Assembly (NCBI GenBank): GCA_016932255.1
Contig: JAFGDE010000008.1
Location: 62,001 to 126,000 of the forward strand
From: Candidatus Saganbacteria bacterium
Lineage (GTDB): Bacteria > Margulisbacteria > WOR-1 > O2-12-FULL-45-9
Reading direction: 5' to 3'
Length of the DNA stretch: 64,000 bases
A model generated the notes under the pieces. The model was not told the DNA's origin and did not search any database. It was given only the letters and a program-made list of their open reading frames with translations. The number at the start of each line of letters is the position of its first letter. Position 1 is the stretch's first letter. Position numbers and translations under genes: made by a program. Below, piece by piece: positions 1 through 64,000 of the stretch.

Positions 1-683
1 TTGCTCAGACCGTTACTTTAATCAAGGGCGGCGCTTCGCTGATCGGCGTGGTTATCCTATTGATCTCGTTCCTGATCATGATCATGGCAATAGTCGTGGT
101 CCAGGAAGGACAGCGGCGGATCCAGGTCCAATATGCCAAGCGGATAGTCGGCCGGAAAATGTACGGCGGGCAGAGCACTTTTATCCCGCTCAGGATCAAC
201 CAGGGCGGCGTTATCCCGATTATCTTCGCCTCATCGGTCCTGCTTTTTCCGGCAACGATCGCTCAGTTCATCCCGGCGCTACAGCCGATCGTCGGCTGGT
301 TCTCGCCTTCAGGCGGGCTGTACATGGTGTTCTTTTTCTTGTTGATCTTCTTTTTTACGTATTTTTATACCGCCATTACGTTCAACCCGGTCGAGCTGGC
401 GGATAACATCAAGAAGTACGGCGGGTTCATCATGGGGATCAGGCCTGGCAAGCCAACGGCCCAGTATCTGGAGTATGTGATCTCCAGGCTGACACTGGTT
501 GGTGCCCTGTTCCTGTCCGGCGTAGCCATTATCCCTGGCATAGTCGAGCGGTTGACCCATATCACTTCTTTTCAAGGATTGGGGTCAACTGCTTTGCTGA
601 TCGTGGTTGGCGTGGCCATGGACCTGGTCAGGCAGATCGAAACGCACCTGGTGACCCGGCAGTATGAGGGCCTGCTGGCATGA
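1..683 (+). CDS. secY: SecY preprotein translocase subunit, C-terminal part (5' truncated by window)
   Basis: This is the last ~226 residues of the channel subunit of the SecYEG translocon in the inner membrane. The reading frame is already open at base 3 and continues to a TGA at 681-683, so the start lies outside the window. Hydrophobic segments alternate with the basic cytoplasmic loop QEGQRRIQVQYAKR and the RPGKPTAQYLE region, both typical of SecY. The tail ends LVTRQYEGLLA. The adk start codon overlaps the stop (ATGA), as expected for translational coupling in the spc operon. Identification rests on motif memory and on the operon order secY-adk-map-infA. Confidence 0.95.
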   Translation, partial: AQTVTLIKGGASLIGVVILLISFLIMIMAIVVVQEGQRRIQVQYAKRIVGRKMYGGQSTFIPLRINQGGVIPIIFASSVLLFPATIAQFIPALQPIVGWFSPSGGLYMVFFFLLIFFFTYFYTAITFNPVELADNIKKYGGFIMGIRPGKPTAQYLEYVISRLTLVGALFLSGVAIIPGIVERLTHITSFQGLGSTALLIVVGVAMDLVRQIETHLVTRQYEGLLA

Positions 684-1336
684 TGAACTTGGTATTCTTC
701 GGCCCGCCGGGGTCCGGCAAGGGTACCCAGGCCAAGCTGCTGGCGGAGAAGCTTAAAACGCCGCATATCTCGCTGGGGGACATTCTGAGGGAAGAGGTCA
801 GGCAGGGCACAGAGATCGGCAAAAAGGCCGGCGAACTGATGAACGCGGGCAAGCTGGTGCCTGATGAGTTGACCATTGCCCTGACCAAGAAGAGGATCAG
901 CCAGCCGGACTGCAAACCCGGCTTTATTCTGGATGGCTATCCGCGCTCAGCGGCACAGGCTGAAGCGCTTGATGCCATGCTCAAAGAGCTTGGCTTGAAA
1001 CTTGATAAGGTCATTTACTTCAAGGTGGATGAAGATGCGGTGGTTGAAAGATTGTCCGGCCGGCGCAGTTGCAAGGCCTGCGGCGCGGTCTTTCACATGA
1101 AGTTCAAGCCGTCCAGGGTGGCAGGCAAATGCGACGCTTGCGGCGGTGAGCTTTACCAGAGAAAAGATGACGTTGAATCGGCGATCAGAACGCGTTTTGA
1201 AGTCTATGCCAAGCAGACCGAACCGCTGCTGGAACAGTATCAGCAAAGCGGCGTGCTGGCTGAGATAAACGCTGCGGCGCCGATCGAAGAGGTTTTTAAA
1301 CGGTTGCTGACCGTTATAGGATATGACGGGAATTAA
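680..1336 (+). CDS. adk: Adenylate kinase, zinc-lid type
   Basis: Adenylate kinase interconverts ATP + AMP and 2 ADP in the cytoplasm. The N-terminus carries the P-loop GPPGSGKGTQ (residues ~8-17), followed by the AMP-site segment LDGYPRS. The LID domain (~131-155) holds two Cys-x2-Cys pairs (CKACG and CDACG), so it should bind a structural zinc, unlike the shorter or Cys-free lids of many proteobacteria. The 218-aa length is normal. Two ATG codons are adjacent (680 and 683); the first overlaps the secY stop. The 3' end overlaps map by 14 nt, so the two are probably co-translated. Confidence 0.96.
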   Translation: MMNLVFFGPPGSGKGTQAKLLAEKLKTPHISLGDILREEVRQGTEIGKKAGELMNAGKLVPDELTIALTKKRISQPDCKPGFILDGYPRSAAQAEALDAMLKELGLKLDKVIYFKVDEDAVVERLSGRRSCKACGAVFHMKFKPSRVAGKCDACGGELYQRKDDVESAIRTRFEVYAKQTEPLLEQYQQSGVLAEINAAAPIEEVFKRLLTVIGYDGN

Positions 1337-2078
1337 AATTAAGACGGCCGAGGAGATCGAAAAGATCCGGCAGGCCTGTCGCATCGTGGCCCGGGCGCTT
1401 AAACTGACAGGTAAAGAGGTCCAGCCGGGGGTCACGACAGAGTACCTTGATAGTTTTGCGGAGAGGTTGATCAGGGAAGAGGGAGCGGACCCGGTCTTTA
1501 TCGGTTACCGCGGCTACCGCCACGCGACCTGCATGTCGGTCAATGAGGAGATCGTTCACGGCATTCCGGGGAACAAGGTCCTCAAAGAAGGCGACATCAT
1601 CGGCGTGGACATCGGCTCAAAGTTCGCCGGTTATTGCGGCGATACTGCGGCGACTTTCCCGGTCGGCGAGGTCTCCAAGAAAGTGGCCAAGCTGCTTAAA
1701 ACAGGGCAGGAAGCCCTGATAGCTGGGATCCGGCAGGCCAGGGCCGGCAATCATCTGGGAGATGTGTCCGCAGCGGTCCAGAAAGTGGCTGAGAGCAAAG
1801 GCTACAGCGTGGTCCGGGAGCTTTACGGGCACGGCATCGGCGCTGACTTGCACGAGGATCCGCTTGTTCCTAACTTCGGTCGGCCGGGCGAAGGGATTGA
1901 GCTGAAAGAAGGCATGGTCCTGGCCATTGAGCCGATGCTTAATCTGGGCGGCTGGCAGATCAGGACCTTATCGGATGGTTGGACGATAGTTACGGCCGAC
2001 AAGAGCCTGTCATGCCATTTTGAGCATACTGTTCTTATCACCGGCAAAGGGCCGGAGATACTGACAAGAAGAGATTAA
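1323..2078 (+). CDS. map: Type I methionine aminopeptidase
   Basis: This metallopeptidase removes the initiator Met from nascent proteins. The 251-aa product has the pita-bread fold ligand set: [14 protein letters not shown], the aspartates in [22 protein letters not shown] with the conserved His, AIEPML and HFEHTV with the metal-binding glutamates. It lacks the N-terminal zinc finger of eukaryotic forms. It starts inside the end of adk (14-nt overlap) and stops one base before infA, in the usual spc/alpha operon order. Confidence 0.96.
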
Positions 2079-2079
2079 G

Positions 2080-2301
2080 ATGGTCAAGAACAAAGACGTT
2101 ATAGAGCTTGAAGGTGAAATAACCGAGGCTTTGCCCAACGCGATGTTCCGGGTAAAGCTTGAAACAGGTCAGCTGATCCTGGCGCATGTGTCGGGTAAGA
2201 TCCGACGCCACTGGATCAGGATCCTGCCGGGGGACAAGGTCAAAGTTGAACTCTCACCTTATGACCTGACCAGGGGCAGGATCACATACAGGATGAAGTA
2301 A
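2080..2301 (+). CDS. infA: Translation initiation factor IF-1
   Basis: A 73-aa OB-fold protein that binds the ribosomal A site of the 30S subunit during initiation. Recognisable stretches are [36 protein letters not shown] and LTRGRITYR. The length is exactly typical. It begins one nucleotide after the map stop and is followed by rpmJ after 12 nt. Confidence 0.97.
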
Positions 2302-2313
2302 AAGGAGACGGAT

Positions 2314-2427
2314 ATGAAGGTAAGAGCATCGGTCAAGAAAATGTGTGAAAAATGTAAAGTGGTCAGACGCCACGGCCGCGTTTATATCATTTGCGAGAAC
2401 CCGAAACACAAGCAAAGACAGGGTTGA
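2314..2427 (+). CDS. rpmJ: 50S ribosomal protein L36 (not in the ORF track)
   Basis: This 37-codon gene is too short for the ORF track. It encodes [17 protein letters not shown]...[10 protein letters not shown]. The CEKC pair with a later Cys and His gives the C4/C3H zinc-ribbon type of L36. An AAGGAG Shine-Dalgarno at 2302-2307 precedes the ATG. Its position between infA and rpsM is the standard one. Confidence 0.96.
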
Positions 2428-2449
2428 TCAAGGAGGTTAAAACAAGGAT

Positions 2450-2830
2450 ATGGTCAGAATTGTAGGCGTTGATCTGCCGCCGAATAAGAGCATCAAGGTG
2501 GCTTTAACATATATTTATGGTATCGGAACCACGCTGTCACAGCAGATACTGGGCCAGGCTGGGGTTGACCCGTTCCACAAGGTCAAGGATTTAAGCGACG
2601 CAGAGGTCGTGGCCATTCGCGACGCGATCAAGAACTTTCCGGTCGAAGGCGATCTGCGCAAGGAGATCTCTTTAGCGATCAAACGGCTGGTCGAGATTGG
2701 GACCTACCGCGGTTCCAGGCACCGCAAAGGCCTGCCTTGCCGCGGTCAACGCACCAAGACCAACGGCCGGACACGCAGAGGCAAACGCAAAACGGTCGGC
2801 CTGGGCAAGGGTAAAGAGGAGGAGAAATAA
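2450..2830 (+). CDS. rpsM: 30S ribosomal protein S13
   Basis: A 126-aa ribosomal protein of the 30S head that contacts the A- and P-site tRNAs. It begins [21 protein letters not shown]. The C-terminal basic tail carries [22 protein letters not shown]-like sequence typical of S13. An AAGGAGG lies 9 nt before the ATG. It is followed by rpsK after 9 nt. Confidence 0.97.
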
Positions 2831-2839
2831 AGATCAATC

Positions 2840-3235
2840 ATGGCTGAACAAAAGGAAAAAACGATAAAAAGAAAGAAACACAAAAAAGTGGCTGCTCTGG
2901 GGGTTGCCCATATCAAGGCCACCTTTAACAATACGATCGTTACTATTACCGATGATAATGGCGGCGTTGTTGCCTGGGCCTCGGCGGGTGGCGTGGGTTT
3001 TAAAGGGACCAAGAAAGGCACTCCTTTTGCTGCTTCTTCCGCGGCTGAACTGGCTGCACATAAAGCGATCGAGATGGGCATGCGCGAGGTCAATGTTCTG
3101 GTCAAAGGCCCTGGTTCAGGCCGCGAGACCGCGATCAGGGCTTTGCAGGCGGCCGGGCTTGAAGTGAACTCCATAAAGGATGTTACACCCATCCCCCATA
3201 ATGGCTGCCGTCCTCCGAAAAGGAGAAGGGTCTAA
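2840..3235 (+). CDS. rpsK: 30S ribosomal protein S11
   Basis: A 131-aa protein of the 30S platform near the Shine-Dalgarno duplex. The signatures [36 protein letters not shown] and [18 protein letters not shown] match S11 closely. The stop codon shares one base with the rpsD start (TAATG). Confidence 0.97.
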
Positions 3236-3852
3236 TGGGAAGACATACTACTGCCAGCTGTAAACTGTGCCGCCGGGAAAAGGAAAAACTCTTCCTTAAA
3301 GGCGAAAAATGCTACACCGAAAAGTGTCCCTTCAGCCGCCGTTCATACGCTCCGGGGCAGCACGGCCGCCTGCCGCTTAGGGTCTCTGAGTATGGTATCC
3401 GGCTGCGCGAAAAGCAGAAGGCCCGGCGCATATACGGCCTGACCGAGCGGCAGTTCGAGGGCTATTTTGACAAGGCCTCCAGCCGCAAAGGCGCCACGGG
3501 CAATAAATTGCTTGAATATCTCGAGCGCAGGTTAGATAACGTTGTTTTCCGTCTGGGTTTTGCTCCGTCCCGCCAGGCAGCCAGACAACTGGTGCGCCAC
3601 GGCGGCATTGATGTAAATGGGACCAAGACCAATATCCCGGCCTTTCAGACCAAGCCGGGCGATCTGATCAAAGTTAGGCCGAAACGGGTCGCGCTGGTCA
3701 AGGTGCATCAGGAAAAGGCCAATGATTATGCGCCGCCTGCCTGGCTGACGCTGAAGACCGAGAACGAAGGGCAGGTCGCATCATTGCCGAAACGCGAAGA
3801 GATCGATACGGTTCTGGAAGAACATTTGATCGTTGAGTATTACTCGCGCTAA
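3235..3852 (+). CDS. rpsD: 30S ribosomal protein S4, zinc-binding form
   Basis: A 205-aa assembly-initiating 30S protein. The N-terminus carries four cysteines (CKLC and CYTEKC), indicating the zinc-binding paralogue type of S4 rather than the Cys-free form. The S4 RNA-binding domain follows (LDNVVFRLGFAPSRQAARQ, then VRHGGIDVNG). It lies between rpsK and rpoA, so it may also carry the autoregulatory role S4 has in other bacteria; no regulatory structure was identified here. Confidence 0.97.
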   Translation: MGRHTTASCKLCRREKEKLFLKGEKCYTEKCPFSRRSYAPGQHGRLPLRVSEYGIRLREKQKARRIYGLTERQFEGYFDKASSRKGATGNKLLEYLERRLDNVVFRLGFAPSRQAARQLVRHGGIDVNGTKTNIPAFQTKPGDLIKVRPKRVALVKVHQEKANDYAPPAWLTLKTENEGQVASLPKREEIDTVLEEHLIVEYYSR

Positions 3853-3870
3853 TAAGGAGGCAGGAACAAA

Positions 3871-4818
3871 ATGATAACGATCGGAGAAAAACCCTGGGTC
3901 AGGTCTGCGGAGAGCACGGATACTTTCGGTCAGTTTGTGGTCGAGCCGCTGGAGCGCGGCTTTGGAGCGACCCTGGGGAATGCCCTAAGAAGAGTGCTGC
4001 TTTCGTCCCTTTATGGTGCTTCCGTCACGGCTGTAAAGGTCCAAGGGATCTCCCATCCCTTTGCTACCATGCCCGGCGTGGTCGAGAATATGCTGCAGGT
4101 CATGCTTAACCTCAAGGAAGTGGTCATCCGTTGCCATTCGGAGCAGCCAAAGACCGTGACCATAAAAGCCAAAGGCAAGGGTGAGGTCAAAGCCGGCGAT
4201 ATCGAACATGATGCAGAGATAGAGATCGTCAATCCCGATCTTAAAATCGCGACCCTTGACAGTTCCGGAAAACTGGAGATGGAGCTGATCGTTGAACGCG
4301 GGCGCGGCTATGTTTCAGCCGAGCGCAATAAAAAGCCGAACCTGCCGGTCGGCTTTATCCCGACCGATTCGATCTTCACCCCCGTGCTCAAAGTGAATCT
4401 GTCGGTCGAAGAGGTCCGCGTTGGCCAGGAGATCAATTATGACCGTCTGGTACTCTCGGTCTGGACCAACGGCAGCATTAAACCTGAAGAAGCGGTCAAG
4501 GAAAGCGCGAAGATCCTAGCCAGGCATGTAGACCTGTTTGTCCATCTGGGCGAAAAAGGCGAGATACTCGGCATGGAACAAGAGAAGAAATCAGATGTGC
4601 CTGAGTCGATCCTGGAAATGTCCATTGAGGACTTGGAACTTTCCGCCAGGTCGCTCAACTGTCTCAAGAAAGCCCAGGTCAAGACCGTGGGCGAACTAAT
4701 CGCCAATTCAGAGGCCGACCTGATGAAGTTCAAGAACTTCGGCCAGAAATCGCTGGATGAGGTTAGGGAGAAACTGACGGAATACAAATTGGCGTTAAAG
4801 GGAGAGAAAGCAGAGTGA
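3871..4818 (+). CDS. rpoA: RNA polymerase alpha subunit
   Basis: The 315-aa alpha subunit starts assembly of RNA polymerase and contacts upstream promoter DNA. The N-terminal dimerisation domain (1 to ~230) includes VEPLERGFGATLGNALRRVLL. The C-terminal domain (~253-300) has the helix-hairpin-helix segment ELSARSLNCLKKAQVKTVGE used for UP-element binding. An AAGGAGG sits before the ATG. The stop overlaps the GTG start of rplQ by 4 nt. Confidence 0.97.
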   Translation: MITIGEKPWVRSAESTDTFGQFVVEPLERGFGATLGNALRRVLLSSLYGASVTAVKVQGISHPFATMPGVVENMLQVMLNLKEVVIRCHSEQPKTVTIKAKGKGEVKAGDIEHDAEIEIVNPDLKIATLDSSGKLEMELIVERGRGYVSAERNKKPNLPVGFIPTDSIFTPVLKVNLSVEEVRVGQEINYDRLVLSVWTNGSIKPEEAVKESAKILARHVDLFVHLGEKGEILGMEQEKKSDVPESILEMSIEDLELSARSLNCLKKAQVKTVGELIANSEADLMKFKNFGQKSLDEVREKLTEYKLALKGEKAE

Positions 4819-5165
4819 GACACAGTAAAGGCAATAAAAAACTGGGCAGGCCGACCGACCAGCGGCTGGCTATGCTAAAAAGCATTGTCCGTTCCCTGTT
4901 CCTGCACGGCAAGGTCAATGTGACCCTGGCGCGGGCCAAACAGGCCAGGAGACTGGCCGAGAAACTGATCGCCATATCCAAGACAAATTCTCTGGCGGCC
5001 CGGCGTCAGGTAGAGTCGATCATGGGCGAGAAGGCGATCACTTCGACCATTTTCAAGACGATACCGGACCGCTTCGAAGGCAGGGCGGGCGGGTACACGC
5101 GGATCATTAAAACAGGCAGCCGCAAGGGCGATGCTGCGCCGATGGCGGTCCTGGAATTACTCTGA
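4815..5165 (+). CDS. rplQ: 50S ribosomal protein L17
   Basis: A 116-aa protein near the peptide exit tunnel. It starts at GTG (4815) inside the rpoA stop (GTGA overlap). Typical motifs are [31 protein letters not shown] and the C-terminal [20 protein letters not shown]. It closes the alpha operon order; rplM follows after 20 nt without an obvious terminator. Confidence 0.97.
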
Positions 5166-5185
5166 ACAAGGAGCTTGGTCAAGGG

Positions 5186-5623
5186 ATGAAGAAGAATAAA
5201 ACCACTTACGAGAAAAAAGAAACGGTCAAGCGCGACTGGTATCAGGTCGATGCTTCAGGCAAGATATTGGGGCGGCTTTCGACCAAAGTTGCCGCGTATC
5301 TCCGGGGCAAACATAAGCCCAGCTTTACACCGCATGTTGACTGTGGTGACAACGTGATCGTTGTCAATGCCGCTAAAATCAGGTTCACGGGCAATAAGGC
5401 CAAGGAGAAGATCTATTTTTCTCATTCCGGTTATCCGGGCGGGGCCAGGTATACAACACTCGAAGAAATGATGAATAAAGACCCTGCCAGGGTGATTGAA
5501 CATTCAATTTCCGGTATGCTGCCCAAAGGCAGGCTGGGGAGAAAGATGCTGAAAAAACTGAAAGTTTATGCGGATGATAAGCATCCGCACCGGGCGCAAA
5601 AGATCCAGGAACTTAAAGTCTGA
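5186..5623 (+). CDS. rplM: 50S ribosomal protein L13
   Basis: A 145-aa early-assembly 50S protein. It carries [21 protein letters not shown], the DNVIVVNA segment and HSGYPGG. It pairs with rpsI as in nearly all bacteria. Compared with the Bacillus-type order, truA is not between rplQ and rplM but lies downstream at 7767. Confidence 0.97.
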
Positions 5624-5660
5624 TCGCTTGACGGCGCCTGGGACTGATACGGAGGTTTAA

Positions 5661-6185
5661 ATGGCGGAAAAGAAAAAGACCAGAACGAAGAAAAAAGAGA
5701 CCAAATCGGCGCTGCCGGCTGCCAAAGCGGCTAAACCGGTTGAACCGAAGGCGGTTGCCCCGGCGCAGAAAAAGACGCAGGTAAAGGCGCCCAAAGGCCA
5801 TAAATACTACGGCACGGGCAGGCGCAAGGAAGCGATTGCCCGGGTTTGGCTCAAGCCCGGCAGCGGCGCTATTACGCTCAATGGTCAAACAATGTCCGAC
5901 TATCTATGCAACCGCAAGGTCTTGGAGTTCAAGGTCACCCGCCCGCTGGCCGTGACCAATACACGAACAAGTTATGATGTGTTTGCTGAATCTTTTGGCG
6001 GCGGGATCCCGGGCCAGGCTGACGCCATTGCCCTGGGGATAGCCCGAGCCCTGCTTGAGGTCAGCCCCGATCTTCGGATCAAATTGAAGCGAGAAGGTTT
6101 GTTGAGGCGTGATCCGCGCATGAAAGAACGCAAGAAATACGGTCTCAAACGCGCCCGCAGAGCGTTCCAGTACACCAAGAGGTAA
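5661..6185 (+). CDS. rpsI: 30S ribosomal protein S9 with Lys/Ala/Pro-rich N-terminal extension
   Basis: The S9 core starts near residue 50 ([16 protein letters not shown]) and ends in the invariant [16 protein letters not shown] tail that reaches the P-site tRNA. At 174 aa it is about 45 residues longer than usual S9. The extra N-terminus is low-complexity ([19 protein letters not shown]...). The start is supported by GGAGG before the ATG and by continuous in-frame coding, so the extension appears genuine. Confidence 0.96.
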
Positions 6186-6190
6186 TCAGG

Positions 6191-6541
6191 ATGCCAAAAG
6201 GGAAAATGAGCAAGGAACGGTATCGCCATTATGATGATTTCCGTGCTCCTAAAAAGATCGAAGAAGGCGGCTTGATCCGGCTCTCCGGTCAATTCCTGCT
6301 CGATCATGAGGAAGAACTGCTCAGCCTGATCCGGCGTGAAGGCAAGCTGGCTGAAGAGCGCAACCCTGACCATAAAATCGTGAATATAGAGAAAGCGGAT
6401 GGTGCGATAACGGTCAGTATTTCAGAGCATAATCTGGCTATGCATATTGGCAAGGCGCTGTCCCGCGCTTACAAAGGCGAACACGCTTATAAATTCCTGA
6501 ACGGAGAAAAATACGTTGAGGTCGACTGGAAAAGGGATTAA
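6191..6541 (+). CDS. BCAM0308-like protein lacking the zinc ribbon
   Basis: A 116-aa basic protein that starts 5 nt after rpsI and is probably co-transcribed with it. The C-terminal two thirds (LIRLSGQFLLDHEEELLSLI, SISEHNLAMHIGKALSRAYKG, then EVDWKRD) resemble, from memory, the C-terminal region of the BCAM0308/NMD3-like family. That family normally begins with a CxxC zinc ribbon; none is present here, because the N-terminus is a short basic stretch without cysteine. Function is unknown. Its place beside ribosomal proteins suggests a translation-related role, which is inference only. Confidence 0.55.
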   Translation: MPKGKMSKERYRHYDDFRAPKKIEEGGLIRLSGQFLLDHEEELLSLIRREGKLAEERNPDHKIVNIEKADGAITVSISEHNLAMHIGKALSRAYKGEHAYKFLNGEKYVEVDWKRD

Positions 6542-6588
6542 TTCCCAGGCCTAAAACACCTCCAGCTATTCCTTTACCGTAGGCTTTA

Positions 6589-6597
6589 TGCTATAAT
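6589..6597 (+). promoter_or_regulatory. Extended -10 promoter of the aminotransferase gene
   Basis: TGCTATAAT matches the extended -10 consensus (TGnTATAAT) 37 nt before the ATG at 6635. No good -35 is seen at 17 nt, as is common with extended -10 promoters. AAAGGGG at 6620-6626 is the likely ribosome-binding site, so this mRNA has a leader. Confidence 0.6.
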
Positions 6598-6634
6598 TTT
6601 AGCTTCATTTTCTTAAAAGAAAGGGGTTATTGAA

Positions 6635-7795
6635 ATGACTGATAAAAAACCGATGAAACAACTGCTGATGATCCCTGGCCCCACGCCTATCCCAACAAGG
6701 ATACTAGCCGCGATGAACCACGAGATGATCGGCCACCGGGGCCCGATCTTTTCTAAGATCCTGGGTGAGGTGATCGAAGGCCTGAAATGGGCCTATCAGA
6801 CAAAGAACGATGTCATGGTCTATCCCTGCTCCGGCACCGGCGGCATGGAAGCGGCCATCGTTAACGTGCTTTCACCCGGCGATAAGACCCTGCACGTTAA
6901 TATCGGCAATTTCGGGGCCCGCTGGATCAAGATCGCCAAGGCTTACGGCGCTGAGGTGACCGATCTGATGGTTGAGCGCGGCAAGGCCTGCGATCCTAAA
7001 GTCTTGGAAGCTGAACTGGCCAAGGATAAAAAGAAGGAATTCAAGGCCGTTTTTCTGCAGCAGAACGAGACATCGACCGGCGTTCTAAATGATGTCAAAG
7101 CTCTGGCTGAAGTCGTGCATCGATCGCACCCGGACGCCCTTGTTATCGTTGACGCTGTTTCCGGGTTGCTGGCTGCCGATCTTAATACAGACGCATGGGG
7201 ACTGGATGTGGTTGTCTCCGGCTCGCAAAAAGCCTTTATGGTGCCGCCCGGTATTGCCGCCGTTTCAATGTCGGCCAAGGCCTGGAAAGCTTATGAAAGT
7301 TCGACCATGCCAAAACATTACTGGGATGTCAAGATGCAGAAGAAATTCGCTGATAAAGGCCAGACCTATACGACGCCGCCTGAATCGATCGTTTTCGGCA
7401 TGCATGAAGCCATCAAGATGATCCGCGAGGAAGGCCTGGAGAACATCTTCAAGCGCCACGAGAACAACAAGAACATCGTGCGCAGCGCTTTCAAGGCCAT
7501 CGGCTGCAAGCTTTTGGCCGAAGACAGCTGCGCTTCTCCGGCCGTGACAGCGATCTTCCCGCTGCCGGGCATTGACGCTGAAAAGGTTCGCTCTGAGATC
7601 CGCAGTCAGTTCGGGGTCGAGCTGGCGCCGGGGCAGGGGGATCTTAAGGGCAAACTGTTCCGCATCGGCCATCTGGGCTATGTTGACAAGCTCGATCTAG
7701 TCGCCGCAGTAGGCGCGATCGAATTGCTCTTTAGCCGGATGGGCGCCAAGATCGAGATCGGCAAGGGTGTCAAAGCAGCGCTCGAACAGATCTAG
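6635..7795 (+). CDS. Class V aminotransferase, probable serine-pathway transaminase
   Basis: A 386-aa PLP enzyme of the alanine-glyoxylate / serine-pyruvate aminotransferase family. It begins with MIPGPTPIPTRILAAMNHEMIGHRGP-type sequence. The PLP Schiff-base lysine is in VVSGSQKAFMVPPG (about residue 199), and IVDAVSG supplies the ring-stacking aspartate region. serA lies 0.8 kb downstream. By analogy with Thermotoga, where such an enzyme sits next to serA, it may act in place of SerC or make serine/glycine by another transamination. It overlaps truA by 29 nt. The exact substrate is not deducible. Confidence 0.85.
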   Translation: MTDKKPMKQLLMIPGPTPIPTRILAAMNHEMIGHRGPIFSKILGEVIEGLKWAYQTKNDVMVYPCSGTGGMEAAIVNVLSPGDKTLHVNIGNFGARWIKIAKAYGAEVTDLMVERGKACDPKVLEAELAKDKKKEFKAVFLQQNETSTGVLNDVKALAEVVHRSHPDALVIVDAVSGLLAADLNTDAWGLDVVVSGSQKAFMVPPGIAAVSMSAKAWKAYESSTMPKHYWDVKMQKKFADKGQTYTTPPESIVFGMHEAIKMIREEGLENIFKRHENNKNIVRSAFKAIGCKLLAEDSCASPAVTAIFPLPGIDAEKVRSEIRSQFGVELAPGQGDLKGKLFRIGHLGYVDKLDLVAAVGAIELLFSRMGAKIEIGKGVKAALEQI

Positions 7796-8564
7796 AGCCG
7801 AGACTAGAAATCTCAAGCTAAAGCTGGCTTATGACGGGAGCGCCTTTTCAGGCCTGGAGCTCCAGCCCGGCTGTTCCACCGTCCGCGGTGAACTGGAAAA
7901 AGCTCTGCAGCAGCTCTTCCGCAAAGAGATAAAGATCATCACCGCTTCTCGCACTGATGCCGGGGTCCATGCCCGGGCTCAAGCGGTAAATTTTTATCTC
8001 GATAATAAGATCGCACCGGAAAAACTTATGGCCGCGCTCAATACAAAACTGCCGCCGGCCTTGCGCGTTCTTTCCGCTCGGCAGGTCAGCGGTCATTTTC
8101 ATTCGCGCTACAATGCAAAATACAAGGAATATGAGTATTTGATCTTTAACGGCAAAGTTTTGCCGCCCGCTTATCGCGATTTTGTCTGGCATATCCGTCA
8201 ACCCATTGATATTAAAGCTATGCAGCGTGCGGCAGCTGCTTTTTCCGGTTCTCATGATTTTTCATCTTTTTGTGCTGCCCATTCCGATGACAGGGATTTT
8301 GTCCGTGTGATGCACAAGATTGTCCTTGGCCGGCGTCAGCTCCAGCTCTGGCAAGGGCCCAAGCTCAAGGTCATCAGTTTTTATGTCCGCGGCAACGGCT
8401 TTTTATATAAAATGGTGCGCAATATGGTCGGCACGCTGGTAGAAGTGGGGGAGGGTAGATTGCGCGCTGAGGACATTCCGGGGATCATCAAGGCCCGGGA
8501 CCGTAAGGCGGCCGGCCGCACCGCGCCGGCGCACGGTCTCTGCTTGCTCAAGGTCGGCTATTAG
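7767..8564 (+). CDS. truA: tRNA pseudouridine(38-40) synthase TruA
   Basis: TruA isomerises uridines 38-40 in the anticodon arm of tRNAs. The catalytic Asp is in SRTDAGVHARAQ (about D64). LKLAYDGSAFSG near the N-terminus and YKMVRNMVGTLVEVGEGR near the C-terminus are family hallmarks. The GTG start at 7767 lies inside the 3' end of the aminotransferase gene. No in-frame ATG precedes the conserved LKLAYDG segment, so GTG is preferred. The serA -35 element lies within the last codons. Confidence 0.93.
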   Translation: MSKQRSNRSRAETRNLKLKLAYDGSAFSGLELQPGCSTVRGELEKALQQLFRKEIKIITASRTDAGVHARAQAVNFYLDNKIAPEKLMAALNTKLPPALRVLSARQVSGHFHSRYNAKYKEYEYLIFNGKVLPPAYRDFVWHIRQPIDIKAMQRAAAAFSGSHDFSSFCAAHSDDRDFVRVMHKIVLGRRQLQLWQGPKLKVISFYVRGNGFLYKMVRNMVGTLVEVGEGRLRAEDIPGIIKARDRKAAGRTAPAHGLCLLKVGY

Positions 8565-8572
8565 TGTATAAT
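8544..8572 (+). promoter_or_regulatory. serA promoter
   Basis: TTGCTC (8544-8549), a 17-bp spacer and TATAAT (8567-8572) form a good sigma-70 type promoter. The -35 lies inside the end of truA. An AAGGAG ribosome-binding site precedes the serA ATG at 8620. Confidence 0.7.
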
Positions 8573-8619
8573 GTCCATAGATTGTGATTTGATTCACAAA
8601 CTATAAGGAGTGGTGAACC

Positions 8620-10197
8620 ATGAAAGTTCTGGCAATGGATAAAACGGCTGAAGAGGGTCTGAAGCTGATACGCGAGGCGGGGATCGAGGTCGATGCCAAG
8701 TCTGGCCTGTCCGAGGATGAGCTGGTGAAAATCGTCCCGGACTATGACGCAATGATCGTGAGGTCGGAGACCAAGGTCACGCCCAAGGTCCTGGCCGCCG
8801 GCAAAAAGCTCAAGATCGTCGGCCGCGCCGGGGTGGGCGTGGATAATATCGACCTGCCCACCGCCACAAAGAACGGCGTTATCGTTGTCAATTCACCCGA
8901 AGGCAACACCGTGGCAGCGGCGGAGCATACCTGGGCGATGCTTTTGTCAATGACCCGCAATATCCCGCAGGCCCATGGCAAGCTCAAGTCTGGGACCTGG
9001 GATAAAAAATCGTACAAAGGCATAGAGGTCCTGAACAAGACCCTGGGCGTGGTCGGTTTGGGCAAGATCGGCCGCCGCGTGGCTTCATATGCTTTAGGCA
9101 TGGGCATGAAGGTGCTCGCTGCTGATCCTTTTGTGACGGATGAATACGCTAAAAGTCTGGGGATCGAGCTCAAACCGTTCGATCAGGTGATCAGCCAGGC
9201 TGATTTTATCACTTTCCATATACCGAAGACCAAAGAGACCCTTGGTCTGATTAACGCCGAAAGAATAGGTAAGATGAAAAAAGGCGTTCGTTTGGTCAAT
9301 GTCGCCAGGGGCGGGATCATAGATGAACAGGCCTTATATGACGCACTTAAAGGCGGCCAGGTAAAAGCAGCGGCTCTCGATGTTTTTGCCAAGGAACCTT
9401 GTGCCGCCAGCCCGCTGTTTGAACTGGACAATATTGTGGTCACTCCCCACCTGGGGGCATCAACAATCGAAGCGCAGGTCAATGTGGCGGTCGACGTGGC
9501 CGAGCAGATAATCGAAGTGCTGAAGGGTGGGGCGGCGCGCTCCGCGGTCAATATCCCTTCAATGAAACCGGAGCTGATCGCGCCGGTCAAGCTGTTCATG
9601 TCGATCGCTGAAAAACTGGGCAGCCTGGCGGCCCAGATCATGCCGGGCGCGGTGTCCAAGATCGGGATCGAATATTCCGGTGAGGTAGCGGAAAAGGATG
9701 TTTCGCCTTTGACCACAAGCTTCCTCAAGGGCTTGCTGACGCCGATGCTGGATGTGGTGGTCAATTTTGTCAACGCGCCTTTTATTGCTAAGGAGCGGGG
9801 CATTGAAGTGACCGAGAGCAAGATCAAGGAAGCCAAGGATTTTGCCAGCCTCATTTCGATCAAGCTCAAGTCTGATAAAGGTGACCGGGAGGTCGGCGGC
9901 ACGGTCTTTGAGGGCATGGGCGACCGGCTGGTCAGCATTGACGGTTTCCGGGTTGATGCCGAACCCCAGGGCTATCTGCTGGTCATCTCGAACATCGACA
10001 AGCCGGGCATGATCGGCAAGGTCGGGACTTTCCTGGGCAAGCATGAGATCAATATCGCCTCAATGGACGTCGGCCGTATCAAGGTGGGCGAGAAGGCTGT
10101 CATGGTGTTGAACGTTGATGGCGCGGTCTCTGCCAAGGTGCTTAAAGAGATCGCCAAGCTTGACGGTATCTCTGACGCTATTCAGGTAAAGATCTAA
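8620..10197 (+). CDS. serA: D-3-phosphoglycerate dehydrogenase, long form with ACT domain
   Basis: SerA oxidises 3-phosphoglycerate to 3-phosphohydroxypyruvate, the first step of serine synthesis. The 525-aa protein has the substrate-binding half, the NAD-binding Rossmann segment GVVGLGKIGRRVA, the catalytic Arg in NVARGGIIDE, and the catalytic His in TPHLGAST. An intervening domain and a C-terminal ACT domain (ISNIDKPGMIGKVGTFLGKH) follow, the usual site for serine feedback. It has its own promoter, and its stop directly abuts the stop of the convergent small gene. With the aminotransferase at 6635 it forms a serine-synthesis locus. Confidence 0.96.
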   Translation: MKVLAMDKTAEEGLKLIREAGIEVDAKSGLSEDELVKIVPDYDAMIVRSETKVTPKVLAAGKKLKIVGRAGVGVDNIDLPTATKNGVIVVNSPEGNTVAAAEHTWAMLLSMTRNIPQAHGKLKSGTWDKKSYKGIEVLNKTLGVVGLGKIGRRVASYALGMGMKVLAADPFVTDEYAKSLGIELKPFDQVISQADFITFHIPKTKETLGLINAERIGKMKKGVRLVNVARGGIIDEQALYDALKGGQVKAAALDVFAKEPCAASPLFELDNIVVTPHLGASTIEAQVNVAVDVAEQIIEVLKGGAARSAVNIPSMKPELIAPVKLFMSIAEKLGSLAAQIMPGAVSKIGIEYSGEVAEKDVSPLTTSFLKGLLTPMLDVVVNFVNAPFIAKERGIEVTESKIKEAKDFASLISIKLKSDKGDREVGGTVFEGMGDRLVSIDGFRVDAEPQGYLLVISNIDKPGMIGKVGTFLGKHEINIASMDVGRIKVGEKAVMVLNVDGAVSAKVLKEIAKLDGISDAIQVKI

Positions 10198-10395
10198 CTA
10201 ATCGAAAAAGAGCGTTGTTTTCGCGTGATCTATGGAATAGGGCGCATCCGTGAACGCGATATAACCTTCGTAGTGCAGTTTTTCCCGGGAAGCTATCTGT
10301 AATCCTATCTGGTCGAGTTTCTTTCTTTCTTCGGTCTTGGTGAGGTCAATTGTGTCGGGGAGCTCTTTTATCACGGAACATTCATTGGTGTGCAT
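10198..10395 (-). CDS. Small unrecognised protein downstream of the EF-G-like gene
   Basis: A 65-aa acidic/basic-mixed soluble protein without recognised motifs. The ORF track starts it at 10404, but GGAGG (10406-10410) is one base from that ATG and 10 bases from the next in-frame ATG at 10395, so the later start is preferred. It follows the EF-G-like gene on the same strand after ~45 nt and ends exactly against serA. Function unknown. Confidence 0.55.
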   Translation of the reverse strand: MHTNECSVIKELPDTIDLTKTEERKKLDQIGLQIASREKLHYEGYIAFTDAPYSIDHAKTTLFFD

Positions 10396-10449
10396 GATAA
10401 TCATGCCTCCTTGCCCCGGATGTCCGTTCCCGGAGCTAAAATCGGGTCC

Positions 10450-12483
10450 TTATCTCTCCACACCACCTGCCTCTCTGATCTTTTGATAAATCTCTACCAA
10501 TTTCTGCTGGGTCTGGGGCGGCACCTGTTCGTAATGAGAGAACTTGGTCGAAAAACTGCCCTGGCCGTGAGTAAAGGACCTCAGGTCTGTGGCGTATTTG
10601 GACAGTTCGCTCTGCGGCACCAGGGCGACTATCTTGTCGGTCTCGATGTTGCTGATGCGCCCGCGCCGCTTGTTCAGGTCGCCGGTCACCTCTCCGACGA
10701 ATTCCGGCGGCATGCTGACGGTTATTTCGACTATGGGTTCAAGCAGGACTGGTTTGGCATCGACAAAGATCTTCTTGAAGCCCATGGAAGCGGCGATCTT
10801 AAAGGCCATGTCAGATGAATCAACCTCATGATATGAGCCGTCATAAAGCGTGATCTTGATATCAATGGCCGGATAGCCAGCGATGACACCCTGGGTCATA
10901 GCCTCTTTAATGCCTTTCTCGACCGCTGGGATGTAGTTCTTGGGTATAGCGCCGCCGACGATCTTGTTAACGAACTCAAAACCCTGGCCCCGGGGTAGGG
11001 GTTCGATCTCCAGCCAGGTATCACCGTACTGGCCGCGGCCACCGGTCTGCTTCTTGTATTTCCCCTGGCCCTTGGACCGGCCCATGATGGTCTCTTTATA
11101 GGGGATCCTGGGTTCGCCGATCTCTATCTCAACGCCATAGCGCTCCCGGATCCGTTTGAGTATGACCTCAAGATGGACGTCGCCCATGCCGGAAATTACG
11201 GTTTCCTTGGTCTCCGGGTTATAGGACATTTTAAAGGTCGGATCCTCATGAGTGATCGCGGAAAGGCCCAGGCCCATCTTTTCCTGTTCGGCCTTTGACT
11301 TTGGCCGTACAGAAAAGGACATGACCGGTTCAGGGAACTCGGCCGGTTTGAAGAACAGTTTGCGGTTCTTGTCGCAGAGGGTATCACCGGTGCCTGTGAC
11401 CTTGAGCTTGGGCAGTACGGCAATATCGCCGGCGGTCAGCTGAGGAATGTCTACTCTTGTTTTACCGCGCATGCTGATGATCTGGCCGATACGCTCATCC
11501 TTGCCTTTGGTCGCGTTATAAACAGGGGAGGATGGCTTGATCGTGCCGGAATAGACCCTGATATAGGCAAGGTTGCCGATGTGCGCTTCGTTAACGGTCT
11601 TGAAAACGTAAGCTGAGAACGGCTCTTGATCGTCTGGCTTGACCTTGACCTCTTGGCCGTCAAGGTTCTCAGCCGGGACCTCTTTTTCGTTAGCCGGTGG
11701 CATCCAGGAAACTATCGCGTCCAATATTTCGTCCGAGCCGATATTCTTGGCGGCCGAGGCGCAGAAAACAGGGAAGATCTTGTCGTGGTCCAGGGCGGTG
11801 ATCAGATGTTCGGTCAGTTCTTCCTCCGTGATCTCCTTGTTCTCCAGGTATTCTGTCAGTATAGTATCGTCGATCTCGGCGATGCCTTCGATCATCATTT
11901 CCTTATGCAAGGCGACGGATTCTTTCAGGTTTTCCGGTACCTCATGCTTGAGCAGGCTGTGCGCACCGGAAAAATCGCCTTCTTGGCCGACCGGCACCTG
12001 GACCGGGACGATCTCCTTGCTGAACTTCTCCCGCAGCATTTCGATGGTTTTGTCAAAATCAGCCTGGGATTTATCCATTTTATTGACGACGATGATACGC
12101 GGCAAATCGAAATTATCGGCCATCTTCCAGAGATTATCAAGCGCCCCGCCGTGCCCGGTGACCGCATCGACCACGATAATAAGGCAGTCGACTATCCTCA
12201 TGGTCGAGATGGCGTCGCCGACAAAATCGATGAAGCCCGGCGTGTCGATCAGGTTGATTTTATGATCTTTCCATTCCAGGGGCAGGAGGCTTGAGTGGAT
12301 GCTGATCTGGCGTTTGATCTCTTCCGGGTCATAGTCGGAGGTTGTTGTGCCGTCAAGAACACCGCCTTGCCGGTTGATGGCCTTGGCGGTAAAGAGCAGG
12401 GCTTCGCTGAGCGAGGTCTTACCTGTCGTACCTGAACCGATTATCCCCACATTGCGGATCTTATCGGGAGGGTACTGCTTCAT
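10450..12483 (-). CDS. EF-G-like ribosomal GTPase (FusA2 type)
   Basis: A 677-aa translational GTPase with GSGTTGKTS (G1), DTPG (G3) and NKMD (G4). The switch-I region reads KRQISIHSSLLPLEW instead of the canonical EF-G RGITI, as in the EF-G-like subgroup found in Thermotoga, Thermus and actinobacteria. Domains II-V are complete (GGRGQYGDTWLEIEPL and the C-terminal HGQGSFSTKFSHYEQVP). It probably acts on the ribosome, but whether in elongation, recycling or stress is unknown. Its -10 lies 7 nt before the ATG, so the mRNA should be leaderless. Confidence 0.9.
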   Translation of the reverse strand: MKQYPPDKIRNVGIIGSGTTGKTSLSEALLFTAKAINRQGGVLDGTTTSDYDPEEIKRQISIHSSLLPLEWKDHKINLIDTPGFIDFVGDAISTMRIVDCLIIVVDAVTGHGGALDNLWKMADNFDLPRIIVVNKMDKSQADFDKTIEMLREKFSKEIVPVQVPVGQEGDFSGAHSLLKHEVPENLKESVALHKEMMIEGIAEIDDTILTEYLENKEITEEELTEHLITALDHDKIFPVFCASAAKNIGSDEILDAIVSWMPPANEKEVPAENLDGQEVKVKPDDQEPFSAYVFKTVNEAHIGNLAYIRVYSGTIKPSSPVYNATKGKDERIGQIISMRGKTRVDIPQLTAGDIAVLPKLKVTGTGDTLCDKNRKLFFKPAEFPEPVMSFSVRPKSKAEQEKMGLGLSAITHEDPTFKMSYNPETKETVISGMGDVHLEVILKRIRERYGVEIEIGEPRIPYKETIMGRSKGQGKYKKQTGGRGQYGDTWLEIEPLPRGQGFEFVNKIVGGAIPKNYIPAVEKGIKEAMTQGVIAGYPAIDIKITLYDGSYHEVDSSDMAFKIAASMGFKKIFVDAKPVLLEPIVEITVSMPPEFVGEVTGDLNKRRGRISNIETDKIVALVPQSELSKYATDLRSFTHGQGSFSTKFSHYEQVPPQTQQKLVEIYQKIREAGGVER

Positions 12484-12490
12484 ACAGAAA

Positions 12491-12519
12491 ATTATAGCAC
12501 CAGGTCAAGCTGGTTGCAA
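12491..12519 (-). promoter_or_regulatory. Leaderless promoter of the EF-G-like gene
   Basis: On the minus strand TTGCAA (12519-12514), a 17-bp spacer and TATAAT (12496-12491) precede the ATG at 12483 by only 7 nt. The predicted transcription start is at or beside the A of the ATG. The -35 TTGCAA is palindromic and is also placed for the divergent patatin promoter. Confidence 0.65.
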
Positions 12520-12542
12520 TGGGTTTTGGCCTTTGATATGAT
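12514..12542 (+). promoter_or_regulatory. Promoter of the patatin-like gene sharing the -35 above
   Basis: TTGCAA (12514-12519), a 17-bp spacer and TATGAT (12537-12542) with an upstream TG (extended -10) point rightward. The spacing is identical to that of the leftward promoter that uses the same palindromic hexamer. Transcription would start about 3 nt before the ATG at 12553. Confidence 0.55.
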
Positions 12543-12552
12543 GAACGCCATC

Positions 12553-13341
12553 ATGTTATGGCCGATCCTGGGCAAAAAAAAGATAGGGCTCGTCTTGGGC
12601 GGTGGGATCGCCCGGGGCATTGCGCATATCGGCGTACTCAAGGTCATTGAGCGCTATAAGATACCCATCGAATACATCTCTGCCACCTCTTCAGGTGCCT
12701 TGATCGGTTCGGCTTACGCGGCGGGGATGGAAGTGCGGCTGATCGAAGAGATTGGCCTGCGCATTTCCTGGGGCAGGATCATCAGGTTGGCTTTATTTAA
12801 GCCAGGCTTGATCTCTGACCAGGGGGTTAAAGATCTGGTCCGCAAATATATCGGGGAGCTTGAATTTAGCCAGCTGAAGATACCTTTGAGCGTGGTAGCG
12901 ACCGACCTCAAAAGCGCCCGGCCGATCATTTTTAGCAAGGGCGATCTGGCCAAGGCCGTGGCGGCCAGTTCAGCCTTTCCCGGCCTGTTCTCGCCGGAGG
13001 AGATCAACCATCATCTGGTCGTCGATGGCGCCATAACCTATAATCTGCCGGTCCAGACGGTCAGGGACATGGGGGCCAATTTTGTCATTGCTTCGGATGT
13101 TATCCCTTCAGGGTCTTACAAACATCAGCCGCATGATCCTTTGCAAGTCTTCAGCCGGGCGCTCGATATCGTCCTGCATCAACTTTCATATGAACAGCGG
13201 AAAAAGGCCAATATCCTGATCGATCCGGATTATAAGGATGACATCTGGCCGTTCGATCTGTCCCGGGCCAAAGCCTTGATCGCGGCCGGCGAGCACGCGG
13301 CGCATAACGCGCTGAGGCGCCTGCGGCGGCAGTATAAATAA
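12553..13341 (+). CDS. Patatin-like phospholipase / acyl hydrolase
   Basis: A 262-aa hydrolase of the patatin/RssA family. It has the oxyanion loop GLVLGGGIARGIAHIGV and the catalytic dyad: Ser in ISATSSGAL and Asp in VVDGAITYNLP. The nucleophile elbow normally reads GxSxG; here the first Gly is Ala (ATSSG). The ORF track start at 12514 lies within the promoter. ATG 12553 is preferred because the -10 ends 10 nt before it. A transport signal is absent, so a cytoplasmic or peripheral membrane role in lipid turnover is likely. The physiological substrate is unknown. Confidence 0.85.
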   Translation: MLWPILGKKKIGLVLGGGIARGIAHIGVLKVIERYKIPIEYISATSSGALIGSAYAAGMEVRLIEEIGLRISWGRIIRLALFKPGLISDQGVKDLVRKYIGELEFSQLKIPLSVVATDLKSARPIIFSKGDLAKAVAASSAFPGLFSPEEINHHLVVDGAITYNLPVQTVRDMGANFVIASDVIPSGSYKHQPHDPLQVFSRALDIVLHQLSYEQRKKANILIDPDYKDDIWPFDLSRAKALIAAGEHAAHNALRRLRRQYK

Positions 13342-13370
13342 AAAACCGCCGGTCAACTTGACCGGCGGCA
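13340..13370 (-). terminator. Rho-independent terminator of the 13398-14021 gene
   Basis: A perfect palindrome CCGCCGGTCAA-C-TTGACCGGCGG (13346-13368) is followed, in minus-strand sense, by a run of T. The plus-strand side has no T run, so it serves the leftward gene. Confidence 0.8.
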
Positions 13371-13397
13371 AAACTGCAGCAGCTGATGGGAAAGGGA

Positions 13398-14021
13398 TTA
13401 TTTTCCTCTGAGGCTTATCCTGCGTGAAACAGGCGTAGCTGTGCCTGATCTGAGACTGAATGTTGGCAGATCCACTGCAGCCCTGATTGTCTTGACCCCA
13501 TTAAAGGACGGGGGAAAATCATCTCCAGATACTTCCACGTCGCCATGGCCCTCTTCAGCGCTAGGGAGTAACGAATCAACTATATATTTAACCGCCGGCG
13601 CGTCATTGTATTTCGGTTCAATTATCTCGACCTTCTTTGAGACCGGCTGCTGGTCGGTCATTTCAGGACTAAAAGACTTTTTAAGGTCCTTTACCATATT
13701 CGGGTGCCAATTAGAAGTGAGATCATCACCACAGTCTACGGCTGCCTCACCCTGGTCGTCATCGTCATCCGGCCAATGGATATCAGGATCTGAAGGATAG
13801 GGTTGAGAAATACGAATGCCGGCAGAGCCATCGGTCGGCACTGCTTTACCTTCCCAGGTGATATAGCCGGCATCGCTTGTTTTAGCAGGGTTATCAGTAT
13901 TGTAGATAGTGCTGATCACCTGGTCAAATGCAGACAGGCCGATCTTTTTTGGTTTAACACTGGTTTCCTGGGCTTCGCTGATCCGAGTTTCTTTGGGCTG
14001 TAACACATGAAAATTATTCAT
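13398..14021 (-). CDS. Unrecognised acidic protein behind a terminator-bearing leader
   Basis: A 207-aa hydrophilic protein with an Asp-rich stretch (HWPDDDDDQGEAAVDCGDD) and no signal peptide or membrane segment. No family is recognised. The start is well supported: AGGAGG (14035-14030) is 8 nt before the ATG. A Rho-independent terminator lies only ~20 nt upstream of that site, so either transcription reads through it (attenuation) or a very short own promoter exists. It ends in a strong terminator, giving a monocistronic unit. Confidence 0.6.
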   Translation of the reverse strand: MNNFHVLQPKETRISEAQETSVKPKKIGLSAFDQVISTIYNTDNPAKTSDAGYITWEGKAVPTDGSAGIRISQPYPSDPDIHWPDDDDDQGEAAVDCGDDLTSNWHPNMVKDLKKSFSPEMTDQQPVSKKVEIIEPKYNDAPAVKYIVDSLLPSAEEGHGDVEVSGDDFPPSFNGVKTIRAAVDLPTFSLRSGTATPVSRRISLRGK

Positions 14022-14043
14022 CTTTTTTGCCTCCTATATAAAA

Positions 14044-14083
14044 CAAAAAAACACAGCATTTGGAACTACCATCTGCTGTGTTT
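14044..14083 (-). terminator. Terminator closing the candidate structured RNA
   Basis: On the minus strand AAACACAGCA pairs with TGCTGTGTTT across a 15-nt loop (10 bp, 14083-14074 with 14058-14049), followed by a T run. It lies between the structured RNA and the ribosome-binding site of the 13398-14021 gene. Confidence 0.7.
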
Positions 14084-14211
14084 ACAAGCGTTTTACCCGA
14101 CCGACCTACGTTATTTAAGGGGTAGGTTTCCCTTGCAGATGGCTCTGGGCCATTGTATCGGCCTACACTGGTATTATCGGGCCAGGGGGGAGCGAAACTT
14201 GCATGATATTT
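14045..14211 (-). ncRNA. Candidate structured RNA, 6S-like rod or regulatory leader
   Basis: Minus-strand sequence from ~14211 to the terminator (~168 nt) folds by eye into one long imperfect hairpin. GCAAG pairs with CUUGU at the base, CCC with GGG and GGCC with GGUC next, then a large asymmetric internal loop, then GUAGG with CCUAC and an apical AUGGC/GCCAU hairpin. A rod with a large central bubble and ~170-180 nt length is the shape of 6S RNA. The candidate has its own promoter and a terminator. It could instead be the leader/attenuator of the following gene. No known riboswitch motif was recognised. The two ORFs in the track over this region are not supported. Confidence 0.4.
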
Positions 14212-14217
14212 CAAAAT

Positions 14218-14246
14218 AATTTAAGGGCCTGGTTTTAATGTTGTAA
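14218..14246 (-). promoter_or_regulatory. Putative promoter of the structured RNA
   Basis: TTACAA (14246-14241), a 17-bp spacer and TAAATT (14223-14218) point leftward. The -35 is the reverse complement of the ileS -35 TTGTAA, so the two divergent promoters appear to share it. Each hexamer matches consensus at four positions only. Confidence 0.4.
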
Positions 14247-14269
14247 TGCCCATTTTGTCGTGTTAAAAT
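14241..14269 (+). promoter_or_regulatory. ileS promoter
   Basis: TTGTAA (14241-14246), 17-bp spacer, TAAAAT (14264-14269). The -10 ends 10 nt before the ATG at 14280 and no Shine-Dalgarno is present, so the transcript should have at most a few leader bases. Confidence 0.6.
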
Positions 14270-14279
14270 AAGTGTTCTT

Positions 14280-17081
14280 ATGGAATATAAGAAAACCCTG
14301 AATTTACCAAAAACTGATTTTCCCATCCGGGCCAAACTCAAGGAAGTGGAGCAGCACTTTAGCGAGCATTGGGATAATGAGGATATATACCATAAAATAC
14401 AGCATAAAAACGATAAAAATGACAAGTATATCCTGCATGACGGCCCACCGTACCCTAATGGGGATATCCACCTGGGCCATGCCCTGAACAAGATCCTCAA
14501 GGATATAGTCGTTAAATATAAGTCCATGGCCGGTTTCAGCTCGCCTTATGTGCCGGGCTGGGACTGCCACGGTTTGCCGATCGAGACCCAGCTAATCAAG
14601 GAGATCAGTGACAGGCGCAAGGATATGAGCGTGACGGAATTCCGCCAGAAGTGCAAAGAGTACGCGCTCAAATACGTCGATCTGCAGCGGACTGAGTTCA
14701 AACGGCTCGGCGTGCTGGCCGAGTGGGCCAAACCTTATTTGACCATCGACCATGAGTACGAAGCTGACATCATCAGGCTGTTCGGCGTGCTGGCGGAAAA
14801 GGGCTATGTCTACCGGGGTCTCAAGCCGATCCACTGGTGCCCGGACTGCCAGACGGCGCTGGCAGAAGCGGAGATCGAATATGAGGACGATCGCTCTCCC
14901 TCGATCTTAGTCAAGTTCCAGGTCAAAGACCCTGCTGCGATCAAGATCGATAAGCGCTCGCCCATGGCCAAGTACGTTGGCCCGGTCTCTTTTGTTATCT
15001 GGACGACCACGCCCTGGACCCTGCCGGCCAACGTGGCCGTTGCCGCGCATCCGGACTATGAGTATATCTTTCTTAAGGTTTCGAGGGACGAAGGACGATG
15101 GGCGAGGGATGAGGTTTTTATTATCGCCGAGGGATTGTTAGAAGATTTTGTGAAACGCCTGGAGATCAAGGAACATAAAATAATCGACAAGATGCCTGGT
15201 AAATATCTTGAGGGTATCCTGGCCCAGCATCCGTTCGTCGACCGGGAAGTCATGCTGGTGCTGGATAAGTACGTGACCCTGGAGCAGGGCACCGGCCTGG
15301 TCCATATCGCTCCTGGTCATGGTGAAGAGGACTACAAGGTCGGCCTGAACTACAAACTGCCAATCGTCATGCCGGTCAAGGCGGACGGCCGCTTTGATGA
15401 CAGCGTGCCTGAGTTCATCCGCGGCAAGCATTATGATGAGACCAACAAGCTGATCACCCAGCGGATGAAAGATGACGGCACACTGCTCAAGCTGGAATTC
15501 TTCAAGCACCCATACCCGCATTGCTGGCGCTGTAAAAAACCGGTAATTTTCCGGGCCACGGAGCAGTGGTTCGTTTCAGTCGACCACAAGGACATGCGCG
15601 GCCAGGCCTTAAAAGCCATTGGCAGGACCAAGTGGTTCCCGGCCTGGGGCGAGAACCGCATCCGCGGCATGGTCGAGACCAGGCCGGACTGGTGCATCTC
15701 GCGCCAGCGTTCCTGGGGCGTGCCGATACCTGCCTTTTACTGTTCGAAGTGCGGCAAACCGCAAATGATTGGCAAGTTCAATGAAGCGATCCGCCAGCTG
15801 GTGCTGGAAAGAGGCACTAACGGCTGGTTCGAGCTGGAAGCCAAAGAGATCCTGCCGGCTGGGACCAAGTGCCCTGATTGCGGCGGCACTGAATTCACTA
15901 AAGAAAAGGACATCCTTGACGTCTGGTTCGAGTCCGGTTCTTCTCACGCTCTGCTGGAGCGTACCCCGGGCCTGCGCTGGCCGGCAGACCTTTATCTGGA
16001 AGGCTCGGACCAGCATCGCGGCTGGTTCCAGAGCTCGCTTTTGATCGCGGTCGGCTACAAGGACCGGGCGCCTTATGACGCGGTACTGACCCACGGCTTT
16101 ACCATCGATGAAAAAGGCAAGAAAATGAGCAAATCCCTGGGCAATGTTATCAGTCCCCAGGATGTGGTCAAGGAATATGGGGCTGATATCCTGCGGCTCT
16201 GGGTCGCTTCGACTGATTTTCGCAATGATATGGCTGCCTCGCAGAACATTTTAAAACAAGTGCGCGAGGCATATTCTAAAATACGCAATACCTGCCGTTT
16301 TTTGATGAGTAATCTGAATGATTATCAGACCGAAGACCGAAGACCAAAGACCGAAGACCTTTTGGAAATTGACAAGTGGATACTGCTTCGTTTGCAGCGG
16401 TTGATCGAGCGGGTGAGGCAGGCTTACGATGAGTTCGAGTTCCATATCGTTTATCATAAACTTTATGATTTTTGCGTTAATGACCTCTCGGCCTATTACC
16501 TGGACATGTCCAAGGACAGATTGTACTGCGGCGGGAAAGATTCCATCGAGCGCCGCTCAGCCCAGTTCGCCATGAGCCGGATACTTGACGCTTTGGTCAG
16601 GCTGATGGCGCCGGTCTTAAGCTTTACTGCCGAAGACATCCTCAGGTATATGTCTGAAGCGGTCAAGGGGCAGGAGGTCCAAAGCGTATTCTTGCTTGAT
16701 ATGCCAGAGGTCGACAAAAAATATCTCGATGCCAAGCTGGAGGCGCGCTGGGAAAAGCTATTGCAGCTAAAAGAGCAGGTTTACCAGCAGATTGAGGCCC
16801 TGCGCGCCCAAAAAGAGATCTCAGCCTCGCTCGAAGCGACCGTTGAGCTGGGCACCAAGGACCGGGACTGGCTCAAAGGCACGGAGAACATCCTGGCGAT
16901 GGTATTGATAGTTTCTTCTGTTAAGCTGACGGATAACGATCAGATCGTAGTTAAACGGTCTTCAGGCAAGAAGTGCACGCGCTGCTGGATGCTGCTGCCC
17001 AGCGTCGGTCAGGACAAAGAGCATCCGGAACTGTGCGAGCGATGTGCCGCAGTGGTCAAGGGCCTGTCAGGTCCTCAATAA
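14280..17081 (+). CDS. ileS: Isoleucyl-tRNA synthetase with two in-frame repeat insertions
   Basis: A 933-aa class I synthetase. The Rossmann catalytic domain has GDIHLGHALNK (HIGH) and GKKMSKSLGN (KMSKS). The CP1 editing domain lies between, including FVIWTTTPWTLPANVAV. The C-terminal zinc finger has CTRCWM and CERC. Two stretches match the degenerate repeat families rather than the enzyme family: VSRDEGRWARDE in the editing domain (15081-15115) and TEDRRPKTED just before the anticodon-binding domain (16324-16360). Both keep the frame and fall in loops or linkers. The gene has a near-leaderless promoter and its end overlaps the convergent 17075 gene by 7 nt. Confidence 0.97.
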   Translation: MEYKKTLNLPKTDFPIRAKLKEVEQHFSEHWDNEDIYHKIQHKNDKNDKYILHDGPPYPNGDIHLGHALNKILKDIVVKYKSMAGFSSPYVPGWDCHGLPIETQLIKEISDRRKDMSVTEFRQKCKEYALKYVDLQRTEFKRLGVLAEWAKPYLTIDHEYEADIIRLFGVLAEKGYVYRGLKPIHWCPDCQTALAEAEIEYEDDRSPSILVKFQVKDPAAIKIDKRSPMAKYVGPVSFVIWTTTPWTLPANVAVAAHPDYEYIFLKVSRDEGRWARDEVFIIAEGLLEDFVKRLEIKEHKIIDKMPGKYLEGILAQHPFVDREVMLVLDKYVTLEQGTGLVHIAPGHGEEDYKVGLNYKLPIVMPVKADGRFDDSVPEFIRGKHYDETNKLITQRMKDDGTLLKLEFFKHPYPHCWRCKKPVIFRATEQWFVSVDHKDMRGQALKAIGRTKWFPAWGENRIRGMVETRPDWCISRQRSWGVPIPAFYCSKCGKPQMIGKFNEAIRQLVLERGTNGWFELEAKEILPAGTKCPDCGGTEFTKEKDILDVWFESGSSHALLERTPGLRWPADLYLEGSDQHRGWFQSSLLIAVGYKDRAPYDAVLTHGFTIDEKGKKMSKSLGNVISPQDVVKEYGADILRLWVASTDFRNDMAASQNILKQVREAYSKIRNTCRFLMSNLNDYQTEDRRPKTEDLLEIDKWILLRLQRLIERVRQAYDEFEFHIVYHKLYDFCVNDLSAYYLDMSKDRLYCGGKDSIERRSAQFAMSRILDALVRLMAPVLSFTAEDILRYMSEAVKGQEVQSVFLLDMPEVDKKYLDAKLEARWEKLLQLKEQVYQQIEALRAQKEISASLEATVELGTKDRDWLKGTENILAMVLIVSSVKLTDNDQIVVKRSSGKKCTRCWMLLPSVGQDKEHPELCERCAAVVKGLSGPQ
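15081..15115. repeat. GAGGGACGA-type degenerate repeat inside ileS
   Basis: The sequence tcgagggacgaaggacgatg... repeats a ~7-8-nt word (GAGGGACGA / GAAGGACGA / GGCGAGGGATGA). It is the same word family found at 39423-39453, ~60838-60865 and 62265-62310. In ileS it encodes SRDEGRWARDE. Confidence 0.7.
16324..16360. repeat. GACCGAAGACC-type degenerate repeat inside ileS
   Basis: Four or five copies of a ~9-nt word (AGACCGA / AGACCAA) encode TEDRRPKTED. The same family occurs in intergenic DNA at ~60774-60893 and 62226-62262. Confidence 0.8.
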
Positions 17082-17893
17082 CTCCCTGGAATGCCTGCCT
17101 GGCTTGACGGCGTACCGCCGGTCCCTCTGTAATCTTCAGGATCGATATCGCCGCTCTGGTTAGCAGCTTGTTGTTGTTGGGCAGCCTCCATTTCTCTCTG
17201 GTGGTATGAGGCGATGGCGCGGACGGCTTCCGGATCGTTCTCTTTGCCCAACAGCTTAATAATATGGATAAACCCACTACCGTCCATGGTTGCTCCATCA
17301 AGGCGCGCAATCAGGGCTTTGATCAGTTCCTGATGATGTACCGGCTCGATCTCCGGCAGGATGATCGGGATGATCTCAGGGTCCAGTTTGGAAAAATCGA
17401 CCGGGCCAAAGGTCTTCAGTTTGACAAAGGCCTCTCGTCTGGTTCCTTCATCGATCACTTTGAAGAGATGGTAGCAATAGGTGTTAACGATCTCCAGAAT
17501 ATCCTCTCGGGTTGCCAGCGGGTGGTGAATGACCTTTTTTATGTTGCTGGGATGGGAAAATCCGCCGACCACCAGTTCGTCAATTAGCGCTTCAAGTTCA
17601 ACAACTTCGCTGTCCCTTCCCCTAAAGTGCAGGGCCAGGTCAAGGATGGTCGCCAGCTCTGCCGGAGTTTCAGCGCGGATCTCAGCTATGCCGAGATTGC
17701 GAAGATGCATGGCGCAGGTCCGGCTCCATTTCAGGCCTGCTCCGGCAGCTTCAAGCTCTGCTTCGCCTACCGATATTCTTGTCAGGTTTTTCGCGTTGAC
17801 GGCCCTTTCTGCCCGGACAGCGCCCAGGCGGGGCAGCAGGCTCCTTAGCCGGCTGTACCTGGAAACTAATCCTTTGATGATCAATGCTGACAT
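17075..17893 (-). CDS. Unrecognised 272-aa protein
   Basis: A soluble, helix-rich protein with no signal peptide. It has a basic N-terminus (residues 1-50), a leucine-rich middle and a low-complexity Gln/Ser/Gly C-terminus (AAQQQQAANQSGD). No family is recognised. GGAGGAAG lies 8 nt before the ATG. It converges on ileS with a 7-nt overlap of coding ends. It is one of a run of minus-strand unknowns between 13398 and 21102. About 150 bases upstream (17894-18042) contain no gene that I can support. Confidence 0.6.
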   Translation of the reverse strand: MSALIIKGLVSRYSRLRSLLPRLGAVRAERAVNAKNLTRISVGEAELEAAGAGLKWSRTCAMHLRNLGIAEIRAETPAELATILDLALHFRGRDSEVVELEALIDELVVGGFSHPSNIKKVIHHPLATREDILEIVNTYCYHLFKVIDEGTRREAFVKLKTFGPVDFSKLDPEIIPIILPEIEPVHHQELIKALIARLDGATMDGSGFIHIIKLLGKENDPEAVRAIASYHQREMEAAQQQQAANQSGDIDPEDYRGTGGTPSSQAGIPGSY

Positions 17894-18042
17894 GTTTTCT
17901 TCCTCCTCAGATCACGATCGGTCTTGCTTATCCTTTATCAGGCGTTTCCGCTATAAATTTCATCGCTTATAAGCTCTAAATAAAACAATGCGGCAATGGT
18001 CAGCCTGAGCTGCGCGGGCGCTGCGCCGGCGTTGTTAAGTAG

Positions 18043-21000
18043 TTACTTTTGGGTCAAAGAAGCGCTTGATTGCCTTCTATCATATTCCAAAGAATAACCC
18101 AGTTGACTGATCGCGGCATTGAAATGAGCCAGCTTGGCTGGGTCCCGGCCAATCTGAAGCAGACTTCCGGAAGGGGAATGTTCTAAAATAATTTCAACGA
18201 TCTGTCTGCGTGCCTCAGCTGTTTTTACTCTAGTAGAGAGAGATCTTTCAACCCGCTGGGCAATAGCCTTTTGTTGTGGGGTTCTGATCGGGTTAACTGT
18301 TTTTGGCCCGGAGATCCTTAGCTGAAGCCTTTGTAATTGTTCAAAGTCACCCAGATTAAATCCGTTGTCCCCATTGATGATCCCTTGCCCGGGTCCATTG
18401 CCGGTATTAGGCAGGGCCAGGCTTTGTAATTTAAAATGCGGAATTTCACGCGCAACGGGAGTGGGCTCTAAGCCTCTAACAGCGATCAGAGTGCCGCATT
18501 TTTTAAGGTAGTCTTTTATGGTTTGGGCCACCCGGGGAGGGAAGAGTCTGCTGAAGTCTCTTTCAAAGTCTTGGTCCAGCTCCATGTTGTAATTTGCCGG
18601 GGTCAAAACCCGAAAGCCCAGAAAGTTTTGCAGCGCCTGAGTGAATTCCCGGTCAAATTCGTAGCCTAGTTCAGTAATGCTCAGGATACCCTGATCTGTT
18701 AACGCCCTTTTGATCTCAGCAAGTAAAGTAAATCTTGATCCTTCCGGCACGTAACGAAAAGCAGAATCAATAGTGATCAGATCAAAAGACCCAGCGGCAA
18801 AAGGCAAGGATTGGGACATACTGCTCCTGATCTTGTGAGGATTCTCTCCTTGTTTAAGCATGCCTCTGCTTTGGTCAAGATCAATGATCCTCATTACCTG
18901 TCCAAGGTTCTTCCAGGCGATAAAGGAAGTTGACGTGCCGGCGCCCAGGCTCAATTCCCGAGTAAAAGCATCAATGTCGCCTCTTTGTTTAAGGTCAAGT
19001 AAGAGAGAATTGCGGGCATGGACTGCCCAGTAGGGAGCCATACCTAAGAGCAACTCATGGTACTCGGCAGCAATGCTGTCATAATCACCCCGGCCAATAC
19101 CATAGCGTAATCTCTGTCTGGGGGATAATGATGGCGATCTAGCGCTGACTGTGGTTTCCGGCTCAGTTTCTGCTATAGTTTCTGCTGCAGTTTCTGTTGT
19201 GACAGGGACGGGCATTGGATCAAGGATAACCTGTCCATCTTTGACCAGATAGAAGCTTCCTATTTTAGTGGCTTGGTCAGTTTCGTAAACATGTGCAAAC
19301 TTATTTGTTCCAGCTTCTGCAAAGACTATCCAGACAGGACGTTTTTTCCTTCCAAGACCTCTTAAAATTCTTTGCTTTGGGCCTATTTTAGCCAGAGCTG
19401 TTTTACCGTCTGATAGATTAGCAGGATATGGCTCAGGTAGCGGAGCGTCTCCAGTCCACCAGGCAACAACTACTTTGATCCTTTCGAGCGAGATCTGACG
19501 CTCCGACTTGTTAGCTGCTTCAGGATTCTCGAGCATCTCCCCGTCTTTTATCAAGAAATAACTATTGATCAGTGTTGTTCTATCTGATTCATAGACCCTG
19601 ATTATTTTATTTTTTTCTTCTGTTGTAAATGTTAGCCAGACTGGACGATCATTTCCCAGCTGGCCTCTGAGCAATTCGGCCTTTTTGTTCAAATTTATGA
19701 GTTCAATAGACCCGCGAGTTATAGCAGCGGCAAATGGCTCCGGTTCCGGGCCGTTTGCAGTCCACCAATTTCTAATGACTTTATTTCTGGCGCGGCTTAT
19801 TTGTCGTCGTGACAGGGTAACAGGCTGGGGATCAAATAGTATTTTCCCGTCTTTGACTAGGAAGAACGAATTAAGCAGTGTTTCTCCGTCTTGTTCATAA
19901 ACGTGAATGATCTTATCAGCGCCGCTTGCTTCAAAAGTCAATAGGCAATCACGCTGCCTGGATTTGAGCCCACCAATTAAGTCTCTTTTTTGACCTTCTA
20001 GAGTGACCAGGTCAACCCGGCCCACACTTGAGATTGTATGTGCTTGATCGTCAGGCAGGCTGCCGGTCCCGGTCCACCAATCAAGGATCGCGGCGGATCT
20101 CTCTTTGGCAGCCAATTGTGGTGAAAGAACCAATGGTTCAGGTTTTAGTAAAATTTCACCATCTTTAAGCAGATAAAATGAGTTTAACTTGGTTACTTGG
20201 TCTTGTTCAAAGACATTAACCAATCTATTCTCGCCTTTAGTTGTAAAGGTGAGCCAGACAGACTGTCTCTTCCTGGTCAGATTGCCGGTTAGAGATACGA
20301 CTATATTATCATAAGAATAAAGGCGTACTCTGCCTTCATTGGAGGTCTTTGTGAAGTAGGCTTGTGGCGGGTCTGCTGCACCGGTCAGCCAATCGATCAA
20401 TGATGCGGTCCTATCCATGCTTATTTGAATGGGGGACTTGGTAATTGTTTCGATTTGTTCTAGGATTTGACCTTCTTTGGCCAGATAAAAACTTTTGATT
20501 AAAGTATTATCTGATACATCATGGACGTGCACTAATTTTTTATTATTGTTGTCTTCAAAAACCAGGCGGAACAGGGATTTGCCCGTTCCTGGACTGTCCC
20601 CAAGATATAGATATTTGCCAGCCAGGGAGATCTGTCTGGTGTTTGGCTCGAGCTCCAGGTCGTATGAGGCGGGCAGGGGGCCGATTCCTTTTAACCATGA
20701 TCTTATTGATCTATTCCTGGCTATTATTATCTGCTTGGGAGATCGGTTCAGTGATAAAGGTTTGTTTAGTATTTGATCGTTTTCCGCTAGGACAAAAGTA
20801 TTAAGCAAAGTTGTCTGGTCTTCTTCATACACGTGAACTAGTTTTTGGTTGTCTTTGGCCTCAAACTCAAGCCAGCCAGGACGAGCCTTGGCTTTTAGAC
20901 CGCCAAAGAGCATTATGTTTGTGGCTTTAAAGGTGAAAAGATCTATCCTATATTTAGAGATACTGGCAGCAAAAGCAGGTGGTTGTTGGCCGCGGCCTCT

Positions 21001-21102
21001 TAACCAATTGATAATAATCTGACTGCGAGATCTCTTTTGTTTTAATGACAGCTCAACAGTTGCGGTTCTGGGGAATAGATGGCTTATGCCATTCGTGCGC
21101 AT
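18043..21102 (-). CDS. Six-repeat protein with C-terminal methyltransferase-like domain
   Basis: About 1,019 aa from the preferred ATG at 21102, which has AAGGAG 10 nt upstream; an in-frame ATG at 21168 would add 22 residues but lacks a ribosome-binding site. Residues ~20-640 hold six tandem ~103-aa modules. Each has an Arg-rich start, a WLxG/WWTG motif near residue 20, and a conserved end of the form HVYExDxxTxLNSFYLxKDGxIL. A Thr/Glu-rich linker follows. The last ~330 residues contain class I SAM-methyltransferase marks: LSLGAGTST (motif I), RIIDLDQ (acidic) and FDLITIDSAF (motif IV). No signal peptide is seen. The repeat family is not recognised. It may modify a target bound by the repeats, which is inference. 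Confidence 0.7.
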   Translation of the reverse strand: MRTNGISHLFPRTATVELSLKQKRSRSQIIINWLRGRGQQPPAFAASISKYRIDLFTFKATNIMLFGGLKAKARPGWLEFEAKDNQKLVHVYEEDQTTLLNTFVLAENDQILNKPLSLNRSPKQIIIARNRSIRSWLKGIGPLPASYDLELEPNTRQISLAGKYLYLGDSPGTGKSLFRLVFEDNNNKKLVHVHDVSDNTLIKSFYLAKEGQILEQIETITKSPIQISMDRTASLIDWLTGAADPPQAYFTKTSNEGRVRLYSYDNIVVSLTGNLTRKRQSVWLTFTTKGENRLVNVFEQDQVTKLNSFYLLKDGEILLKPEPLVLSPQLAAKERSAAILDWWTGTGSLPDDQAHTISSVGRVDLVTLEGQKRDLIGGLKSRQRDCLLTFEASGADKIIHVYEQDGETLLNSFFLVKDGKILFDPQPVTLSRRQISRARNKVIRNWWTANGPEPEPFAAAITRGSIELINLNKKAELLRGQLGNDRPVWLTFTTEEKNKIIRVYESDRTTLINSYFLIKDGEMLENPEAANKSERQISLERIKVVVAWWTGDAPLPEPYPANLSDGKTALAKIGPKQRILRGLGRKKRPVWIVFAEAGTNKFAHVYETDQATKIGSFYLVKDGQVILDPMPVPVTTETAAETIAETEPETTVSARSPSLSPRQRLRYGIGRGDYDSIAAEYHELLLGMAPYWAVHARNSLLLDLKQRGDIDAFTRELSLGAGTSTSFIAWKNLGQVMRIIDLDQSRGMLKQGENPHKIRSSMSQSLPFAAGSFDLITIDSAFRYVPEGSRFTLLAEIKRALTDQGILSITELGYEFDREFTQALQNFLGFRVLTPANYNMELDQDFERDFSRLFPPRVAQTIKDYLKKCGTLIAVRGLEPTPVAREIPHFKLQSLALPNTGNGPGQGIINGDNGFNLGDFEQLQRLQLRISGPKTVNPIRTPQQKAIAQRVERSLSTRVKTAEARRQIVEIILEHSPSGSLLQIGRDPAKLAHFNAAISQLGYSLEYDRRQSSASLTQK

Positions 21103-21185
21103 TTTTATGAAGCTCCTTATTGGATAGCTTTCTCCTAAAGTATCGTATTTTACCAATGAAGATTTCATTTTATAAAGCCAAATAA

Positions 21186-22477
<1,292 letters not shown>

Positions 22478-22478
<1 letters not shown>

Positions 22479-22861
22479 TGGAAAGCGGTGCTGCGGGCAA
22501 TAACGGCGGGAAGAACGTCCTCTCAGAAAGCAAGCAGATCCTGGCCGAAGAGAAGGATATCCTGCAGAGATTGAACGAAGGTGTGGGCAAGCTGGCCGAA
22601 GCCATGCAGAAGGCGCGGGTCGATGAGTATACCTCCATGATCATCAGGCCCTGGAAGTTCTTTTTAATTAACTTTGCCGCCGGCATCTTTCGGGGGCTCG
22701 GCATGGCGGTCGGATTTACTCTGGTCTTTGCGATAGTCATCTATATTATAACCTTGTTGATGAAGCGCATGGTCGATCTGCCGATCATCGGCATGTATAT
22801 AGCTGAGCTGGTCAAGTTCGTCAACCAATACCTCAACCAGGGGATCACGCCGGCGCAATAA
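22478..22861 (+). CDS. DUF5665-like small membrane protein
   Basis: A 127-aa protein. Residues ~15-50 are probably helical and charged, followed by RPWKFFLINFAAGIFRGLGMAVGFTLV and one long hydrophobic span (about 72-92). It ends with DLPIIGMYIAELVKFV. This layout matches my memory of DUF5665 proteins, which have no known function. It shares one base with ahcY and with lspA, so it belongs to a four-gene operon with lipoprotein maturation enzymes. Confidence 0.65.
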
Positions 22862-23322
22862 TGATGTTATTCTATCTTCTGGCACTGACGATAGTCGTCG
22901 CGGACCAAGTCATCAAATATTATGTTCATAGCTTGATGAAGCTGGGACAGACCATCCCGCTGATCGATGGCATCGTTAAACTGACCTATGTCCGCAATAC
23001 AGGCGCGGCCTTTTCCCTGTTCATCGGATTTTCGCCGTACCTTATCGTGGTCGGTCTGCTGGTGGCCGTGGCAGTGATATATTTTCATTATAAAGCTCCG
23101 GCACGCAACCGGGTCCTGCAGGTCGGCCTGGCCTTTGTTTTAGGCGGCAGTCTGGGCAACCTGATCGACCGGATCTTCCGCTCCTATGTGATTGATTATC
23201 TTGATATTACCATCTGGCCGGTCTTTAACCTGGCGGACATCATGATAAACGTGGGCGTTATCATGATCGCCTTCAAGCTCTTTGCCGAAGAGGAGAACAA
23301 AAATGTGCCCGATCTTGTTTAA
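22861..23322 (+). CDS. lspA: Lipoprotein signal peptidase II
   Basis: LspA cleaves signal peptides of diacylglyceryl-modified prolipoproteins in the inner membrane. The 153-aa protein has four hydrophobic spans. The catalytic aspartates are in GNLIDRI and VFNLADIMI; DQVIKYYV and YVRNTGAAFSLF are further signatures. It overlaps lgt by 20 nt. Its substrates in this window include the lipobox proteins at 31665, 51489, 52961 and 60920. Confidence 0.96.
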   Translation: MMLFYLLALTIVVADQVIKYYVHSLMKLGQTIPLIDGIVKLTYVRNTGAAFSLFIGFSPYLIVVGLLVAVAVIYFHYKAPARNRVLQVGLAFVLGGSLGNLIDRIFRSYVIDYLDITIWPVFNLADIMINVGVIMIAFKLFAEEENKNVPDLV

Positions 23323-24064
23323 GCTCGGCCCTTTCCCGGTCCATGCCTACGGCTTCATGATCGCCATCGCTTTTCTGGTCGGCATCGTCATTTCCATGTA
23401 CTTTGCCAGAAGGGAAGGGGTCGGCCCGGAGAATATCCTTGATCTGGCTCTTTATGTCATCCTGTCAGCGATCATCGGCGCCCGGGCCCTTTACGTTATC
23501 GGCACCTGGGACCAGTACCAGGGCAATATCTGGGAGATGTTCGCCGTGCAGAAAGGCGGGCTGATATTTTTGGGCGGCCTGCTCCTGGCCGTGCTGACCG
23601 TCATGCTTTACGCCAGGGTCAAAAGGATCCCGATCCTGCGGCTGCTTGATATCCTGACCCCGGGCACGGCCCTCGGCTACGCCATAACCAGGATAGGCTG
23701 TTTTCTTAACGGCTGCTGTTTCGGCCTGCCGACCGATCTGCCCTGGGGCCTGGAATTCCCTTTTGGCTCACTGGCTTATTCCTATTTCCCCCACCAGCAT
23801 ATTCACCCGACCCAGCTGTATTCTTCAGCCAGCATGTTCCTGGCCTTCCTGGCCCTCATCTGGCTTTATCATAAAAAGCAAAAGGACGGGTTCATCTTTT
23901 ACTGGGGGCTGATCTTTTACTCGGTCTACAGGATGGCCGTTGAGTTCCTGCGCTTTTCACCGATCCACTGGCTGGGCCTGACGCCGTCACAGTGGCTGGT
24001 GATCTTTCTTGCGGGTGGAGCGGTTTGGGGATTGATTAGGGGAAATAAACGGATCGATGCTTAA
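23303..24064 (+). CDS. lgt: Prolipoprotein diacylglyceryl transferase
   Basis: Lgt moves diacylglycerol from phosphatidylglycerol to the lipobox cysteine, the step before LspA. The hallmark RIGCFLNGCCFG lies near the middle, with HAYGFMIAIAFLVG at the N-terminus and YRMAVEFLR near the end. The track starts at TTG 23282. ATG 23303 is better because AGGAGA is 6 nt before it and the protein then begins MCPILFKLGPFPVHAYG, as in the family. Lgt and LspA as neighbours make a lipoprotein-maturation operon. Confidence 0.95.
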   Translation: MCPILFKLGPFPVHAYGFMIAIAFLVGIVISMYFARREGVGPENILDLALYVILSAIIGARALYVIGTWDQYQGNIWEMFAVQKGGLIFLGGLLLAVLTVMLYARVKRIPILRLLDILTPGTALGYAITRIGCFLNGCCFGLPTDLPWGLEFPFGSLAYSYFPHQHIHPTQLYSSASMFLAFLALIWLYHKKQKDGFIFYWGLIFYSVYRMAVEFLRFSPIHWLGLTPSQWLVIFLAGGAVWGLIRGNKRIDA

Positions 24065-24183
24065 GAATATCAGAATACCAGATTATCAGAGCGTGATTAT
24101 CAGAATATCAGATGATCAGATTTTTCTGATATTCTGATTCTCTGACATTCTCGTTCTGGTATTCTGATTTTCTGATAATCTCC
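24062..24183. repeat. ATCAGAATACCAG inverted repeat array between lgt and the activase gene
   Basis: The left half repeats AATATCAGAATACCAGATTATCAG-like words. The right half carries the same words on the other strand, separated by a short A/T centre, so the array can form one ~55-bp imperfect hairpin. Each half contains a GAGCGTGA/GAACGAGA core. The right half encodes the last ~20 residues (SENQNTRTRMSENQNIRKI) of the activase. A near copy lies at 43744-43855. Confidence 0.8.
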
Positions 24184-27100
24184 CTTTAGCCTGGTGCAGG
24201 AACGCCTCAAGCCGCGTTTCTAGATTGACCCCTTCGTTGCCGTCGATCGCCAGGTCCAGCCAGGGGATATCATCATGCCTTTGCCGGACCTGTTTGCCCA
24301 GTGCCGCGACAACTGTGCCAGGCATGCAGGTAAAGGGCATGATATTGATAATGCCGGAAGCGCCTTTCTGGATGAAATCAACGGCCTTGCCGATGCTCAG
24401 GACCGCTTCGCCTTTGTAGGAATAGTGCAGATAAGGGGCGGCGTTCCTTAAGGTTTTCAGCATCGATGGCTCATGCAGGTCGCTGATCAAGCCCTTAAAA
24501 CCTTTGGTCAAACGATGCTCTTCCCACTTCTGGACCAGGTTCTGGACCACAGCGCGGACAAAGTGCTTGGGCAAACCGCGCATGTAGCTCTCATAAATAA
24601 AACCAAGGTTGGTGTAAAAGCCCCATTCTGTTATGGGCGCTACCCGGGCCACGCCGCCCAGTTTTTCAATGCGCCGCACGATCTGGCCGTTGCTGTCCGG
24701 ATTGCAGCGCAGGAATATCTCTCCGACAATGCCGATGACCGGCTTGTGACCGTTGGGCTTGAGCGAGATGGCGGCATAAGCGTCCCGGATATCCTTGATG
24801 ATAGTGAATATCTTGCCGCTGCCTGCTTCGGTCGCGTAACTAATCTGCTCAAGATAAAAATCATGCAGGGCCTGTGTTTCACCGGGATTCTTTTCATGGG
24901 CGCGTTTATTCAGGGTCAGTTTCTGCAGCAGGTCAACGGCCACGATGCCCCGCCAGGCGTTAAGCCTGAAGTTCAGGTCCAGGCCCATCATCGAACGGCT
25001 ATAGCCGTCCCTGGCGTCGGGCGAGATCAAGGGCACGTCGTCATAGCCCAGGCGTTCAAAGATCAGCTTGTGGGCTTTGTGATAATTGCCGAAACGGCAG
25101 GGGCCGGATGCGGTCGGCATGAAGAAAGCCGAGCGTTCCGGCTTGAAACCCGGTTCGGTCATTTTTTTGAGGAAGTCGCCGGCCGTGACGATGAAAGGAT
25201 GGCATTCCTTGCCTGAAGTATGCTGCCGGCCCAGCTCTAGCGTGCGGTCATCTGATGGCGGCAGGACCTCAGCTTCGCCGCCGCTTGACCTGATCGCCGC
25301 GGCCAGGGCCAGGGCATGGTCGGACATCCTGGGTAGATAAAGCACGCGTTTGCCTTTTCCTATTTTCGATTTTTTATTTTCTATTTTCAATTTTCTAGTT
25401 TTCGCGTTCTTCAGGCTGTCCAGGAAGGCTTCCAGCCGGGTGATCACTCCGGTGTCGCTGGAATGCTCGTCAACTTCCAGCTCCAGATAAGGCTTGTTCT
25501 TGATGGTATCCTGCATCAGATGAGAAATAAAGGAGTCCGGGCCGCAGCGGAAATTTGTGATGTGGACGGCAGAAAGGGTCTCATGCTCGTTGATGAAAGC
25601 GGCCGCGGCCAGCAGCTTTTGCCCGTAATTCCAGTACATGTTCGGATGCTCGTCAGCGATCTGCGCCCGGCTGATCGGCAGGTACTCAATAGGAATGGCC
25701 AGCACGCCCAATTCTTTTAACTTTTTGGGGATATCAAGATTAAGGGCCGGGTCAGCGCCGTTATAAGGCCGGCTGATGATCGCCAGGGCAGGCAGGTTCT
25801 CGGCCTTGATCCTGGCCAGGACCTGTTCGCCTTTCTCTTTAAGTTTTCTTTTGACCTTCAGATACTCTTTTTCCGCCTTTTTGGCCGCGTGCAAGGCTTG
25901 CTGTTTGGAACAACCTAAAGACTTTGCCAGGCTGATCAGCTGCTTGTTGAAATGTTTGCCGCCGCGCTGAGGTTCCAGGGCCGGGGAAAGTATCCTGGTC
26001 TTTTTATCGAACACTATACCGGCTTTGGCGAAATAAGGCAGGGCCTGAATAAAAGGACAGTTGAAAGATTCCGTGAAACCGTCATGGGCTTTTTCCATAT
26101 TGATCAAGCTGGGCAGGAAGATATGGTCAACACCTTTTACCATCAGGTCGAGGATATGGCCGTGCGCCAGGGTGATAGGGAAACAGGCTTCGGTCGCCGT
26201 GTTCTCTTTGGCGGCTTCGATTATCTTTGGGTTCGACTGGCTGGATAGGATAACGTCAAACCCCAGCGAGCTGAAAAAAGCGTTCCAGAACGGGAATCGC
26301 TCAAAAAAGAACAGAACGCGCGGTATGCCAATAGTAGGAACCGTGGCGTTCAGCCGCAGGTTCCCTTGCTTGAAGACCAATTCATTGCGTTCCTTGAATA
26401 GATCGATCTCCTGGATTCTGGGTTCTAGGTTCTGGGTTCTGGAATAACGTCGATTCTCCCACTTCTCGCAGCGGCCGCCATAAAAGAGCGGGTCTTCGCC
26501 CTCAAGATTGACCATGTTGATCTCGCAGAGATTCTCACAGCTTTTGCATTCGAAGGTCTTGATCTGATAGCCCAGCTGGCTGACCTGAAAACCCTTGAAA
26601 GCGCTCTTGTCCCAGCTGCGCTCCTTCATGGCGATGAGCGCGATGCCGATGGCGCCGGTCACTTCATGATGCGGCGGCACGGTGATCTCCTTGCCGGTGA
26701 TGTCGCCAAAGGCTTTGACCACCGCCTGGTTAAAGGCCACGCCGCCCTGGAAGAAAATCCTGCTGCCGACCGGCCGGGTCTCGACTACTTTGTTCAGGTA
26801 GTTCTTGACGATCGAACGGGCCAGGCCAGCGGCCAGCTCTGCTTTGGTCGCGCCTTTTTGCAGCTGGTTATTAAGCTCTGATTCAATGAAAACAGTACAG
26901 CGGTCGCCCAGCGGGGCAGGGCTTTCGGCCTGCGCGGCCAGCTCGGCGAATTCTTCTTTAATGTTGATATCGAGTTTTTCCGCCTGCTCTTCGAGGAACG
27001 ACCCGGTGCCCGCGGCGCAGACCTTGTTCATCGTGAAATTTACGACCGTGCCGCTTCTGACTGAAATGTATTTGGAATCCTGGCCGCCGATCTCGAAGAT

Positions 27101-27406
27101 CGTATCAACTCCAGGGTCATGGTCAATGGCTGCGGCAGCCTGGGCGGTGATCTCGTTCTTGATGATATCCGCGCCGACCAGCTCGCCGATCATGTAGCGG
27201 CCTGATCCTGTTGTGCCTACGCCGAGTATCTCAACTTGATCGCCGACTTGCTGAGATAACAGGCTGAGACACTGTTTGACTGCTTCGATCGGCCGGCCGC
27301 CGGTCATTAAATAAAGCTTGGCCAAGACCTGTTTGTCCTCTCTGAGCAGGACCAGGTTGGTACTGATCGAGCCGATATCAATGCCTAAGTAAGCCTTAGT
27401 TCTCAT
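24116..27406 (-). CDS. 2-hydroxyacyl-CoA dehydratase activase fused to activase-related domains
   Basis: A 1,096-aa protein. The N-terminal ~270 residues are a BadF/BcrA-type ATPase: LGIDIGSISTNLVLL (phosphate loop), EIGGQDSKYI and NKVCAAGTGSFLEEQ, whose Cys binds the interdimer [4Fe-4S] cluster. The rest resembles the DUF2229/activase-related region with CESCENLCEI-like cysteines, CFPITLAHGH, NFRCGPDSF and HPFIVTAGDF. These proteins drive ATP-dependent electron transfer to radical dehydratases or unknown partners. Its ATG overlaps the upstream activase stop (ATGAGAACTAA). Elsewhere both activase domains are normally in one ~1,400-aa chain. Three repeat-family insertions are present (26411, 25363, 24116). 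Confidence 0.85.
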   Translation of the reverse strand: MRTKAYLGIDIGSISTNLVLLREDKQVLAKLYLMTGGRPIEAVKQCLSLLSQQVGDQVEILGVGTTGSGRYMIGELVGADIIKNEITAQAAAAIDHDPGVDTIFEIGGQDSKYISVRSGTVVNFTMNKVCAAGTGSFLEEQAEKLDINIKEEFAELAAQAESPAPLGDRCTVFIESELNNQLQKGATKAELAAGLARSIVKNYLNKVVETRPVGSRIFFQGGVAFNQAVVKAFGDITGKEITVPPHHEVTGAIGIALIAMKERSWDKSAFKGFQVSQLGYQIKTFECKSCENLCEINMVNLEGEDPLFYGGRCEKWENRRYSRTQNLEPRIQEIDLFKERNELVFKQGNLRLNATVPTIGIPRVLFFFERFPFWNAFFSSLGFDVILSSQSNPKIIEAAKENTATEACFPITLAHGHILDLMVKGVDHIFLPSLINMEKAHDGFTESFNCPFIQALPYFAKAGIVFDKKTRILSPALEPQRGGKHFNKQLISLAKSLGCSKQQALHAAKKAEKEYLKVKRKLKEKGEQVLARIKAENLPALAIISRPYNGADPALNLDIPKKLKELGVLAIPIEYLPISRAQIADEHPNMYWNYGQKLLAAAAFINEHETLSAVHITNFRCGPDSFISHLMQDTIKNKPYLELEVDEHSSDTGVITRLEAFLDSLKNAKTRKLKIENKKSKIGKGKRVLYLPRMSDHALALAAAIRSSGGEAEVLPPSDDRTLELGRQHTSGKECHPFIVTAGDFLKKMTEPGFKPERSAFFMPTASGPCRFGNYHKAHKLIFERLGYDDVPLISPDARDGYSRSMMGLDLNFRLNAWRGIVAVDLLQKLTLNKRAHEKNPGETQALHDFYLEQISYATEAGSGKIFTIIKDIRDAYAAISLKPNGHKPVIGIVGEIFLRCNPDSNGQIVRRIEKLGGVARVAPITEWGFYTNLGFIYESYMRGLPKHFVRAVVQNLVQKWEEHRLTKGFKGLISDLHEPSMLKTLRNAAPYLHYSYKGEAVLSIGKAVDFIQKGASGIINIMPFTCMPGTVVAALGKQVRQRHDDIPWLDLAIDGNEGVNLETRLEAFLHQAKGRLSENQNTRTRMSENQNIRKI
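25363..25406. repeat. TTTTCTATTTTCAATTTTCTAG degenerate repeat inside the activase gene
   Basis: An A/T-rich array of TTTTC-A/T words with ~9-nt period encodes KLKIENKKSKIGKGK on the minus strand. It joins two domains and contrasts with the GC-rich coding sequence around it. Confidence 0.65.
26411..26442. repeat. GGTTCTAGGTTCTGGG repeat inside the activase gene
   Basis: Repeats of GGTTCTA/GGTTCTGG (7-8-nt period) encode RTQNLEPRIQE on the minus strand. The same family is found in mtaB and twice in rsmE. Confidence 0.75.
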
Positions 27407-28163
27407 TTTTAAGTGCGTGCAGTACCGCGCCGATAGCGCCCATGGCCGCGTGATGCTGCGGGATCAGCAGGCTGCCGGGATCCAGCTCGAGCACCTGTTC
27501 AAAAGCCGAGACCATACCGGCATTGGCCGCCACGCCGCCCTGAAAAGCGATGCGCTGGTGCCATTTTTTGCCTTTGCCAACGTTGCTGACAAAATTTCTG
27601 GCTACGGCAAGGCATAAACCTGCCACGATCTCATATTCCGGCGTGCCTTTCTGCTGGAGATGGATCATATCTGATTTGGCAAAGACCGTGCAGCGGCCGG
27701 CGATCCTGGGCGGATGTTTCGATCTGAGCGCCAGACGGGCGAACTCCTCGATGGTCAACCCGAGCCGGGCGGCCTGCTGGTCAAGGAACGAGCCTGTGCC
27801 TGCGGCGCAGACATTGTTGGTGGCAAAATCGATCAAACTGCCCTGTTTAAGAAAGATCAGCTTGGAATCCTCGCCGCCGATCTCGATCACGCTGCTGACC
27901 TCAGGATATAAGGCTGCGGTGGCAGTGGCCTGGGCCACGATCTCATTGACGAATTTTCCTTTGATGAGCTTGGCGCCGGAGCCCGTGGTCGCGGTCCAGG
28001 CGAGGCTGTAGCGGGAGGTGATATCCTTGATCAGCGACTCGGCGGTGGTTTGCGGTCGGCCGCGACTGCGTTGGTAGTGCGTTTCAATGACGCTCTTATT
28101 CTTATCGATCAGAGCGGTCTTAACGCTGATCGAGCCGATATCAATGCCTAAATAGTGCTGCAT
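27396..28163 (-). CDS. 2-hydroxyacyl-CoA dehydratase activase, single-domain
   Basis: A ~255-aa BadF/BcrA-type ATPase with LGIDIGSISVKTALID, EIGGEDSKLIFL, NNVCAAGTGSFLDQQ and FQGGVAANAGM. The track begins at GTG 28181. ATG 28163 is chosen because the family starts at the LGIDIGS strand, and the extra codons lie in a short repeat (CAGGCACAGGCTCAGG). It overlaps the next gene by 11 nt in a different frame. Together the two ORFs equal one large two-headed activase, so this looks like a split gene whose halves are still translationally coupled. Confidence 0.85.
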   Translation of the reverse strand: MQHYLGIDIGSISVKTALIDKNKSVIETHYQRSRGRPQTTAESLIKDITSRYSLAWTATTGSGAKLIKGKFVNEIVAQATATAALYPEVSSVIEIGGEDSKLIFLKQGSLIDFATNNVCAAGTGSFLDQQAARLGLTIEEFARLALRSKHPPRIAGRCTVFAKSDMIHLQQKGTPEYEIVAGLCLAVARNFVSNVGKGKKWHQRIAFQGGVAANAGMVSAFEQVLELDPGSLLIPQHHAAMGAIGAVLHALKNEN

Positions 28164-28196
28164 AGAAAAAAGAACAGGCACAGGCTCAGGTTTAAA

Positions 28197-28286
28197 CGGA
28201 GGAGGAGAGATTCGAACTCTCGCCCCGGGTTGCCCCGAGCTAACGGTTTAGCAAACCGTCCCCTTCGACCACTTGGGTACTCCTCC
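28197..28286 (-). tRNA. tRNA-Ser (anticodon GCU)
   Basis: A 90-nt class II tRNA. The acceptor stem GGAGGAG pairs with CTCCTCC, the anticodon arm is GGTTTGCTAAACC, a long variable arm follows (GCTCGGGGCAACCCGGGGC), and the T arm is GAGAG-TTCGAAT-CTCTC. G is the discriminator base. CCA is not encoded. Confidence 0.95.
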
Positions 28287-28294
28287 GCGCAAAG

Positions 28295-28345
28295 CGCCCT
28301 GTGCCTAAGCCTCTGCCTGTTCAGGTGAAGGGTCAGGACTAGGCG
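28295..28345. repeat. CCTGTGCCTAAGCCTCTG degenerate repeat between tRNA genes
   Basis: A hexanucleotide-like array (CCTGTG CCTAAG CCTCTG CCTGTT CAGG). Related words occur on either side of the tRNA cluster at 28172-28190 (GGCACAGGCTCAGG) and 28460-28482 (CCTATGCCTGCGCCTTG). Confidence 0.6.
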
Positions 28346-28367
28346 ATTCAAATCTAAGATTTGAATC
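28345..28367. repeat. Perfect hairpin next to tRNA-Ser(GGA)
   Basis: GATTCAAATC-TAA-GATTTGAATC is a perfect 10-bp stem with a 3-nt loop directly after the 3' end of tRNA-Ser(GGA). It may help termination or 3' processing, but no T run follows. Confidence 0.6.
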
Positions 28368-28453
28368 GGAAGGGGTGGGATTCGAACCCACGGTACCGGT
28401 TAAGGTACACACGCTTTCCAAGCGTGCAGTATAAGCCGCTCTCTCACCCTTCC
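28367..28453 (-). tRNA. tRNA-Ser (anticodon GGA)
   Basis: An 87-nt class II tRNA. The acceptor GGAAGGG pairs with CCCTTCC, the anticodon arm is CACGCTTGGAAAGCGTG, a long variable arm follows, and the T arm is GTGGG-TTCGAAT-CCCAC. CCA is not encoded. Confidence 0.95.
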
Positions 28454-28495
28454 GCATGAGTCGCCCTATGCCTGCGCCTTGTCCTTATTCGAATT

Positions 28496-28569
28496 AGCGC
28501 CCAGGGCGATTCGAACGCCCGACCTCTTCCTCCGCAGGGAAGCGCTCTATCCAGCTGAGCTATGGGCGC
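28496..28569 (-). tRNA. tRNA-Arg (anticodon GCG)
   Basis: A 74-nt tRNA with acceptor GCGCCCA/TGGGCGC, D arm AGCTCAGCTGGATAGAGC, anticodon arm CTTCC-CTGCGGA-GGAAG and T arm CGGGCG-TTCGAAT-CGCCC. Most bacteria read CGN with an ACG (inosine) tRNA-Arg, so a GCG anticodon is notable. CCA is not encoded. A leftward TATTAT lies ~15 nt upstream, overlapping the pgm-family promoter. Confidence 0.93.
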
Positions 28570-28580
28570 AGCTAGCGATA

Positions 28581-28589
28581 TGATATAAT
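28581..28589 (+). promoter_or_regulatory. Extended -10 of the phosphohexomutase gene, leaderless
   Basis: TGATATAAT ends 8 nt before the ATG at 28598, so the message should start at or beside the initiation codon. The reverse strand reads TATTATA here and could serve tRNA-Arg. Confidence 0.6.
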
Positions 28590-28597
28590 ACCATATC

Positions 28598-29983
28598 ATG
28601 ATTAAATTTGGAACCGATGGCTGGCGGGCGGTAATTTCCGACGAATTTACCTTTGCCAACGTCAAAAAGGTCGGCAGAGCGATCGCCCGATACCTCATCG
28701 ATCACAAACTTGCCAAAAAGCCGCTGATCATCGGTTATGATCCCCGTTTTCTGGCTGACAAATTCGCTGAACAGATCGCAAAGATCATGGAAGAAGCCGG
28801 GATCAATGTCTTTTTAACCGAACGCGACACTCCCACGCCGATAATTGCCTGGGAAGTCAGGGACAAGCGGGCGGCCGGCGCGGTAGTGCTGACAGCTTCA
28901 CACAATCCGGCCCAGTACTGCGGCATCAAGTTTATTCCTGACTACGCCGGTCCGGCCAATGAGACCATTACGGCGGAGCTTCAGGAAAATTCCAACAGAG
29001 ACATCTCCCTGCCGGAGGCAGAACAAAAGGGCAAAGTCGAGCGTTTCGAGCCGCGCCAGCGCTATCTGAAATACCTTGCCTCCATCATTGATGTCAGCGT
29101 GATCAAACAAGCCGAGCTCAAGGTCATTTATGACGCGATGCACGGTGCAGGGCGGGGGTATACTGACCTGGCCCTGCAGGAATTCGGCTGCAAGGTGGAG
29201 ATCATCAACGGAGAGCGTGACGTGCTCTTTGGCGGCAGCCAGCCCGAGCCGGCTGATGAATATCTGGGCGACCTGAAAAAGAAAGTTGTTGAGGCTAAGG
29301 CCGAGCTTGGATTGGCCAATGACGGCGACGCGGACCGTTTCGGCGTGATCGACGAACGGGGGATATATCTCAAGGCCGATCAGATACTGGCGCTGGTCTT
29401 TGATTATCTGGTCAAGGTCAAGGGTTATCACGGTTCCGTGGTCCGCTCAGTGGGTACCAGCAGCATGCTGGACCGGATCGCTGCCAGACATCACATCAAG
29501 GTCCATGAAACGCCAGTCGGCTTCAAGCACATTGCCGGCATCATGCTCAAAGAGGACGTTATTATCGGCGGGGAGGAGAGCGGCGGCCTGTCCATCAAGG
29601 GCCATATCCCTGAGAAGGACGGCATCCTGGCTGACCTGCTGATCGTTGAAATGGTCGCGAAAAAGAAGAAGCCTCTGTCAAAGATCTGGCAGGCACTGAT
29701 CGCTGAAGTGGGCGACAGCCACACAAAAAGGATCAATCTTGAGTTGACCGAGGCCAGCAAACAGGCCTTTATGAAAAAGCTGGCAGATCAACCGCCTCAA
29801 GTCCTGGCCGGTCTTAAAGTCAAAGAGGTCAATAAGCTTGATGGCGTCAAACTGCTTCTGTCTGATGGCAGCTGGGTCCTGGCCCGGCCGTCAGGCACGG
29901 AACCATTGGTGCGGACCTACGCCGAATCCGACAGGCCCGAGAAGCTTGACTTGATTTTAGAAGCGCTCGGCAATCTGGTATAA
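28598..29983 (+). CDS. Phosphoglucomutase / phosphomannomutase family enzyme
   Basis: A 461-aa alpha-D-phosphohexomutase that moves phosphate between C1 and C6 of hexoses. It has the four conserved loops: TASHNP with the phosphoserine, NDGDADRFG with the Mg2+ ligands, GGEESGGLS for sugar binding and RPSGTEPLVRTY for phosphate binding. N-terminal FGTDGWRAVI is typical. Glucose, mannose and glucosamine phosphates cannot be told apart. With glgA it could feed glycogen synthesis. Its last codons contain the pyrR -10 (GTATAAT, the TAA being its stop). Confidence 0.92.
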   Translation: MIKFGTDGWRAVISDEFTFANVKKVGRAIARYLIDHKLAKKPLIIGYDPRFLADKFAEQIAKIMEEAGINVFLTERDTPTPIIAWEVRDKRAAGAVVLTASHNPAQYCGIKFIPDYAGPANETITAELQENSNRDISLPEAEQKGKVERFEPRQRYLKYLASIIDVSVIKQAELKVIYDAMHGAGRGYTDLALQEFGCKVEIINGERDVLFGGSQPEPADEYLGDLKKKVVEAKAELGLANDGDADRFGVIDERGIYLKADQILALVFDYLVKVKGYHGSVVRSVGTSSMLDRIAARHHIKVHETPVGFKHIAGIMLKEDVIIGGEESGGLSIKGHIPEKDGILADLLIVEMVAKKKKPLSKIWQALIAEVGDSHTKRINLELTEASKQAFMKKLADQPPQVLAGLKVKEVNKLDGVKLLLSDGSWVLARPSGTEPLVRTYAESDRPEKLDLILEALGNLV

Positions 29984-29984
29984 T
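29976..29984 (+). promoter_or_regulatory. pyrR extended -10 promoter
   Basis: TGGTATAAT overlaps the stop codon of the preceding gene. GGAGG lies between it and the pyrR ATG at 30005. Confidence 0.5.
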
Positions 29985-30004
29985 ACTGGCTGGAGGGAAC
30001 CAAT

Positions 30005-30565
30005 ATGGCCAAAAAGAAAAAGAAGACCGAAAAAAGCCCCAACTTGAAGATCGTGATGGACAAGATCGAGATGGGGCGCGCGCTCAAGCGCATGGCCCGT
30101 CAGATAGTTGAATCCAACAAAGGTGTTGATAACCTGGCCATTGTCGGCATTATCCAGCGAGGCGTGCCCCTGGCCAAACGACTGGCCGAGATCATTGCCC
30201 AGGAAGAAGAGGTCAATATCCCGGTCGGTGAGCTGGATGTTTCCCTCTACCGCGACGACCTGACCAAAAAAGGCCAGTATATCGAAGTGAGGAAATCCGA
30301 TATTCCGTTCAGCCTGAACAACATGACGGTCGTGCTGGTGGATGACGTTATTTTTGCCGGCAGGACAGCCCGCGCCGCGCTTGACGGGCTCAAGGATTAC
30401 GGCCGCGCGGCCAAGGTCCAGCTGGCTGCATTGGTCGACCGGGGCCACAGGGAACTGCCGATCCATCCTGATTTTGTGGGCAAGGTCACACCCACGGCCA
30501 AAGGCGAAGATGTTAAGGTCGATGTGTACGAGGTCGATGGGGTGGACCGGGTCGTGATCAAGTAG
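30005..30565 (+). CDS. pyrR: PyrR: pyrimidine regulator / uracil phosphoribosyltransferase
   Basis: A 186-aa phosphoribosyltransferase-fold protein. The PRPP loop is VVLVDDVIFAGRTARAALD, and the order AIVGIIQRGVPLAKRLAE, VGELDVSLYRDDL and DRGHRELPI matches PyrR. It has a basic N-terminal addition (AKKKKKTEKS). PyrR binds pyr mRNA to promote termination in many bacteria and can have UPRT activity. No pyr genes or PyrR-binding leader are seen nearby, so it acts in trans or mainly as an enzyme. Confidence 0.92.
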   Translation: MAKKKKKTEKSPNLKIVMDKIEMGRALKRMARQIVESNKGVDNLAIVGIIQRGVPLAKRLAEIIAQEEEVNIPVGELDVSLYRDDLTKKGQYIEVRKSDIPFSLNNMTVVLVDDVIFAGRTARAALDGLKDYGRAAKVQLAALVDRGHRELPIHPDFVGKVTPTAKGEDVKVDVYEVDGVDRVVIK

Positions 30566-30571
30566 GCTGCC

Positions 30572-30751
30572 TTATAGACAGACGCTGACCAGCGAGCCGC
30601 CGGTAGTTGATTTAATGTGTTCTTCTAAGGCAGCTGTATGGCGGGGATCAATATAATGATCTCTGGAGTTGGAGCCTCCGGATCCGGCATCATCATCCAA
30701 TGGAGGCATCTTGATAACAGGGGTTCGTTTCTTCTTGTTTCTGGGACTCAT
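30572..30751 (-). CDS. Small 59-aa unrecognised protein (not in the ORF track)
   Basis: A short minus-strand frame begins MSPRNKKKRTPVIKMPPLDD and ends SLVSVCL. Support comes from GGGAGGG 5 nt before the ATG and a TATAAT at 30785-30790 about 35 nt further upstream. It ends 6 nt from the convergent pyrR stop. Composition is basic at the N-terminus and acidic/Gly-Ser in the middle. Function unknown. The overlapping plus-strand ORF at 30638 has no such signals. Confidence 0.5.
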   Translation of the reverse strand: MSPRNKKKRTPVIKMPPLDDDAGSGGSNSRDHYIDPRHTAALEEHIKSTTGGSLVSVCL

Positions 30752-30784
30752 AACGGCCCTCCCATTTTCGGATATTTTCTATAT

Positions 30785-30790
30785 ATTATA
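30785..30790 (-). promoter_or_regulatory. -10 element of the 59-aa gene
   Basis: TATAAT on the minus strand, followed by a ~27-nt leader with a strong Shine-Dalgarno. No clear -35 is visible. Confidence 0.4.
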
Positions 30791-30864
30791 TCGGGTCATA
30801 CAGCCGAGAACTTGTATGAAAAGTTTCCAAAGGTCGCAGCTGTTTCAGTCCTGCTATTAACTGA

Positions 30865-31512
30865 TCAAAGGGTGAGGGGCATGATTATTGAAACTTCTTC
30901 ACCCTCAGGGATCGCTGAAGTCTGAACATAGGCTGATGCGCCTGCGATCTCATCAAATAGCTGTTCCTGGGACAACCCTTCAGGCAACCTTAGTACATAA
31001 GGATGCCCATCTGCGTCTATAGTGCTGACTGATACTGTCGTAACGCCTCCGGGCGTGCCAGGGGTACCGGCTTCAATGTCAGGAGCGGTTCCGCCGCTGA
31101 CCACAACTGTCAGGGTTAATCGGCCGGACAGGGCTGGTTGATGTCTTTCAATTAATCTCAGAACAGTTGTCCGAACAGCGCTTTGGAGATCCCTGAGTTG
31201 TCCTTGCACGGCTTGCTGATCAGCTGTGAAGGGTTCCCCGGCTTCTTGAGCTGCTTCCATGGCTAAAGTAACCTCTGCCGTGCAGAGGCTGAGATCGACC
31301 GGGGCCCCATTAGGTGCGCCAACGGTTTCCAATTCCGGGACCATGTGTTCTGTGATCGATTGATGGTTGGGATTTTTTGGGTCGGGAGTAAAAGGGATGG
31401 GATTGCCGTAAGTGATTGTATTCCCGCCATCCGTTGTTATTTTTGCCGGTGGATTAGGAACCGGTCCTACACTTGGAGTGCCTCCGCCTGGTCCTTGTAC
31501 TGGTCCTGTCAT
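30865..31512 (-). CDS. Unrecognised 215-aa protein with Pro/Gly-rich N-terminus
   Basis: The first ~60 residues are Pro/Gly/Asn-rich (GPVQGPGGGTPSVGPVPNPP) and lack a signal peptide. The rest is an alternating alpha/beta-like sequence with RLTLTVVVSG and a Gly/Thr linker. A Shine-Dalgarno-like AAGGGGGGG precedes the ATG. No family is recognised. It lies in a set of small unknowns with the 59-aa gene. The 150 bases upstream (31513-31664) are A/T-rich and hold no gene that I can support. Confidence 0.5.
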   Translation of the reverse strand: MTGPVQGPGGGTPSVGPVPNPPAKITTDGGNTITYGNPIPFTPDPKNPNHQSITEHMVPELETVGAPNGAPVDLSLCTAEVTLAMEAAQEAGEPFTADQQAVQGQLRDLQSAVRTTVLRLIERHQPALSGRLTLTVVVSGGTAPDIEAGTPGTPGGVTTVSVSTIDADGHPYVLRLPEGLSQEQLFDEIAGASAYVQTSAIPEGEEVSIIMPLTL

Positions 31513-31664
31513 AATGATTACCCCCCCTTGTTAGGCATACGTGACTATTATCGGAGTAAGAGCATAAAAACTTGCATTTGCTCAGCCATGATAATAATCA
31601 ATAATATGATAATAGGTCAAATAGTCCATAGTGTCAAGACTTTTAGTGATATTTCTTGAAAGCC

Positions 31665-32531
31665 TTACTGGTTAAGGGATTCAGACAGAATGATGACCTG
31701 CCTGCCGCTGGCAAAGGCAATATGGTTGACCCCGCTTTCCGGCACTAATTCCTGCCAGTTGTCGAGATGCAAAAGATCTTGTGTGGCGGGGATCAATTCC
31801 GGTAATAGTATGTCTATTTCCATGTAACCATCGCCGAACTGTGATGATAGTTCATCACCAAAACTCAAATGATCCTGTCCTGCAACGGGCAGCTCGTTAT
31901 TATGATTAGCGCCGGTATACACGGCGATCCGGCGGTCTGGCTCGATCAGCGACTGGGTGACGGCCAGGCATCTTTCATTAAGGAATTCAACGATATTAAG
32001 TCGATTAGCATAGTATTCTCCCGTACCGCTAGCATGACAACCGTGCAGACTGATCCCCAGCGCTCGCGCCTGTCTTAAAACCTCCAGTGCACCCGGCAGA
32101 TCTGGATTATAGCCAAACCAGTGGGTTAGGAATGGCCCGAGTGCCTGGGTCTGGCCAAATGCTTCAATTTCGGCTGCGGCGCTCTCTCCGGCAGGCAGGT
32201 GTTCCCAGACCAGATCGGTAATGCCTTGGTCTGCCAGAAGCGGCATTACTTCGCGGGCAAAATATTGCATGGTGGAAACAAGATCAGAGATCTCCTTCTT
32301 ATGGATCTCGCCAAAAGCCACAACCTGTATAGAATCATTTAAAATGCTGGCAACGGCAGATCTAAGGTCCGGGTAATTCGTAACCGTGCGGTCAGGCGCG
32401 GTCTGAGGCGGCGCTATCACTGCGACCGTGGCAGCAGGCGGTTCTTCGGCCGGCGGGCTTATATGGGCCCGGCTTGCGCCGCAACCCGATAAAAGCATCA
32501 TGGTCAGCGGGAGTAATCTCAGGATGTTCAT
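31665..32531 (-). CDS. ChaN/EreA (Tiki superfamily)-like lipoprotein
   Basis: A ~288-aa lipoprotein from the ATG at 32531, which gives the signal peptide MNILRLLPLTMMLLSGC with lipobox LSGC; the track start at 32591 would bury this. The core has VVAFGEIHKKEI, DLVWEHLP and YTGANHNNELP, matching the conserved Glu/His positions of ChaN, EreA and TraB/Tiki proteins. Members include haem-binding lipoproteins and metal-dependent hydrolases. The activity cannot be assigned. It is divergent from the helicase gene. A second family member lies at 55819. Confidence 0.7.
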   Translation of the reverse strand: MNILRLLPLTMMLLSGCGASRAHISPPAEEPPAATVAVIAPPQTAPDRTVTNYPDLRSAVASILNDSIQVVAFGEIHKKEISDLVSTMQYFAREVMPLLADQGITDLVWEHLPAGESAAAEIEAFGQTQALGPFLTHWFGYNPDLPGALEVLRQARALGISLHGCHASGTGEYYANRLNIVEFLNERCLAVTQSLIEPDRRIAVYTGANHNNELPVAGQDHLSFGDELSSQFGDGYMEIDILLPELIPATQDLLHLDNWQELVPESGVNHIAFASGRQVIILSESLNQ

Positions 32532-32584
32532 AACCTTTGTTCCTCTGATTATTTTTCTCCTAAAAAAAGTGAAAATTTCAGGTT

Positions 32585-32614
32585 TTTCCAAAGCTTTTAA
32601 AATTGATGTATAAT
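32585..32614 (+). promoter_or_regulatory. Leaderless promoter of the helicase-nuclease gene
   Basis: TTTCCA (32585-32590), 18-bp spacer, TATAAT (32609-32614). The -10 ends 6 nt before ATG 32621, which makes that ATG rather than 32603 the start. Confidence 0.6.
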
Positions 32615-32620
32615 ACTGGC

Positions 32621-35600
32621 ATGCCTGCTATTAAGACCCACGCTGATGTGAAAGATATCCTTAAGGGCCTAAACCCGGAACAGATAAAAGCGGTCACTCA
32701 CGGCCAGGGGCCGATGCTGGCCATTGCCGGTGCAGGGACAGGCAAGACCACTGTCATTATCCGCCGCATCGCTTATCTAATAGCCACGAAAAAGGCCAAG
32801 CCCGGCGAGATCCTGGCGTTGACCTTTACTGACAAAGCGGCCGAAGAAATGGAAGCCAGGGTAGATAAACTGGTGCCTTACGGCTATATCGACGTTTCCC
32901 TGGCCACGTTCCACGCTTTCGGCGACAGGGTCCTGCGTGACCATTGCCTTGAACTGGGGCTTGATCCTGATTACCGGGTCATGTCGCGGCCGGAACAGCT
33001 GGTCTTTTTCCGCGAGCATTTGTTCGATCTGCCGCTTAAATACTATAAAACGCTGTCCGACCCGACCAAGCATCTGGACGCCCTGATCAACGTGATCAGC
33101 CGGGCGCAGGACGAGAATATATCGCCTGAGGCTTTTCTCAAGTGGGCGAAGAAACTTAAGGTAGCTGGAAGCCAGGAATCAGTAGCCAGAGAGGAAAAAA
33201 GAAGGTACCTGGAAATAGCCGCGGTCTATCAGAAATATCAGCAGTTAAAGGCGGAAAAGGGGTTCATTGACTTTGGCGACCAGGTCAGCCTGGCCTTGAA
33301 ATTGTTCCGGGAAAGACCGGCCGTGCTCAAGGAATTCCAGCAGCGCTATAAATACATCCTGGTCGATGAATTCCAGGATACCAATCTGGCCCAGTTCGAA
33401 TTGTTAAAGCTTTTAGCCGGAAAAAAAGCCAACTTGACGGTTGTAGGAGACGATGACCAGTCGATCTACAAGTTCCGCGGGGCGGCCATTTCCAATATCC
33501 TGGGCTTTAAGAAGGTCTACAAAAAGACCAAAACAATCGTCTTGACAAAGAATTACCGCTCGTCGCAGATCATCCTGGATACGGCCCACCGCCTGATCAA
33601 ACACAATGACCCTGACCGGCTTGAGGTGAGAGCCGGGATCGATAAAAGGCTGGTTTCTTGTGTGGAACCTGCGACTGAACCCCGATGTGGGAATCGGGGC
33701 AGGCGTCGCGGTTCCACGGGTCGCGGACGGGAGGAACCGACGCGTTCAGCGGCGGGAGGGACCCGTCCGCAGCACCTGCATTTTGACCGCTTGAGCTCAG
33801 AGGCCGATTGGGTAGCTCAAACTATCAAGAGCAAACACGAGAAGGGTTATAAGTACAGCGACTTTGCTATTCTGGTGCGGGCCAACGCTGACGCGGAGAT
33901 CTTCAGGCAATCGCTGAACATGCAGAACATCCCGCACCAGTTCTTTGGCGGGGCAGGACTTTACCAGTATCCAGAGGTCCAGCTGGCCCTGTCGTTCCTC
34001 AAGTCAGTCGGCGACCTGGCCGATTCGCCGGCCCTGTTCCAGTTGTCCGTTTCCCCGGTCTACCAGCTGGACCCGCTGGACCTGCAGAAGATGAACACCT
34101 TTGCCCAAAGGCGCAATCTGACCCTGCATCATGTCTTCAGCCATCTGGAAGATAAGACCGAGGACTTTTCCGTTCTGAGCGACCTGAAAAAGAAGTCCCG
34201 GTCAACGGTGCGCAGGATCATGGATGATATAGAGCACTATCTGGCTTTTGCCAGGGAAAAGACCACAGGAGAGGTCCTCCACCGATTTCTTAAGCGTTCA
34301 GGCTATCTTGAGAAGTTGATGAAGGACGAGAGCGAGGAGAACGACCGGCGCTTGCAGAACCTGGCGCGATTCTTTGATATCCTGCATCAGTTCAAGTCTG
34401 TGGCAGAACTTGACCGGGTGTCTGAGTTCATCAAATATATCAATGTCATGCGCCAGGCAGGGGATAACCCTGAATCAGTGGCTTTTGATCCGGACCTTGA
34501 CGCGGTCCAGGTCATGACCGTGCACAAGGCTAAGGGGCTGGAGTTCCGCGAGGTCTTCCTGGTCTCACTGGTAGCGGAAAAATTTCCCTCACGCAGACGG
34601 AAGGACCCGATCGAACTGCCGCCAGGCCTGATCAAGGAAGAACTGCCTTCAGGCGATTTTCATCTTCAGGAAGAACGGCGGCTGTTCTATGTCGGCATGA
34701 CCCGGGCAAAAGAAGCGCTTTATTTGACCTCATCGGCTGACCTCGGCGGCAAGCGCCAGCGCAAGGTCTCCCAGTTCGTGCTTGAAGCCCTGGACACGCT
34801 CAAGGCCGATATCAGCATGATCAAACGTTCGGCCAAGGAGCAGATCGAGCTGTTCGCGCCGATCGAAGTGATCCTGCCCGCGGCGAAAAAGATCAGATCA
34901 GGTGAGCCGATCTATTTGAGCGCTTCCCAGATAGAGGACTATCTGCTGTGTCCTTTGAAATATAAATATGTCAGTGTTCTGCGCGTGCCGCTCTTGCCCA
35001 ATCACCAGATCATTTATGGCGTGGCCATGCACCAGGCTGCCCAGGCATTGAGCTCGGCCAGGAAGAACAAGAAGAAGTTCACTGAAAAGCAATTGATCGA
35101 GACCTTGCTGCGCAACTGGTCGTCAGAAGGGTTCATCTCCCGCGAACATGAGGAACAGCGTTTGAGCCAGGCTAAAAAGGCCCTGAAACGCTTCTTTCGC
35201 GATGAGCAGAGGTCCAAACGTAGGATAAAATATGTTGAAGAGGAGTTTTCCGTGCCCAAAGGAGACATCATTGTCCGCGGCCGCTGGGACAGGGTAGAGG
35301 AATTGGGCGGGAAAACTTATATCACTGATTTCAAGACCTCAGAGATCAGGGAGCAAGAAGACGCTGACAAGCGGGCCAAAGAGAGCAAACAGCTTAATCT
35401 CTATGCCGCGGTCTGGCAGGAGAAGTTCAAGGACCTGCCGTATCGCGTTGAGCTTTACTTTATGGACAGCGGCCTGGTCGGCTCAGTCGAAAAGGACCAG
35501 GCAGACGTGCTGAAGACCTGGCAGATGGTCAAAGATGTTGCCCAAGGCATCCGTTCCGGCAAGTTCACGGCCAAACCTAATTACCGCTCATGTTCCTATT

Positions 35601-35638
35601 GCGCTTATAATGAGATCTGTCCGGCGGCAGCGGTTTGA
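32621..35638 (+). CDS. UvrD/Rep-family helicase fused to Fe-S PD-(D/E)XK nuclease
   Basis: A ~1,005-aa protein. Superfamily 1A helicase motifs run in order: AGAGTGKTT (I), LTFTDKAAEEM (Ia), VDEFQDTN (II), DDDQSIYKFRGA (III), KNYRSSQ (IV), VMTVHKAKGLEF (V) and YVGMTRAKEAL (VI). The C-terminal ~270 residues are a RecB/Cas4-like nuclease with YITDFKTS and QLNLYA. Four cysteines (LLCPLKYKY, CSYCAYNEIC) should hold a [4Fe-4S] cluster, as in AddB and AdnB. It likely processes DNA ends for repair. A ~110-nt palindromic insertion at 33662-33770 lies in frame between motif IV and LVRAN, in a normally variable loop. Confidence 0.9.
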   Translation: MPAIKTHADVKDILKGLNPEQIKAVTHGQGPMLAIAGAGTGKTTVIIRRIAYLIATKKAKPGEILALTFTDKAAEEMEARVDKLVPYGYIDVSLATFHAFGDRVLRDHCLELGLDPDYRVMSRPEQLVFFREHLFDLPLKYYKTLSDPTKHLDALINVISRAQDENISPEAFLKWAKKLKVAGSQESVAREEKRRYLEIAAVYQKYQQLKAEKGFIDFGDQVSLALKLFRERPAVLKEFQQRYKYILVDEFQDTNLAQFELLKLLAGKKANLTVVGDDDQSIYKFRGAAISNILGFKKVYKKTKTIVLTKNYRSSQIILDTAHRLIKHNDPDRLEVRAGIDKRLVSCVEPATEPRCGNRGRRRGSTGRGREEPTRSAAGGTRPQHLHFDRLSSEADWVAQTIKSKHEKGYKYSDFAILVRANADAEIFRQSLNMQNIPHQFFGGAGLYQYPEVQLALSFLKSVGDLADSPALFQLSVSPVYQLDPLDLQKMNTFAQRRNLTLHHVFSHLEDKTEDFSVLSDLKKKSRSTVRRIMDDIEHYLAFAREKTTGEVLHRFLKRSGYLEKLMKDESEENDRRLQNLARFFDILHQFKSVAELDRVSEFIKYINVMRQAGDNPESVAFDPDLDAVQVMTVHKAKGLEFREVFLVSLVAEKFPSRRRKDPIELPPGLIKEELPSGDFHLQEERRLFYVGMTRAKEALYLTSSADLGGKRQRKVSQFVLEALDTLKADISMIKRSAKEQIELFAPIEVILPAAKKIRSGEPIYLSASQIEDYLLCPLKYKYVSVLRVPLLPNHQIIYGVAMHQAAQALSSARKNKKKFTEKQLIETLLRNWSSEGFISREHEEQRLSQAKKALKRFFRDEQRSKRRIKYVEEEFSVPKGDIIVRGRWDRVEELGGKTYITDFKTSEIREQEDADKRAKESKQLNLYAAVWQEKFKDLPYRVELYFMDSGLVGSVEKDQADVLKTWQMVKDVAQGIRSGKFTAKPNYRSCSYCAYNEICPAAAV
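33161..33190. repeat. GTAGCTGGAAGCCAGGAATCAG-type degenerate repeat inside the helicase gene
   Basis: A short array of AGCTGGA/AGCCAGGA/AGTAGCCAGA words encodes VAGSQESVARE in frame. It resembles the other degenerate arrays but is a separate word family. Confidence 0.45.
33662..33770. repeat. Paired palindromic insertion inside the helicase gene
   Basis: Element A (33662-33717): GTGGAACC-GCGAC pairs with GTCGC-GGTTCCAC and encloses CCCCGAT/ATCGGGG. Element B (33723-33770): GCGGACGGG pairs with CCCGTCCGC. Together they encode a Gly/Arg/Pro-rich stretch (CGNRGRRRGSTGRGREE) unlike helicase sequence. Confidence 0.75.
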
Positions 35639-35670
35639 TAGTAGGCTGTAGTCCGTAGGCTATAGTCAGG
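35639..35670. repeat. GTAGGCTGTAGTC repeat between convergent genes
   Basis: GTAGGCTGTAGTCCGTAGGCTATAGTC lies between the helicase gene and rmuC, which converge. It is another member of the short-word repeats. Confidence 0.5.
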
Positions 35671-35675
35671 AGGGG

Positions 35676-36737
35676 CTATTCTGATAGTTGTGGGGTTGGG
35701 TGTGTTTCCCCTATAGTTTCAAGTTTATCCCCAAACTTAATGAATCGTTTTTCAGTGTCTTCATATTTTGAAGAAGAATCTTTTAAGTGTTTGCCAAGCA
35801 CAGTGAAGTCATTCATGGCTCGTTCAAAGTCACCATTTAATCGTTTAAGACTATTCATGATTTCTTGCGCTTGTTTTTCAATTCTCATGCCATTTAAGCC
35901 AAGTAGGATTGTTTGCAGATAACCATAAAAAGAATTTGGAGAAACAGGGATTACACGATTGTCTATGGCATATTTGAAAACACCTTTGCCATCATCTAGA
36001 TCTTCGTCCTTAATTATTACTTCGTAATAAACATTTTCCGCCATGATGTACATTAAAGCAAAATCAAGTGTTCCTTCGTCTGGGAGAATGTATTTTCGCT
36101 TTATATCGTCTATGTGCTTTTTCACGTCGCGCACGAACTGTTTTTTAGCGGCAATTCGAGCAGCATCATCCTTGGCCTCAATGACTCTTTTGAAGTTCTC
36201 TAGCGGAAATTTTGAGTCGATTGGGACCATTGCTTCCTTAAGTGTAATGACGGCATCGACCTTTTCGCCACTTTTAAAACGATATTGTTCTTGATAATTT
36301 GAGGGAGGGAGGACTTGTTTTAATAAATCACTAAGAAAAAGTTCCCCTAATCCCCCGCGCATTTTTGGGGCTCTGAGTATTTCTTGCAGCGAAGCGATAT
36401 CCTTGGCCACTTCGTTGACCTGTTTGGTCGATTCCTGTACCTCGCCCAAACGGCCGTAAACGTCCTTGATCGCCTTGGCGGCATTATCCAAACGGGAATT
36501 CGTGTTCTTGTCCAGGTTCTGGATTATATTTGTGAAGTCAGCGTTGACCTTTTGCAGTATATTCTGGTTGTCCGAATAAAGACGGGTGATCGAGCCGCGG
36601 ATCTCTTCCATCTGTTTCTGGATCAGGTCAACAGCCTGGTCCTTTTGGCCGCCGGCGGGCTGCTGGCTGAACTTCAGGACAAGAAAAGCGACAGCCGCCA
36701 GGGTGGCGACGGAAATAATAATAGCGAGCAATTCCAT
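35676..36737 (-). CDS. rmuC: RmuC-like DNA recombination protein
   Basis: A 353-aa protein with an N-terminal membrane anchor (residues 2-20), a long coiled coil (~30-115) and a restriction-endonuclease-like core with GGLGELFLSDLLKQVLP, KVDAVITL and PIDSKFPLENF. RmuC limits sequence inversions in E. coli; its biochemical activity is unsettled. The distal two thirds (35676 to ~36360) are clearly more A/T-rich and use different codons than the first third, so the gene may be a recombinant mosaic. The -10 TATAAT is 7 nt before the ATG (leaderless). Confidence 0.9.
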   Translation of the reverse strand: MELLAIIISVATLAAVAFLVLKFSQQPAGGQKDQAVDLIQKQMEEIRGSITRLYSDNQNILQKVNADFTNIIQNLDKNTNSRLDNAAKAIKDVYGRLGEVQESTKQVNEVAKDIASLQEILRAPKMRGGLGELFLSDLLKQVLPPSNYQEQYRFKSGEKVDAVITLKEAMVPIDSKFPLENFKRVIEAKDDAARIAAKKQFVRDVKKHIDDIKRKYILPDEGTLDFALMYIMAENVYYEVIIKDEDLDDGKGVFKYAIDNRVIPVSPNSFYGYLQTILLGLNGMRIEKQAQEIMNSLKRLNGDFERAMNDFTVLGKHLKDSSSKYEDTEKRFIKFGDKLETIGETHPTPQLSE

Positions 36738-36744
36738 AAGGGTT

Positions 36745-36753
36745 ATTATATCA
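36745..36753 (-). promoter_or_regulatory. Extended -10 of rmuC, leaderless
   Basis: Minus-strand TGATATAAT ends 7 nt before the ATG at 36737. The sequence TTTGATATAATAA is nearly identical to that before the gene starting at 46770. Confidence 0.6.
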
Positions 36754-36760
36754 AATCAGC

Positions 36761-36789
36761 TTGACTTATTCTATGGATTTGGGTAGGCT
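36761..36789 (+). promoter_or_regulatory. Possible promoter of the 36815 gene
   Basis: TTGACT (36761-36766), a 17-bp spacer and TAGGCT (36784-36789) precede the ATG at 36815. The -10 is weak. Confidence 0.35.
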
Positions 36790-36814
36790 TGAATAACCTG
36801 ATCCGGGGCTTTCC

Positions 36815-37714
36815 ATGAGAAAAATCATACTATTTTTATTGAGCATAACTCTGTTCGCCTCTCTGACATTTGCCCAAGCCTCTTCTTATGATAAACAGGC
36901 TGCGGCTCTCAAAGAACAGATCGCCAAGATCCGCAATGAGATCACCCGGCTCAAGGCCAAGCAAATAACGATCGCCTCAAAAGCCAGGCAGGCCAAGATC
37001 ATTGAATTGATCGAGGGCCATGAGGCCAGGGTTGAAAGACTGGTCAAAGAGCTTGGTGATATCGAAAGGGCCAGGTTGCAGCAGGTGCGGGAAGCGGAGC
37101 AGCAGCCGTCAACGCCGGCGCCGGCGGCGGCAGAGGAGCCGGCTGAAGAAGAGCTGAGCGCGGAAGAAACGGTTGTTGAAGAGCCGCTGCCGCCAACCAG
37201 TGCCGAGGTCATCGCGCCTCTGCCGGAGCAAGGTGAATATCTGCCGGCAGCGGCAGTACCGGTAAGCCAGCAGCACCGGCTGAACTTTGAGATCGGCAGC
37301 CTGGCAGGTATTTACGCTAATTCAACCGGCATCCTGGGCGAAGTCAGGTTCCCGATGCGTTTTGTCTTGGGCCCGGCCACCAGCTCTTTTCGGTTTTGCG
37401 GCGGCCTGGTCCAGAGCGCGGACATGACCAGGCGGTTCGCGCCTGCCATGGTCGATATAATACTGAACTTCCCGGCCGGTTATTTTTCCGGAGTGGAGAA
37501 CTATCTCGGCGGCGGACTTAACTATGTGGTCAGGATGACCGGCCAGACCGCCGGCACGGTCGGCGGCCAGTGTTTCTACGGCATCGAAAGCTCCGGCTTT
37601 GGCGGCAAGCTGTTCGGCGAGATCGGTTTCGGCATCCTGCGCAGCGGCTTCAGCCCGTCGCACAAGGGCACGACAATGCTGTTCGGCTATCGCAGGGACT
37701 GGGCCCTTTTTTAG
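36815..37714 (+). CDS. Secreted protein: coiled coil, Pro/Glu linker, barrel-like C-terminus (paralogue A)
   Basis: A 299-aa protein with signal peptide (MRKIILFLLSITLFASLTFAQ), a charged coiled coil (~24-95), a Pro/Ala/Glu-rich linker and a Gly-rich C-terminal domain with alternating hydrophobics. It shares with the next gene the block VENYLGGGLNYV...GGQCFYGIESSGFGGK...ILRSG. The domain is probably an outer-membrane beta-barrel or beta-sandwich, and the coiled coil may span the periplasm. No named family is recognised. Confidence 0.65.
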   Translation: MRKIILFLLSITLFASLTFAQASSYDKQAAALKEQIAKIRNEITRLKAKQITIASKARQAKIIELIEGHEARVERLVKELGDIERARLQQVREAEQQPSTPAPAAAEEPAEEELSAEETVVEEPLPPTSAEVIAPLPEQGEYLPAAAVPVSQQHRLNFEIGSLAGIYANSTGILGEVRFPMRFVLGPATSSFRFCGGLVQSADMTRRFAPAMVDIILNFPAGYFSGVENYLGGGLNYVVRMTGQTAGTVGGQCFYGIESSGFGGKLFGEIGFGILRSGFSPSHKGTTMLFGYRRDWALF

Positions 37715-37736
37715 TTGATAATAAGTGATAATTTCC

Positions 37737-37764
37737 TTGACAATCAAAGCTTGTTTGTTATAAT
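37737..37764 (+). promoter_or_regulatory. Strong promoter of paralogue B
   Basis: TTGACA (37737-37742), 16-bp spacer, TATAAT (37759-37764): both hexamers are perfect. The leader has a small CTCGA/TCGAG hairpin (37789-37803) just before AGGAGGTG. Confidence 0.8.
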
Positions 37765-37815
37765 CCGCACATAATGACCCTCGATAAACTCGAGGTGAAA
37801 AGGAGGTGAAACGAA

Positions 37816-38661
37816 TTGAAAAAAGCAATCGCACTTTTTACTGTTATCGCTTTCGCAGTGGCTCTCGCGGGTATGGCTTCCGCCCAGATGGACAACCGGA
37901 CACCGGCTGAAAAGCTGGCTTCCGGTCAACAGTACTTGAAGACTCTTGATGCCAAGATCATCAAGTATCGCAAGCTGGGCAACGCGGCCGTGGTCAAGAA
38001 ACTGCAGGCCGACAAGAAGTCCACTATTGCGCGCATGAAAACGTGGAAGGCGCAGATGGAGGCCCAAGAGGCAGCTCCGCCGCCGCCACCGCCAGCTCCG
38101 CGGCCAGTTGCTCCGGCCCCGCCGCCACCAGCCCGTCCTGCGGCACGACCTGCCGCTCCGGCTCCGGCTGGCTTATTCGGTATGGGCTTGAACACTGACT
38201 TTACCGTCGGTTATATCGCCGGTAACGGAGTTATGTTCGCCAGAGGCGACCTGGTCTTGGGCGACGCCTTAGGGATCGGGCCAATGCTGGGCATGTCCGA
38301 GGATTCAGTCCAGTGGAAGCTCGGCTTGGGCGCGGCAATGGGCAAGGATATCAACGACAACGAGAAGAAAGCTCTTCCGTTGATGATCGATGGTGTTCTG
38401 AACATCCCGGCCGACGTCATGGGCGGTGTTGAGTCATACATCGGAGGCGGCGTTAACTATGTCCTTTATGGCAGCGAGAAGCTGGGTGGTTCTTACGGCG
38501 GCCAGGTCTATTATGGCGTTGCCGGGGATATCGGTCTTGGCGGCAAATCATACGCCGAGCTCGCGTATACCATCATCCGCTCGGGCGCGGACGCCGGTCA
38601 CACGGTGCCGTATTCCATGAAGGGTATTGGCGTCAACTTCGGGACTCAGATCGTATTATAA
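37816..38661 (+). CDS. Secreted protein: coiled coil, Pro-rich linker, barrel-like C-terminus (paralogue B)
   Basis: A 281-aa protein starting at TTG, supported by a perfect AGGAGGTG 7 nt upstream and a consensus promoter. The signal peptide ends ...GMASAQ, then a short helical region, a PPPPPPAPRP-type linker (~90-120) and a Gly-rich beta-domain with GVESYIGGGVNYVLYG. It is a tandem paralogue of the 36815 gene. Promoter strength and perfect Shine-Dalgarno suggest an abundant envelope protein. Function is unknown. Confidence 0.7.
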   Translation: MKKAIALFTVIAFAVALAGMASAQMDNRTPAEKLASGQQYLKTLDAKIIKYRKLGNAAVVKKLQADKKSTIARMKTWKAQMEAQEAAPPPPPPAPRPVAPAPPPPARPAARPAAPAPAGLFGMGLNTDFTVGYIAGNGVMFARGDLVLGDALGIGPMLGMSEDSVQWKLGLGAAMGKDINDNEKKALPLMIDGVLNIPADVMGGVESYIGGGVNYVLYGSEKLGGSYGGQVYYGVAGDIGLGGKSYAELAYTIIRSGADAGHTVPYSMKGIGVNFGTQIVL

Positions 38662-38663
38662 GC

Positions 38664-38730
38664 AGAAGGGCCCTTGCCTTTTTTAAAGAGAACAAGGATA
38701 CTTTAAGAAGGGGACGGGGCCCTTTCTGTT
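38664..38730 (+). terminator. Terminator-like hairpin after paralogue B
   Basis: AGAAGGGCCC (38664-38673) pairs with GGGCCCTTTCT (38717-38727) across a ~43-nt loop and is followed by TGTTTC. The large loop lowers confidence. Confidence 0.45.
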
Positions 38731-38733
38731 TCT

Positions 38734-38814
38734 AGAGAATCGAAAATCGACAATCGTAAATAGATAATCGGAGCATTCCTATTCTCGATTCTCGATTATC
38801 GACTATCGACTCTC
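38734..38814. repeat. GAGAATCGAAAATCGACAATCG inverted array between convergent genes
   Basis: The left half repeats AATCGA words and the right half repeats TCGATT words (GATTCTCGATTATCGACTATCGACTCTC). They form a long imperfect hairpin between the convergent 37816 gene and mtaB. Confidence 0.75.
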
Positions 38815-39995
38815 ATTCCTACACACTCGCCAGCTTCTGCCTGATTGACCTTGACCCTGATCAGTTGTCCAATATCCGAACTTTTCCCTTTATACCTGAC
38901 CTTAATAAAGTTGTCCGTCAACCCGACATTCTTCTGTTCAACTAGGATAGCTAACTCCTGGCCCAGGAACTTAGAAGCGAACTTTTGTCTTAACTGGCGA
39001 TCAAGGGCCAGTAGTTCGTTCTTTCTTGCCTTGATCGTCTTCGGATCAACTTGTCCCTTCATTGCAGCTGCTGGAGTGCCCGGCCTTTTTGAGTAGGGGA
39101 AAACGTGCAAGCGGCTAAGACCAGCCTCTTTTATGATCTTAAAAGTATTGCGAAAAGCGGTCTCTGTTTCGCCAGGCAGACCGGCGATCACATCCGTTGA
39201 GATGCCGCAGTCCGGAACGAGCCGTCTGATCAGCCCGATTAAAAGCAAATATTCCTCTGCGGTGTAGCGGCGCTTCATCCGCCGCAGCAGGCCGTTGTCG
39301 CCGGTTTGCAGCGGCACGTGAAAATAATGGCAGGCTTTGGGCTCGCGAGCCACGGTCTTGATCAGCTTTTCCGTCAGGTACATTGGTTCGATCGAGGAGA
39401 GGCGCAATCTTATTAGTTTCTTGAGGGACGTGAGGCGAGGGACGAGGGACCCCAGATCGTGTTGGTAAGCGCCCAGATTGATCCCTGTCAGGACGATCTC
39501 CCTGGCCCCGGCGTCAAGTAGAACTTTGGCTTCATTGATCACCTGTTCCTGCGGCCTGCTTTTGACCGGGCCGCGGGCGTAAGGCACGATGCAGTAGGCG
39601 CAGAAATTGTTGCAGCCGTCCTCGATCATTAGATTTTCTCTGATCTTAGGTTCTGGATTCTGGGTGCTAGGTTCTAGGGAGGGAGAGGGGATGGGTTTGA
39701 TTCTGGGAGAAAGTTCAGCCAATTCATTCGGGCAGAGGCGGGCATAACAACCCGTAACGATTATCTCGGCTTTTGGATTCCGGCGCAGGGCCGTTCTGAT
39801 CATCTGTCTGGACCGTCTGTCCGCGTCGCTTGTTACCGTGCAGGTGTTGATGACGTATACGTCTGCTTTGTCAGAGAAAGTCGTTAGTTGTAAGTTGTTA
39901 GTCGTAAGTTGCGCTATTAGCTGAGAGGTTTGGTATTGGTTGGCCCGACAGCCGACAGTATAATAAGCGATCTTGCGTTTACTGTTCGAGCTCAT
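38796..39995 (-). CDS. mtaB: tRNA t6A37 methylthiotransferase MtaB
   Basis: A 399-aa radical-SAM enzyme that adds a methylthio group to t6A37 of tRNAs. The N-terminal MTTase domain has GCRANQYQT and VINTCTVTSDADRRSRQ; the radical-SAM cluster is CNNFCAYC, and a TRAM-like domain ends the protein. Three repeat-family stretches are in frame: LTTNNLQLTT (39881-39912), PSTQNPEPKI (39647-39690) and VPRLTSLKK (39423-39453), all in loops or inter-domain linkers. It is the last gene of the heat-shock operon and overlaps rsmE by 17 nt. Confidence 0.92.
   Translation of the reverse strand: MSSNSKRKIAYYTVGCRANQYQTSQLIAQLTTNNLQLTTFSDKADVYVINTCTVTSDADRRSRQMIRTALRRNPKAEIIVTGCYARLCPNELAELSPRIKPIPSPSLEPSTQNPEPKIRENLMIEDGCNNFCAYCIVPYARGPVKSRPQEQVINEAKVLLDAGAREIVLTGINLGAYQHDLGSLVPRLTSLKKLIRLRLSSIEPMYLTEKLIKTVAREPKACHYFHVPLQTGDNGLLRRMKRRYTAEEYLLLIGLIRRLVPDCGISTDVIAGLPGETETAFRNTFKIIKEAGLSRLHVFPYSKRPGTPAAAMKGQVDPKTIKARKNELLALDRQLRQKFASKFLGQELAILVEQKNVGLTDNFIKVRYKGKSSDIGQLIRVKVNQAEAGECVGMRVDSR
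39423..39453. repeat. GAGGGACG-type repeat inside mtaB
   Basis: GAGGGACGTGAGGCGAGGGACGAGGGACC repeats a 7-nt word seen also in ileS and in intergenic arrays near 60.8 and 62.3 kb. Confidence 0.75.
39647..39690. repeat. GGTTCT-type repeat inside mtaB
   Basis: AGGTTCTGGATTCTGGG-TGCTAGGTTCTAGGG sits in the linker between the MTTase and radical-SAM domains and encodes LEPSTQNPEPK. Confidence 0.75.
39881..39912. repeat. TTAGTTGTAAGTTG-type repeat inside mtaB
   Basis: GTTAGTTGTAAGTTGTTAGTCGTAAGTTG (period ~10) encodes QLTTNNLQLTT in the N-terminal domain. Confidence 0.75.
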
Positions 39996-40740
39996 AGCTG
40001 ATCATGGACAGGATGGCTAAACCGGCAGTCTCGGTCCTGAGGATGCGCTGTCCCAGGCTGATCGGCGTGAACCCGTTCTTTTTGGCCTGGTCGACTTCAG
40101 CTTGCGAGAAACCGCCTTCCGGGCCGATGATGACCATGATGGAGGGGTTTTTGGGTTCTGGGTTCTGGGTATTGGGTTCTAGGTTCTGGGCCTGCCTGCC
40201 GGTCAGGCAGGTTCTAGGTCCTAGGATTTTTTTAAGAGTAAGTTCCTTCTCTAATTCCCAGGGGATGAGGCAGAGATCAAAGTCTTTTGATATTGTGAGA
40301 ACGCCCTCGAACTTGGTCAGCGGATCGATCTGCGGCACGGTGGCCCGGCCGGACTGCTCGGCTGCCTCTTTGGCGATCTTGTGCCAGCGGTCAAGCTTCT
40401 CCCCCTTAGCCACGGTCCGCTCGGAAAGCACCGGGATGATACGGGCTGCGCCCAGTTCAGTGCATTTCTGGACAATTAAGTCCATCTTCCTGCCTTTGGG
40501 CAGACATTGGGCGATAGTTATTTGGGTTCTAGGTTCTGGGTTCTGGGCCCTGGACCCGGTGATCTCACAAGTAACTTTATCTTTGCTCATCGAAGATATC
40601 TTTGCCTGATAGGCCGTTCCGCTGCCGTCGAGCAGCTTAAGCTCAGCGCCGGGCTTTAAGCGCAGCACATGGATGATCTGATGCGCGTCTGAGCCGGTTA
40701 TTTCCGGTATTTGTTCCTTGCTGACAAAGAACCTATGCAT
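39979..40740 (-). CDS. rsmE: 16S rRNA m3U1498 methyltransferase RsmE
   Basis: A SPOUT-class methyltransferase acting on U1498 of 16S rRNA. Conserved segments are [34 protein letters not shown] and [16 protein letters not shown] (knot). ATG 40740 ([13 protein letters not shown]) is preferred to the track start at 40812. It overlaps the dnaJ stop by 8 nt. Two repeat-family insertions are in frame, QNPEPRTQ (40522-40555) and a longer one at 40152-40225 just before the SPOUT core. Confidence 0.93.
40152..40225. repeat. GGTTCT array with nested CCTGCCTG palindrome inside rsmE
   Basis: GGTTCTGGGTTCTGGGTATTGGG... is interrupted by CCTGCCTGCCGGTCAGGCAGG, a palindrome embedded in the array, after which GGTTCTAGGTCCTAGG resumes. 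The palindrome appears to have inserted into an existing array. Confidence 0.8.
40522..40555. repeat. GGTTCT-type repeat inside rsmE (second copy)
   Basis: GGGTTCTAGGTTCTGGGTTCTGGGCCCTGG encodes [10 protein letters not shown] at the junction between the N-terminal PUA-like domain and the SPOUT domain. Confidence 0.75.
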
Positions 40741-41809
40741 TTTTGTATTGCTTGAGCAGATCGGCCTGTTTTTTCGAGAGTTTAGTCGGTATCTCGACCT
40801 CGACCAGGACAAAGAGATTGCCGCGGTCGCGGCTGCCCAGGTGCGGCATGCCTTTGCCTTTAAGACGGAATTTGGTGTTAGGCTGGGTGCCGGCGGGTAT
40901 CTTCAGGGTGGTTGCCCCGTCAAGGGTAGGGACTTGGATCTCATCGCCCAGGACCGCCTGGATGAATGAGATCTTGGTCCGGAAGTAGATGTGTTCGCCT
41001 TCGCGATTAAAGAACGGGTGCGGATCGACCTGGATAAAGATGTAAAGATCGCCAGGCGGCGCGCCGATGCCGCCCGCATCCCCTGCGCCGGCCACGCGGA
41101 CGCGAAAACCTGAGTCAATGCCGGCCGGTATCTTTGCCTTGATGGTATGCTTTTTCTTTTGCCGGCCCTCGCCCTGGCAGGCAGGGCAGGGGTTTTCGAT
41201 AATCTGTCCGCTGCCGCGGCAGGCGGAGCAGGGCATTACCCTGGTAAAACTGCCGAGTATTGTGCGCTGGCTCTGTTTGACCTGGCCTGTGCCGTTGCAT
41301 GTTTCGCAGCGTTTTGGCTTGGTCCCTGGTTTTGCTCCAGAGCCGCCGCAGGTCTCGCAGCCGACAAAGTGGACCAGCAAGATCTCTTTTTCAATGCCTT
41401 TGGCCGCGTCTTGCAGGCTGATCCTCAGATCATATCTCAAGTCCGCGCCGCGCTGCGGCCCGGCCTGGCGGCCGCGCGATCCACCGAAGAACATGTCAAA
41501 GATGTCGCCGAACTCGCCGAAGTTCTCAAAGCCGCGGAACCCTCCGCCGCCGAAATCAAAGCCCTCAAACCCGGCGCCGCTGGGCCCGCCGGCGCTGCCG
41601 TAATAATCATACTGGGAGCGCTTGTTGGGGTCGGAGAGGACCTGGTAGGCTTCGTTGATCTCCTTGAACTTGTCCTCAGCGCCGGCATCCTTGTTAACAT
41701 CAGGATGATACTGGCGGGCAAGTTTCCGGTATGCGCGCTTGATCTGATCCGCCGAGGCGCTCTTGTTCACACCCAGCGTTTCGTAATAATCTCGCTTGCC
41801 CTTGGGCAT
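40733..41809 (-). CDS. dnaJ: DnaJ co-chaperone
   Basis: A 358-aa type I J-protein. The J domain has YHPDVNKD (HPD), followed by a Gly/Phe-rich region, then four zinc-binding CxxCxGxG modules ([32 protein letters not shown]) and the substrate-binding C-terminal domains. It stimulates DnaK ATPase. Its ATG directly abuts the dnaK stop (TAAATG). Confidence 0.97.
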
Positions 41810-43705
41810 TTATTTCTTCTCGTCCTTGACCTCTTCAGCGTCAACGGTCTTGTCGTCGCCGCCCTGGGCCGTGCCCTGCTGTTGCTGCTGTTCTGGACCG
41901 CCCGCGGCCTGATAGATCTTGGATGATATGGCGTAGACCTCTTTCTGCAAAGCTTCGCTGGCCTGTTTGATCTTGTCGGAATCAGTGCCTTCAAGCGCTT
42001 GCCTGACCTCGGCAATAGACTTCTGGACCTTATCCTTATCCGCCTGGTCGATCTTGTCGCCCGCGTCCTTGATGGTCTTTTCCGCGGTGTAGGCCAGGCC
42101 GTCGGCCTGGTTCCTGATCTCGGCTGATTCCTTGCGCTTTTTATCTTCAGCCGAATGGGCTTCGGCCTCTTTCTGCATCTTATCGATCTCTTCTTTGGAC
42201 AGGCCGGAAGAAGCGGTGATGGTTATCTTCTGCTCCTTGTTAGTGCCTTTGTCCCTGGCCTTAACGTGCAGGATGCCATTGGCGTCGATATCAAAGGTGA
42301 CCTCGATCTGCGGGATACCTCTGGTCGCCGGCGGAATACCGTCGAGGTGGAACCGGCCCAGGGTCCGGTTATCAGCGGCCATGGGCCGCTCGCCCTGCAG
42401 CACATGCACTTCGACCGAGGGCTGTCCGTCCGCCGCGGTGGAAAAGACCTGGCTTTTGGTTGTTGGAATGGTCGTGTTCCTTTCGATCAGCGGGGTCATC
42501 ACGCTGCCCAGGGTCTCAATGCCCAGCGTCAGCGGCGTGACATCGAGCAGGACCATTTCCTTGACCTCACCGGCCAGGACGCCGCCCTGGATGGCTGCGC
42601 CGATGGCCACGACCTCGTCAGGGTTAACGCCTTTGTGCGGCTCCTTGCCGAAAAAGTTCTTGACAGTTTCCTGGACCTTGGGCATGCGGGTCTGACCGCC
42701 GACCAGGATGACCTCATCGATCTGCTTATTATCTACGCCCGCGTCCTTCATGGCCTGTTTGCAGGGGCCCAGCGTTCGCTCGACCAGGTCGGCGGTCAGC
42801 TGTTCCAGTTTGGCCCGCGTCAGCTTCATGACCAGATGTTTTGGGCCGTTCTGGTCGGCTGTGATAAAGGGCAGGTTGATCTCAGTTTCGGTTACGGTCG
42901 AGAGCTCGCATTTGGCCTTTTCCGAGGCCTCTTTGAGCCGCTGCATGGCCATGCGGTCCTTGGCCAGGTCAACGCCCTGGTCCTTTTTGAACTCCTCGGC
43001 CAGCCAGTGGATGATCTTCTGGTCGAAATCATCGCCGCCCAGGTGAGTGTCGCCGTTGGTCGCCAGGACCTCGATCGAGTTCTCCATGATATCAAGTATA
43101 GAGATATCAAAAGTTCCGCCGCCCAGGTCAAAGACAGCCACTTTTTCTTCTTTTTTCTTGCCCAGGCCGTAGGCCAGGGAAGCGGCGGTCGGCTCGTTAA
43201 TGATGCGCACGACTTCGAGTCCTGCAATGGTGCCCGCGTCCTTGGTCGCCTGGCGCTGGGAGTCATTGAAATAAGCCGGCACGGTGATAACGGCTTTCTT
43301 GACGCTTTCGCCCAGATAGTCCTCAGCCGCCTGCTTCATTTTCTGCAGGACCATGGCTGAGATCTCCGGCGGCGAATATGACTTATCACCGATCTGGATC
43401 TTGGCCTCGCCCTTGCCGCCCTCACTCACCTGAAAGGGCACATACTTCAATTCCTGCTGGACTTCCTTGAACAGCCGGCCGATGAAGCGCTTGGCCGAGA
43501 AAACAGTATTTGTTGGATTGGTCACGGCCTGTCTCTTGGCTACGGTCCCAACGGAGCGTGAGCCGTCCTTTAAGAAAGATACGACCGACGGGGTCGTGCG
43601 GCCGCCTTCCGGGTTGGGTATAACGGTCGGCTCGCCTCCCATCATCACCGCGACACAGCTGTTAGTGGTACCTAGATCGATCCCGATTATTTTTTCTTGA
43701 GCCAT
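41810..43705 (-). CDS. dnaK: DnaK (Hsp70) chaperone
   Basis: A 631-aa Hsp70. The ATPase domain begins [16 protein letters not shown] and includes [14 protein letters not shown] and [14 protein letters not shown]. The linker [15 protein letters not shown] and the substrate-binding domain follow, with a Gln/Gly-rich tail ending in an acidic [14 protein letters not shown] precedes the ATG. Between grpE and dnaK lies a large repeat array that could tune operon read-through. Confidence 0.98.
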
Positions 43706-43743
43706 TTTCTTACCTCCCGTGAATATTTATCTGTATTCTGCCT

Positions 43744-43855
43744 AAGATCATCAGAATACCAGAGGATCAGAGCGAGAAGATCAGACGATCAGAGTATCAG
43801 ATATTCTGACCCTCTGGTATTCTCGCTCTGGTTTTCTGATCCTCTGATACTCTTA
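43744..43855. repeat. ATCAGAATACCAG inverted repeat array between grpE and dnaK
   Basis: The left half is built of ATCAGA/ACCAGA words and the right half carries their reverse complements, giving a long imperfect hairpin with GAGCGAGA cores. It belongs to the same family as the array at 24062-24183. It lies inside the heat-shock operon, between grpE and dnaK. Confidence 0.8.
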
Positions 43856-43867
43856 AACATAAAAAGA

Positions 43868-44392
43868 TCACTTTTTCTTACTAACAATAACCATTGAAGG
43901 ACGTATTACTCTCCCGTGGAGAGTATAGCCCTTCTGTGCCTCTTCTATAATAATGCCTTCCGGGCCGTCGTGTTCCTGCTGCATGATCGCTTCATGGACG
44001 TTGGGGTCATAAGCCTGGCCCAGGGCAGGGATCTCGGCCACGCCGTGCTTTTTCAGCGCATCCTCGAACTGCTTCTTGACCAGGGCCAGGCCTTTGAGCA
44101 TCTCTTCTCCTGCCTGCATCTTCTCGGCTGCCTCGGTCGCCCGGTTAAAACCGTCCAGCACCGGCAAAAGTTCCGCGACAATGCCTTCGTTGGCGAACTG
44201 GACGAACTGTTCGCGCTCCATGGCCGATCTTTTCTTGTAGTTATCAAAATCAGCCAGGCAGCGAAGGTACTTGTTCTTGGTCTCCTCCAGCTGTTCCTTT
44301 AAGAGGGTTGTTTCTTTCTTGTCCGGCGGCAGCTCTTTCTTGACCGCCTGCATCTCTTCGTGCTTTTTCGCGGATTTCTTCTTGTCCGTCAC
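43868..44392 (-). CDS. grpE: GrpE nucleotide-exchange factor
   Basis: A 174-aa DnaK nucleotide-exchange factor. It has a charged N-terminus, a long coiled coil (KEQLEETKNKYLRCLADFDNYKKR) and the C-terminal beta-domain (GQAYDPNVHEAIMQQ, YTLHGRVIRPSMVIV). The GTG start follows the hrcA stop without a gap. It is the second gene of the CIRCE operon. Confidence 0.96.
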   Translation of the reverse strand: MTDKKKSAKKHEEMQAVKKELPPDKKETTLLKEQLEETKNKYLRCLADFDNYKKRSAMEREQFVQFANEGIVAELLPVLDGFNRATEAAEKMQAGEEMLKGLALVKKQFEDALKKHGVAEIPALGQAYDPNVHEAIMQQEHDGPEGIIIEEAQKGYTLHGRVIRPSMVIVSKKK

Positions 44393-45142
44393 TTAGAAAT
44401 CTCCAGATAGGACACGGGACAGCTCTTTGGCCACGCAATCGATAAGCGAAGCGGCCTTGCTGTAGTACATGCGGGTCGGTCCGATGATGCTGATGCCGCC
44501 GACAGGCTTGTCGTTGACCTCAAAAGACCTGACCACAACACTGCATTCCCGGATTGGCTTGAACCTGTTCTCGGAACCGATCTTGATGTTGATCGGCTCG
44601 CCCTCAGCTGAGTATTCCTCGACCAGTTCGGTCAGGGTTTCTTCCTCTTCCAGCAGTTCCAGGATCTTTTCCATCTGGGCCAGGTTCCTGAACTCAGGCT
44701 GATGGAGCAGGTTGGATGTGCCGGCTGAATAGATGCGCTGGTGCGTGCCGTGGCTGATGACCACGGTGGTGTAGTCCAGGGTATGGGAGAGCAGCTTAGC
44801 GGTCTGGTGCAGGACCTCGTCAACGCTGTGATGCAGGCTGCGGTAGGTGCTGCTGATCAGGTCGGCTTCGCGCTGGGTTGGCTGCAGGGCCTTCATCAGC
44901 CGGTCAACATAGAAGCGGTAACCTGCGTCGGTCGGGATGCGGCCGGCGGAGGTGTGCGGCTGCATGATCAGGCCAGCTTCTTCCAGGTCGGCCATTTCGT
45001 TCCTGATGGTGGCGGGAGAGAGTTCAGGCAGGTGCTTGCGCGACAGGTTGCGCGAGCCCACCGGCTCGGCAGTGTGCTGGTAATCGCGGACGATAGCGCC
45101 CAGGATCTTCTGTTTTCTTTCGTCGAGGTCGTGGCCGGTCAT
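44393..45142 (-). CDS. hrcA: HrcA heat-shock repressor, short form
   Basis: HrcA binds CIRCE elements and represses groE/dnaK operons. The N-terminal winged helix is clear (ERKQKILGAIVRDY, EPVGSRNLSRKH, SPATIRNEMADLEEAGLI, SAGRIPTDAGYRFYVD). The C-terminus ends with IIGPTRMYYSKAASLIDCV, as usual. At 249 aa it is ~90 residues shorter than typical HrcA; the missing part is in the middle, between the GAF-like halves. The gene lies directly behind a perfect CIRCE, indicating autoregulation. Confidence 0.94.
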   Translation of the reverse strand: MTGHDLDERKQKILGAIVRDYQHTAEPVGSRNLSRKHLPELSPATIRNEMADLEEAGLIMQPHTSAGRIPTDAGYRFYVDRLMKALQPTQREADLISSTYRSLHHSVDEVLHQTAKLLSHTLDYTTVVISHGTHQRIYSAGTSNLLHQPEFRNLAQMEKILELLEEEETLTELVEEYSAEGEPINIKIGSENRFKPIRECSVVVRSFEVNDKPVGGISIIGPTRMYYSKAASLIDCVAKELSRVLSGDF

Positions 45143-45146
45143 AATA

Positions 45147-45173
45147 TTAGCACTCTCGCTCCTTGAGTGCTAA
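45147..45173 (-). promoter_or_regulatory. CIRCE operator
   Basis: TTAGCACTC-N9-GAGTGCTAA is a perfect consensus CIRCE, 4 nt before the hrcA ATG and touching the -10. HrcA bound here would block transcription of hrcA-grpE-dnaK-dnaJ-rsmE-mtaB. The spacer contains AAGGAG on the minus strand. Confidence 0.97.
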
Positions 45174-45202
45174 GTATAGCAGTTGCGGCCGGGGGCTGTC
45201 AA
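45173..45202 (-). promoter_or_regulatory. Heat-shock operon promoter
   Basis: Minus-strand TTGACA (45202-45197), 18-bp spacer, TATACT (45178-45173) with TGC upstream (extended -10). The transcription start should fall inside CIRCE. Confidence 0.85.
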
Positions 45203-45207
45203 GGGGG

Positions 45208-46770
45208 CTAACGGGCCACGGTCAGCATGCCGGTGCCCACTGTCCTGCCTTCGGCGTTGATCTGGATGCGGTAGACGCCGGGCGCGACCAGATGGTCGAA
45301 CAGGTCGGTGCCGTCATAGAGGATCTTGGTGACCGCGTCCCTGGTCAGGCTGGTCTGCAGGGTCTTTTTGATCTGGCCGGTGATCGACATCAGGTGGATG
45401 GTCACCGGGCCGGAAAAGCCGTTCTGCGGGGTCAGCTGGATGACCGCGGGATTGGCCGGGGTGATGTTCTTGTTGGGCGAGGGCAGGGCGACCACATCGC
45501 GTTTGGGCGTTGAACTGCCGCCGCCTCCGCCGGAATAACGTTCGATGACAGTGAACGTGGTCGAGGCCAGGCCGCCGTCGCCGTTGATCAGCCGCAGGTC
45601 CCAGGCGCCGGTGGTCGCGGTCAATGAGAGATGCAGGTTGACGATCAGTTGCGCAGCGCTGACCCAGCTGGTCGAGATGCTGTCCGCGCCGCCGCTAACA
45701 CTGGCGGCTGAGACCGTGACCGTGGCTGAAGGCAGGAAATTGGTCCCGTTCAAAGTGAAGCTGCTGTCGTAGCCTTGGTACTTTGAGGCCGGGCCGGCAG
45801 AGATCGTCGGATCGGTCACTCTTTTCAATGATGTCCCGGCCGCTCCGGCGGCCCAGCCATTGTACTGATCGCTGAAAAAGACGCTGTTAATTGCCTGGGT
45901 CGTTTCATTGGTCGCGCTCCAGTTCAGGCCGGCGTTGGTCGTGCTGAGCAATGTGCCGCTGCTGCCCGCGGCAACGCCGTTGCCGGCATCATAAAAGGCG
46001 ACTGCTTGCAGGTCACTGCCGGTACCGCTGGTCTGCAGCGTCCAGTTGGTCCCGCTGTTGGTCGTGGCCATGATAACGCCGCCGGCGCCGACCGCCCAGC
46101 CGTTATTCTGGTCGATAAAATTAAGGTCATTAAGCGTGCTGCCGGTCAGGCCGGCGGCCTGCTGGGACCAGTTGGTCCCGCCATTGGTGGTGCGGTAGAT
46201 CAAACCGTTCTCTCCGGCCACCCAGCCGGTGTCTGCGGAGATGAACTGGACACTCTTAAAGTCGGCGGTGGTGTCTAGGCCAACTACGCATGAGTTCCAG
46301 GTGCTGCCGCCGTCAGTGGTCTTATAGACCGGGATGAACGAGCCGGCGGTGGTGTCGCAGGTGACCCAGCCGGTGTCGTCGGAAATAAAAAAGATGTCGG
46401 TGATCCGGTCCGCGTTGGGGAAAGAGGTCAGCGACGACCAGTTCTCGCCGCTATCGGTCGTCTTGAGGATCAGGCCGTCAGAACCGCTGGACCCGGCGGC
46501 ATAGCCGACGCCGGCTGACGGGCAGTGGACCGCGTTCATGCTGAAGGTCAGGCCCGAGGGGCTTTTACTGGCCCAGGAAACACCGCTGTTGCTGGTCTTG
46601 ATGATCAGCTGGTCGCTGCCAACAGCCAGGCCGGTCATCTGGTCGAAAAAATAAAGTCCGTTGATCTCAGCGCTGGTCCCTGACGTCTGGGTTTGCCAGA
46701 ATGTCGCGGCCTGAGCTGAGTTCAGGCCAAGCGCGAACAATAGTAAAAGTAAAAAGATCTTTCTATTCAT
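45208..46770 (-). CDS. Secreted BNR/Ycf48-like propeller with FlgD/T9SS-like C-terminal domain
   Basis: A 520-aa exported protein with signal peptide MNRKIFLLLLLFALGLNSAQA. Residues ~25-310 hold ~7 blades with the pattern TGWAxGxxGxIxxTTNxGxNW, as in Ycf48/photosystem-assembly-like and sialidase-BNR propellers. An IPT/TIG-like domain (~315-410) and a Gly-rich linker follow. The last ~80 residues (NPAVIQLTPQNGFSGPVTIHL, APGVYRIQINAEG) look like the Ig-like FlgD or T9SS type A sorting domain. It has a leaderless promoter and follows the related 46809 gene. Confidence 0.75.
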   Translation of the reverse strand: MNRKIFLLLLLFALGLNSAQAATFWQTQTSGTSAEINGLYFFDQMTGLAVGSDQLIIKTSNSGVSWASKSPSGLTFSMNAVHCPSAGVGYAAGSSGSDGLILKTTDSGENWSSLTSFPNADRITDIFFISDDTGWVTCDTTAGSFIPVYKTTDGGSTWNSCVVGLDTTADFKSVQFISADTGWVAGENGLIYRTTNGGTNWSQQAAGLTGSTLNDLNFIDQNNGWAVGAGGVIMATTNSGTNWTLQTSGTGSDLQAVAFYDAGNGVAAGSSGTLLSTTNAGLNWSATNETTQAINSVFFSDQYNGWAAGAAGTSLKRVTDPTISAGPASKYQGYDSSFTLNGTNFLPSATVTVSAASVSGGADSISTSWVSAAQLIVNLHLSLTATTGAWDLRLINGDGGLASTTFTVIERYSGGGGGSSTPKRDVVALPSPNKNITPANPAVIQLTPQNGFSGPVTIHLMSITGQIKKTLQTSLTRDAVTKILYDGTDLFDHLVAPGVYRIQINAEGRTVGTGMLTVAR

Positions 46771-46776
46771 ATTTTT

Positions 46777-46785
46777 ATTATATCA
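46777..46785 (-). promoter_or_regulatory. Extended -10 of the 45208 gene, leaderless
   Basis: Minus-strand TGATATAAT ends 6 nt before the ATG at 46770; no Shine-Dalgarno is present. Confidence 0.6.
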
Positions 46786-46808
46786 AATATCCGCCCTGGA
46801 TATCTGGC

Positions 46809-49355
46809 TCATTTCTTGGGCGGGGCGATGATGATCTTGCCCCGTCCCAGGTTGGCGAAATTGACCACGTAAATACCGGGGGGCAGCGCTTGTCCCCAAT
46901 GGTCGGTGCCGCTATAGGTCACCTGGTTAGTGCCCGGCACCACGTTAGCGGTTAGTTTTGCCGCCACTCCGCCCACCGGGCTGATGATGTAAATGTCCGC
47001 CGGGCCGGTGTAGTCCTTTGACTCGAATTGGATGGTCACCGGGTTGCTCGGGGTCGGATTATAATTGGGCGAGGTCACGACGTTGGTGATCCTGTTCTGG
47101 TCTGCCGGAGTGACCGGTTCAAAATAGACCACGTCATAGAGCCGGGTGGTCGAATTGCTTTCATTGTCTTCAGCATAGAGGTAGAGCTTTTTAGCCGCGC
47201 TCTGGGTCAGGACCGTGCGCGCGTCAACCGTGTCACCGGTCATGAAGTTCTTGAGCCAGCGCAGGGTACCCACAGCCGTGCCTTTGGTCGTCGGCGTGGT
47301 TTGATCCGGCGTAAAAGCGGTCGTGCCGTTGAACTGCCAGTAATACTCGACGGGGTCTGATATCTTGATCGTGTAGCTGACCGTTCTGGGGTCCAGGCCG
47401 GTGAAGTCCTCGATCTGGGCCGTGAATTGAGGGTAGGCGGTGAACATTTTTGAGGCGCTGTCGACCGCGTTGCTCGCTTCATAGGTCAGGAAAGTCGGGC
47501 CCAGGCTGTCGGGCCGGACCTCGAAAGTGCTGCTGGCGATGTCAAAGCCTGTGTCCGGGTTGACCAGCATGACGTCGCGCCAGCCGGTGGCCGCGCTCGG
47601 GCTGATATCGATCAGGACCTCAAGCGAGCTGGAATCGACAAAGGTGATCGCCCCAACGCTGACCCCGCTAGTGGGAGAGAAGCTGACCGTGGCGCCGGAC
47701 TGGAAGTCAGACCCGGTGACAATGATGGTCCTGAGCGCGCCCTGGCGGTCCCAGTTGACATTGCCCAGGATCGGATGGACGCGGTAGACCGAGTTCAGCG
47801 TCGGCGGCGGGCTGACGGTAAAAACAGCGCTGTGGTAGCCGCCGTCGCCGTTGCGCACGCCGATGGTCCAATTGCCGGTCGAGCAGCTGGCGCTTAAGGT
47901 GGCGGTGAGAGTGATAGTAGTCGCGTTGTTCCTGACAAAGGTATAGCTGAAGCCGCTGCCGCCGGTCTTGGTCACTTCCACGGTCGCGTCGGCATTGAAG
48001 TTTCCGCCTTCCAGGGTGATCAGGCCGGTCCAGCCCTGGTAGCGGGCCGAAGGCGTAACATTATTAATGGTCGGCGCCGGCAGGACGGTAAAGGCTTCAG
48101 TGGTCACACCGGTATCCGGATTGGTGATCGTGATGGTCCAGTCGCCGGAAGTGGCCGTGCGGTCAAGATAGGCGTTGATGGTTATCTGTCCGTCATTATC
48201 ACGGGTGGCCGAATAATTGACGCCGCTGCCGCCGGCCTTGGTCAGGGTGATCGCTGTGCCAGACTGGAAATTGGCGCCGCTGATCGTGATCGAGCCGGTC
48301 CAGCCCTGAGGCGCTGAAGCGGGATTGACCGCTGTTATCGGCGGGTCGACCACATATTTAGCAACAAAACGGTGGGTAAAGACATTGCCGCCGACCGCCC
48401 AGCCGTTATACCGATCAATGAAATGAACTCCGTTAAGATCATAGGTCGTGCCGCTGGTCTCCGCTGACCAGGATTCACCGGTATCAGTGGTGTTTATTAT
48501 CGCGCCGTTCTGGCCGACCGCCCAGCCATTGGTCTCGTCAGGGAAACTGACACCCAACAGGTCGTTCGTGGAACCACTGGTCTTTCGCGACCAGGTGGTC
48601 CAACCGTTGGTCGATTTCTGGATCTCGCCGTCAAGGCCGAAACCGATCTGATTGCCGACCGCTATCGCGGTAGAGGCGTTGATGATCTCGATCGCGTATA
48701 GAGCTTTCCCTGTGCCTATCGTTTGATCTCCGGACCAGCTTGTCGCGCCATTGCTTGTAGTATTGATCAAGCCGTCAACGCCGGCGACACAGCCGTTGTT
48801 AGCGTCTAGAAAATCGATGCTGTAACAATGCTCTGCGGCGCCAAAAGTACAGGTGATCCCGTTGCCGCTGGCTTGCCAGGATGCGCCGCCGTCAGTGGTC
48901 CGGTAAACATTGAGGGGGTTTGTAAACCAATTTACGGCAGCCCAGCCCGTGTTAGCGTTAGCAAAACAGCAATCCATCACTGCAACACAACTGGGGTTGT
49001 CAACATAGCCTTCGCTCCAGTTGCTGCCGGCATCAGTGGTTTTCCAGTAATAGCCAAAGCTGCCGCGGTCGCCCATCACATAACCCGTGTTGCTGTCAAC
49101 AAAAAAAACTGTATTGCAGTTCTGGTTCGCGTCAGGCGTGAAAAGGGCGGTCCAGTTCTTGCCGCCGTCGGTCGATTTAAGGATGCCACGGTCTTCGCCC
49201 ACGGCAAAACCGGTGGTCTGGCTGGCAAAGTGGACCGCTAGCAGCGGCTGGTCGGAAACATCAAGCAGGGTGACCCATCTAGCTGCGGCCAGGGCAGGGG
49301 AAACGAGCAGCAGGCTGATGGCCAGTGCTGCGGCAAGATGTTTGGCGCGCGTCAT
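46809..49355 (-). CDS. Secreted BNR propeller with three IPT/TIG domains and FlgD/T9SS-like C-terminus
   Basis: A ~848-aa exported protein. The ATG at 49355 (MTRAKHLAAALAISLLLVSPALA) gives a clear signal peptide; the track start 49385 is TTG inside the upstream gene. Residues ~25-335 form a Ycf48-like propeller. Three IPT/TIG Ig domains follow (APQGWTGSITISGANFQSG, YQGWTGLITLEGGNFN, TIIVTGSDFQSGATVSF). The last ~85 residues match the C-terminal domain of the 45208 product (NPVTIQFESKDYTGPADIYI, PGIYVVNFANLGRGKI). It starts 7 nt after the PorV-SLH gene, so both share an operon. Confidence 0.75.
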   Translation of the reverse strand: MTRAKHLAAALAISLLLVSPALAAARWVTLLDVSDQPLLAVHFASQTTGFAVGEDRGILKSTDGGKNWTALFTPDANQNCNTVFFVDSNTGYVMGDRGSFGYYWKTTDAGSNWSEGYVDNPSCVAVMDCCFANANTGWAAVNWFTNPLNVYRTTDGGASWQASGNGITCTFGAAEHCYSIDFLDANNGCVAGVDGLINTTSNGATSWSGDQTIGTGKALYAIEIINASTAIAVGNQIGFGLDGEIQKSTNGWTTWSRKTSGSTNDLLGVSFPDETNGWAVGQNGAIINTTDTGESWSAETSGTTYDLNGVHFIDRYNGWAVGGNVFTHRFVAKYVVDPPITAVNPASAPQGWTGSITISGANFQSGTAITLTKAGGSGVNYSATRDNDGQITINAYLDRTATSGDWTITITNPDTGVTTEAFTVLPAPTINNVTPSARYQGWTGLITLEGGNFNADATVEVTKTGGSGFSYTFVRNNATTITLTATLSASCSTGNWTIGVRNGDGGYHSAVFTVSPPPTLNSVYRVHPILGNVNWDRQGALRTIIVTGSDFQSGATVSFSPTSGVSVGAITFVDSSSLEVLIDISPSAATGWRDVMLVNPDTGFDIASSTFEVRPDSLGPTFLTYEASNAVDSASKMFTAYPQFTAQIEDFTGLDPRTVSYTIKISDPVEYYWQFNGTTAFTPDQTTPTTKGTAVGTLRWLKNFMTGDTVDARTVLTQSAAKKLYLYAEDNESNSTTRLYDVVYFEPVTPADQNRITNVVTSPNYNPTPSNPVTIQFESKDYTGPADIYIISPVGGVAAKLTANVVPGTNQVTYSGTDHWGQALPPGIYVVNFANLGRGKIIIAPPKK

Positions 49356-49362
49356 CAAGGTC

Positions 49363-51273
49363 TTAATACCCCTTGCTGAAGTCAAGCAGGTCCTGGATCA
49401 GGAGGTTGACGGGTTTGCTGCGGTAGAGCATTTCGACCGCTTCAGCCCGGGTCAGGTCCAGCTTGGGCCCGAATGGTTTGCTCAGGAAATGGATCAGCAT
49501 GCCCTCTTTATAAGCGCCGGCGACGATCGGGGCGACCCAGTGAGTGCTGTCCATGTCAATAAATTCATCGGTATAAGGGACCTGCGCCACGCCGCCGAAG
49601 CGGGCGATCATGGCCAGGCCTTCGGCCCGGCTGATCCTGGCCGACGGCTTGAAACTGCCGTCAGGATAGCCTTTGACAATGCCGCTCTTGGCTGCCATGT
49701 TGATGTATTTAGCCGCCCAGTGCGTCAGCGCTACGTCAGCAAACATCTGAGCCTCGGCCTGGGGCACGTTGTCGTCGCCGCCCATCTTGGTCCTGACCAG
49801 CAGGGTGGCCAGCTCGGCCCGGGTGATGGTGCCTTCCGGCTTGAAACCGCCGTCGGGATACCCCTTGATGATACCGAGGGTGCCGATGTAGCTGATCTGA
49901 TCCGCGGCCCAGTGGTCAGCGGCCACGTCAGGATAGGTGATCAGGCGCAGAGCGCGCAGTTTGATCGCTTCGATCGAGCCGCCTTTATTATTGAGGCCCT
50001 TGACCGTGACCAGGTTCTTGCCGACCTCAAGGGCCGCTTCGGTGCGGAACTCGCCGTGCAGGTTGAGGCTGGCGCGCTGGTCATTGACCGTGACCCTGGT
50101 GATATCAGGATCAAAGGCGCGGCCTTTGACGGCCAGCTGGGCTTCCCGGGTAATGACCTTGTCAGGCGCGGCGTAGAGCCGGGTCTCGATGCGTTTGACC
50201 GGCGCTATGCCGTAGGAGAAGGAGAAAAAATGGTTCATGATGCCGGGCGCGCCAAAGAACTCGTGGTAAGCGTAATCAAAACGGAAATTGCCGTAGTAGA
50301 GGCCGACCCCGGTGGTCAGGTTATTGGCCACTTCCTTGGCGCCGACAACGTCCTGGTCAATGCCGGCCCTGATGCCGATCAGGGTGTTGGGCTTCCACTC
50401 CAGTCCGAGATGGAACAGAGCCGGTATGTAGCTTGACCGGCTGACCTCATAATCCATGTCCAGCAGCAGTTTAAGCTGATGGTCCCAGATCTTGCGCAGG
50501 GCGTCCTTGGGGCCGAGCAGGTCAACAGCTGAGCCGAGCTTGAGCAGGGCGGGATAGGATTCTTCCCAGCCTGTTTGATAGGTCAGTTTGCCGCCCATGG
50601 AAAACGGCAGGGCGTTCTGGAGGTTGGCGCCGAGCGAGAGCCAGGGCAGCGGCTTGCCCTGAACGCCCAGGTCAAGCTCCATGCCGTTGGCCGCGCCGCC
50701 GGTGATGCCGTCGCCGGTCAGGTTGACCTGGAAGAACTTGAGGTTGGCGCCGAAGTGCGTTTGCCTGAGGTCAGGCCAGCGGTCAGCCAGTCCGGACAAA
50801 AGCGGCAGATCAAGCGCCCGGTCGATCTTGTTGCCGTAGGACAGGATGAACAGATTATTATAGTAGCTGATCAATTCCTGGGAAGTGTCGACCACATAGA
50901 CCGGGTCATCAGGGTCGGAGCCGGCTTCGATCGTCGTGGGCAAAGCGCCGCCGATCGATGAACCGACAAAAGCCAGGCCAAAGGTGCCGATCTGGGTCGG
51001 ATAAAGGCCGGACAGCGATAAGTAATTGTACTCTTCCAGCAGTTTGCCGGACATTGAGGTCAATTGCCATTGTTCAGGATTGGCCAGGCCGGCGGGATTG
51101 ATGAAAATGGAATCAATGTCATCCGCCAGGCCGACAAAGGCCTTGCCCATGCCCAGCGTCCGGGCGCCGGTGGCCAGCCGGATCGGGTCAGGAGCGTTCT
51201 GGGCTAGAGCGGTGCCGGCAAAAAAGAACAGAGTGAGCTGGAAGAGAAGGCAACAAACTAGTGATCGCTTCAT
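49363..51273 (-). CDS. PorV/FadL-type outer-membrane barrel fused to three SLH domains
   Basis: A 636-aa protein. The signal peptide is MKRSLVCCLLFQLTLFFFAGTALAQ. Residues ~25-365 show the PorV/PorQ signature GARTLGMGKAFVGLADD followed by FINPAGLAN and barrel-like strands. A small Ig-like region follows (~370-440). Three SLH domains end the protein (ITYPDVAADHWAADQI, FADVALTHWAAKYI, DMDSTHWVAPIV; GIIKGYPDGGFKPEGTITRAE). SLH domains bind pyruvylated cell-wall polymers and tie the outer membrane to the wall in several diderms. The track start 51282 is TTG abutting the -10; ATG 51273 fits the promoter better. Confidence 0.85.
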   Translation of the reverse strand: MKRSLVCCLLFQLTLFFFAGTALAQNAPDPIRLATGARTLGMGKAFVGLADDIDSIFINPAGLANPEQWQLTSMSGKLLEEYNYLSLSGLYPTQIGTFGLAFVGSSIGGALPTTIEAGSDPDDPVYVVDTSQELISYYNNLFILSYGNKIDRALDLPLLSGLADRWPDLRQTHFGANLKFFQVNLTGDGITGGAANGMELDLGVQGKPLPWLSLGANLQNALPFSMGGKLTYQTGWEESYPALLKLGSAVDLLGPKDALRKIWDHQLKLLLDMDYEVSRSSYIPALFHLGLEWKPNTLIGIRAGIDQDVVGAKEVANNLTTGVGLYYGNFRFDYAYHEFFGAPGIMNHFFSFSYGIAPVKRIETRLYAAPDKVITREAQLAVKGRAFDPDITRVTVNDQRASLNLHGEFRTEAALEVGKNLVTVKGLNNKGGSIEAIKLRALRLITYPDVAADHWAADQISYIGTLGIIKGYPDGGFKPEGTITRAELATLLVRTKMGGDDNVPQAEAQMFADVALTHWAAKYINMAAKSGIVKGYPDGSFKPSARISRAEGLAMIARFGGVAQVPYTDEFIDMDSTHWVAPIVAGAYKEGMLIHFLSKPFGPKLDLTRAEAVEMLYRSKPVNLLIQDLLDFSKGY

Positions 51274-51283
51274 GTTGGCCAAT

Positions 51284-51313
51284 AGAATAACATTGAAAAT
51301 AATCTTTTGTCAA
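51284..51313 (-). promoter_or_regulatory. Promoter of the PorV-SLH operon
   Basis: Minus-strand TTGACA (51313-51308), 18-bp spacer, TATTCT (51289-51284). The -10 ends 10 nt before ATG 51273, so the leader is only a few bases. Confidence 0.7.
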
Positions 51314-51366
51314 GGTTCAAAAAAGTTTCGGCCGTTCCTGCGCCCGGCTAAGAGCGAAAAATCCGC

Positions 51367-51395
51367 TTGACAGTTTTTGCTGGGTGTGATAATAA
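51367..51395 (+). promoter_or_regulatory. Promoter of the first propeller lipoprotein
   Basis: TTGACA (51367-51372) with TGTGATAAT/TAATAA about 15-17 bp downstream. A long leader follows, with AAGGAGG 8 nt before the ATG at 51489. Confidence 0.6.
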
Positions 51396-51488
51396 TCAGG
51401 CGATGAGGCGGCCGGATCCTCTGACGATGATGGGACCGAAGCTATAAATTCCGGAAGAAAAAATATGAGTCCAAAGGAGGCTCTGCAA

Positions 51489-52934
51489 ATGAAGAAGATA
51501 GTTCTGGCCCTTGTCCCCTTGTTCCTGTTCGCGGCGCTGATAGTTGTTTCCGGTTGCGAAGATTCCAAATTATTCCCTGACCTGACCACCACGACCCTGG
51601 CGACCACCACGACCCTGGCAACCACCACGACATCCACCACGACCACCACCTTGCCTCAGGTAGCCGCGCCGGCCTTTTCCGTGGCTTCCGGCAGCTTTAC
51701 CCAGCCCACGCTGACCGTGACGATCGAAACGGCCACGCCGGGCGCTAACATATATTATTCCCTGGGCGCGGCCAGCGCCAGCTCCCTTAAAGCAGCGGCC
51801 GGCTCCAGCGTGACCCTGACCTTGGACAGATCAAAGACCGTTACTGCTTTCGCGGTCAAGCCCGGTTATGAAGACAGCCAGACCGTGAGCGCGACCTATG
51901 AGCTGTACGGCTGGAGCCAGGTGGTTTCCGGCTCGATCGGCGATGATCCTTGCGTATATGCCCTGGCAGCCGGCAGCCTTTACGTTGGCGGTGAATTCAC
52001 ATCAATGGACGGGACAACTGTTCTTGATATCGCCGGTTTGACTGGCAGTACCTGGTCGTCTTTAGGCGGCGGGGTAGGCTCAGTTGTATATGCCCTGGCA
52101 GTGGACCCGGCCACTGGCGAGCTTTACACTGGCGGAGGTTTTACAACTGCCGGCGGACTTTCAGCTAATAGGATCGCTAAATGGAACGGCGCGACCTGGG
52201 AAGCGCTGGGCAGCGGCATGAATGACGAAGTTTTGGGCATAGCATTCAAAGACCAAACATCAAGTAATATGTATGCTGTTGGGGAATTTGACACTGCGGG
52301 AGGCCTAACTGCCCGCGGCATTGCCATGTGGAATGCTGGCACTTCATCCTGGGAAACTGTTGGCGGTGGAGGAGTGAACATAGGTGCTGACCCTGTTTAT
52401 GCCTGTGTGGTTGATCCGAACACCGGTGATCTGTATATCGGCGGCGGATTTACCAGTGTTGGCGGAGTCGGGGCCAACAATATCGCTAAATGGGACGGCA
52501 CGACCTGGGAAGCGCTGGGCAGCGGCACAAATGACTGGGTCCGAGCCCTGGCCATTGATCCGGCTACTGGCGACCTATATGTTGGCGGTGATTTTACCAC
52601 TGCCGGCGGAGAAACGGTCAACCATGTCGCCAAATGGAACGGCACAACTTGGGGTGGTCCGAATATCGGCATGAATAACAATGTCTATGCTATTGCTCTT
52701 GACAGCGCCAACAGCGTGCTTTATGTGGGAGGCAGCTTTACCAGCGCTGACGGTGTACCGGCCGATCGTATCGCGAGCTTTAACGGAACGACCTGGGAAG
52801 CATTGGATGCCGGGATCGATGGCCGGGTCGAAGCTTTATGCCTTGACTCTGCCGGCGACCTTTATGTCGGCGGCTACTTTTTAAGGGCTGGTCCATTATC
52901 AGCCTGCTGCCTGGCTAAATGGGGCAAAAAGTAA
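51489..52934 (+). CDS. Lipoprotein with CHB_HEX-like domain and seven-blade propeller (paralogue A)
   Basis: A ~481-aa lipoprotein from ATG 51489 (AAGGAGG 8 nt upstream), with lipobox VVSGC. A Thr-rich linker (TTTTLATTTT) is followed by a chitobiase/CHB_HEX_C-like Ig domain (~60-140; TPGANIYYSLG). Seven ~50-aa repeats of the form LYVGGxFTxAGGxxxNxIAKWNGxxWEALG follow, as expected for a closed propeller. It ends AKWGKK. It is paired with the paralogue 26 nt downstream and ends up at the membrane after LspA/Lgt processing. The ligand is unknown. Confidence 0.8.
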   Translation: MKKIVLALVPLFLFAALIVVSGCEDSKLFPDLTTTTLATTTTLATTTTSTTTTTLPQVAAPAFSVASGSFTQPTLTVTIETATPGANIYYSLGAASASSLKAAAGSSVTLTLDRSKTVTAFAVKPGYEDSQTVSATYELYGWSQVVSGSIGDDPCVYALAAGSLYVGGEFTSMDGTTVLDIAGLTGSTWSSLGGGVGSVVYALAVDPATGELYTGGGFTTAGGLSANRIAKWNGATWEALGSGMNDEVLGIAFKDQTSSNMYAVGEFDTAGGLTARGIAMWNAGTSSWETVGGGGVNIGADPVYACVVDPNTGDLYIGGGFTSVGGVGANNIAKWDGTTWEALGSGTNDWVRALAIDPATGDLYVGGDFTTAGGETVNHVAKWNGTTWGGPNIGMNNNVYAIALDSANSVLYVGGSFTSADGVPADRIASFNGTTWEALDAGIDGRVEALCLDSAGDLYVGGYFLRAGPLSACCLAKWGKK

Positions 52935-52960
52935 TTAAGGAAGCAAAGGAGGATATAAAA

Positions 52961-54400
52961 ATGAAAAACTATCTCGCGCTTAGCCTGGTCATTCTATTGT
53001 TCGCCGGAGCGTTCTTGATCTCCGGTTGTGAAGACTCAAAGCTTTTCCCTGACCTGACCACGACTACTGCGACTACGCTTAGTACCAGCACTACCAGCAC
53101 CAGCAGCACTACCAGCACCACCCTGGCCCAGGTGGCGGCCCCGACCTTCTCGATCGCTTCAGGCAGTTATGAGGCCGGGACCCTGACCGTGACCATTGAG
53201 TGCGCGACGCCTGGGGCCAGTATCTATTATGTCCAGAGCGGCGCCGGCGCGGCGGCTGCCGGGCTTAAAGCAGCGGCCAGCGGGCCGGTGACCCTGGCCC
53301 TTGATGCCTCAGCCACGATCGAGGCATTTGCGGCCAAAGCTGGCTGTCTTGACAGTGCCACGGCCTCAGCCTGGTATGATGTCTACGGCTGGCAGCAGTA
53401 TGGCGCTGATTTTTTTGATGCCAGCTCGTCGTATACGGAAATTAACGCGATATGCAGCGGCAGTATGTATGTGGGCGGTGCTTTTGATACGGTTGGCGGC
53501 GCCACCTTTAATAACATAGCAAAATGGAGCGGTTCAAGCTGGGAAGCCTTAGGCAGCGGCATGAACGGCGGTGTCCTGGCCCTGGCCAACGACGGCTCCG
53601 GCAACCTGTATGCTGGCGGTAGTTTTACCACAGCCGGCGGGGTAACTGTGAACAGGATCGCGAAATGGGATGGCAGTAACTGGTCGGGAGTGGGTGGTTC
53701 AGCGGATAATACTGTTAGAGCCCTGAAGTTTGATGGTTCCGGCAATCTGTATGCCGGAGGAAGCTTTTCTGCGCTTGGCGGAGCCTCTAACAATATCGGG
53801 CAATGGGACGGCAGTACCTGGTCAGCGCTCAGCACCGGGATGAACGGCGCTGTCCTGGCCCTGGCAAACGACACTTCAGGTAATTTATATGCCGGTGGTT
53901 ACTTTACCACAGCCGGCGGGGTAACTGTGAACAGGATCGCGAAATGGGATGGCAGTACCTGGGAGGCTCTGGCTGCCGGGGTGAGCGACTCGGTCTATGC
54001 TTTGGTTTGTGACGGTTCCGGCAACCTGTATGCCGGCGGCAGATTTAACATAGCCAGCGGTGTAACTGTGAACGCTGTCGCGAAATGGGATGGCAGTACC
54101 TGGGAAGCTCTGGGTAGCGGCATGGACTACGATGTTTATTCCCTGACTCTTGACAATGCGGGCAACCTGTATGCCGGCGGTGACTTTACCACAGCTGGTG
54201 GTGTAGTTGTGAACAGGATCGCGAAATGGGATGGCGCGAATTGGTCAGCTGTGGGTGATGGATTAGACGGTATTGTGGCTGAGGGTAACTCAGTAAAAGA
54301 TATTCTAATAGACGCGCAGGGTAATATTTTCGCGGTCGGCAGTTTTGCCGGCAGCGGCAGCACAGCTATCAGGGGAGTGGCTAAGTTCGGCAAGAAATAG
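52961..54400 (+). CDS. Lipoprotein with CHB_HEX-like domain and seven-blade propeller (paralogue B)
   Basis: A ~479-aa lipoprotein from ATG 52961 (AAAGGAGG upstream). Lipobox LISGC and the next residues EDSKLFPDLTTT are identical to paralogue A. A Thr/Ser linker, a CHB_HEX_C-like domain and seven LYAGGxFTTAGGVTVNRIAKWDG blades follow. Several blades are nearly identical in DNA (55-bp exact copies at 53624-53678 and 53903-53957), which suggests recent blade duplication or conversion. It ends just before a strong terminator. Confidence 0.8.
   Translation: MKNYLALSLVILLFAGAFLISGCEDSKLFPDLTTTTATTLSTSTTSTSSTTSTTLAQVAAPTFSIASGSYEAGTLTVTIECATPGASIYYVQSGAGAAAAGLKAAASGPVTLALDASATIEAFAAKAGCLDSATASAWYDVYGWQQYGADFFDASSSYTEINAICSGSMYVGGAFDTVGGATFNNIAKWSGSSWEALGSGMNGGVLALANDGSGNLYAGGSFTTAGGVTVNRIAKWDGSNWSGVGGSADNTVRALKFDGSGNLYAGGSFSALGGASNNIGQWDGSTWSALSTGMNGAVLALANDTSGNLYAGGYFTTAGGVTVNRIAKWDGSTWEALAAGVSDSVYALVCDGSGNLYAGGRFNIASGVTVNAVAKWDGSTWEALGSGMDYDVYSLTLDNAGNLYAGGDFTTAGGVVVNRIAKWDGANWSAVGDGLDGIVAEGNSVKDILIDAQGNIFAVGSFAGSGSTAIRGVAKFGKK
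53624..53957. repeat. Near-identical DNA repeats encoding propeller blades
   Basis: TTTACCACAGCCGGCGGGGT... to GGCAGTA (55 bp) is present exactly at 53624-53678 and 53903-53957, with diverged copies near 54068-54100 and 54185-54232. These can recombine and change blade number or sequence. Confidence 0.85.
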
Positions 54401-54413
54401 GCTTTCTGACGCT

Positions 54414-54446
54414 TAAAAAGGGGGCGCTTTAGCGCCCCTTTTTTTT
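54414..54446. terminator. Bidirectional Rho-independent terminator
   Basis: AAAAAGGGGGCGC-TTTA-GCGCCCCTTTTTTTT: a GC-rich stem flanked by A and T runs directly after the propeller operon. Confidence 0.95.
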
Positions 54447-54499
54447 GCAAGTTTTTCCTTTTTTAAACCGATAATATATATAGAAGAGGAGCAAATATT

Positions 54500-55822
54500 A
54501 TGGTGACTCCCGCGGGCATCAATACTGTATTATCAAGATATTTCCCCCAGCTGATCTCAAGCAGCGGGCCGGTTGACTCGGCCCTGGACCAGGCGGATGA
54601 GCCGCTGATCACGGACAGCGTCAGCCTGGGCCAGCGCGCCCAGGAGCTTGATGCTGACAACGACGGCACTGTCACAATTGGTGAGTATGTGGCGGAACTG
54701 GACGGCTCAGTGGACGGTTTTTCCGACGATCAGGTCAACGCGCCTGAATTGATCAGGGAGATCTACAGCCACCCGGAAACATACGCTTTGGTCATCGACG
54801 CCCTGCGCGAGGCCGGGCTTGAGGACCCCTTTACCCCGGCCGCTGAGGTCGAACAGGCGCTGGCCGAGATATTCCCGGATGGTGTTCCGGCCGACCGCAC
54901 GGAAGCGGCTATCGCCATTATCCAGCATCTTATCCCGGAAGGCACCAGTTTCACTATCAACGGCCAAAGTTATCCCGCGCTGCCCGGCTTTAATTTTATT
55001 TTCGACAGTAACGACCTTGGCACCGCGCTGCGCCTGTCAACCGGCAGTCCGCTGCCCTCGGAGCTGCTAAGCGCGGCTTTTGCCGCGCGGGAAAGCGGGG
55101 AAGTTGTTCATATACAATGCTTTGAATCAAGCAAACTGCTGGCCGCCCTGCTGAGAACCGCGGGGATCGAGGCCGGCGTCCATATCGAGCCGGGGCATGC
55201 TTTTGTCGTGGCACAGTTGAACGACGGCGCGGCTTACCGGCTGGACCTGACCATGAGCCTATATCAGCCGGCCGCGGCTGGTGAAGCGCCAGTGTCGGAC
55301 CTGGAGCTGGTCAGCCGTCAGTATTTTAATGAAGCCAGATACCGGGCGCAGCAGGGCAGGCCGGACGAAGCGATCGCGCTCTACCGCATGTCGCTGACCC
55401 TGGACCCGACCAATTTTTCTTCGCTCTATAACCTGGGCCGGATATTGGGCAGCCAGGGGGAAACAGAGGAAGCGCTTTACCTGCTGGAAGAAGCTTATAG
55501 CCTGGCCCCGACAGTGGGCGACCAGGCTGAAACAGCCCTGGTCATGAGCGCGGTCTATGCTCAAGCCGGCGATCACTATTACGCTCTCCAGTACCTGGCG
55601 GAAGCGCTGGAGACTAATCCGGCTTTTGCCGGCACTGAGCAGATCGCCCTGGCTGAAGAGTATTATGACCAGATCCCGCAAGAAGACCGTGACACAGAGG
55701 TCAGCCAGTGGATAAGTTCGGCCAGAAGCGCCGGCTGGCAGCTGCAGCAAATGCAGCTGCAATACCAGCAGAGAAGGGTTTCAGGCCAGGACAATTCGTA
55801 TTTTGGCTGGCAGGCGCTCTAG
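54500..55822 (+). CDS. EF-hand, transglutaminase-like and TPR multidomain protein
   Basis: A 440-aa protein without signal peptide. Residues ~50-70 hold one EF-hand calcium loop (DADNDGTVTIGEY). A transglutaminase-like core follows (~195-255): Cys in HIQCFESSKLLAALLRTAGI, His in PGHAFVVAQL and Asp in YRLDLTM, in the right order for a Cys-His-Asp triad. The C-terminal third contains at least three TPR units (GRPDEAIALYRMSLTLDP, YNLGRILGSQGETEEAL, YALQYLAEALETNP). GAGGAG lies 8 nt before the ATG. Its last codons overlap the convergent Tiki-like gene by 4 nt. Function is unknown. Confidence 0.7.
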   Translation: MVTPAGINTVLSRYFPQLISSSGPVDSALDQADEPLITDSVSLGQRAQELDADNDGTVTIGEYVAELDGSVDGFSDDQVNAPELIREIYSHPETYALVIDALREAGLEDPFTPAAEVEQALAEIFPDGVPADRTEAAIAIIQHLIPEGTSFTINGQSYPALPGFNFIFDSNDLGTALRLSTGSPLPSELLSAAFAARESGEVVHIQCFESSKLLAALLRTAGIEAGVHIEPGHAFVVAQLNDGAAYRLDLTMSLYQPAAAGEAPVSDLELVSRQYFNEARYRAQQGRPDEAIALYRMSLTLDPTNFSSLYNLGRILGSQGETEEALYLLEEAYSLAPTVGDQAETALVMSAVYAQAGDHYYALQYLAEALETNPAFAGTEQIALAEEYYDQIPQEDRDTEVSQWISSARSAGWQLQQMQLQYQQRRVSGQDNSYFGWQAL

Positions 55823-56754
55823 TAAAGCGGCTGCAGCGTACTCCAGACCGGCCCGCTCTCAGGACCGCAGGTCCCCTCAGCAGGCAAATGGATAACATAT
55901 TGAGCCTCGCGAAAACCGTTCAGCTCTAAAATAAAACCTTGCTGCTGCCAGCCCAGTTGGCTGACCGCCCGGTCAAAACCCTGATGACAGTTCACTCTGC
56001 CGCCATTCAATACGATGCTGATGACCCGGGCCTGCGCCTCAACCGAAGCAATGAAGTAGGGCAGCCGCTCAGCCGAGGCGTGGATTGAGCCCCAGGTCCA
56101 GGCAATGACCTCAGGGAGCCCCCCGGACAAATACTGCGATAAAACCTTTACCGCGAAACTCTCCCTGGCTGCCAGCCAGTCAGCTTGAGGCAGTTCTGCC
56201 AGCCAGTGGTCTGAGAGTTCAGCTGTAACGCCGGTAAGCACCAGGCCGAAATCATTGGAGCGCGCGCTCTCCAGCAGGTCAAGCATCACGCCGCCTTCCG
56301 CGGGTGTCAGTTGGTCGGTGGAACAGGGCACCGGGCGGTAGCGCGGGTCGCCGGTCGTCAGGTACTGGTCAAGCAGGTATTGCGCGTCCAGGCCTTCCGG
56401 GATGAAACGGGGGTATTCCATGGCCAGATAGCTCAGGCCGCTGACGCTTTGGGCGTCACTGCCCATGGAAAACAGTTCATTAATCAGGGCCAGCTGGGCC
56501 ACGACATGATGCTCCAGGCCGAAGACCAGGTGGGTGTCACCGGGTAGCGGCGTTAGTTCGATCTCGCGCCTGATAAGTTCATAAGCCTCATGGTTATCCG
56601 GGCTGAGCCAGGTGATCAAGCCGCGGCCCTCGGCTTTCAGTAAAAATTCTGTCAGCGGCTCTATGCCGCTGGGCAGGGCCGCGGGACCGGCTTGTTTTAT
56701 GCCGGCCCTGGGCAGGGCCTTATCGTTTGAATTGATGGCTTGTGTTGCTGTCAT
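55819..56754 (-). CDS. ChaN/Tiki-superfamily-like protein
   Basis: A 311-aa protein without signal peptide. LVFGLEHHVVAQLALINEL, YLAMEYPRF and WGSIHASAERLPYFIA resemble the conserved Glu/His positions of the ChaN/EreA/TraB-Tiki fold, more weakly than in the 31665 lipoprotein. It may be a hydrolase or haem/metal-binding protein. It converges with the 54500 gene (4-nt overlap). The 56888 gene lies 133 nt upstream on the same strand. Confidence 0.5.
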   Translation of the reverse strand: MTATQAINSNDKALPRAGIKQAGPAALPSGIEPLTEFLLKAEGRGLITWLSPDNHEAYELIRREIELTPLPGDTHLVFGLEHHVVAQLALINELFSMGSDAQSVSGLSYLAMEYPRFIPEGLDAQYLLDQYLTTGDPRYRPVPCSTDQLTPAEGGVMLDLLESARSNDFGLVLTGVTAELSDHWLAELPQADWLAARESFAVKVLSQYLSGGLPEVIAWTWGSIHASAERLPYFIASVEAQARVISIVLNGGRVNCHQGFDRAVSQLGWQQQGFILELNGFREAQYVIHLPAEGTCGPESGPVWSTLQPLY

Positions 56755-56887
56755 GGCCGTTCTTTTTGTATCGGTCGCTGATATTATTATCGACGGTTTA
56801 ATTAGAATATTTCAGGCTGGAGCCAGAAAACCAGCCGGCTTTAAAAGTGAAACCGCGGCGCGAGCGCGCCGATAGATCAATAAGCGG

Positions 56888-57505
56888 TCATCTCCACAAG
56901 GTTATCGGTTCAAAACCCTCGTTTTGCACCAGATGATCGAAGACCTCCAAAGCAAGTTTAAACAGTTCAAGCCGGTCCCGGCACGCTTCCTGGTCCTGTT
57001 CCGCTAAAGCGGCTTTTTGCAGATGGAATGCCTTGCGGAAAAGGCCGCGGCTTAGCAGATAGCCGTCAACTAACTGGGCGATCTCCTGATGGCTTTTGCT
57101 TGTGACCATGGCCGGCGTGTCGCGGTACATGCCGCCGGGCAGGTGGCAGGGGAAATTGTTCAGCTTCAGTCTCAAGCCCCGGAAAATATCTTCAGGAGAG
57201 GTCTCTTTGGGGCGTTCCAGGATAGCCAGCAGCCGTTCGCGCGCTTCCCGGCCGGTCCAGCCAGTGTCATCATAGACCAGGCAATGGTCGCTGAGACGGT
57301 AAAAGCAGGCGCGATAAAGCTCATCATGCCTGAGACGCTCAATGGTGCTGGCCGGCAGGCGGCGCAGGCCCATATATCTGGCGAACAGCACAATGGCTTT
57401 CAGGAGATTGCCGGTCTGGGGCGGCGTTCTTTTTCTGTTCCAGCGGGCCAGTTTAATATTACCGGGCCTGAGCTGGTCCGGCAGTTCCACTCTCATCAGT
57501 CTCAT
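56888..57505 (-). CDS. Unrecognised basic protein
   Basis: A 205-aa soluble helix-rich protein, basic at the N-terminus (NRKRTPPQTGNLLKAIVLFARYMGLRRLP). Sequence such as YRLSDHCLVYDDTGWTG and EIAQLVDGYLLSRGLFRKAFHLQ does not recall a named family. It is divergent from glgA with ~108 bases between them. The coding frame is uninterrupted and codon use resembles its neighbours, so it is probably real. Confidence 0.55.
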   Translation of the reverse strand: MRLMRVELPDQLRPGNIKLARWNRKRTPPQTGNLLKAIVLFARYMGLRRLPASTIERLRHDELYRACFYRLSDHCLVYDDTGWTGREARERLLAILERPKETSPEDIFRGLRLKLNNFPCHLPGGMYRDTPAMVTSKSHQEIAQLVDGYLLSRGLFRKAFHLQKAALAEQDQEACRDRLELFKLALEVFDHLVQNEGFEPITLWR

Positions 57506-57557
57506 GGATCTATCTCGGCAATAATGTTTTTGGATTTCAATCAGGAGATAAGCTTTT

Positions 57558-57587
57558 TTGAAATCGGCGGCGGATATTCCTGATAAT
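57558..57587 (+). promoter_or_regulatory. glgA promoter
   Basis: TTGAAA (57558-57563), 18-bp spacer, GATAAT (57582-57587), with the ATG at 57614 and AAGGAAC as ribosome-binding site. Confidence 0.5.
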
Positions 57588-57613
57588 AAACTGGAGAAGG
57601 TGAGCTAAGGAAC

Positions 57614-59104
57614 ATGCCAGCTGTTTTAAGACCGGTCCGGCCGCTCAGGCTGGCCTTTATCACGTCGGAAGCCAGGCCGTTCGCCAAAAGCGGCGGGCTG
57701 GCCGATGTCTCAAAAAGCCTGCCTGAAGCGCTGGCCAGGCTGGGCCACGAGGTGCGGCTGATCATGCCGCATTACAGGGCCGGCGCGGCCTTTTCACCCG
57801 GTCAACTGCACCTGCCGCTCAAGGTTACATTAGGCCAAAGAGAGAGCGAAGGCCATTTTTCAAGCAAGAGGATGCCGGAGAGCGGCCTGCCCGTGGTCCA
57901 GATCGAGCAGAACGAATTTTTCCACCGGCCGGGCATGTACGGCGAACAGGGCAGGGATTACCCTGACAACGGACTGCGCTTTACCTTTTTTTGCAAGGCA
58001 GCCCTGGCTTATCTTAAGGCCAGCGGCTTTGCGCCGGACATCGTCCATGCCAATGACTGGCAGAGCGGACTGATCGTGCCGCTCTTGCAGCAGGCCAGGC
58101 AGAACGATCCGTTCTTTCAGGGAACTTCTTCTGTCTATACGGTGCATAACCTGGGTTTTCTGGGCCTGAGCGATAGAGAGGTCCTGGAGCAGTCCGGCCT
58201 GGGAGAAGAACATTTTAGGCTTGAGGGTCTTGAGTTCTTCGGCCGGGTAAGTTTGGCCAAGGCCGGTCTGGCCTACGCGCGGCTGATCAATACCGTCAGC
58301 CCGACCTATCGCGACGAAAGCCTGACCCCGCAGTTCGGCTGCGGCCTGGACGGCTTGCTGCGCCAGCGCGGCTCTGATTATTCCGGCATACTCAACGGTA
58401 TAGATTATCGTGTCTGGGACCCGGCAGGCGACCCGCATCTGCCGGTCAATTATCAAAGGTTTGACCTGGCTGCTAAAGCGGTCATGAAAGAGCATTTGCA
58501 GAGGGAACTGGGCCTGGATACCCGGCCTGGCCTGCCGCTGATCGGCTATATCGGCCGGCTGACAGAACAAAAAGGCCTGGACCTCCTGCCGCCGGTCATC
58601 AAAGAGATCATGGGTCAGGATGTGCAGCTGGCTTTCCTGGGCACAGGCGAGCTCTGTTATCACTCATTCCTTGGCGAGATCAAACAGGCTTTTCCCGGCA
58701 GAGTAGGGCTGGCCCTGACCTTTGATGAAGGCCTGGCGCACCGCATCTACGCCGGCTCGGATTTTTTCCTGATGCCGAGCCGGTTCGAGCCCTGCGGCCT
58801 GGGCCAGATGATCGCCATGAGCTTTGCCACGCCGCCCATCGTGACCAACCGGGGCGGCCTGGCTGACACTGTGACCGATGTCGCGGCTGACAGCGGCAAT
58901 GGTTTTATCCTGCCCGAATTCAGCGCGGCGGCCCTGCTTCAGGCAGTTGGCCGCGCCCTGTCTGTTTTTACTTCAAAAGAAGAACTGGGCTGTTTAAGGC
59001 GCCGCGCCCTGGCGGCTGATTTTTCCTGGGAAACGTCGGCCCGGGCCTACGAACAGATGTACCTGGCGGCCCTGGCCAAGGAGGCTGTGTCATGGCAAAC
59101 CTGA
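57614..59104 (+). CDS. glgA: Glycogen synthase (GT5)
   Basis: A 496-aa GT-B glycosyltransferase that extends alpha-1,4-glucan from ADP-glucose. It has FITSEARPFAKSGGLADVSKSL (KxGGL substrate loop), VHANDWQSGLIVPLL, YTVHNLGFLG, GYIGRLTEQKGLDLL and PSRFEPCGLGQM (donor E-x7-E region). No branching, phosphorylase or glgC gene is in the window. It overlaps a Ser/Thr kinase by 13 nt, so synthase and kinase are made together. Confidence 0.93.
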   Translation: MPAVLRPVRPLRLAFITSEARPFAKSGGLADVSKSLPEALARLGHEVRLIMPHYRAGAAFSPGQLHLPLKVTLGQRESEGHFSSKRMPESGLPVVQIEQNEFFHRPGMYGEQGRDYPDNGLRFTFFCKAALAYLKASGFAPDIVHANDWQSGLIVPLLQQARQNDPFFQGTSSVYTVHNLGFLGLSDREVLEQSGLGEEHFRLEGLEFFGRVSLAKAGLAYARLINTVSPTYRDESLTPQFGCGLDGLLRQRGSDYSGILNGIDYRVWDPAGDPHLPVNYQRFDLAAKAVMKEHLQRELGLDTRPGLPLIGYIGRLTEQKGLDLLPPVIKEIMGQDVQLAFLGTGELCYHSFLGEIKQAFPGRVGLALTFDEGLAHRIYAGSDFFLMPSRFEPCGLGQMIAMSFATPPIVTNRGGLADTVTDVAADSGNGFILPEFSAAALLQAVGRALSVFTSKEELGCLRRRALAADFSWETSARAYEQMYLAALAKEAVSWQT

Positions 59105-60162
59105 TCGGACGTTTATTGGAGTCGCGTCACCCGGCCCTGCTGGCCGGTGACAGGCTGTTCAACCGTGTCTTTGGCCGGTCAGGCCGGCAGCAGCTCCAGC
59201 CGGCCTATCTTGGCCCGGCGGTCCCGCCGCCGCCGTTCCTGTTGCAGGGCAGCGGCTCGTCATCTTTCAGGCTCAGGATCGGCCAGTGCGTGCGCGCGAC
59301 CAGGGATGCCTTTTTTGTGGTCAATTTTTTTGCCGAAGGAGGCATGGCGGACATCTTTCTGGTCAAAGATCCCCGGGGCAACGAGGCACTGCTGAAACAG
59401 CTCAAATACTTCCCTGCCCAGGACCCACAGCTTCGGAAAAACCTGCAGCTGCGTTTTGCCAGGGAAGCCTTGGTAATGAGCAGGATCAAGAGCCCCAACG
59501 TGGTCAAGGTCCTGGACATCGATCCCCAATCGCCGCCGGCATTCTATATTATGGAAAAGATCGAAGGCAAAAGTTTAATGGACGCGGTGCCGGCCGATAA
59601 ACTGCTGGGCCAGAAATTATCGCTGGTCATTATCATCCAGGTGCTTGACGGCCTGCTGGCCTTTGAGCGCGCCTGCCAGAGCGAGAGCAAAGCGGTCCAG
59701 GTGGCCCACCGCGATATCAAGCCTGATAATATCCTGCTCCGGCTGGAAGGCAACAGGGTCAAAGGCGCGGTCCTGACCGATTTTGGCATCGTTAAGGTGC
59801 CGGAAAGCGAACAGACCACGGTCCATGAACTGATGGGTTCAAGGGGCTATTTGGCGCCGGAAGTCATCGTGACCGGCGGGACCAAGAACGCCGACCAGCG
59901 GGCCGATATCTTTTCGCTGGGCGCGGTGCTTTACTGGTTATTGACCGGCCATGAGCCTTTTATTAATCATGATCTTGTCGAACTGGCTTGCGATCCCGGC
60001 CCGCTGATCAGCCGCTTGTACAAGCAGCGTCCCGGATCAGTCTCCAGGGAGGTCTGGGCGGCTGTTTTCAAGGCTTTGGCTGTCCAGCCTGAACAGAGGT
60101 TCCAGTCATACGCTGAGATGCGGCAAGCCTTCTTTGAACTTCATAAAACGCTCAATAATTGA
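59092..60162 (+). CDS. Hanks-type Ser/Thr protein kinase
   Basis: A 356-aa kinase. A ~65-residue N-terminal segment precedes the kinase domain: Gly loop FFAEGGMADIFLV, ALLKQL (ATP Lys), FAREALVM (Glu), AHRDIKPDN (catalytic loop), LTDFGIVKV (DFG) and SRGYLAPEV (APE). No transmembrane or PASTA region is present, so it is cytoplasmic. AAGGAGG precedes the ATG, which lies in the end of glgA. The coupling suggests that it acts on glycogen metabolism, perhaps GlgA; this is inference. Confidence 0.88.
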   Translation: MANLIGRLLESRHPALLAGDRLFNRVFGRSGRQQLQPAYLGPAVPPPPFLLQGSGSSSFRLRIGQCVRATRDAFFVVNFFAEGGMADIFLVKDPRGNEALLKQLKYFPAQDPQLRKNLQLRFAREALVMSRIKSPNVVKVLDIDPQSPPAFYIMEKIEGKSLMDAVPADKLLGQKLSLVIIIQVLDGLLAFERACQSESKAVQVAHRDIKPDNILLRLEGNRVKGAVLTDFGIVKVPESEQTTVHELMGSRGYLAPEVIVTGGTKNADQRADIFSLGAVLYWLLTGHEPFINHDLVELACDPGPLISRLYKQRPGSVSREVWAAVFKALAVQPEQRFQSYAEMRQAFFELHKTLNN

Positions 60163-60240
60163 AATCCTCACCTGAATATTACGATATATTAACATGAGAA
60201 ATTTTATCCAGCAAAAAGGAATGGATCTGAGGGAGGAAAT

Positions 60241-60789
60241 ATGAACGTCGCGAGAACAGGCAGGGTCTTTTTATTTTGCCGGAACCAGCTTTTCTTGCGC
60301 GAACCCGGTTCCCGGAACTGGACGCGCCTGCAGGGCAGTTTAGCTTCCGGGGTCTCCCGGCCGGCGCTTCAAACAGGCATAGGTTTGAGCAAAATCTGCG
60401 ATTTCCTGGCCAGGGAATTGCTGGCCGGTAAAGAGGTCTCTTACCGCGCAGGCATGATCATTACCACTGACGCCAGGGGCGCCCGGCTTGATATGAGCGC
60501 CAGAACTTTGGTCACATTACCCTGGGACGGAGAGATCAAAGCTCAGGTCGCTTTATCAGATAGGGGCGCCGGCTCGGACTATGCCATTGATGCCAGGCGC
60601 ACCGCTCATAAATTGCTCTCTTTTGCGGCGGAAGGAGCGACCTTAAAGCTGGAAAACGGGGAATTGGTCCGGTGGGTCACGCTCTTGACCGGCCAGGATG
60701 GCGTGAACAGCAAGGTCATTATCCCTTGTCCAGGCATCTTGACCGATCACCTTGTCTGGCTGCGGCCTTTCTTGAAGACCGAAGACTGA
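60241..60789 (+). CDS. Unrecognised 182-aa protein ending in repeat DNA
   Basis: A soluble protein beginning MNVARTGRVFLFCRNQLFLREPG with GGGAGG before the ATG. No family is recognised. The last residues FLKTED* are supplied by the GACCGAAGACTGA repeat array, which also provides the stop codon. It follows the kinase after 78 nt on the same strand. A weak promoter (TTGAAA at 60159) may exist. Confidence 0.55.
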   Translation: MNVARTGRVFLFCRNQLFLREPGSRNWTRLQGSLASGVSRPALQTGIGLSKICDFLARELLAGKEVSYRAGMIITTDARGARLDMSARTLVTLPWDGEIKAQVALSDRGAGSDYAIDARRTAHKLLSFAAEGATLKLENGELVRWVTLLTGQDGVNSKVIIPCPGILTDHLVWLRPFLKTED

Positions 60790-60893
60790 AGACCTTTCTG
60801 AATGACCATAGACAATGGACTATAGACTTGTTTTTGGGAACGATAGACGAGGGATGAAGGACGACAAAAGACCAAAAACCAAAGACCGGACAT
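60774..60893. repeat. Mixed degenerate repeat array between convergent genes
   Basis: Three word families are joined: GAAGACCGAAGACTGAAGACC, then ACCATAGACAATGGACTATAGAC, then GATAGACGAGGGATGAAGGACGAC, and finally AAAGACCAAAAACCAAAGACC. It fills the gap between the 60241 gene and the convergent Kelch gene. Confidence 0.75.
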
Positions 60894-60919
60894 GAACTGT
60901 CTTATTTAGGTCTGGATCA

Positions 60920-62146
60920 TTATGATTCTTCTTGGTCGGTCAAGTGCCAGACGTCGTTATAGAAAGTGCTGCCGTCATAACCGCCGGTCATTATCATTCT
61001 CTGGCCTCTAACTACAAGACTATGGCCTTCCCTTGAAGCCGGGTATGATGTCGTTGCGGAGAACAAAACATCCTGCCATTCGGCCCCATTGCTGGAGCAC
61101 CACACATTATTGTAATAAACATACACGTCAGGGGTCGGCCAGGTGTTTTTTCCGCCCATCACGAACATCATGGGTTCACTTCCAACTTCATAAACTACTG
61201 AAGCATGGTCCATCCGGGAAGCTTCAGAACTTGAAGTAACACCGGCCCCCATGGCGCTGACCTTGCCGGTGCTAGCCCAATCTCTTCCGTTGCTGGACGA
61301 CCAGGCGCTGTCATGGATCATAAGGTCCTGATCTCGTCCGCCAGTGAGCCAGATCGAGCCGTTAAATGTCAGGCAACTGTGCTCTATCCTGGTGCCGAAC
61401 TCCGGCGCGCTCTCTTCCTGGGTCCAGTCCACTCCGTCAGGGGAGGACCAGATATAGCCTAAAGCCGGATGAGGGTAGACATTCGGGTTATAGCCGGCAA
61501 TGACCCAGACCTTACTGTCAAAAACCACGCTGGCATGATAAGAGCAAGCTGAGAAAGCCGAACCGGTCGCTATCTGGGTCCAGTTCACCCCGTCCGCCGA
61601 GATCCAGACCTCATTTGTCTGGCCGCTGGCCGTCGTGCCGCCGATGACCCAGATCTTATTATCGAAGACAACGCTGGAATGCCCTCTAAGCGGCGGGAAC
61701 GCCGCCTCAGGCGTAGCGATATCCCAGGTTTCACCATTATCATCGCTTGACCAAACGTCGTTGGTCATGCCGCTGCCGGTCATGCCGGCGATGACCCAGA
61801 CCTTGTCATTAAAGACAACGCTGGTGTGGTCGTACCGGCCACGATAACTTGAAGCGGGAGTATTGCTTTTGTCTTTTGTCCAGTGGAATTCGGGCAGGGT
61901 GGTAGTGGTCGATGAGGTCGTTGTGCTGACAGTGGAAGTGGTAGAGCCGGCGGTGGTCGAGGTGGTCGATCCGGCGGCCGTTGTTGACGTAGTGCTGGCT
62001 GCGGTGGTCGAAGTGGTTGGGGCGCCGGTAGTAGTTGTTGTACTAGTTGTTGTTGGCAGGCTCGAATCCTGGCCGCAGCCGGCCGCGATCAGCAGGCTGA
62101 TAAAGGACAAAGCGAACAGCGGCATTAACATTAAGGCTCTTTTCAT
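60920..62146 (-). CDS. Kelch-repeat lipoprotein
   Basis: A 408-aa lipoprotein with lipobox IAAGC and a ~60-residue Thr/Ser linker (TTSTTAASTTSTTAAG). Six or so Kelch-type blades follow, with the pattern HxSVVFDxKxWVIGGxxxxGxTNDVWxSxDGxxW. The blades probably form a surface propeller that binds a ligand or partner. AAGGAG precedes the ATG. Its N-terminal plan (lipobox, Thr-rich spacer, propeller) matches the two lipoproteins at 51489 and 52961. Confidence 0.85.
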   Translation of the reverse strand: MKRALMLMPLFALSFISLLIAAGCGQDSSLPTTTSTTTTTGAPTTSTTAASTTSTTAAGSTTSTTAGSTTSTVSTTTSSTTTTLPEFHWTKDKSNTPASSYRGRYDHTSVVFNDKVWVIAGMTGSGMTNDVWSSDDNGETWDIATPEAAFPPLRGHSSVVFDNKIWVIGGTTASGQTNEVWISADGVNWTQIATGSAFSACSYHASVVFDSKVWVIAGYNPNVYPHPALGYIWSSPDGVDWTQEESAPEFGTRIEHSCLTFNGSIWLTGGRDQDLMIHDSAWSSSNGRDWASTGKVSAMGAGVTSSSEASRMDHASVVYEVGSEPMMFVMGGKNTWPTPDVYVYYNNVWCSSNGAEWQDVLFSATTSYPASREGHSLVVRGQRMIMTGGYDGSTFYNDVWHLTDQEES

Positions 62147-62199
62147 GATAGATGTGTGCTCCTTATCTTTTAATGCACAAAGGTTTATGGGACGAAGGT

Positions 62200-62228
62200 A
62201 TTATATACTTGGGGAGGGGTGTTGTAAA
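62200..62228 (-). promoter_or_regulatory. Promoter of the Kelch lipoprotein
   Basis: Minus-strand TTTACA (62228-62223), 17-bp spacer, TATAAT (62205-62200). The -35 abuts a repeat array. Confidence 0.7.
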
Positions 62229-62322
62229 GACCGAAGACCGAAGACCGAAGACCAAAGACCTTTCTAGGGAATGAGGGACGAGGGATGAGGGACGACGGAC
62301 GAGGGATGACGGAAGACCTGCG
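62226..62322. repeat. GACCGAAGACC plus GAGGGACGA array
   Basis: AAGACCGAAGACCGAAGACCAAAGACC is followed directly by GAGGGACGAGGGATGAGGGACGACGG words. Two families are joined, as at 60774-60893. The 324-base gap 62147-62470 otherwise holds the Kelch promoter, the next gene's promoter and an early terminator; no coding sequence is seen. Confidence 0.8.
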
Positions 62323-62331
62323 GATATGTTG

Positions 62332-62360
62332 TTGACAACTTTGTTTAATTATGATTACAT
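62332..62360 (+). promoter_or_regulatory. Promoter of the terminal repetitive-protein gene
   Basis: TTGACA (62332-62337), 17-bp spacer, TTACAT (62355-62360) preceded by TG (extended -10). Confidence 0.55.
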
Positions 62361-62397
62361 ATTAAGCAGGAAAATGAATACAATATTTTGATAAGAA

Positions 62398-62427
62398 GGC
62401 AAGGGCCGGCGAAAGCTGGCCTTTTTG
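62398..62427 (+). terminator. Terminator in the 5' leader (possible attenuator)
   Basis: GGCCGGC-GAAA-GCTGGCC followed by TTTTT is a textbook intrinsic terminator with a GNRA loop. It lies ~40 nt after the promoter and ~45 nt before the ATG at 62471. Confidence 0.75.
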
Positions 62428-62433
62428 CGTTCA

Positions 62434-62456
62434 TGCCCCGAGCGAGTCGAGGGGCA
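62434..62456. repeat. TGCCCCGAGCGAGTCGAGGGGCA palindromic mini-repeat
   Basis: A palindrome between the leader terminator and AAGGAGG. It resembles, from memory, the CCTGAGCGAGTCGAAGG-type short palindromes scattered in many bacterial genomes. Confidence 0.5.
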
Positions 62457-62470
62457 AGGAGGAGTAAAAA

Positions 62471-64000
62471 ATGAAAAAGATAATAAGATCAATGGGTATA
62501 TTCGCGGGGATAGTAGCAGTGAGCACGCTGGTGCTTCTATCTGGTTTGGCCGGGGAGGCGCAGATTATCCCGACAAGAACAACAACGACAACGACCCTTT
62601 TCAGGTCAATGTTGCCTGCAACCACGACCACTATTCCATCTGTTACAACGCCAGTTTTTCAATACATAAATGTGCAGGGGAGATTAACTAACAAGACTGG
62701 CCGGCCGATCACTAATGAGGACCAATCTATTGGGTTTAGGATTTATGACCAAGAGACTGGCGGCACGGTTCGTTGGACCGGCAGTTACAAAGTTAACTGT
62801 GACGAGAACGGTATCTTTAGCGCCGTTATAGGCCCGGTGAATTATGATTTTAAGGGGCAGATCCCGTATCTCTCAATAGATATCGGCAATGGCGAATTCA
62901 GTGACCGCCAGGCACTGGTCTCTGTTCCTTACGCGATCACGGCCAATAACGTGATCGGCGGCACGGTGGCCAATGTTGAACGCATCACGGTCCAGAGCGA
63001 TGGTTTGGTTTCCCTACCATCGAGAACGACAGTTGGCGACATTCTTATCACAGACATGGCCGGCGGCGGTAATTACGTTAGCAAAGACGGGGATACGATG
63101 ACAGGGACGCTGAATGTTAACGTCACGACTCAAGATCAACAGGGCATTATAGCGCAGAGTTTGGGTGGGAGCGGCATAAAAGGCACTTCAGGTCTTGGTC
63201 TGGGAGATGAAGCTGGGGTATACGGCGAAAACATCAATCCTGCGACTTCCGGCGCCGGCCCCGGAGTAAAAGGAAAAAGTTTATATGGCGTCGGTGTTGA
63301 TGGGGAGTCAACGAATGGAATTGGCGTTGTTGGCCGAGGGGCAAAAATCGGCGGTTCTTTTGGCAGCACGACGAATACTGGTTATGGTGTTTATGGGTTG
63401 AGTCCTTCTGGGGTAGCTGTTTATGGCGATAGCACTGGTGGAGTCGGGGTCCAAGGGAAGGGCGGCACTGCTGGCGGGAGTTTTGAGAGCGAGAGTGGGC
63501 ATGGGGTATATGGGATATCAAGAACGAAACAAGGCGTTTATGGTGTTTCAACTTTATCCTATGGAGTGAGAGGGTACAGTGAAAACAATTATGGTATTTA
63601 TGGAAGTTCTAAAAATCAGTGTGGCGTGAGAGGGGACAGCGATGCTAGTCATGGAGTAATTGGTTCTACTGGTGCGAGTAATAGGGCGGGAATTTATGGG
63701 ATTGGTGGGGCGGTTGGCGGTAATGGTGTTGTTGGAGAAAGTCTTTCGGAAAAAGGGTCTGCTCTTAAAGGAACAAACAGATATGGCGGTCCGGCCTTAG
63801 AAATAGTTGAAGGAGCGATAAAAGTACCCAATATTGATCCAGATTCTGCGCATCTCGCAGAGAATCAATCTGTGCATGTGGCCACAGCTAGTTCAATCAA
63901 TATGGATGTAGTTGCAGGAAAGATAGCCAATGGTACAGGTGAAGACAAATGGATAAGAATAAACAACAAATATGTAACGACCAATTCGATTATTATTGCG
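62471..64000 (+). CDS. Secreted repetitive (tail-fibre-like) protein, 3' truncated by window
   Basis: An open frame of 510 codons runs from ATG 62471 (AAGGAGG upstream) to the window end without a stop; it is absent from the ORF track. It has a signal peptide (MKKIIRSMGIFAGIVAVSTLVL), a Thr/Pro spacer and a beta-rich domain (YINVQGRLTNKTGRPI, then VSVPYAITANNV). YVSKDGDTMTGTLNV follows, then about ten short GVYGxS/GVxGxS repeats. This plan is shared with tail-fibre/S74-type trimeric proteins of many uncultivated bacteria, usually with a C-terminal chaperone, which would lie outside the window. Codon use is more A/T-rich than neighbouring genes. Role unknown, probably surface. Confidence 0.75.
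   Translation, partial: MKKIIRSMGIFAGIVAVSTLVLLSGLAGEAQIIPTRTTTTTTLFRSMLPATTTTIPSVTTPVFQYINVQGRLTNKTGRPITNEDQSIGFRIYDQETGGTVRWTGSYKVNCDENGIFSAVIGPVNYDFKGQIPYLSIDIGNGEFSDRQALVSVPYAITANNVIGGTVANVERITVQSDGLVSLPSRTTVGDILITDMAGGGNYVSKDGDTMTGTLNVNVTTQDQQGIIAQSLGGSGIKGTSGLGLGDEAGVYGENINPATSGAGPGVKGKSLYGVGVDGESTNGIGVVGRGAKIGGSFGSTTNTGYGVYGLSPSGVAVYGDSTGGVGVQGKGGTAGGSFESESGHGVYGISRTKQGVYGVSTLSYGVRGYSENNYGIYGSSKNQCGVRGDSDASHGVIGSTGASNRAGIYGIGGAVGGNGVVGESLSEKGSALKGTNRYGGPALEIVEGAIKVPNIDPDSAHLAENQSVHVATASSINMDVVAGKIANGTGEDKWIRINNKYVTTNSIIIA

Follow-up and report, generated by a model that had tools for sequence, protein, structure and literature searches.

The helicase-nuclease gene located at positions 32603 to 35638 (+ strand) of the window, the stretch of 64,000 nucleotides analysed here (G000:C18:62001-126000), very probably harbors a head-to-head pair of mobile REP-like hairpin copies inserted in frame in a tolerant linker. 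The corresponding repeat family was probably spread through the genome by an IS200-type transposase, the argument for mobility being drawn entirely from sequence comparison.

The gene encodes a 1011-residue UvrD-type helicase with a PD-(D/E)XK nuclease, in which the Pfam domains UvrD-helicase, UvrD_C, and PDDEXK_1 were detected. The insert (33662-33770) encodes approximately 36 residues (353-388 of the protein) located within the UvrD_C domain, past the NYRS block (motif IV region) and ahead of motif V, and neither hairpin interrupts the reading frame, in agreement with the in-frame location proposed by the initial annotation. The same annotation regarded the encoded peptide as foreign to the helicase family, a claim that conservation of these residues in helicase orthologues would have contradicted. 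Most relatives lack them: the linker was short in 19 of 24, and all 24 were found to be empty or differently filled. Solved relatives (UvrD and PcrA) could be aligned on either side of the insert, and none through it. In the AlphaFold model of the helicase, residues 284-393 taken together were of low confidence, a quality insufficient to demonstrate loop exposure. Most likely, the inserted peptide plays no role in helicase function.

The two hairpins and the palindrome nested in the first one were confirmed, and the region encompassing them (33655-33778) folded far beyond shuffled sequences, none of which was as stable (z = -5.44 for DNA and -4.27 for RNA). A search of Rfam with the hairpin region returned nothing above threshold. 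The first hairpin (33662-33717, + strand), in the forward (F) orientation, displays the core of the family with an enlarged loop (GGAACC-T-GCGAC-TGAAC...GTCGC-GGTTCC) and encodes VEPATEPRCGNRGRRRGST. Its arms, GTGGAACC-T-GCGAC and GTCGC-GGTTCCAC, pair except for a single T of the first arm, which had been written as a break in the initial annotation. This hairpin matched the R1 model with 41.5 bits (E 4.4e-11, window search), folded on its own with a z of -5.1, and has a 52-nt copy displaying 98% identity at G000:C10:16487. The nested palindrome, CCCCGAT-GTGGGA-ATCGGGG (33680-33699, + strand), occupies its loop, and the same nesting is present in the C10 copy and in a copy at C22:49750.

The second hairpin (33723-33770, + strand) did not match the family model over its full length; a weak match (5.3 bits) was limited to its loop core. 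It retains GGAACC (33733-33738) and the loop GTTCA of the reverse (R) orientation (33744-33748) in the position that the R partner occupies in other doublets. The right outer arm has been lost, and the outer stem, GCGGACGGG/CCCGTCCGC, is new. Variants of the R type with GACGC/GCGTC stems occur elsewhere (L005, L006, and L008). Judged by these features, the second hairpin is probably a degenerate R partner of the first, with a newly formed outer stem. The hairpins, initially described as independent, are most likely a single head-to-head doublet, the usual arrangement of the family.

A genome search for the palindromes, suggested in the initial annotation, showed the first hairpin to belong to a repeat dispersed throughout the genome in about 100 copies. 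Alignment of the copies defined the 28-nt core GGAACC-T-GCGAC-TRAAC-GTCGC-GGTTCC, in which one T is left unpaired. In the genome under study (G000; 1.67 Mb, 31 contigs), a covariance model detected 106 copies at E<=1 and 94 at E<=0.01. Conservation over 71 simple copies coincided exactly with the core (model positions 3-30); their flanks were flat and contained neither a GTAG or CGTC tag nor any other conserved position. A conserved guide tetranucleotide or a fixed element end, which the chemistry of IS200/IS605 and RAYT transposases predicts, was not seen in the aligned copies, and the guide sequence may vary from copy to copy. Some copies contain a second palindrome in the loop, which is either CCTGCCTGCCGGCAGGCAGG or, like that of the first hairpin, CCCCGAT..ATCGGGG. 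Stop codons are missing from four or five of the six core frames, and the encoded peptides are hydrophilic.

Among 69 clusters of copies, the order F then R was found 36 times and the order R then F was never found. Doublets are about 55-116 nt long; the gaps separating their units of 32 nt are short (-2 to 19 nt) and unconserved in sequence. The outer arms differ between copies, yet they remain paired. An earlier count of covariation was biased because the seeds had been chosen for pairing; a set of copies chosen only on their left half provided a fairer test. In this set, pairing at outer positions 3, 5, and 7 and at inner positions 1, 2, 4, and 5 exceeded that of every permutation. Thus, pairing is maintained by paired changes. 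No description of the same family was found in the open-licence literature.

Interior in-frame copies were found in G000 at 10 sites in eight conserved genes: miaB (two sites), leuS (two sites), hemW, mutS, glyS, a glpD-like gene, a CoA-activase gene, and the helicase gene. This count leaves aside short or weak model hits (e.g. C18:50897 and C22:126413), which are possibly due to chance. The cleanest insertion is that of glyS, whose product contains 17 additional residues where nine relatives share a short turn; the hemW insertion resembles this case. The copy in mutS adds almost no net length in comparison to E. coli and close relatives, indicating that simple insertion does not fit every copy. 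The CoA-activase copy is the second in-frame copy of the window, a single hairpin (26335-26366, - strand; R1 39.7 bits) encoding the peptide QGNLRLNATVP in an open reading frame of the CoA-enzyme activase family (24119-27463, - strand; BcrAD_BadFG and DUF2229). The window also contains a heptamer-like AGAACCC/AGAACCT repeat on the - strand (26416-26441, 40149-40188, and 40527-40545; nine matches for 0.4 expected), one block of which is in frame in the CoA-activase open reading frame, close to the hairpin copy.

Two Y1_Tnp genes were detected in G000, on contigs C16 and C14. The C16 TnpA gene (L034 1836-2213) lies between a pheT-like gene and a mutS gene and is flanked in inverted orientation, by one F copy immediately upstream and by two R copies immediately downstream. 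Its product harbors an HVH motif and a YIKEQ tyrosine motif, passed the cut-off of the NCBIfam IS200 model NF033573 (67.3 bits, cut-off 55), and failed that of the RAYT model NF047646 (44.8 bits, cut-off 80). The best solved relatives are small transposases, including the ISHp608 TnpA. Comparison of 31 TnpA loci showed that copies of the family adjoin C16-like TnpAs in eight other genomes (G008, G010, G011, G012, G016, G017, G018, and G021), in some of them with a copy close on one side only. Inverted flanking like that of the C16 gene was seen for the TnpAs of G008, G010, G011, G012, and G021, among others. No copy of the family adjoined TnpAs of other lineages at these 31 loci, except for a separate doublet past the neighbouring gene at C14. 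A TnpA of the same subfamily as C16 in G002 has a weak family match nearby. Three draft genomes (G013, G014, and G028) contain many copies, and no TnpA was found in them. The second TnpA of G000, also IS200-type (L035 1350-1790; G000:C14:37851-38279), is flanked by another hairpin, CCCCACA..TGTGGGG. The latter occurs at nine places in G000, against none for the reversed control pattern. Each of the eight genomes in which it was searched contains it, frequently in closely spaced pairs.

These observations suggest how the family may have spread. The TnpA, an HUH tyrosine transposase, would recognise bulged hairpins on single-stranded DNA and move the doublet. Genic insertions would survive where the frame stays open and the linker tolerates the added length. 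Compensatory change would keep the hairpins paired, either because mobility is selected for or because the hairpin serves as a template for correction.

In the class, comprising mostly draft genomes, the family was present in 29 of 31 genomes, with 1 to 103 copies each. In the rest of the phylum, two of 26 genomes contained one weak match each. Two sister species of one genus were compared by aligning 10 filled sites of G012 with G010. A single element was common to both, an in-frame doublet in a bioF-like gene, and nine sites differed. The element was missing from G010 at all nine, and a different palindrome was present at the same place in three of them (L324 versus L300, L328 versus L304, and L325 versus L318). 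In the linker of a ygiQ-like gene, G012 harbors a doublet of the family and G010 another palindrome, CCCCTCTCCATTCCCAATGGAGAGGGG, both in frame (the names bioF and ygiQ were read from translations). From the alignments, it looks as if one palindrome replaces another at such sites. Target-site duplications, proposed in the initial annotation as a signature of mobility, were not evident by eye at the sites compared.

The same linkers are occupied in several genera. The helicase linker contains an F-R doublet in G021, an R copy in G009, an F copy in G028, a diverged pair in G007, and an unrelated palindrome in G004; the G021 copy is nearer to a copy located elsewhere in G000 than to the G000 helicase copy. 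The mutS linker contains a copy of the family in G000, a doublet in G007, and an in-frame CCCCACA hairpin in G009. In leuS of G028, the inner stem has been replaced by another palindrome. The doublets of leuS and miaB have their phase and spacer length in common across genera. Parsimony changes were as numerous as carriers (six for six in helicase, four for four in miaB, and three for three at each of the leuS sites), on trees that were built without the insert, that have weak forks, and in which losses were counted along with gains. Finally, the insert of the glpD-like gene (L118 and L246) displays 97% identity between G000 and G025, which belongs to another family of the class, versus 71% for the gene. 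The G025 insert has the G000 glpD-like copy as its best match, well above any other G000 doublet, and contains an extra 21-nt palindromic stretch in its loop that keeps the frame.

Comparison with known systems supported in part the initial proposal of a protein-coding palindromic element resembling those of Rickettsia, in another lineage. The resemblance holds in kind, since in-frame, peptide-coding palindromic repeats are dispersed in unrelated genes of one lineage in both cases (PMC10969869), and additional in-frame copies were found here. However, the family is probably not that of the Rickettsia palindromic elements (RPEs): its core comprises 28 nt versus about 150 bp (PMC10969869), its host is different, and it is linked to a transposase subfamily. 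The CGTC end reported for the RPEs of R. conorii (PMC3733652) is absent from the core. The nearest kind is that of the REPs and REPINs associated with HUH transposases. GTAG and CGTC REPs were reported in 2013 inside genes, including those for UvrD/REP helicases, recB, uvrA, and tRNA synthetases; one of the recB elements lies at roughly the same position in two species (PMC3733652). The present family shares with them short, high-copy hairpins, head-to-head dimers, and location in repair and tRNA-synthetase genes, but differs by the absence of an end tag, by an IS200-type rather than a RAYT transposase, by its lineage and class-wide distribution, and by the filling of the same linker of several genes by the same or different palindromes across genera. 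REPINs are inverted REP doublets, with spacing peaks of 71 or 110 bp in P. fluorescens SBW25 (PMC3116915). As in REPIN/RAYT systems, the inverted doublet is the probable mobile unit and copies flank an HUH tyrosine transposase gene; in contrast, the gaps are irregular (-2 to 19 nt), many copies are genic, and the TnpA falls below the RAYT cut-off (PMC3116915). The IS200-type TnpA and the hairpin with an unpaired base are also found in IS200/IS605 systems (PMC6006769), from which the family differs by inverted flanking hairpins, by about 100 dispersed copies, as in a REPtron, and by guide tetranucleotides that were not found. Paired palindromes within protein-coding genes, for which repeat conversion was proposed, have also been described in the mitochondria of Nematomorpha, but these are long perfect repeats without a dispersed family or a transposase (PMC6649704). 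The absence of a tag and the IS200-type TnpA therefore led us to keep the family apart from RPEs, GTAG/CGTC REPs, and REPINs.

Intragenic REPs are known already. What is unusual here is that the same linkers have been occupied repeatedly and that one insert is more highly conserved than the gene around it. REP-like hairpins invade essential proteins beyond Rickettsia, Opitutus, and the other species listed in 2013, in this case across a whole bacterial class and in association with an IS200-type transposase. The same linkers carry replicate natural insertions in different genera and offer a testbed for the movement of palindromes, the upkeep of pairing in genes, and the lengthening of proteins.

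Two explanations dispense with mobility by a transposase. A function of the hairpins as RNA or DNA structures (acting on mRNA stability, translational pausing, or blocking of nucleases) that selection maintains in these genes, with no mobility, is unlikely. The strong compensatory variation, the high conservation of the glpD-like insert relative to its gene, and the in-frame doublet common to the sister species are in favor of such a role. However, the same family is found at approximately 70 unrelated places, mostly outside conserved genes, orthologous sites are empty in most relatives, sister species differ by the presence or absence of elements, and different palindromes occupy the same place. 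Local origin of each palindrome through replicative template switching (quasipalindrome mutagenesis), with no transposase, is very unlikely, since both the association with one TnpA subfamily and a conserved 28-nt core whose loop positions are invariant from one family of the class to another need a common copying source; outer arms that vary and retain pairing, inner stems replaceable by other palindromes, as in leuS of G028, and the lack of evident target-site duplications are nevertheless as expected from this process.

Within the reading of the family as mobile hairpin doublets, the history of shared in-frame copies may be understood in two ways. Each gene might have received one ancient insertion that was inherited or transferred and mostly lost, instead of repeated insertions, a refinement that we consider rather doubtful. 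The wide margin by which the G000 glpD-like copy is the best match of the G025 insert and the similarity of the leuS and miaB doublets across genera argue for it. It is opposed by changes as numerous as carriers in helicase, miaB, and leuS (several forks being weak), by the varied content of the helicase linker (an F-R doublet, a lone R or F copy, or unrelated palindromes), and by the closer relationship of the G021 copy to a non-helicase copy of G000. Some shared cases, such as the glpD-like insert, are, as judged from sequence identity, one insertion by descent or transfer. In this class, the linkers of leuS, miaB, mutS, ygiQ-like, and helicase genes might be recurrent docking sites, where different families of palindromes would settle at, or displace one another from, the same codons, and resident hairpins might keep their sequence better than the host gene does, as in the glpD-like case. 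This proposal covers the elements with a TRAAC loop, the CCCCACA..TGTGGGG elements of the second IS200-type TnpA, and others. If true, docking sites would suggest that palindromes within coding sequence undergo site-directed replacement or are maintained with the hairpin as template.

A separate observation concerns the leuS and miaB linkers of relatives in which hairpins are absent (L251, L254, L255, L256, and others). These linkers often contain in-frame low-complexity repeats, such as TTACCCGTTACCCG or GAAATCCTAAATTCTAAA.

Follow-up and report, generated by a model that had tools for sequence, protein, structure and literature searches.

PorV-class barrels paired with type IX-like tail proteins, likely surface-display carrier pairs in Margulisbacteria

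Barrels of the PorV class, the carrier half of the type IX secretion system (T9SS), are encoded across Margulisbacteria next to proteins that end in a T9SS type A-like tail, and such genes are likely to be surface-display carrier pairs. Three genes in the 64,000-nucleotide stretch of DNA analysed here (the window) are, on the evidence of their sequences, probably one copy of this phylum-wide cassette, in which a passenger would be docked by its tail on a private barrel of the PorV/PorQ type that is tied to the cell wall by S-layer homology (SLH) domains. The first-pass annotation of these genes had suggested a T9SS-like secretion or wall-tied display module; the display part of this suggestion gains support from the profile searches, the phylum-wide pairing and csaB, whereas the T9SS core (SprA, GldL, GldM and the C25 peptidase) was not recovered.

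A three-gene locus encoding a barrel and two propeller proteins

The source genome is a 1.67-Mb bin that is 90% complete. The locus consists of three co-directional ORFs on the minus strand (Table 1), with hrcA-grpE-dnaK-dnaJ, named from sequence, downstream on the same strand. As judged by eye, hydrophobic Sec-type signal sequences are present at the N-terminus of all three products, and the likelier start of the second gene is an ATG near 49352. The two features from which the initial proposal had started, a PorV-type protein fused to three SLH domains and two exported propellers beside it, were both borne out: the family profile of the barrel leads to PorV and three PF00395 matches follow, the third of them weak, while the neighbouring products combine PSII_BNR/Ycf48 matches with the Sec-type signals. 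The two propeller proteins are 35% identical to each other, and in both the tail occupies the C-terminal 80-100 residues.

Divergent from the barrel gene, positions 51465-54400 (plus strand) of the window encode two tandem paralogous lipoproteins without a tail, in which the lipobox is followed by EDSKLFPDLTTTT, a chitobiase-C/Fn3-like domain and a Rax2/DUF5122 propeller.

Table 1. Features of the three-gene locus (window coordinates)
Feature	Position	Strand	Evidence
PorV-class barrel + Ig-like domain + three SLH, 636 aa	49363..51273	-	Curated-model matches and family profile
PorV/PorQ-type barrel region	50203..51195	-	NF033709, 72 bits; profile to 6h3i_F
Ig-like linker (Glucodextran_B match, residues 374-438)	49969..50163	-	PF09136, E=4.9e-7
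SLH domain 1	49807..49938	-	PF00395, 48.6 bits
SLH domain 2	49618..49746	-	PF00395, 55.9 bits
SLH domain 3, degenerate/weak	49435..49566	-	PF00395, 21 bits
Exported Ycf48-like propeller + TIG domains + C-terminal tail, 858 aa from TTG	46809..49385	-	Pfam PSII_BNR, 9.6e-19; TIG
Tail of 858-aa protein, putative docking type, seven-strand beta-sandwich, C-terminal Lys kept	46821..47075	-	Tail model, E=6e-8; AlphaFold2, pLDDT 78
Exported Ycf48-like propeller + TIG-like domain + C-terminal tail, 520 aa	45208..46770	-	Pfam PSII_BNR, 5.3e-26
Tail of 520-aa protein, M in place of C-terminal Lys	45211..45483	-	Tail model, E=2e-6; TIGR04183, 15 bits, below cut-off

The barrel belongs to the PorV class and carries a C-terminal SLH region

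A profile built from 44 barrels of the family found PorV (6h3i_F) as its best PDB match at E=1.5e-23, aligned over positions 1-228 and 239-313 of 336, the second-best match, a FadL-like protein, reaching 1.7e-3; because of this ranking, the window barrel is assigned to the PorV class, as more than merely FadL-like. The window protein itself remained under the curated cut-off of 90 bits of NCBIfam PorV_fam (NF033709), which was passed by two of its paralogues in the same genome (142 and 95 bits); a PorV model made from this genome, with the window protein in its training set, scored it at 503 bits. The closest database record, from 'Candidatus Margulisiibacteriota bacterium', shows 47% identity in its best segment (residues 28-631), and the nearest orthologue (in L064) stands alone, without a cassette partner. 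An AlphaFold2 model of the barrel-SLH protein was discarded, as its pLDDT was 29 and its alignment held two sequences, its own and one orthologue. A further barrel architecture was observed in L088 (3372-5846), where an 824-aa ORF places a PorV-like barrel N-terminal to an apparent SppA-type (S49) signal peptide peptidase.

The order barrel, Ig-like domain and SLH, described as unusual in the first-pass annotation, was confirmed, with the SLH region C-terminal to the barrel, unlike the N-terminal-SLH layout of OmpM/SomA porins; the cassette is, however, one of many in the genome and not an isolated oddity. Both termini of PorV-family barrels face the periplasm, and thus the C-terminal SLH region would lie on the wall side. 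This region matches Sap and also 8bym and 8bys, two S-layer homology proteins that we take to be OmpM of Veillonella. The pyruvyl-transferase gene csaB, whose product usually supplies the pyruvylated ligand to which SLH domains bind, scores over its equivalog cut-off in the same genome (C14), beside a tagA-type gene. Three SLH repeats and the csaB pathway gene are therefore both present, and wall binding itself is predicted. Proteins with N-terminal SLH domains are also encoded in this genome (e.g., C6:47406).

The C-terminal tails resemble those of PorU and PorZ

Curated T9SS-tail and FlgD models score both window tails weakly: for TIGR04183, with a cut-off of 23 bits, the 520-aa protein stays below it and the 858-aa protein has no listed match, and six other proteins of the genome exceed the cut-off. 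A tail model built from other proteins of the genome matched the last 80-90 residues of both window propeller proteins (Table 1) and gave no match to reversed proteins of the same set. When a profile of 55 tails was ranked against the PDB, the C-terminal domains (CTDs) of PorU (3e-10) and PorZ (1.6e-9) came first, followed by FlgD (9e-9), and the substrate CTDs of the PorV complex (8glk/8glj) matched at 0.005-0.008. The PorU and PorZ matches cover positions 4-99 of 99, whereas those of FlgD do not reach the PNP motif at the N-terminus or the final, Lys-bearing strand. A near-invariant Lys close to the C-terminus is typical of type A CTDs (PMC10994853); it is kept in 43 of the 55 family tails, including that of the 858-aa protein, and is lost in the 520-aa protein.

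The AlphaFold2 model of the 858-aa protein's tail is an Ig-like sandwich, for which a structure search returned the PorU CTD (Z 10.0, rmsd 2.5, 91 residues) and the PorZ CTD (Z 8.8). Many unrelated Ig folds were also found at Z 8-9, and the FlgD Ig domain was among the best Foldseek rows; structure therefore does not separate PorU/PorZ from FlgD or other Ig domains. The comparison of C-terminal domain structures proposed in the first-pass annotation thus agreed with a sandwich and did not discriminate further, and of its two readings for the tails, T9SS type A or FlgD-like, the former is favoured by the lead of PorU and PorZ in the profile ranking, while a plain FlgD domain is disfavoured by the omitted first motif and last strand.

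Tails were also seen in other settings. Two proteins of 113 and 117 aa (L075 8387-8728 and L077 7688-8041) consist of a signal sequence and a tail and overlap a PorV gene, one of them matching the PorZ CTD at 33 bits, and additional tail mini-proteins of 109 aa occur in L136 and L145. Orphan tail proteins of 380-490 aa with a YPSP variant lie away from PorV genes (G000 C25:167668, C15:28907, C18:129551 and C22:146572). At the other extreme, frames of 3,000-9,000 aa that end in a tail directly precede PorV genes (G006 C1:801099 and 656433; G010 C1:17813; G036 C1:297443), most of them with internal tail-like repeats as well.

PorV and tail genes are paired across the phylum

The genome harbors approximately 15 PorV genes, 11 of which carry SLH (three repeats in nine of them, a single repeat in two). 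In the stretches that were read, 22 tail genes were counted. A tail gene adjoins 10 of the 15 PorV genes, frequently with 4-bp overlaps, and no tail neighbour was detected for the other five. The closest paralogue of the window barrel (C15:23800, 65% identity) lies beside a Ycf48-TIG-tail protein that is 34% identical to that of the window, and the next one (C25:173751, 48%) adjoins a Ycf48 protein in which no tail was detected. As these paralogous barrels keep Ycf48-type neighbours, the type of passenger appears to have moved along with the type of carrier.

PorV matches were found in 51 of 55 genomes (this one and 54 relatives), and a genome typically encodes 5-16 barrels. Forty stretches from relatives were chosen on PorV alone and contain 42 PorV genes and 259 other genes; in them, a co-directional tail gene adjoins 34 of the PorV genes compared with 26 of the others (p=4e-21). 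The intergenic gaps in these pairs are mostly -4 to 60 bp, and the tail gene is upstream in 34 of 36 pairings, so that the order in the window, with the barrel first, is the rarer arrangement. Likewise, three near-complete genomes contain 36 PorV genes, of which 20 start less than 150 bp from a tail, against a random expectation of 0.03. Of the 42 PorV genes in the 40 stretches, 17 lack SLH altogether, and most of these 17 are paired too; this suggests that the pairing is the core of the cassette and SLH an add-on.

Distances between PorV proteins and between tails are correlated over all 44 pairs (r=0.72), a correlation that may stem from the conservation of orthologous pairs and not from specificity. 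Within this genome they are not (r=0.02, 10 pairs), and strict cognate specificity is therefore unproven.

No canonical type IX core was found

The core models of T9SS (SprA, GldL, GldM and C25 peptidase) were searched in the 55 genomes, without a T9SS-positive control genome. No genome contained a full SprA/Sov translocon over the cut-off, the matches amounting at most to a module of about 90 residues. GldL/PorL and GldM/PorM were not found in this genome and gave no convincing match in the 54 relatives; a PorU-type C25 peptidase is absent from this genome, and a C25 domain occurs in just two of the 55 (G005 and G023). Matches in the relatives are isolated or weak, none of the 54 having SprA, GldL, GldM and C25 as a convincing set, and PorP/SprF had no match among those listed for the proteins scanned with curated models. 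Because GldL, GldM, a PorU-type peptidase and full SprA were not found in this genome, nor convincingly as a set in the relatives, a canonical T9SS is not supported. In the first-pass annotation, a missing T9SS core combined with ordinary FlgD folds was taken to speak against its proposal; within the models searched, the core is indeed missing, whereas the tails differ from a plain FlgD domain.

The SprA module is shared by two conserved large outer-membrane proteins (about 1020 and 1370 aa), with 47 bits for the 1366-aa one. In two relatives (G036 and G051), a tail gene, a PorV gene and a SprA-module gene are consecutive. Most of the proteins of about 1000 aa have no PorV gene immediately before them, and several follow a gene for an NHL propeller. 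Considered as translocon candidates, the 1019- and 1366-aa proteins remain a weak lead: outside the module their sequences are unlike SprA, the profiles of both find no SprA in the PDB, the module also matches in Thermus, and PorV mostly does not precede those of about 1000 aa. The module proteins are phylum-wide (e.g., L094 4624-8724 and L095 4710-7769), with several repeats of the module in the larger one, whose gene and a tail gene converge in C25 of this genome, L121 and L123.

Alternative explanations

These observations bear on several other readings. The locus might belong to a genuine T9SS whose core is too divergent to detect; the PorV-SLH protein would then be a normal shuttle, and the propellers would be ordinary type A cargo that is sorted or set free once transported. 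The substrate side of such a system is indeed represented here by PorV and type A-like tails, and the SprA-module proteins, with their consecutive genes in two genomes, point in the same direction. Nevertheless, the GldL, GldM and C25 models all fail in this genome, no relative holds a set, and the SprA likeness is confined to a single module that Thermus shares and that neither profile could extend to SprA in the PDB; we thus regard an undetected T9SS as decidedly improbable. Less improbable, though still unlikely, is that the PorV-SLH protein is a plain tether between outer membrane and wall or a FadL-like porin, with independent neighbours and an Ig-like tail that does not dock. SLH porins occur in Negativicutes and cyanobacteria, the SLH region matches 8bym and 8bys, and the Ig-like fold of the tail is common, as the many unrelated structures at Z 8-9 illustrate. 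However, the adjacency of PorV and tail genes is far above chance across the phylum, the barrel profile prefers PorV over other FadL barrels, and the PorV genes that lack SLH are mostly still paired, which argues that tethering is not the common function.

A connection with the flagellum was also considered, in which the tail would be a FlgD-type domain and the cassettes flagellar or hook accessories. The FlgD Ig domain is indeed among the best profile matches and Foldseek rows, and one cassette group of this genome directly follows fliP-fliR-flhB-flhA. The PNP motif and the Lys-bearing last strand nevertheless fall outside the FlgD matches; the window proteins begin with Sec-like signals and lack a FlgD hook-cap region, a propeller and TIG domains preceding the tail instead; and most cassettes are away from flagellar genes. 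Such a role consequently seems very improbable. In the flagella-adjacent group (G000 C15; L168 6634-12342 and L079), FlgEFG-type, FliM-like, fliP, fliR, flhB and flhA genes lead directly into two genes for tail proteins of about 1200 aa, two PorV-SLH genes and one Ycf48 passenger.

Proposed mechanism and comparison with known systems

The carrier-passenger cassette that we favour could operate as follows. The two propeller proteins would cross the inner membrane via Sec, and their uncleaved C-terminal beta-sandwich, of the PorU/PorZ kind, would dock to the dedicated PorV-like barrel at its outer loops and remain there as a permanent anchor, holding the passenger at the cell surface. The Ig-like spacer and SLH domains could reach the wall polymer, as the C-terminus of the barrel is expected to be periplasmic, and may bind this polymer once CsaB pyruvylation has made it acceptable, fixing the complex to the wall.

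In Porphyromonas, PorQ holds the propeller protein PorZ at the surface and PorV holds PorU (PMC5562754), and the CTDs of both PorZ and PorU stay uncleaved (PMC11285876). The cassettes resemble these two pairs of the T9SS attachment complex in the sequence matches of tail and barrel and, presumably, in retaining a surface protein with an uncleaved CTD on a barrel of the PorV/PorQ class. Whereas Porphyromonas has one PorV, one PorQ and a full T9SS, Margulisbacteria have 5-16 gene-paired barrels and SLH fusions, and PorU, PorL and PorM were not found. Type B substrates in Flavobacterium each use a PorP/SprF carrier of their own, whose gene commonly follows immediately downstream, and sometimes the wall anchor PorE (PMC12618676, PMC9143113). 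A carrier encoded next to its substrate and a predicted wall anchoring through a peptidoglycan-binding part are shared with these systems, but here the carrier is PorV-type, the tail type A-like and the SLH anchor fused to the carrier. Similarly, an outer-membrane barrel linked to the wall via SLH, as predicted here, recalls the SLH porins and tethers OmpM/SomA, which differ in the position of SLH, in the class of barrel and in the partner gene present here. With FlgD the tails share a broad beta-sandwich and a partial profile match; unlike FlgD, the cassette proteins have no hook-cap region and their tails bear additional motifs at the termini, as type A CTDs do.

Conclusions

In the literature consulted, T9SS is restricted to Bacteroidota or its superphylum and a single PorV serves all type A substrates, and we found no report in the open-licence literature on PorV together with SLH or S-layer homology, on type IX secretion in Margulisbacteria or on PorV in candidate phyla. 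In Margulisbacteria, the carrier half of T9SS is multiplied, paired with passengers and fused to anchors, and motor and sortase were not found. A broader proposal, which we regard as possible but doubtful, is that a motor-less, reduced relative of type IX secretion extends across the phylum, with private PorV carriers for one surface protein each, many of them locked to the wall by SLH and possibly fed by a small SprA-module barrel, and that this relative, being found outside the Bacteroidota group, might be ancestral to T9SS or a sister to it. With these cassettes, one can test whether the display of proteins by PorV-type barrels is possible without a T9SS motor and whether T9SS may have originated from a simpler carrier-passenger pair.
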